A stretch of DNA of 6,620 bases from Chloroflexota bacterium (GTDB lineage Bacteria; Chloroflexota; Anaerolineae; Promineifilales; Promineifilaceae): NCBI GenBank assembly GCA_008501785.1, contig QQUD01000821.1, forward strand, positions 1 through 6,620. Direction: 5' to 3'. A program made the position numbers and the translations under genes. The stretch's first letter is position 1, and every line of letters begins with the position of its first letter. Positions 1-6,620 of the stretch are shown here, in pieces. The notes beneath the pieces were generated by a model that saw nothing but the letters and a program-made list of their open reading frames with translations, was not told where the DNA came from and searched no databases.

Positions 1-1
1 G

Positions 2-244
2 TTGCAAGGCGTGTTGGGAAAAAATAAGGTTTTTGAAAAAAACCCAATGATGGCTAGTGAAGATTTCAGCTATATGTTGCAACATGTCCCAGGGTGTTAC
101 TTACGACTCGGCGTACGTAAACCAGAGTGGAACCGTGAGTATTCTTTACATACTTCGACATTTAGGATGGATGAAAACGCTATGCGAATTGGGGTGGCTT
201 CTTTAGTGGCCACAACCGTTGAATGGATGCAAACACAGCGGTGA
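2..244 (+). CDS. M20-family amidohydrolase, C-terminal fragment (5' end outside window)
   Basis: Only the last 80 residues are present; the frame is open to the window edge, so the first codon here is internal and not a start. The fragment carries the end of the catalytic domain of M20D-type metallopeptidases/amidohydrolases (the IAA-amino-acid, hippurate and N-acyl-amino-acid hydrolase group). Visible hallmarks are an S-E-D-F motif at fragment residues 19-22, a P-G turn followed by a hydrophobic strand ending in L-G-V, and a late His (fragment residue 50) in an L-H-T-S-T-F-x-x-D-E context, which in this family supplies a metal ligand. The family hydrolyses amide bonds of N-acylated amino acids with a two-metal centre in the cytoplasm; the exact substrate cannot be told from this end. 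It stops 31 bp before a large palindrome that may end its transcript. The family call is good; the specificity is unknown. Confidence 0.85.
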   Translation: MQGVLGKNKVFEKNPMMASEDFSYMLQHVPGCYLRLGVRKPEWNREYSLHTSTFRMDENAMRIGVASLVATTVEWMQTQR

Positions 245-274
245 TTGTTTTCAAGAGTACTGAAAATTCTAAAC

Positions 275-312
275 GCAGGTGAGGAGGAAACGGCCGTTTC
301 TTCCTCACCTGC
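275..312. repeat. 38-bp intergenic palindrome centred on ACGGCCGT; possible terminator or protein-binding site
   Basis: The two 19-base arms (275-293 and 294-312) are complementary at 18 of 19 positions. The exception, 286 against 301, is a G.T mismatch that becomes a G.U pair in RNA. The centre is the octamer ACGGCCGT (290-297). Transcribed, it would form a very stable hairpin 31 nt after the amidohydrolase stop. No run of T follows, so it is not a classical intrinsic terminator. It also lies directly upstream of the trpB promoter, so an operator role is possible. A REP-like or MITE-like dispersed element is a third option. Confidence 0.8.
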
Positions 313-328
313 CCATTATCTACATCGT

Positions 329-337
329 TGCTATAAT
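329..337 (+). promoter_or_regulatory. Extended -10 promoter for trpB
   Basis: A perfect TATAAT (332-337) is preceded by TG at 329-330 with one base between, the extended -10 arrangement that can work without a good -35. No convincing -35 lies 16-18 bp upstream, where the palindrome ends. Transcription would start near 344, giving a leader of about 25 nt. The leader holds the ribosome binding site AAAGGA (356-361), 7 nt before the trpB ATG. The leader is too short for an attenuator or leader peptide. Confidence 0.6.
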
Positions 338-368
338 CCAATCAACACTTTTTTGAAAGGATTTAGCG

Positions 369-1589
369 ATGTCAAAACCTGATTCGACAACCCCTCCCTC
401 AGTTCCCGACGCACGCGGCAAATTTGGACCGTATGGTGGTCAATTCGTACCCGAAACCCTCATGCCTGCTGTTGAGCAGCTTATTCAAGCCTACGATGAG
501 GCGCGAAACGATGCGCAATTTATGGCTGAATTTGAGCATCTATTGCACCATTACGTGGGACGGCCGTCACCCATCACGCACGCCAAACGACTCTCACAAA
601 TGCTGGGTGGGGCGCAAATCTACCTCAAGCGAGAAGATTTGAATCACTCTGGCGCTCACAAAATCAATAATGCACTGGGACAAGCGCTGTTAGCCAAGCG
701 CATGGGTAAGCATCGCATTGTTGCCGAAACAGGTGCGGGGCAGCATGGTGTCGGCAGTGCTACAGCTTGCGCGTTACTGGGGTTGGAATGCATCGTCTAC
801 ATGGGCAGTGTCGATATTGCGCGGCAGCAGCCAAATGTGTATCGCATGAAGCTGCTGGGTGCCAAAGTGGTGCCGGTTAAAAGCGGCAGCAAAACTTTAA
901 AAGACGCCATTAACGAAGCAATTCGAGATTGGGTAACAAACGTCGAGTCTACGCACTACTTACTCGGTTCAGTCCTTGGTCCGCATCCGTATCCGATGAT
1001 GGTGCGCGACTTTCAGAGTGTGATTGGCATTGAGGCGCGGCAGCAGATGTTGGATGGTTACGGCCGTTTACCCGACACCATCATCGCCTGCGTAGGTGGC
1101 GGCAGCAACGCCATGGGCATCTTCCACGCCTTCCGCGACGACGAAGAAATCGATCTGGTTGGGGTTGAAGCCGGGGGTGAAAGCATTGAAAGCGGCAGGC
1201 ATGCGGCTCGTTTTGCCGACTTGAACATTGCCCGCATTGGCGTTTTGCACGGCACCAAAAGCTACGTCATGCAAACATCCGATGGTCAAATCATGGAAAC
1301 GCACAGCATCAGCGCTGGCCTCGACTACCCCAGCGTGGGACCCGAACACGCATGGCTGCGCGATCAAGAACGTGCATTCTACACCTATGCCACCGATGAA
1401 GAAGCATTGGCGGCCTTCAAAACATTGTGTGAAACTGAAGGGATTATCCCCGCTTTAGAATCCAGTCATGCCGTTGCCGAAGCAATCAAACTGGCTCCCA
1501 AAATGCAGCCCGATCAAACCATCTTGGTAAACTTGAGTGGTCGCGGCGATAAAGATTTGAATACGGTTATGAATGCGTTAGATTTATAA
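369..1589 (+). CDS. trpB: Tryptophan synthase beta chain
   Basis: This is a complete 406-residue TrpB, the normal length for the TrpB1 subtype. It is a PLP enzyme that condenses indole with L-serine to make L-tryptophan, usually in an alpha2beta2 complex with TrpA that channels indole. The N-terminal [14 protein letters not shown] signature spans about residues 18-30. The PLP Schiff-base lysine is K98 in H-K-I-N-N-A. The catalytic acid-base Glu is E120 in A-E-T-G-A-G-Q-H-G. The PLP phosphate loop G-G-G-S-N-A-M-G is at 243-250, L-D-Y-P-S-V-G-P at 318-325, and the cofactor-ring serine S390 in L-S-G-R-G-D-K-D. The ATG at 369 has AAAGGA 7 nt upstream. No active-site residue is missing, so it should be functional. 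No trpA is adjacent: the next gene is a DUF218 protein 5 nt downstream. Two ACGGCCGT octamers lie inside the gene (560, 1060). Confidence 0.97.
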
Positions 1590-1594
1590 GCAGT

Positions 1595-2185
1595 ATGATT
1601 GAAACACTTTCAGTAATTTTTGTCTGTTTGCTATTAATTTATCTGCTTCTGTTGTGGCTTGGATTCTGGTTGCGACATGAATCAAGATTTGACAAACCGG
1701 CAGATGCCGCCATTGTGATGGGGTCTTTCCCCATGAAAGCATTGCCACGGGTGCAGAAGGCGGCCCAACTATATCATCAAGGATTGGTACGTAAATTGAT
1801 CCTATCCGGCAAACCGCTCAATGGAACTTTGACTGAAGCACAGTGGATGTATCAAGAAGCTACCAAGTTAGGTGTCCCGAAAGTCGATCTAATTCTTGAG
1901 GAATGTGCAACCAATAGTAAAGAAAATATGCTGTACGCTCGCCCAATTATTGAGAAGCACAATTTCAAGTCAGTTATTATTATTCAACAAGAGTTTTCGC
2001 AAGTTCGTGGCTTTTTAACAGCCAAAAAGCAATTTGCAGATTTGTCGCTGCGGTTAATCAACCAACCAGCTTCAGCCGAACCATATTGGAATCGTTGGAC
2101 CTGGATGTTTCATAGAATTGGTTGGCGCTATACCTGGACAACCGTGTCACGTCTTTTCAAATATCGTTTGAAAGGAGACATATAA
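1595..2185 (+). CDS. DUF218 / YdcF-SanA-like membrane-anchored protein
   Basis: This 196-residue protein begins with one hydrophobic segment (about residues 5-25, rich in L, I and V) and continues as a single soluble domain. The domain follows the DUF218 pattern: D-A-A-I-V-M-G-S strand (about 37-44), an R-x-x-K-A-A-x-L-Y helix, L-I-L-S-G-K strand, E-A-x-x-M helix, L-G-V-P, a late L-E-E-C-A-T-N-S-K-E-N motif (the usual T/S-x-N-T-x-E-N), then a buried I-I-I strand and Q-Q-E-F-S-Q-V-R. Members such as YdcF and SanA are linked to envelope integrity, but their chemistry is unsettled, so no function is assigned. The family's usual histidine (F-H-x-x-R) is Ser here. The ATG lies 5 nt after the trpB stop with no clear ribosome binding site, suggesting translational coupling to trpB. 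Confidence 0.8.
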   Translation: MIETLSVIFVCLLLIYLLLLWLGFWLRHESRFDKPADAAIVMGSFPMKALPRVQKAAQLYHQGLVRKLILSGKPLNGTLTEAQWMYQEATKLGVPKVDLILEECATNSKENMLYARPIIEKHNFKSVIIIQQEFSQVRGFLTAKKQFADLSLRLINQPASAEPYWNRWTWMFHRIGWRYTWTTVSRLFKYRLKGDI

Positions 2186-2209
2186 AAAACGGCCCAATCC
2201 ATCAACGAT

Positions 2210-2476
2210 TCATGTGATTCTCAATTCGTAACGAGCACCTGCTTGCATCATCTGACGTACAACGATGTGGTGAAACGGCCGTTCTTCCGGCACCCCTTCC
2301 TGCTTCATCCCCAACAAACGAACAAACCCCCAGCGCACGGCATATAAAAAAATAAGCCACCCAGGATGATAAGACATCATACCCGCAATAAACAAACGCA
2401 TCGGTAAATCCGCCGCAACCGTGACAGAGCAATCGAAGGCATCATTTGCTCTCTGCCAACCAAAATAGTGGACATC
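2210..2476 (-). pseudogene. Decayed small gene, probably DUF2867-like, with an internal deletion
   Basis: On the minus strand one frame stays open from 2476 (just after an in-frame TAA at 2479-2477) to TGA at 2212-2210, 88 codons. It has no start codon before the ATG at 2401, which has no good ribosome binding site. The first part reads like the N-terminal half of DUF2867 proteins: D-A-F-D-C-S-V-T-V-A-A-D-L-P, then P-G-W-L-I-F-L-Y-A-V-R-W-G-F-V-R-L-L-G-M-K. The end, P-F-H-H-I-V-V-R-Q-M-M, looks like that family's C-terminal P-F-H-x-x-I-V motif, but the central part that should lie between is missing. The two parts meet at the ACGGCCGT copy at 2275-2282, which encodes R-P flanked by E and F. 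Further upstream the same frame has more stops. The family match is from memory of the pattern and is uncertain; an intact 63-aa protein from 2401 is the alternative. It is convergent with the DUF218 gene, 24 bp away. Confidence 0.4.
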
Positions 2477-2548
2477 TTATCTAAGTTTTCACGCAAATTT
2501 CCCATTGATTAGGTAAGTGGTCATAATGATCATCGTTCTCAAGCATTG

Positions 2549-2554
2549 TATAAT
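2549..2554 (+). promoter_or_regulatory. Likely -10 element of the histidine kinase operon
   Basis: A perfect TATAAT sits about 55 bp before the kinase start in AT-rich DNA. No good -35 is visible at normal spacing (the 16-18 bp options are close to ATGATC/TGATCA), so an activator or an alternative start is possible. The rest of 2477-2608 shows no RNA gene or other repeat. Confidence 0.4.
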
Positions 2555-2608
2555 TTTACAGTTAACCACATGTTGTTTAGCAATTAATGACCGAGTTTGG
2601 AAATGATT

Positions 2609-4015
2609 ATGCAAAAATCAATAACAAAAACACAACCCCGAAACAGCTTCTTGCACAATTTGAACAAAATACTGGATGTTCAAAAAAGTGATGCAGATGC
2701 CCAACGACGTTCGAAGATACTTAATGTCATGTTATTTGGGGTGTTAGTGCTTATTATTATTGCTTTTTTTGTAATCACTTTTATGTTAATCATGGGATTG
2801 ATGAGCCGTTCAGATACGGATATTTTCTATAGCGCCTTATCAGTGTCAGCAGGCATCATAGCCATCAGTTATCTGATAAACCGGCGTTACTCTGAAGAAT
2901 TAGCGGCTTCCATCTTCTTATTATTTCTGTCAACCCTGTTCTATCTTACCGACACTCCCTATGAATCTATTTGGGGTCAAAACATGATTGTGATGGCGCT
3001 TCCTGTCATTATGGCAAGCGTCATCCTGCGCCCTACATCTAGTTTTATCGTAGCAACCGCCCTAAACATTTTCTTTATTATTGTTTCTGCAACGCAATCT
3101 TTTTCTGCAAACTATGTCGGCATGTTAGCCTATTATTCAATCGCATTTGTTGCATGGCTCTCAGCTAGCACGTTGGAAAATGCACTTAAAGATTTAAGAA
3201 TCTTAAATCAAGAATTGGATGTTCGTGTGGTCAACAGAACCAAAGAGCTGCAAATCGCAAATTCAGAACTGCGTCAAGCACGTGACAAAGCAATTGAAGC
3301 AAGCGTTTTTAAAAGTCAACTAACCGCCAAAGCCAGCCATGAACTCCGTACACCGCTTGGATCCATCATTGGATTTTCCGAAATGTTGCGTGGTGGGCAT
3401 TTTGGCGCGGTCAACGAAAACCAAAAGAAACGATTAACAAAAATTATTGATATAACCAATCACCTCACCAAACTCATTAATAATTGGCTAGACCAGGCGC
3501 AGCTTGAATCTGGAAGACTCAAACTGAACATCCATCCTTTCTCGGTGCGTCAGTTATCTGAATCCGTTGCAGATACGATGCTGGTTCTTACACAAGAAAA
3601 AGAGCTAAATTTTAGTTGCCGTGTTGAAAAAGAATTCCCTCCGGTTATCTTTGGAGATGAAGATCGGCTACATCAAATTTTGGTCAATTTGATAGGAAAC
3701 GCGATAAAATATACAGATAAAGGGTCTATTCACTCACAAATATACCTACCCGATGAGAATCACTGGGCAATCGCTATAAAAGATAGTGGTTGTGGAATCT
3801 CAGTGGATGCGTTACCATTTATTTTTGAATCTTTTCATCAGGTTGATGGTACTCGAACCCGAAAACATGAAGGGTTTGGATTGGGTCTATCAATTGTGAA
3901 ACAGTTGGTTGACCTGATGGAGGGAGAAATATATGTGGACAGTCAAGTAAATAAAGGCAGCACCTTTACTGTGGTTTTGCCTTTAATGCCAGTATCAGAA
4001 AAACAAATAGGATAG
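2609..4015 (+). CDS. Membrane sensor histidine kinase with six predicted TM helices
   Basis: This is a 468-residue kinase counted from the ATG at 2609. That start is preferred over TTG 2597 and ATG 2603 because GGA at 2599-2601 is then 7 nt upstream. A polar N-terminus is followed by six predicted membrane helices (about 38-65, 72-90, 97-113, 125-140, 145-162, 168-187) with no sizeable extracellular loop and no recognised sensor domain. A charged coiled-coil-like linker (about 188-236) replaces HAMP or PAS. The kinase core is complete: H box S-H-E-L-R-T-P-L with phospho-acceptor H244, N box N-L-I-G-N-A (N360/N364), G1 D-S-G-C-G (392-396), F box F-I-F-E-S-F (404-409) and G2 G-F-G-L-G-L-S-I-V (422-430). 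It should autophosphorylate and pass phosphate to the receiver encoded 6 nt downstream. The membrane-embedded sensor suggests a signal in or near the bilayer (inference). Base composition is visibly AT-richer than trpB and the ABC genes. Confidence 0.93.
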   Translation: MQKSITKTQPRNSFLHNLNKILDVQKSDADAQRRSKILNVMLFGVLVLIIIAFFVITFMLIMGLMSRSDTDIFYSALSVSAGIIAISYLINRRYSEELAASIFLLFLSTLFYLTDTPYESIWGQNMIVMALPVIMASVILRPTSSFIVATALNIFFIIVSATQSFSANYVGMLAYYSIAFVAWLSASTLENALKDLRILNQELDVRVVNRTKELQIANSELRQARDKAIEASVFKSQLTAKASHELRTPLGSIIGFSEMLRGGHFGAVNENQKKRLTKIIDITNHLTKLINNWLDQAQLESGRLKLNIHPFSVRQLSESVADTMLVLTQEKELNFSCRVEKEFPPVIFGDEDRLHQILVNLIGNAIKYTDKGSIHSQIYLPDENHWAIAIKDSGCGISVDALPFIFESFHQVDGTRTRKHEGFGLGLSIVKQLVDLMEGEIYVDSQVNKGSTFTVVLPLMPVSEKQIG

Positions 4016-4021
4016 TTGCAC

Positions 4022-4393
4022 ATGAATAATCAGTTCGCTCTAATTGTTGAAGATAATGAAGATACCGCAGAGATTTTTGAAGCGGCATTTATTGAAGCTG
4101 GATTTCAAACTGAAGTTATTAGCGATGGGCAAACTGCCATGTATCGATTGCAAAAAACGGTTCCAAATCTGCTATTACTCGATCTTCACTTGCCATCCTT
4201 ATCGGGCGACAAGATTCTTGATAACATTATTAAAGATGAAAGATTAGCAGATATGCGTGTTATTGTAGCCAGTGCTGATGGTCAATTAGCAACTTATCAG
4301 GGCATGAAAAACAAAGATAAATTGATGATCTTGCAAAAGCCAGTTAGTTTTGATCAGCTCACCATTTTGGCAAAGCGACTTGCCAAAGCCTAA
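4022..4393 (+). CDS. Stand-alone receiver-domain response regulator
   Basis: This 123-residue protein is a single REC domain with no output domain. All phosphorylation residues are in place: the acidic pair E10-D11 in I-V-E-D-N, phospho-acceptor D54 in L-L-L-D-L-H-L-P, the switch Ser S84 in V-A-S-A-D (Thr or Ser in the family), and K106-P107 in L-Q-K-P. ATG 4022 is chosen over the in-frame TTG at 4016 because AGGA at 4009-4012, inside the end of the kinase gene, is 9 nt upstream. It lies 6 nt after the kinase stop, so the two form an operon and almost certainly a cognate pair. With no DNA-binding or enzymatic part it must act through protein contacts or a phosphorelay; the target is not in this window. 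Confidence 0.93.
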   Translation: MNNQFALIVEDNEDTAEIFEAAFIEAGFQTEVISDGQTAMYRLQKTVPNLLLLDLHLPSLSGDKILDNIIKDERLADMRVIVASADGQLATYQGMKNKDKLMILQKPVSFDQLTILAKRLAKA

Positions 4394-4401
4394 TCTGTAT
4401 G

Positions 4402-4435
4402 ATGTGAGATGATACGGCCGTTTCCCCTCCCACAT
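4402..4435. repeat. Imperfect palindrome around ACGGCCGT downstream of the receiver gene
   Basis: ATGTG (4402-4406) pairs with CACAT (4431-4435) and the core ACGGCCGT (4414-4421) pairs with itself; the stretch between is only partly complementary and needs bulges. It begins 8 nt after the receiver stop. It shares the G-T-G-A-G start, core and C-A-C end with the 275-312 palindrome, which suggests two members of one element family at different stages of decay. A terminator role is possible, but no T-tract follows. Confidence 0.35.
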
Positions 4436-4514
4436 TCCACCCAGCAAAATATCATAAAATGAGTTTTTCCTGAGACAATGTGACCCTAGCACTGTGCTTA
4501 CTGATCATTACGGG

Positions 4515-4543
4515 TAGACAAAGTAGCATTTTTAGCATAAAAT
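4515..4543 (+). promoter_or_regulatory. Sigma70-type promoter for the ABC exporter operon
   Basis: TAGACA (4515-4520, 5 of 6 to TTGACA) and TAAAAT (4538-4543, 5 of 6 to TATAAT) are separated by exactly 17 bp. Transcription would begin near 4550, immediately before the 22-bp inverted repeat, giving a leader of about 37 nt. Confidence 0.65.
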
Positions 4544-4552
4544 GGAAGGCTG

Positions 4553-4574
4553 TTGTTAGACATTTGTCTAACAA
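4553..4574. promoter_or_regulatory. 22-bp perfect inverted repeat, probable repressor operator
   Basis: Two perfect 10-bp arms, TTGTTAGACA and TGTCTAACAA, flank a TT centre. It sits a few bases after the predicted start of transcription and one base before the strong ribosome binding site AAGGAGG (4576-4582). Size and position suit a dimeric repressor of the TetR, MarR or PadR kind that commonly controls multidrug ABC exporters; I cannot say which. As RNA it would form a stem abutting the ribosome binding site, so post-transcriptional control is the alternative. Confidence 0.65.
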
Positions 4575-4586
4575 GAAGGAGGAACT

Positions 4587-6422
4587 ATGCCAGAAAATGG
4601 TATACAAAACCCTGACCCTACCCCTGCTAATAAACTAAAAGTTTATCAGCGGCTATTTGGGTATTTACGGCCGTATTGGAAACAAGTCCTCATCGGTTAT
4701 ACAGGCATGTTGGCCGCTGCGGGACTCAACCTCATCGTCCCTCAAATCATCGAAGATGCCATTGACAATGGTCTGGCAGCCGGGGATCCCGCAGCCTTGT
4801 TCATCGCGGGTGGCATCATTTTAGTGATTGCCTTCGTGCGCGGCATCGCTGCCTTTGGGCAAAGGTTCTATGGCGAATGGCTCACTTTCCGCGTCGCATA
4901 CGACCTGCGCAATCACTTCTACAACAGCGTTCAATACCTACCGTTCTCATTTCATGATCGCAGCCACACGGGCGACATGATGAGCCGCGCTACCAGCGAC
5001 GTCACTGAAACAGAGCGGTTTATCGGCATTGGGTTGATGGATTTATCGGCCACCTTATTGTTGTTGTTCGGCGTTATTGGGGCCATGCTGTGGGAAAATT
5101 GGCAGCTTTCGCTGTATGTAATGGGGCCATTCATCATTTTGGTCATTGCCACAACACGCTTTGGTAACACGGTTCGCCCCATGTTCAAGGGCATTCAAGA
5201 GCAGATGGGCGTGCTCTCAACCACCATGCAAGAAAGCATGACAGGTATTCGCGTGGTCAAGGCGTTTGCCCGGGAACCCTATGAATTGCAGAAATTTGAC
5301 AAAGAAAATGATGGGTGGTTTGACCGTCGCTATACCCTCATCCAAACATGGGCAAACAACTGGCCCTTCTTCACCTTCCTCGTTTCGATTAGCATCTTTT
5401 TATTGCTATGGTTCGGTGGCCCAAGTGCGATTGCGGGTGAAATTACCATTGGTTCTCTCTTCGCGCTAATTTCGTATGTGCTCATGATGGCTGCACCCGT
5501 ACAGCGACTGGGTTTTTTAGTCAACTTAGCTGCAACAGCAGGAGCCAGCGCGGGACGTGTTTTTGCGATTATGGATACTCCTAATGAGGTTGCAGACCGA
5601 TCTGATGCTATTGAGTTAACGAATGCGAATGGTGATGTAGTCTTTGAAAACGTGGGGTTCTCTTATCGGGAAGGGGTGAATGTCCTCGAAGACGTCAGTT
5701 TCTATGCTTCACCAGGGCAAAAGGTGGCGCTGATTGGCCCCACCGGCTCAGGCAAATCAACCGTAACTAATTTGATCCCCCGATTTTACGAGGCCAGTGC
5801 CGGACGTATTTTGATTGATGGGCATGATGTGCGCGATTTGACGCTGCACAGTTTGCGAAAACATATCGGTATTGTCCTGCAAGACCCGTTTTTGTTTAGT
5901 CAAACAGTGGCCGAGAATATTGCATACGGCCGTCCCAACGCCACCAACGCAGAAATTGAAGCGGCAGCAAAAGCAGCTCGTGCTTATGACTTTATTCAAG
6001 AGCTGCCAGATGGATTAGATACGCGCACCGGTGAACGAGGTGTCAATCTAAGTGGCGGACAAAAGCAGCGTATTGCCATCGCCCGCGCCTTGATTACAGA
6101 CCCGCGCATCTTAATTCTGGATGATTCGACCAGCAGTGTAGACACTGAAACTGAGCATTTGATTCAACAAGCGCTCGAAGTGCTGATGGAAGGACGCACA
6201 ACCTTTATCATCGCACAGCGCCTGCTTACGCTAAAGAATGCGGATTATATTTTGGTGTTGGATAACGGCCGTATTGTCGAACGCGGCAAACACGATACCC
6301 TGCTGGCAAACAATGGCCTGTACAAAGAAATTTACGACTTGCAGTTAAAAGATCAGGAAGAGTTTGTGGCGCTGCAAGAGCGGATGGCGGTAGATGGGTT
6401 TACCGACCACGAGGTGAACTAA
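4587..6422 (+). CDS. ABC exporter half-transporter with degenerate ATP site (TM287-like subunit)
   Basis: This is a complete 611-residue type IV ABC exporter half: a cytoplasmic elbow (L-F-G-Y-L-R-P-Y-W, about 23-31), six membrane helices (roughly 34-51, 71-90, 148-168, 172-190, 258-276, 286-303), then the nucleotide-binding domain. Walker A G-P-T-G-S-G-K-S-T is at 384-392, Q-loop Gln at 432, signature L-S-G-G-Q at 488-492, and Walker B L-I-L-D-D with the D-loop S-S-V-D near 509-519. Two residues depart from the canonical site: the catalytic Glu after Walker B is Asp (D513) and the H-loop His is Gln (Q544 in I-A-Q-R). This pair is typical of the subunit that forms the degenerate site in heterodimeric exporters such as TM287/288. 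It probably exports drugs or lipids; the substrate is unknown. The start is firm: AAGGAGG (4576-4582) is 4 nt upstream. One base separates it from the next ABC gene. Confidence 0.95.
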   Translation: MPENGIQNPDPTPANKLKVYQRLFGYLRPYWKQVLIGYTGMLAAAGLNLIVPQIIEDAIDNGLAAGDPAALFIAGGIILVIAFVRGIAAFGQRFYGEWLTFRVAYDLRNHFYNSVQYLPFSFHDRSHTGDMMSRATSDVTETERFIGIGLMDLSATLLLLFGVIGAMLWENWQLSLYVMGPFIILVIATTRFGNTVRPMFKGIQEQMGVLSTTMQESMTGIRVVKAFAREPYELQKFDKENDGWFDRRYTLIQTWANNWPFFTFLVSISIFLLLWFGGPSAIAGEITIGSLFALISYVLMMAAPVQRLGFLVNLAATAGASAGRVFAIMDTPNEVADRSDAIELTNANGDVVFENVGFSYREGVNVLEDVSFYASPGQKVALIGPTGSGKSTVTNLIPRFYEASAGRILIDGHDVRDLTLHSLRKHIGIVLQDPFLFSQTVAENIAYGRPNATNAEIEAAAKAARAYDFIQELPDGLDTRTGERGVNLSGGQKQRIAIARALITDPRILILDDSTSSVDTETEHLIQQALEVLMEGRTTFIIAQRLLTLKNADYILVLDNGRIVERGKHDTLLANNGLYKEIYDLQLKDQEEFVALQERMAVDGFTDHEVN

Positions 6423-6423
6423 C

Positions 6424-6620
6424 ATGACGAATCAAAATGGAAATGGAAACAGAAACAGAAACGGCCGTTTTTTCCACAGATTTGAACCAGGGCTAAGCTT
6501 AGAAGAGCAAGAAGCACGTCGGCGTCGAGAAGATCGCATTCGGACCTTGTTGAATGATGAAGACGAGATGCTGGGGAAGGCGTATGACGGCCGTTTAGTG
6601 CGGCGGCTTCTGCAATTTGT
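6424..6620 (+). CDS. Second ABC exporter subunit, N-terminal fragment (3' end outside window)
   Basis: The frame is open from ATG 6424 to the window end (65 whole codons). GAGGTG (6411-6416), within the end of the previous gene, lies 7 nt upstream, and one base separates the two genes, so they are surely co-translated. The N-terminus is low complexity (alternating Asn with Gly or Arg, residues 5-14), then comes a charged helix rich in E and R. The last residues, L-G-K-A-Y-D-G-R-L-V-R-R-L-L-Q-F-V, match the pre-helix elbow found before the first membrane segment in many TM288-type exporter subunits. Context makes it the likely heterodimer partner that would carry the intact catalytic Glu and His; those residues are beyond the window. 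ACGGCCGT occurs twice in its first 171 bp (6461, 6587). Confidence 0.75.
   Translation, partial: MTNQNGNGNRNRNGRFFHRFEPGLSLEEQEARRRREDRIRTLLNDEDEMLGKAYDGRLVRRLLQF
6436..6465 (+). repeat. In-frame hexanucleotide repeat (Asn-Gly/Asn-Arg) at the start of the second ABC gene
   Basis: Five imperfect 6-bp units (AATGGA twice, AACAGA twice, AACGGC once) encode Asn-Gly, Asn-Gly, Asn-Arg, Asn-Arg, Asn-Gly. Copy-number change would keep the frame. The last unit runs into the ACGGCCGT copy at 6461-6468. Confidence 0.7.

Follow-up and report, generated by a model that had tools for sequence, protein, structure and literature searches.

A palindrome repeated across 6.6 kb

Why should one 8-bp palindrome recur throughout a short stretch of bacterial DNA, and what maintains it there? 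The window considered here (the whole stretch analysed, 6,620 nt) contains ten copies of ACGGCCGT, where a sequence-only reading had put the expectation near 0.1 and where 200 dinucleotide shuffles average 0.07 copies and never exceed 2. That reading also stated that no CGGCCG occurs outside the octamer, which is correct for the window (10/10 fall within ACGGCCGT) but not for the relative G007, in which 461 of the 761 CGGCCG in 202 kb are ACGGCCGT octamers.

Three of the sites, none of which is assigned a strand, are intergenic and seven are coding (two in trpB, three in an ABC transporter gene, and two in a further open frame), in agreement with the earlier description of the octamer as present between genes and in unrelated genes in different frames; two of the three possible phases are seen among the coding sites (YGR/NGR/DGR and xRP). 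The first intergenic site, at 290..297 and 5' of trpB, forms the apex of a hairpin with a 17-bp stem (fold -31.5 kcal/mol, z -7.9), and the others lie at 2275..2282 and 4414..4421. A hairpin function for the octamer was rejected: among the three intergenic sites of the window a strong fold is found at 290 only, and in G007 the palindrome reaches at least 5 bp past the octamer in 3 of 402 sites. The trpB gene contains sites at 560..567 (xRP phase, V-G-R-P-S) and 1060..1067 (YGR phase), and the open frame that follows the ABC transporter gene has two at its start, at 6461..6468 (N-G-R) and 6587..6594 (D-G-R). Within the ABC transporter gene itself, the sites at 4667..4674 (L-R-P-Y) and 6265..6272 (N-G-R) are common to four and three, respectively, of seven aligned octamer-rich relatives, and at the site at 5926..5933 (I-A-Y-G-R-P) all eight aligned octamer-rich orthologues, including that of the window, have ACGGCCGT, compared with none of ten others.

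The octamer is highly iterated across related genomes

Genome-wide counts were made in relatives of the window (uncultured Chloroflexota, Anaerolineae), which stand in for its own genome. Thirteen of these contain 5,641–13,708 copies of ACGGCCGT each, about 1.1–2.1 per kb, against 96–255 copies of the reversed motif used as a control; the genome-wide count that the sequence-only reading had proposed thus reveals a massive enrichment that is not limited to the window. Eight of the 13 come from a draw of 298 genomes from the class, in which 287 have fewer than 1,000 copies. ACGGCCGT, a palindromic octamer over-represented tens-fold throughout these 13 genomes, counts among the highly iterated palindromes (HIPs), and a group of Anaerolineae shares it.

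As is known of HIPs, the octamer is replaced by another palindrome in some relatives: G011 has 7,668 copies of TCGGCCGA and 85 of ACGGCCGT, and G197 has 122 copies of GCGGCCGC in 79 kb versus 2.1 expected, both at densities similar to that of ACGGCCGT, such that the outer base pair around CGGCCG varies by lineage as A, T, or G. With these two, the octamer-rich set comprises 15 genomes. A first list had held 17, from which G168, G220, and G297 (1,189–2,982 copies of ACGGCCGT and 771–1,326 of TCGGCCGA) were moved to a hexamer-level class and G008 to the low class.

A similar force acts in every reading frame

Relative to the expectation from codon usage, the ln odds of the octamer are 3.9–6.1 across the three phases in four ACGGCCGT genomes and 3.9–4.5 for TCGGCCGA and GCGGCCGC, and 51–98% of compatible positions are filled. 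In 202 kb of G007, 204 of 208 Thr-Ala-Val tripeptides are encoded as ACGGCCGTN, and the tripeptide itself, at 208 per 202 kb, is far more frequent than in octamer-poor controls (14 per 262 kb). The octamer also occurs in unrelated genes and in intergenic DNA, reaching 2.0 per kb between the genes of G007, where about 0.03 per kb would be expected; G150 has few such intergenic sites (3, or 0.21 per kb). That the pull is similarly strong in each phase and between genes supports the claim that selection or a copying bias acts on the DNA itself, and its strength is now measured: in each of six genomes, every phase gives ln odds of about 4–6 per site. Such a force alters protein sequences on a large scale.

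In G007 and G260, the one-mismatch neighbours of the octamer that are over-represented differ from it mostly at positions 1 and 8, as expected of a HIP, with one inner neighbour also about 2-fold up in G260; 22 kb of the TCGGCCGA genome give no clear excess. Spacing is near Poisson, and regular spacing or control of density was rejected on that ground. Over 180 kb of G007, the three longest stretches free of the octamer (7.4, 3.7, and 2.1 kb) are lower in GC; by eye, their ORFs look island-like, one of them resembling a recombinase. In G260, the longest such stretch (4.9 kb) is close to average in GC and its ORFs look like housekeeping genes.

Comparison with HIP1

HIP1 (GCGATCGC), as described in an account of the cyanobacterial system, is an 8-bp palindrome present at 300–2700 per Mb in most HIP1 genomes, with deviations mainly at positions 1 and 8, a variant outer base in some cyanobacterial relatives (TCGATCGA), and resident methyltransferases (PMC4390886). 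Our test, applied to 100 kb of the Synechocystis plasmid pSYSM, put the ln odds of HIP1 at 4.6, 2.9, and 4.5, and found sites between genes as well as in every phase; 16–82% of compatible sites were filled, compared with the 51–98% of the Chloroflexota octamers, although the plasmid may be less filled than the chromosome. The parallel with HIP1 under a different sequence, which the sequence-only reading had drawn, holds for density, use of all frames, intergenic presence, outer-base neighbours, and alternate palindromes, and a resident candidate methyltransferase would be a further likeness. The Chloroflexota octamers differ in their CGGCCG core, in their phylum, and in the company of a Zn-ribbon amino-methyltransferase that is linked to NotI-family genes and partly to NurA-HerA. 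This is therefore not HIP1 proper (GCGATCGC, with GATC and CGATCG methyltransferases, in cyanobacteria); it is a HIP with another sequence in another phylum.

Searches of open-licence PubMed Central on Chloroflexi, HIPs, and methylation listed no paper reporting the ACGGCCGT palindrome; the exact motif appears there in a single paper, which concerns DNA encryption. The methylomes of Lake Biwa Chloroflexi, in the available part of their description, contain GANTC, TTAA, and GCWGC only (PMC6329791).

A methyltransferase associated with the octamer

The search for an orphan methyltransferase that had been suggested from the sequence yielded, in the relatives, a candidate of about 660 aa, a Zn-ribbon DNA methyltransferase that we call H. 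An ortholog is found in 14 of the 15 octamer-rich genomes (in four of these as partial or split reads only). In the class draw, with at most four candidates scored per genome, H is found in 8 of 9 genomes with A- or T-octamers versus 24 of 289 others (Fisher p=6e-8, ignoring kinship), and it is present in G002–G006 as well. H resembles Zn-ribbon proteins labelled DUF1156 or DNA methyltransferase, aligning at 28–31% with the eight listed of 131 plasmid records. A fold search returned weak methyltransferase-domain matches only (the best to CcrM, E 2e-3), and structure searches found no solved structure of the Zn-ribbon DUF1156-type family. Carriage of H by phages was rejected: six exact peptide patterns of H hit no viral contig, and 50,697 phage records gave one weak match.

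A tree of H (leaving out G008, G015, and the short-piece genomes G084, G225, G145, and G148, the last four of which were also excluded from the H tables) places nine A-, one T-, and one G-octamer genomes in one 11-row clade (100/98), and 13 rows without CGGCCG enrichment in another (99/98). H from the octamer-rich G001, G250, and G270 groups with H of hexamer-enriched genomes; the clade of H does not strictly set octamer state. G003 and G005, which are sisters by their ABC protein and both rich in ACGGCCGT, have H from different sub-clades. In G011, H is read as two overlapping pieces, is possibly broken, and has an uncertain position in the tree. G150, with 6,514 copies of ACGGCCGT, has no H match and no NotI match. 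CGGCCG is 6- to 12-fold enriched in G168, G297, G220, and G010 without H, and about 3-fold in G256 and G051 without full H, and it is not enriched in G079, G170, G185 (only 3.7 kb), and G227, which have H and no adjacent NotI. H could also track lineage instead of being the cause, as the Fisher tests take no account of kinship and the class draw was scored for at most four candidates per genome. The octamer of G197 was found through sampling of H genomes and therefore provides no independent test of the link.

Neighbours of H

In a survey of 80 genomes chosen to include those with H, a NotI-family endonuclease gene (PF12183) is found in 19 and adjoins H in 16 of them; 17 of 47 genomes with full or partial H have one, beside H in 16 of the 17, versus 2 of 33 without H. 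This arrangement is like that of NotI-family restriction-modification systems; unlike in such systems, the octamer is enriched and not avoided, and of the 14 octamer-rich H genomes (drafts, some with H at contig ends, as in G003) 11 lack a visible NotI-family neighbour of H and 10 have no PF12183 match at all. CGGCCG is enriched at least 2-fold over expectation in 22 of 26 H genomes without an adjacent NotI gene versus 5 of 17 with one (p=4e-4, n=43). Over-representation had been taken to argue against a simple restriction target. We do not retain this argument, because in three octamer-rich genomes (G005, G260, and G197) a NotI-family gene adjoins H; NotI cuts GCGGCCGC, the same octamer as is enriched in G197. 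On three named plasmids, NotI-family genes pair with other methyltransferases, including adenine ones, and membership in the family therefore does not fix the site.

NurA lies directly downstream of H in 7 of 9 octamer-clade genomes with enough flanking sequence (G007, G006, G004, G197, G011, G230, and G005); G011 and G230 also have a HerA gene farther downstream. In G210, G003, G001, G250, and G270, H lacks a NurA neighbour.

What maintains the octamer

A single reading joins the observed enrichment, its saturation, the alternate palindromes, the association with H, and the adjacency of H to NotI-family and NurA genes: it is likely, in our judgment, that H, a methyltransferase of NotI type mostly without its endonuclease, targets ACGGCCGT, and that the octamer has accumulated by a uniform per-site force. 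A solitary methyltransferase was among the options raised from the sequence, and is the best supported of them. The octamer would most likely be the recognition site of H, a predicted DNA amino-methyltransferase of NotI-family systems that in most octamer-rich genomes appears to stand without an endonuclease; the modification to be expected is m4C, as GCGGCCGC contains no adenine. The outer base pair probably differs between lineages because the preference of the enzyme has shifted, giving A, T, or G around CGGCCG. Methylation would lead to enrichment, with the force favouring the octamer wherever it is able to form, amino acid changes included, until it occupies most of the compatible positions. 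Once methylated, the octamer probably serves as a self mark in recombination or repair, most likely read by the HerA-NurA end-resection machinery, whose genes directly follow H in several octamer genomes.

In a wider form, which we regard as doubtful, Chloroflexota would have a switchable HIP system of their own, arising from a NotI-type restriction-modification operon (NotI-H-NurA-HerA), in which H puts a self mark on NCGGCCGN palindromes, HerA-NurA reads the mark in a Chi-like manner, and biased recombination fills the compatible positions; a changed outer-base preference of the enzyme would then rewrite thousands of genomic sites. Why cyanobacteria keep HIP1 is described as still open (PMC4390886). 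A separate, second-phylum system with three octamers on one core, one candidate methyltransferase family, and links to NotI and partly to end resection allows comparative tests of that question, and offers a lead on what maintains iterated palindromes, a question dating from the discovery of HIP1 in cyanobacteria.

Among the rival accounts, the octamer may be a Chi-like or self-recognition site for HerA-NurA, at which resection would stop or change when the site is methylated, with octamer-bearing strands overwriting alleles that lack it through biased gene conversion and selection. NurA follows H in seven genomes, the NurA-HerA complex of Deinococcus is described as making 3' tails (PMC9960219), and the low-GC, island-like gaps of G007 fit an accumulation of sites in resident DNA; however, the linkage is missing in five genomes, and the long gap in G260 has ordinary GC and housekeeping-like content. 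We hold this account to be possible, if on the unlikely side.

We consider unlikely the methyl-directed mismatch repair ratchet of Elhai's HIP1 model, in which site methylation biases strand choice in repair (PMC4390886), site-creating mutations being kept and site-destroying ones reverted, with the palindrome as a by-product. A force of similar strength in each phase and between genes fits a mutational bias, as do the excess of neighbours at positions 1 and 8 and the many amino acid–changing sites exemplified by Thr-Ala-Val. However, the model as described has the sites saturate near one per kb, whereas here most compatible sites are filled, at up to 2.1 per kb and with random spacing, although HIP1 itself is put at up to 2.7 per kb (PMC4390886). 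The model's GmeC rule alone, moreover, does not account for an invariant A, T, or G around CGGCCG.

It also seems improbable that H and the palindrome merely share ancestry while another DNA-binding protein or methyltransferase maintains the octamer. The enrichment in G150, G168, G297, G220, and G010 without H favours such an account, as does the presence in many of these genomes of three other PF01555 subfamilies, A (L076), B (L082), and C (L086). Yet none of the three is universal among octamer-rich genomes or exclusive to them, each occurring in octamer-poor genomes as well, and their nearest NCBIfam models, below cut-off, are adenine-specific. PF00145 (m5C) methyltransferases are not a universal partner either, with none found in 8 of the 17 first-listed genomes and in 6 of the 13 ACGGCCGT-rich genomes kept; and G003 and G005 share the octamer despite their different H lineages.

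The uptake sequences of Neisseria and Pasteurellaceae are short, very frequent motifs that have altered the proteome; they are not known to be palindromic or to fill most compatible sites. That the octamer is such a tag, kept by transformation, is very improbable: it is likewise short, protein-altering, and of a density in the same order, but it is strictly palindromic, randomly spaced, fills most compatible sites, and has outer-base variants inside one methyltransferase clade.

GGCC restriction was rejected as the cause; four sampled octamer-poor genomes are strongly GGCC-depleted, which does not account for the enrichment. For three m5C enzymes from enriched genomes without H, PDB matches did not fix the specificity. 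PF01555 subfamily B adjoins a conserved gene of about 220 aa whose endonuclease match is at best very weak, and subfamily C often adjoins a PADLOC type II endonuclease match.

Enrichment of the octamer in the window and its relatives

The octamer ACGGCCGT occurs 10 times in the window against 0.07 in shuffled sequences, and the claim of the sequence-only reading that CGGCCG is absent outside it held within the window, where every CGGCCG lies inside a copy. The window's proteins are nearest to those of Chloroflexota, Anaerolineae. Among 35 loci obtained by scanning public genomes with the window's ABC transporter, ACGGCCGT was the top over-represented palindromic 8-mer in nine (L001, L002, L004, L006, L007, L014, L027, L028 and L034, the last on 2 copies). 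The genome-wide count proposed by the same reading, run here on relatives, bore out the enrichment: seven whole genomes (G001–G007) carry 5,641–12,611 copies and an eighth (G008) 2,887, versus 149–296 copies of the reversed motif in G001–G008.

In a sample of 298 genomes drawn from Anaerolineae, eight are octamer-rich, with 5,641–13,708 copies each and the T-outer-base octamer TCGGCCGA at 56–229; three others (G168, G220 and G297) hold 1,189–2,982 copies of ACGGCCGT yet also 771–1,326 of TCGGCCGA, so that their enrichment is at the level of the hexamer; and the remaining 287 have fewer than 1,000 copies of ACGGCCGT each. The class genome G011 carries 7,668 copies of TCGGCCGA. The G-outer-base octamer GCGGCCGC, dominant in G197 (122 copies in 79 kb versus 2.1 expected), came to light through sampling of genomes bearing the methyltransferase H, described below.

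Strength and form of the enrichment

Using simple open frames of at least 120 aa as gene calls, we found that in 202 kb of G007, 204 of 208 TAV tripeptides were written as the octamer (34 expected from codon usage), as were 135 of 162 [NDHY]GR (8.5 expected) and 58 of 85 compatible xRP contexts (1.5 expected); the corresponding figures in six pooled octamer-poor genomes were 3/14, 1/61 and 0/34. TAV is itself far commoner in G007 (208 per 202 kb versus 14 per 262 kb in octamer-poor genomes), and proteins have therefore been altered. Log odds (ln) were 3.9–6.1 for the ACGGCCGT phases in G007, G260, G210 and G150, and 3.9–4.5 for TCGGCCGA in G011 and GCGGCCGC in G197. The same test on cyanobacterial HIP1, in 100 kb of the Synechocystis plasmid pSYSM, gave 4.6, 2.9 and 4.5, so the per-site force on the Chloroflexota octamers is like that on HIP1 in kind and size.

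Intergenic density is 2.0 octamers per kb in G007, 0.8–1.6 per kb in G260, G210, G011 and G197, and low in G150 (0.21 per kb, 3 sites). Spacing is approximately random (CV 1.23 and 0.96), and one-off neighbours exceed expectation chiefly at positions 1 and 8. At the IAYGRP site of the ABC transporter, ACGGCCGT is present in all eight octamer-bearing orthologues (66–95% nucleotide identity, window included) and in none of 10 others. Within 180 kb of G007, the longest gaps free of the octamer (7.4, 3.7 and 2.1 kb) are of lower GC and contain, by eye, a recombinase-like ORF and further island-like ORFs; the longest in G260 (4.9 kb) is ordinary in appearance.

A uniform per-site force would keep the octamer in place. 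The best account is that of a highly iterated palindrome (HIP) whose core would be set by a NotI-type methyltransferase, with the outer base varying among H lineages. For the origin of the sites, the main rival is methyl-directed mismatch repair (Elhai, PMC4390886). Our search of open-licence PubMed Central literature returned no report of Chloroflexota HIPs or of ACGGCCGT.

A methyltransferase that follows the palindrome

The distributions of m5C enzymes (PF00145) and of three PF01555 subfamilies did not follow the palindrome, and these were rejected as its universal writer. A fourth family, H, does follow it; it was overlooked at first because its PF01555 match is weak and in permuted order. 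H is about 660 aa long and carries DPMMGGGTT and TDPPY(F/Y)DSxQY along with conserved pairs of cysteines; its AlphaFold2 model (pLDDT 87.7) has CcrM as its best PDB match, a weak one.

With up to four candidates scored per genome, H was found whole or in two pieces in 32 of the 298 class genomes (identity at least 49%), and as short pieces in four more. It is present in 8 of 9 class genomes rich in the A or T octamer versus 24 of 289 others (p=6e-8, uncorrected for kinship). Beyond the sample, it occurs in G002–G006 and in the CGGCCG-enriched G009, G012, G013, G015 and G016, and as a piece in G008. Altogether, 14 of the 15 octamer-rich genomes carry H (partial in G003; in two pieces in G005, G011 and G230), and none was found in the other, G150. 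In G011, H is read in two overlapping frames (L338, G011:C1:574001-582000), reflecting either sequencing error or a broken gene. Separately, CGGCCG is up 6–12 fold in G168, G297, G220 and G010, which have neither H nor a dominant outer base and where a different writer is likely.

A tree of 41 of the 43 H proteins contains an 11-row clade (support 100/98) of octamer genomes only: nine A, one G, and one T (G011, on a long branch and of unsure placement). A second clade (89/89) comprises eight hexamer-enriched and three A genomes (G001, G250 and G270), and a third, of 13 rows, lacks enrichment; the match between clade and octamer state is thus not strict, which slightly weakens the main reading. 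G003 and G005, both ACGGCCGT-rich, are sisters in the ABC tree with H from separate sub-clades, so simple co-inheritance with the ABC gene does not account for H and the octamer.

Link to NotI-family systems

The gene preceding H encodes a NotI-family endonuclease (PF12183) in G005 (E 9e-55), G260 (E 1e-52) and G197 (E 5e-11). Among 80 genomes, picked so as to include known H genomes, PF12183 was found in 19: 17 of the 47 that have H in full or in part and 2 of the 33 that lack it. It adjoins H in 16 of the 17 having both (exception, G003). From this adjacency we conclude that H belongs, as a methyltransferase, to NotI-family systems. GCGGCCGC, the palindrome of G197, is the site cut by NotI. 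NotI-family genes on three named plasmids lie beside other methyltransferases (two annotated as adenine, one as cytosine), and family membership alone is therefore insufficient to set the site.

In 11 of the 14 H-bearing octamer-rich genomes no NotI gene was seen beside H, contig ends restricting some; ten of these have no PF12183 match and G003 has one elsewhere. Across the 43 H genomes, some represented by short stretches (3.7 kb upward), CGGCCG is up at least twofold in 22 of the 26 that have no NotI next to H and in 5 of the 17 that do (p=4e-4), these 17 including a weak, NotI-like match (G288) and an interrupted NotI frame (G209). CGGCCG is depleted in G095, which has NotI (1 versus 12 expected). 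Association, tree structure and the NotI link together make the octamer the predicted target of H.

NurA and HerA near H

Within the octamer clade, a NurA nuclease gene lies directly downstream of H in G007, G004, G197 and G011 (Pfam) and in G006 (a fragment), G230 and G005 (tblastn); none directly follows H in G210 and G003, and a contig edge cuts off the region in G002 and G260. HerA lies further downstream, as a gene in G011 (Pfam) and a match in G230 (tblastn). Between NurA and HerA in G011 is a gene of about 210 aa, matched also in G230, G197 and G005, HAS-barrel-like by eye and lacking a Pfam match. In the two remaining clades, the flanks of H that were examined (about 1.5 kb in most) showed no NurA. 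For the function of the putative methyl mark, the most specific lead is a possible role in HerA–NurA resection.

Other palindromes and loci

A 17-bp-stem hairpin (window positions 275–312, -31.5 kcal/mol), which may be a terminator, lies in the gap separating trpB from the ORF upstream of it and carries an octamer at its apex. In the CGGCCG-enriched stretches of G007 (L126–L145) and G260 (L028), GGGCCC is absent (0 versus about 133 and about 121 expected); many further palindromic hexamers are avoided there as well, and GGGCCC is scarce in many other sampled genomes. GGCC is down 4–20 fold in G154, G223, G091 and G229 (L226–L237, L242–L245), which fits GGCC restriction; CGCGCG and GCGCGC are instead modestly up in the first three. 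In G254, an H genome with an adjacent NotI-like gene, GCCGGC occurs 112 times versus 27.5 in 20 kb (L306, G254:C39), possibly a further iterated palindrome. At subfamily B loci (L151, L154 and similar), a conserved gene of about 220 aa, lacking a Pfam match, follows the PF01555 methyltransferase in some eight genomes, by eye, and perhaps encodes an undescribed restriction endonuclease.
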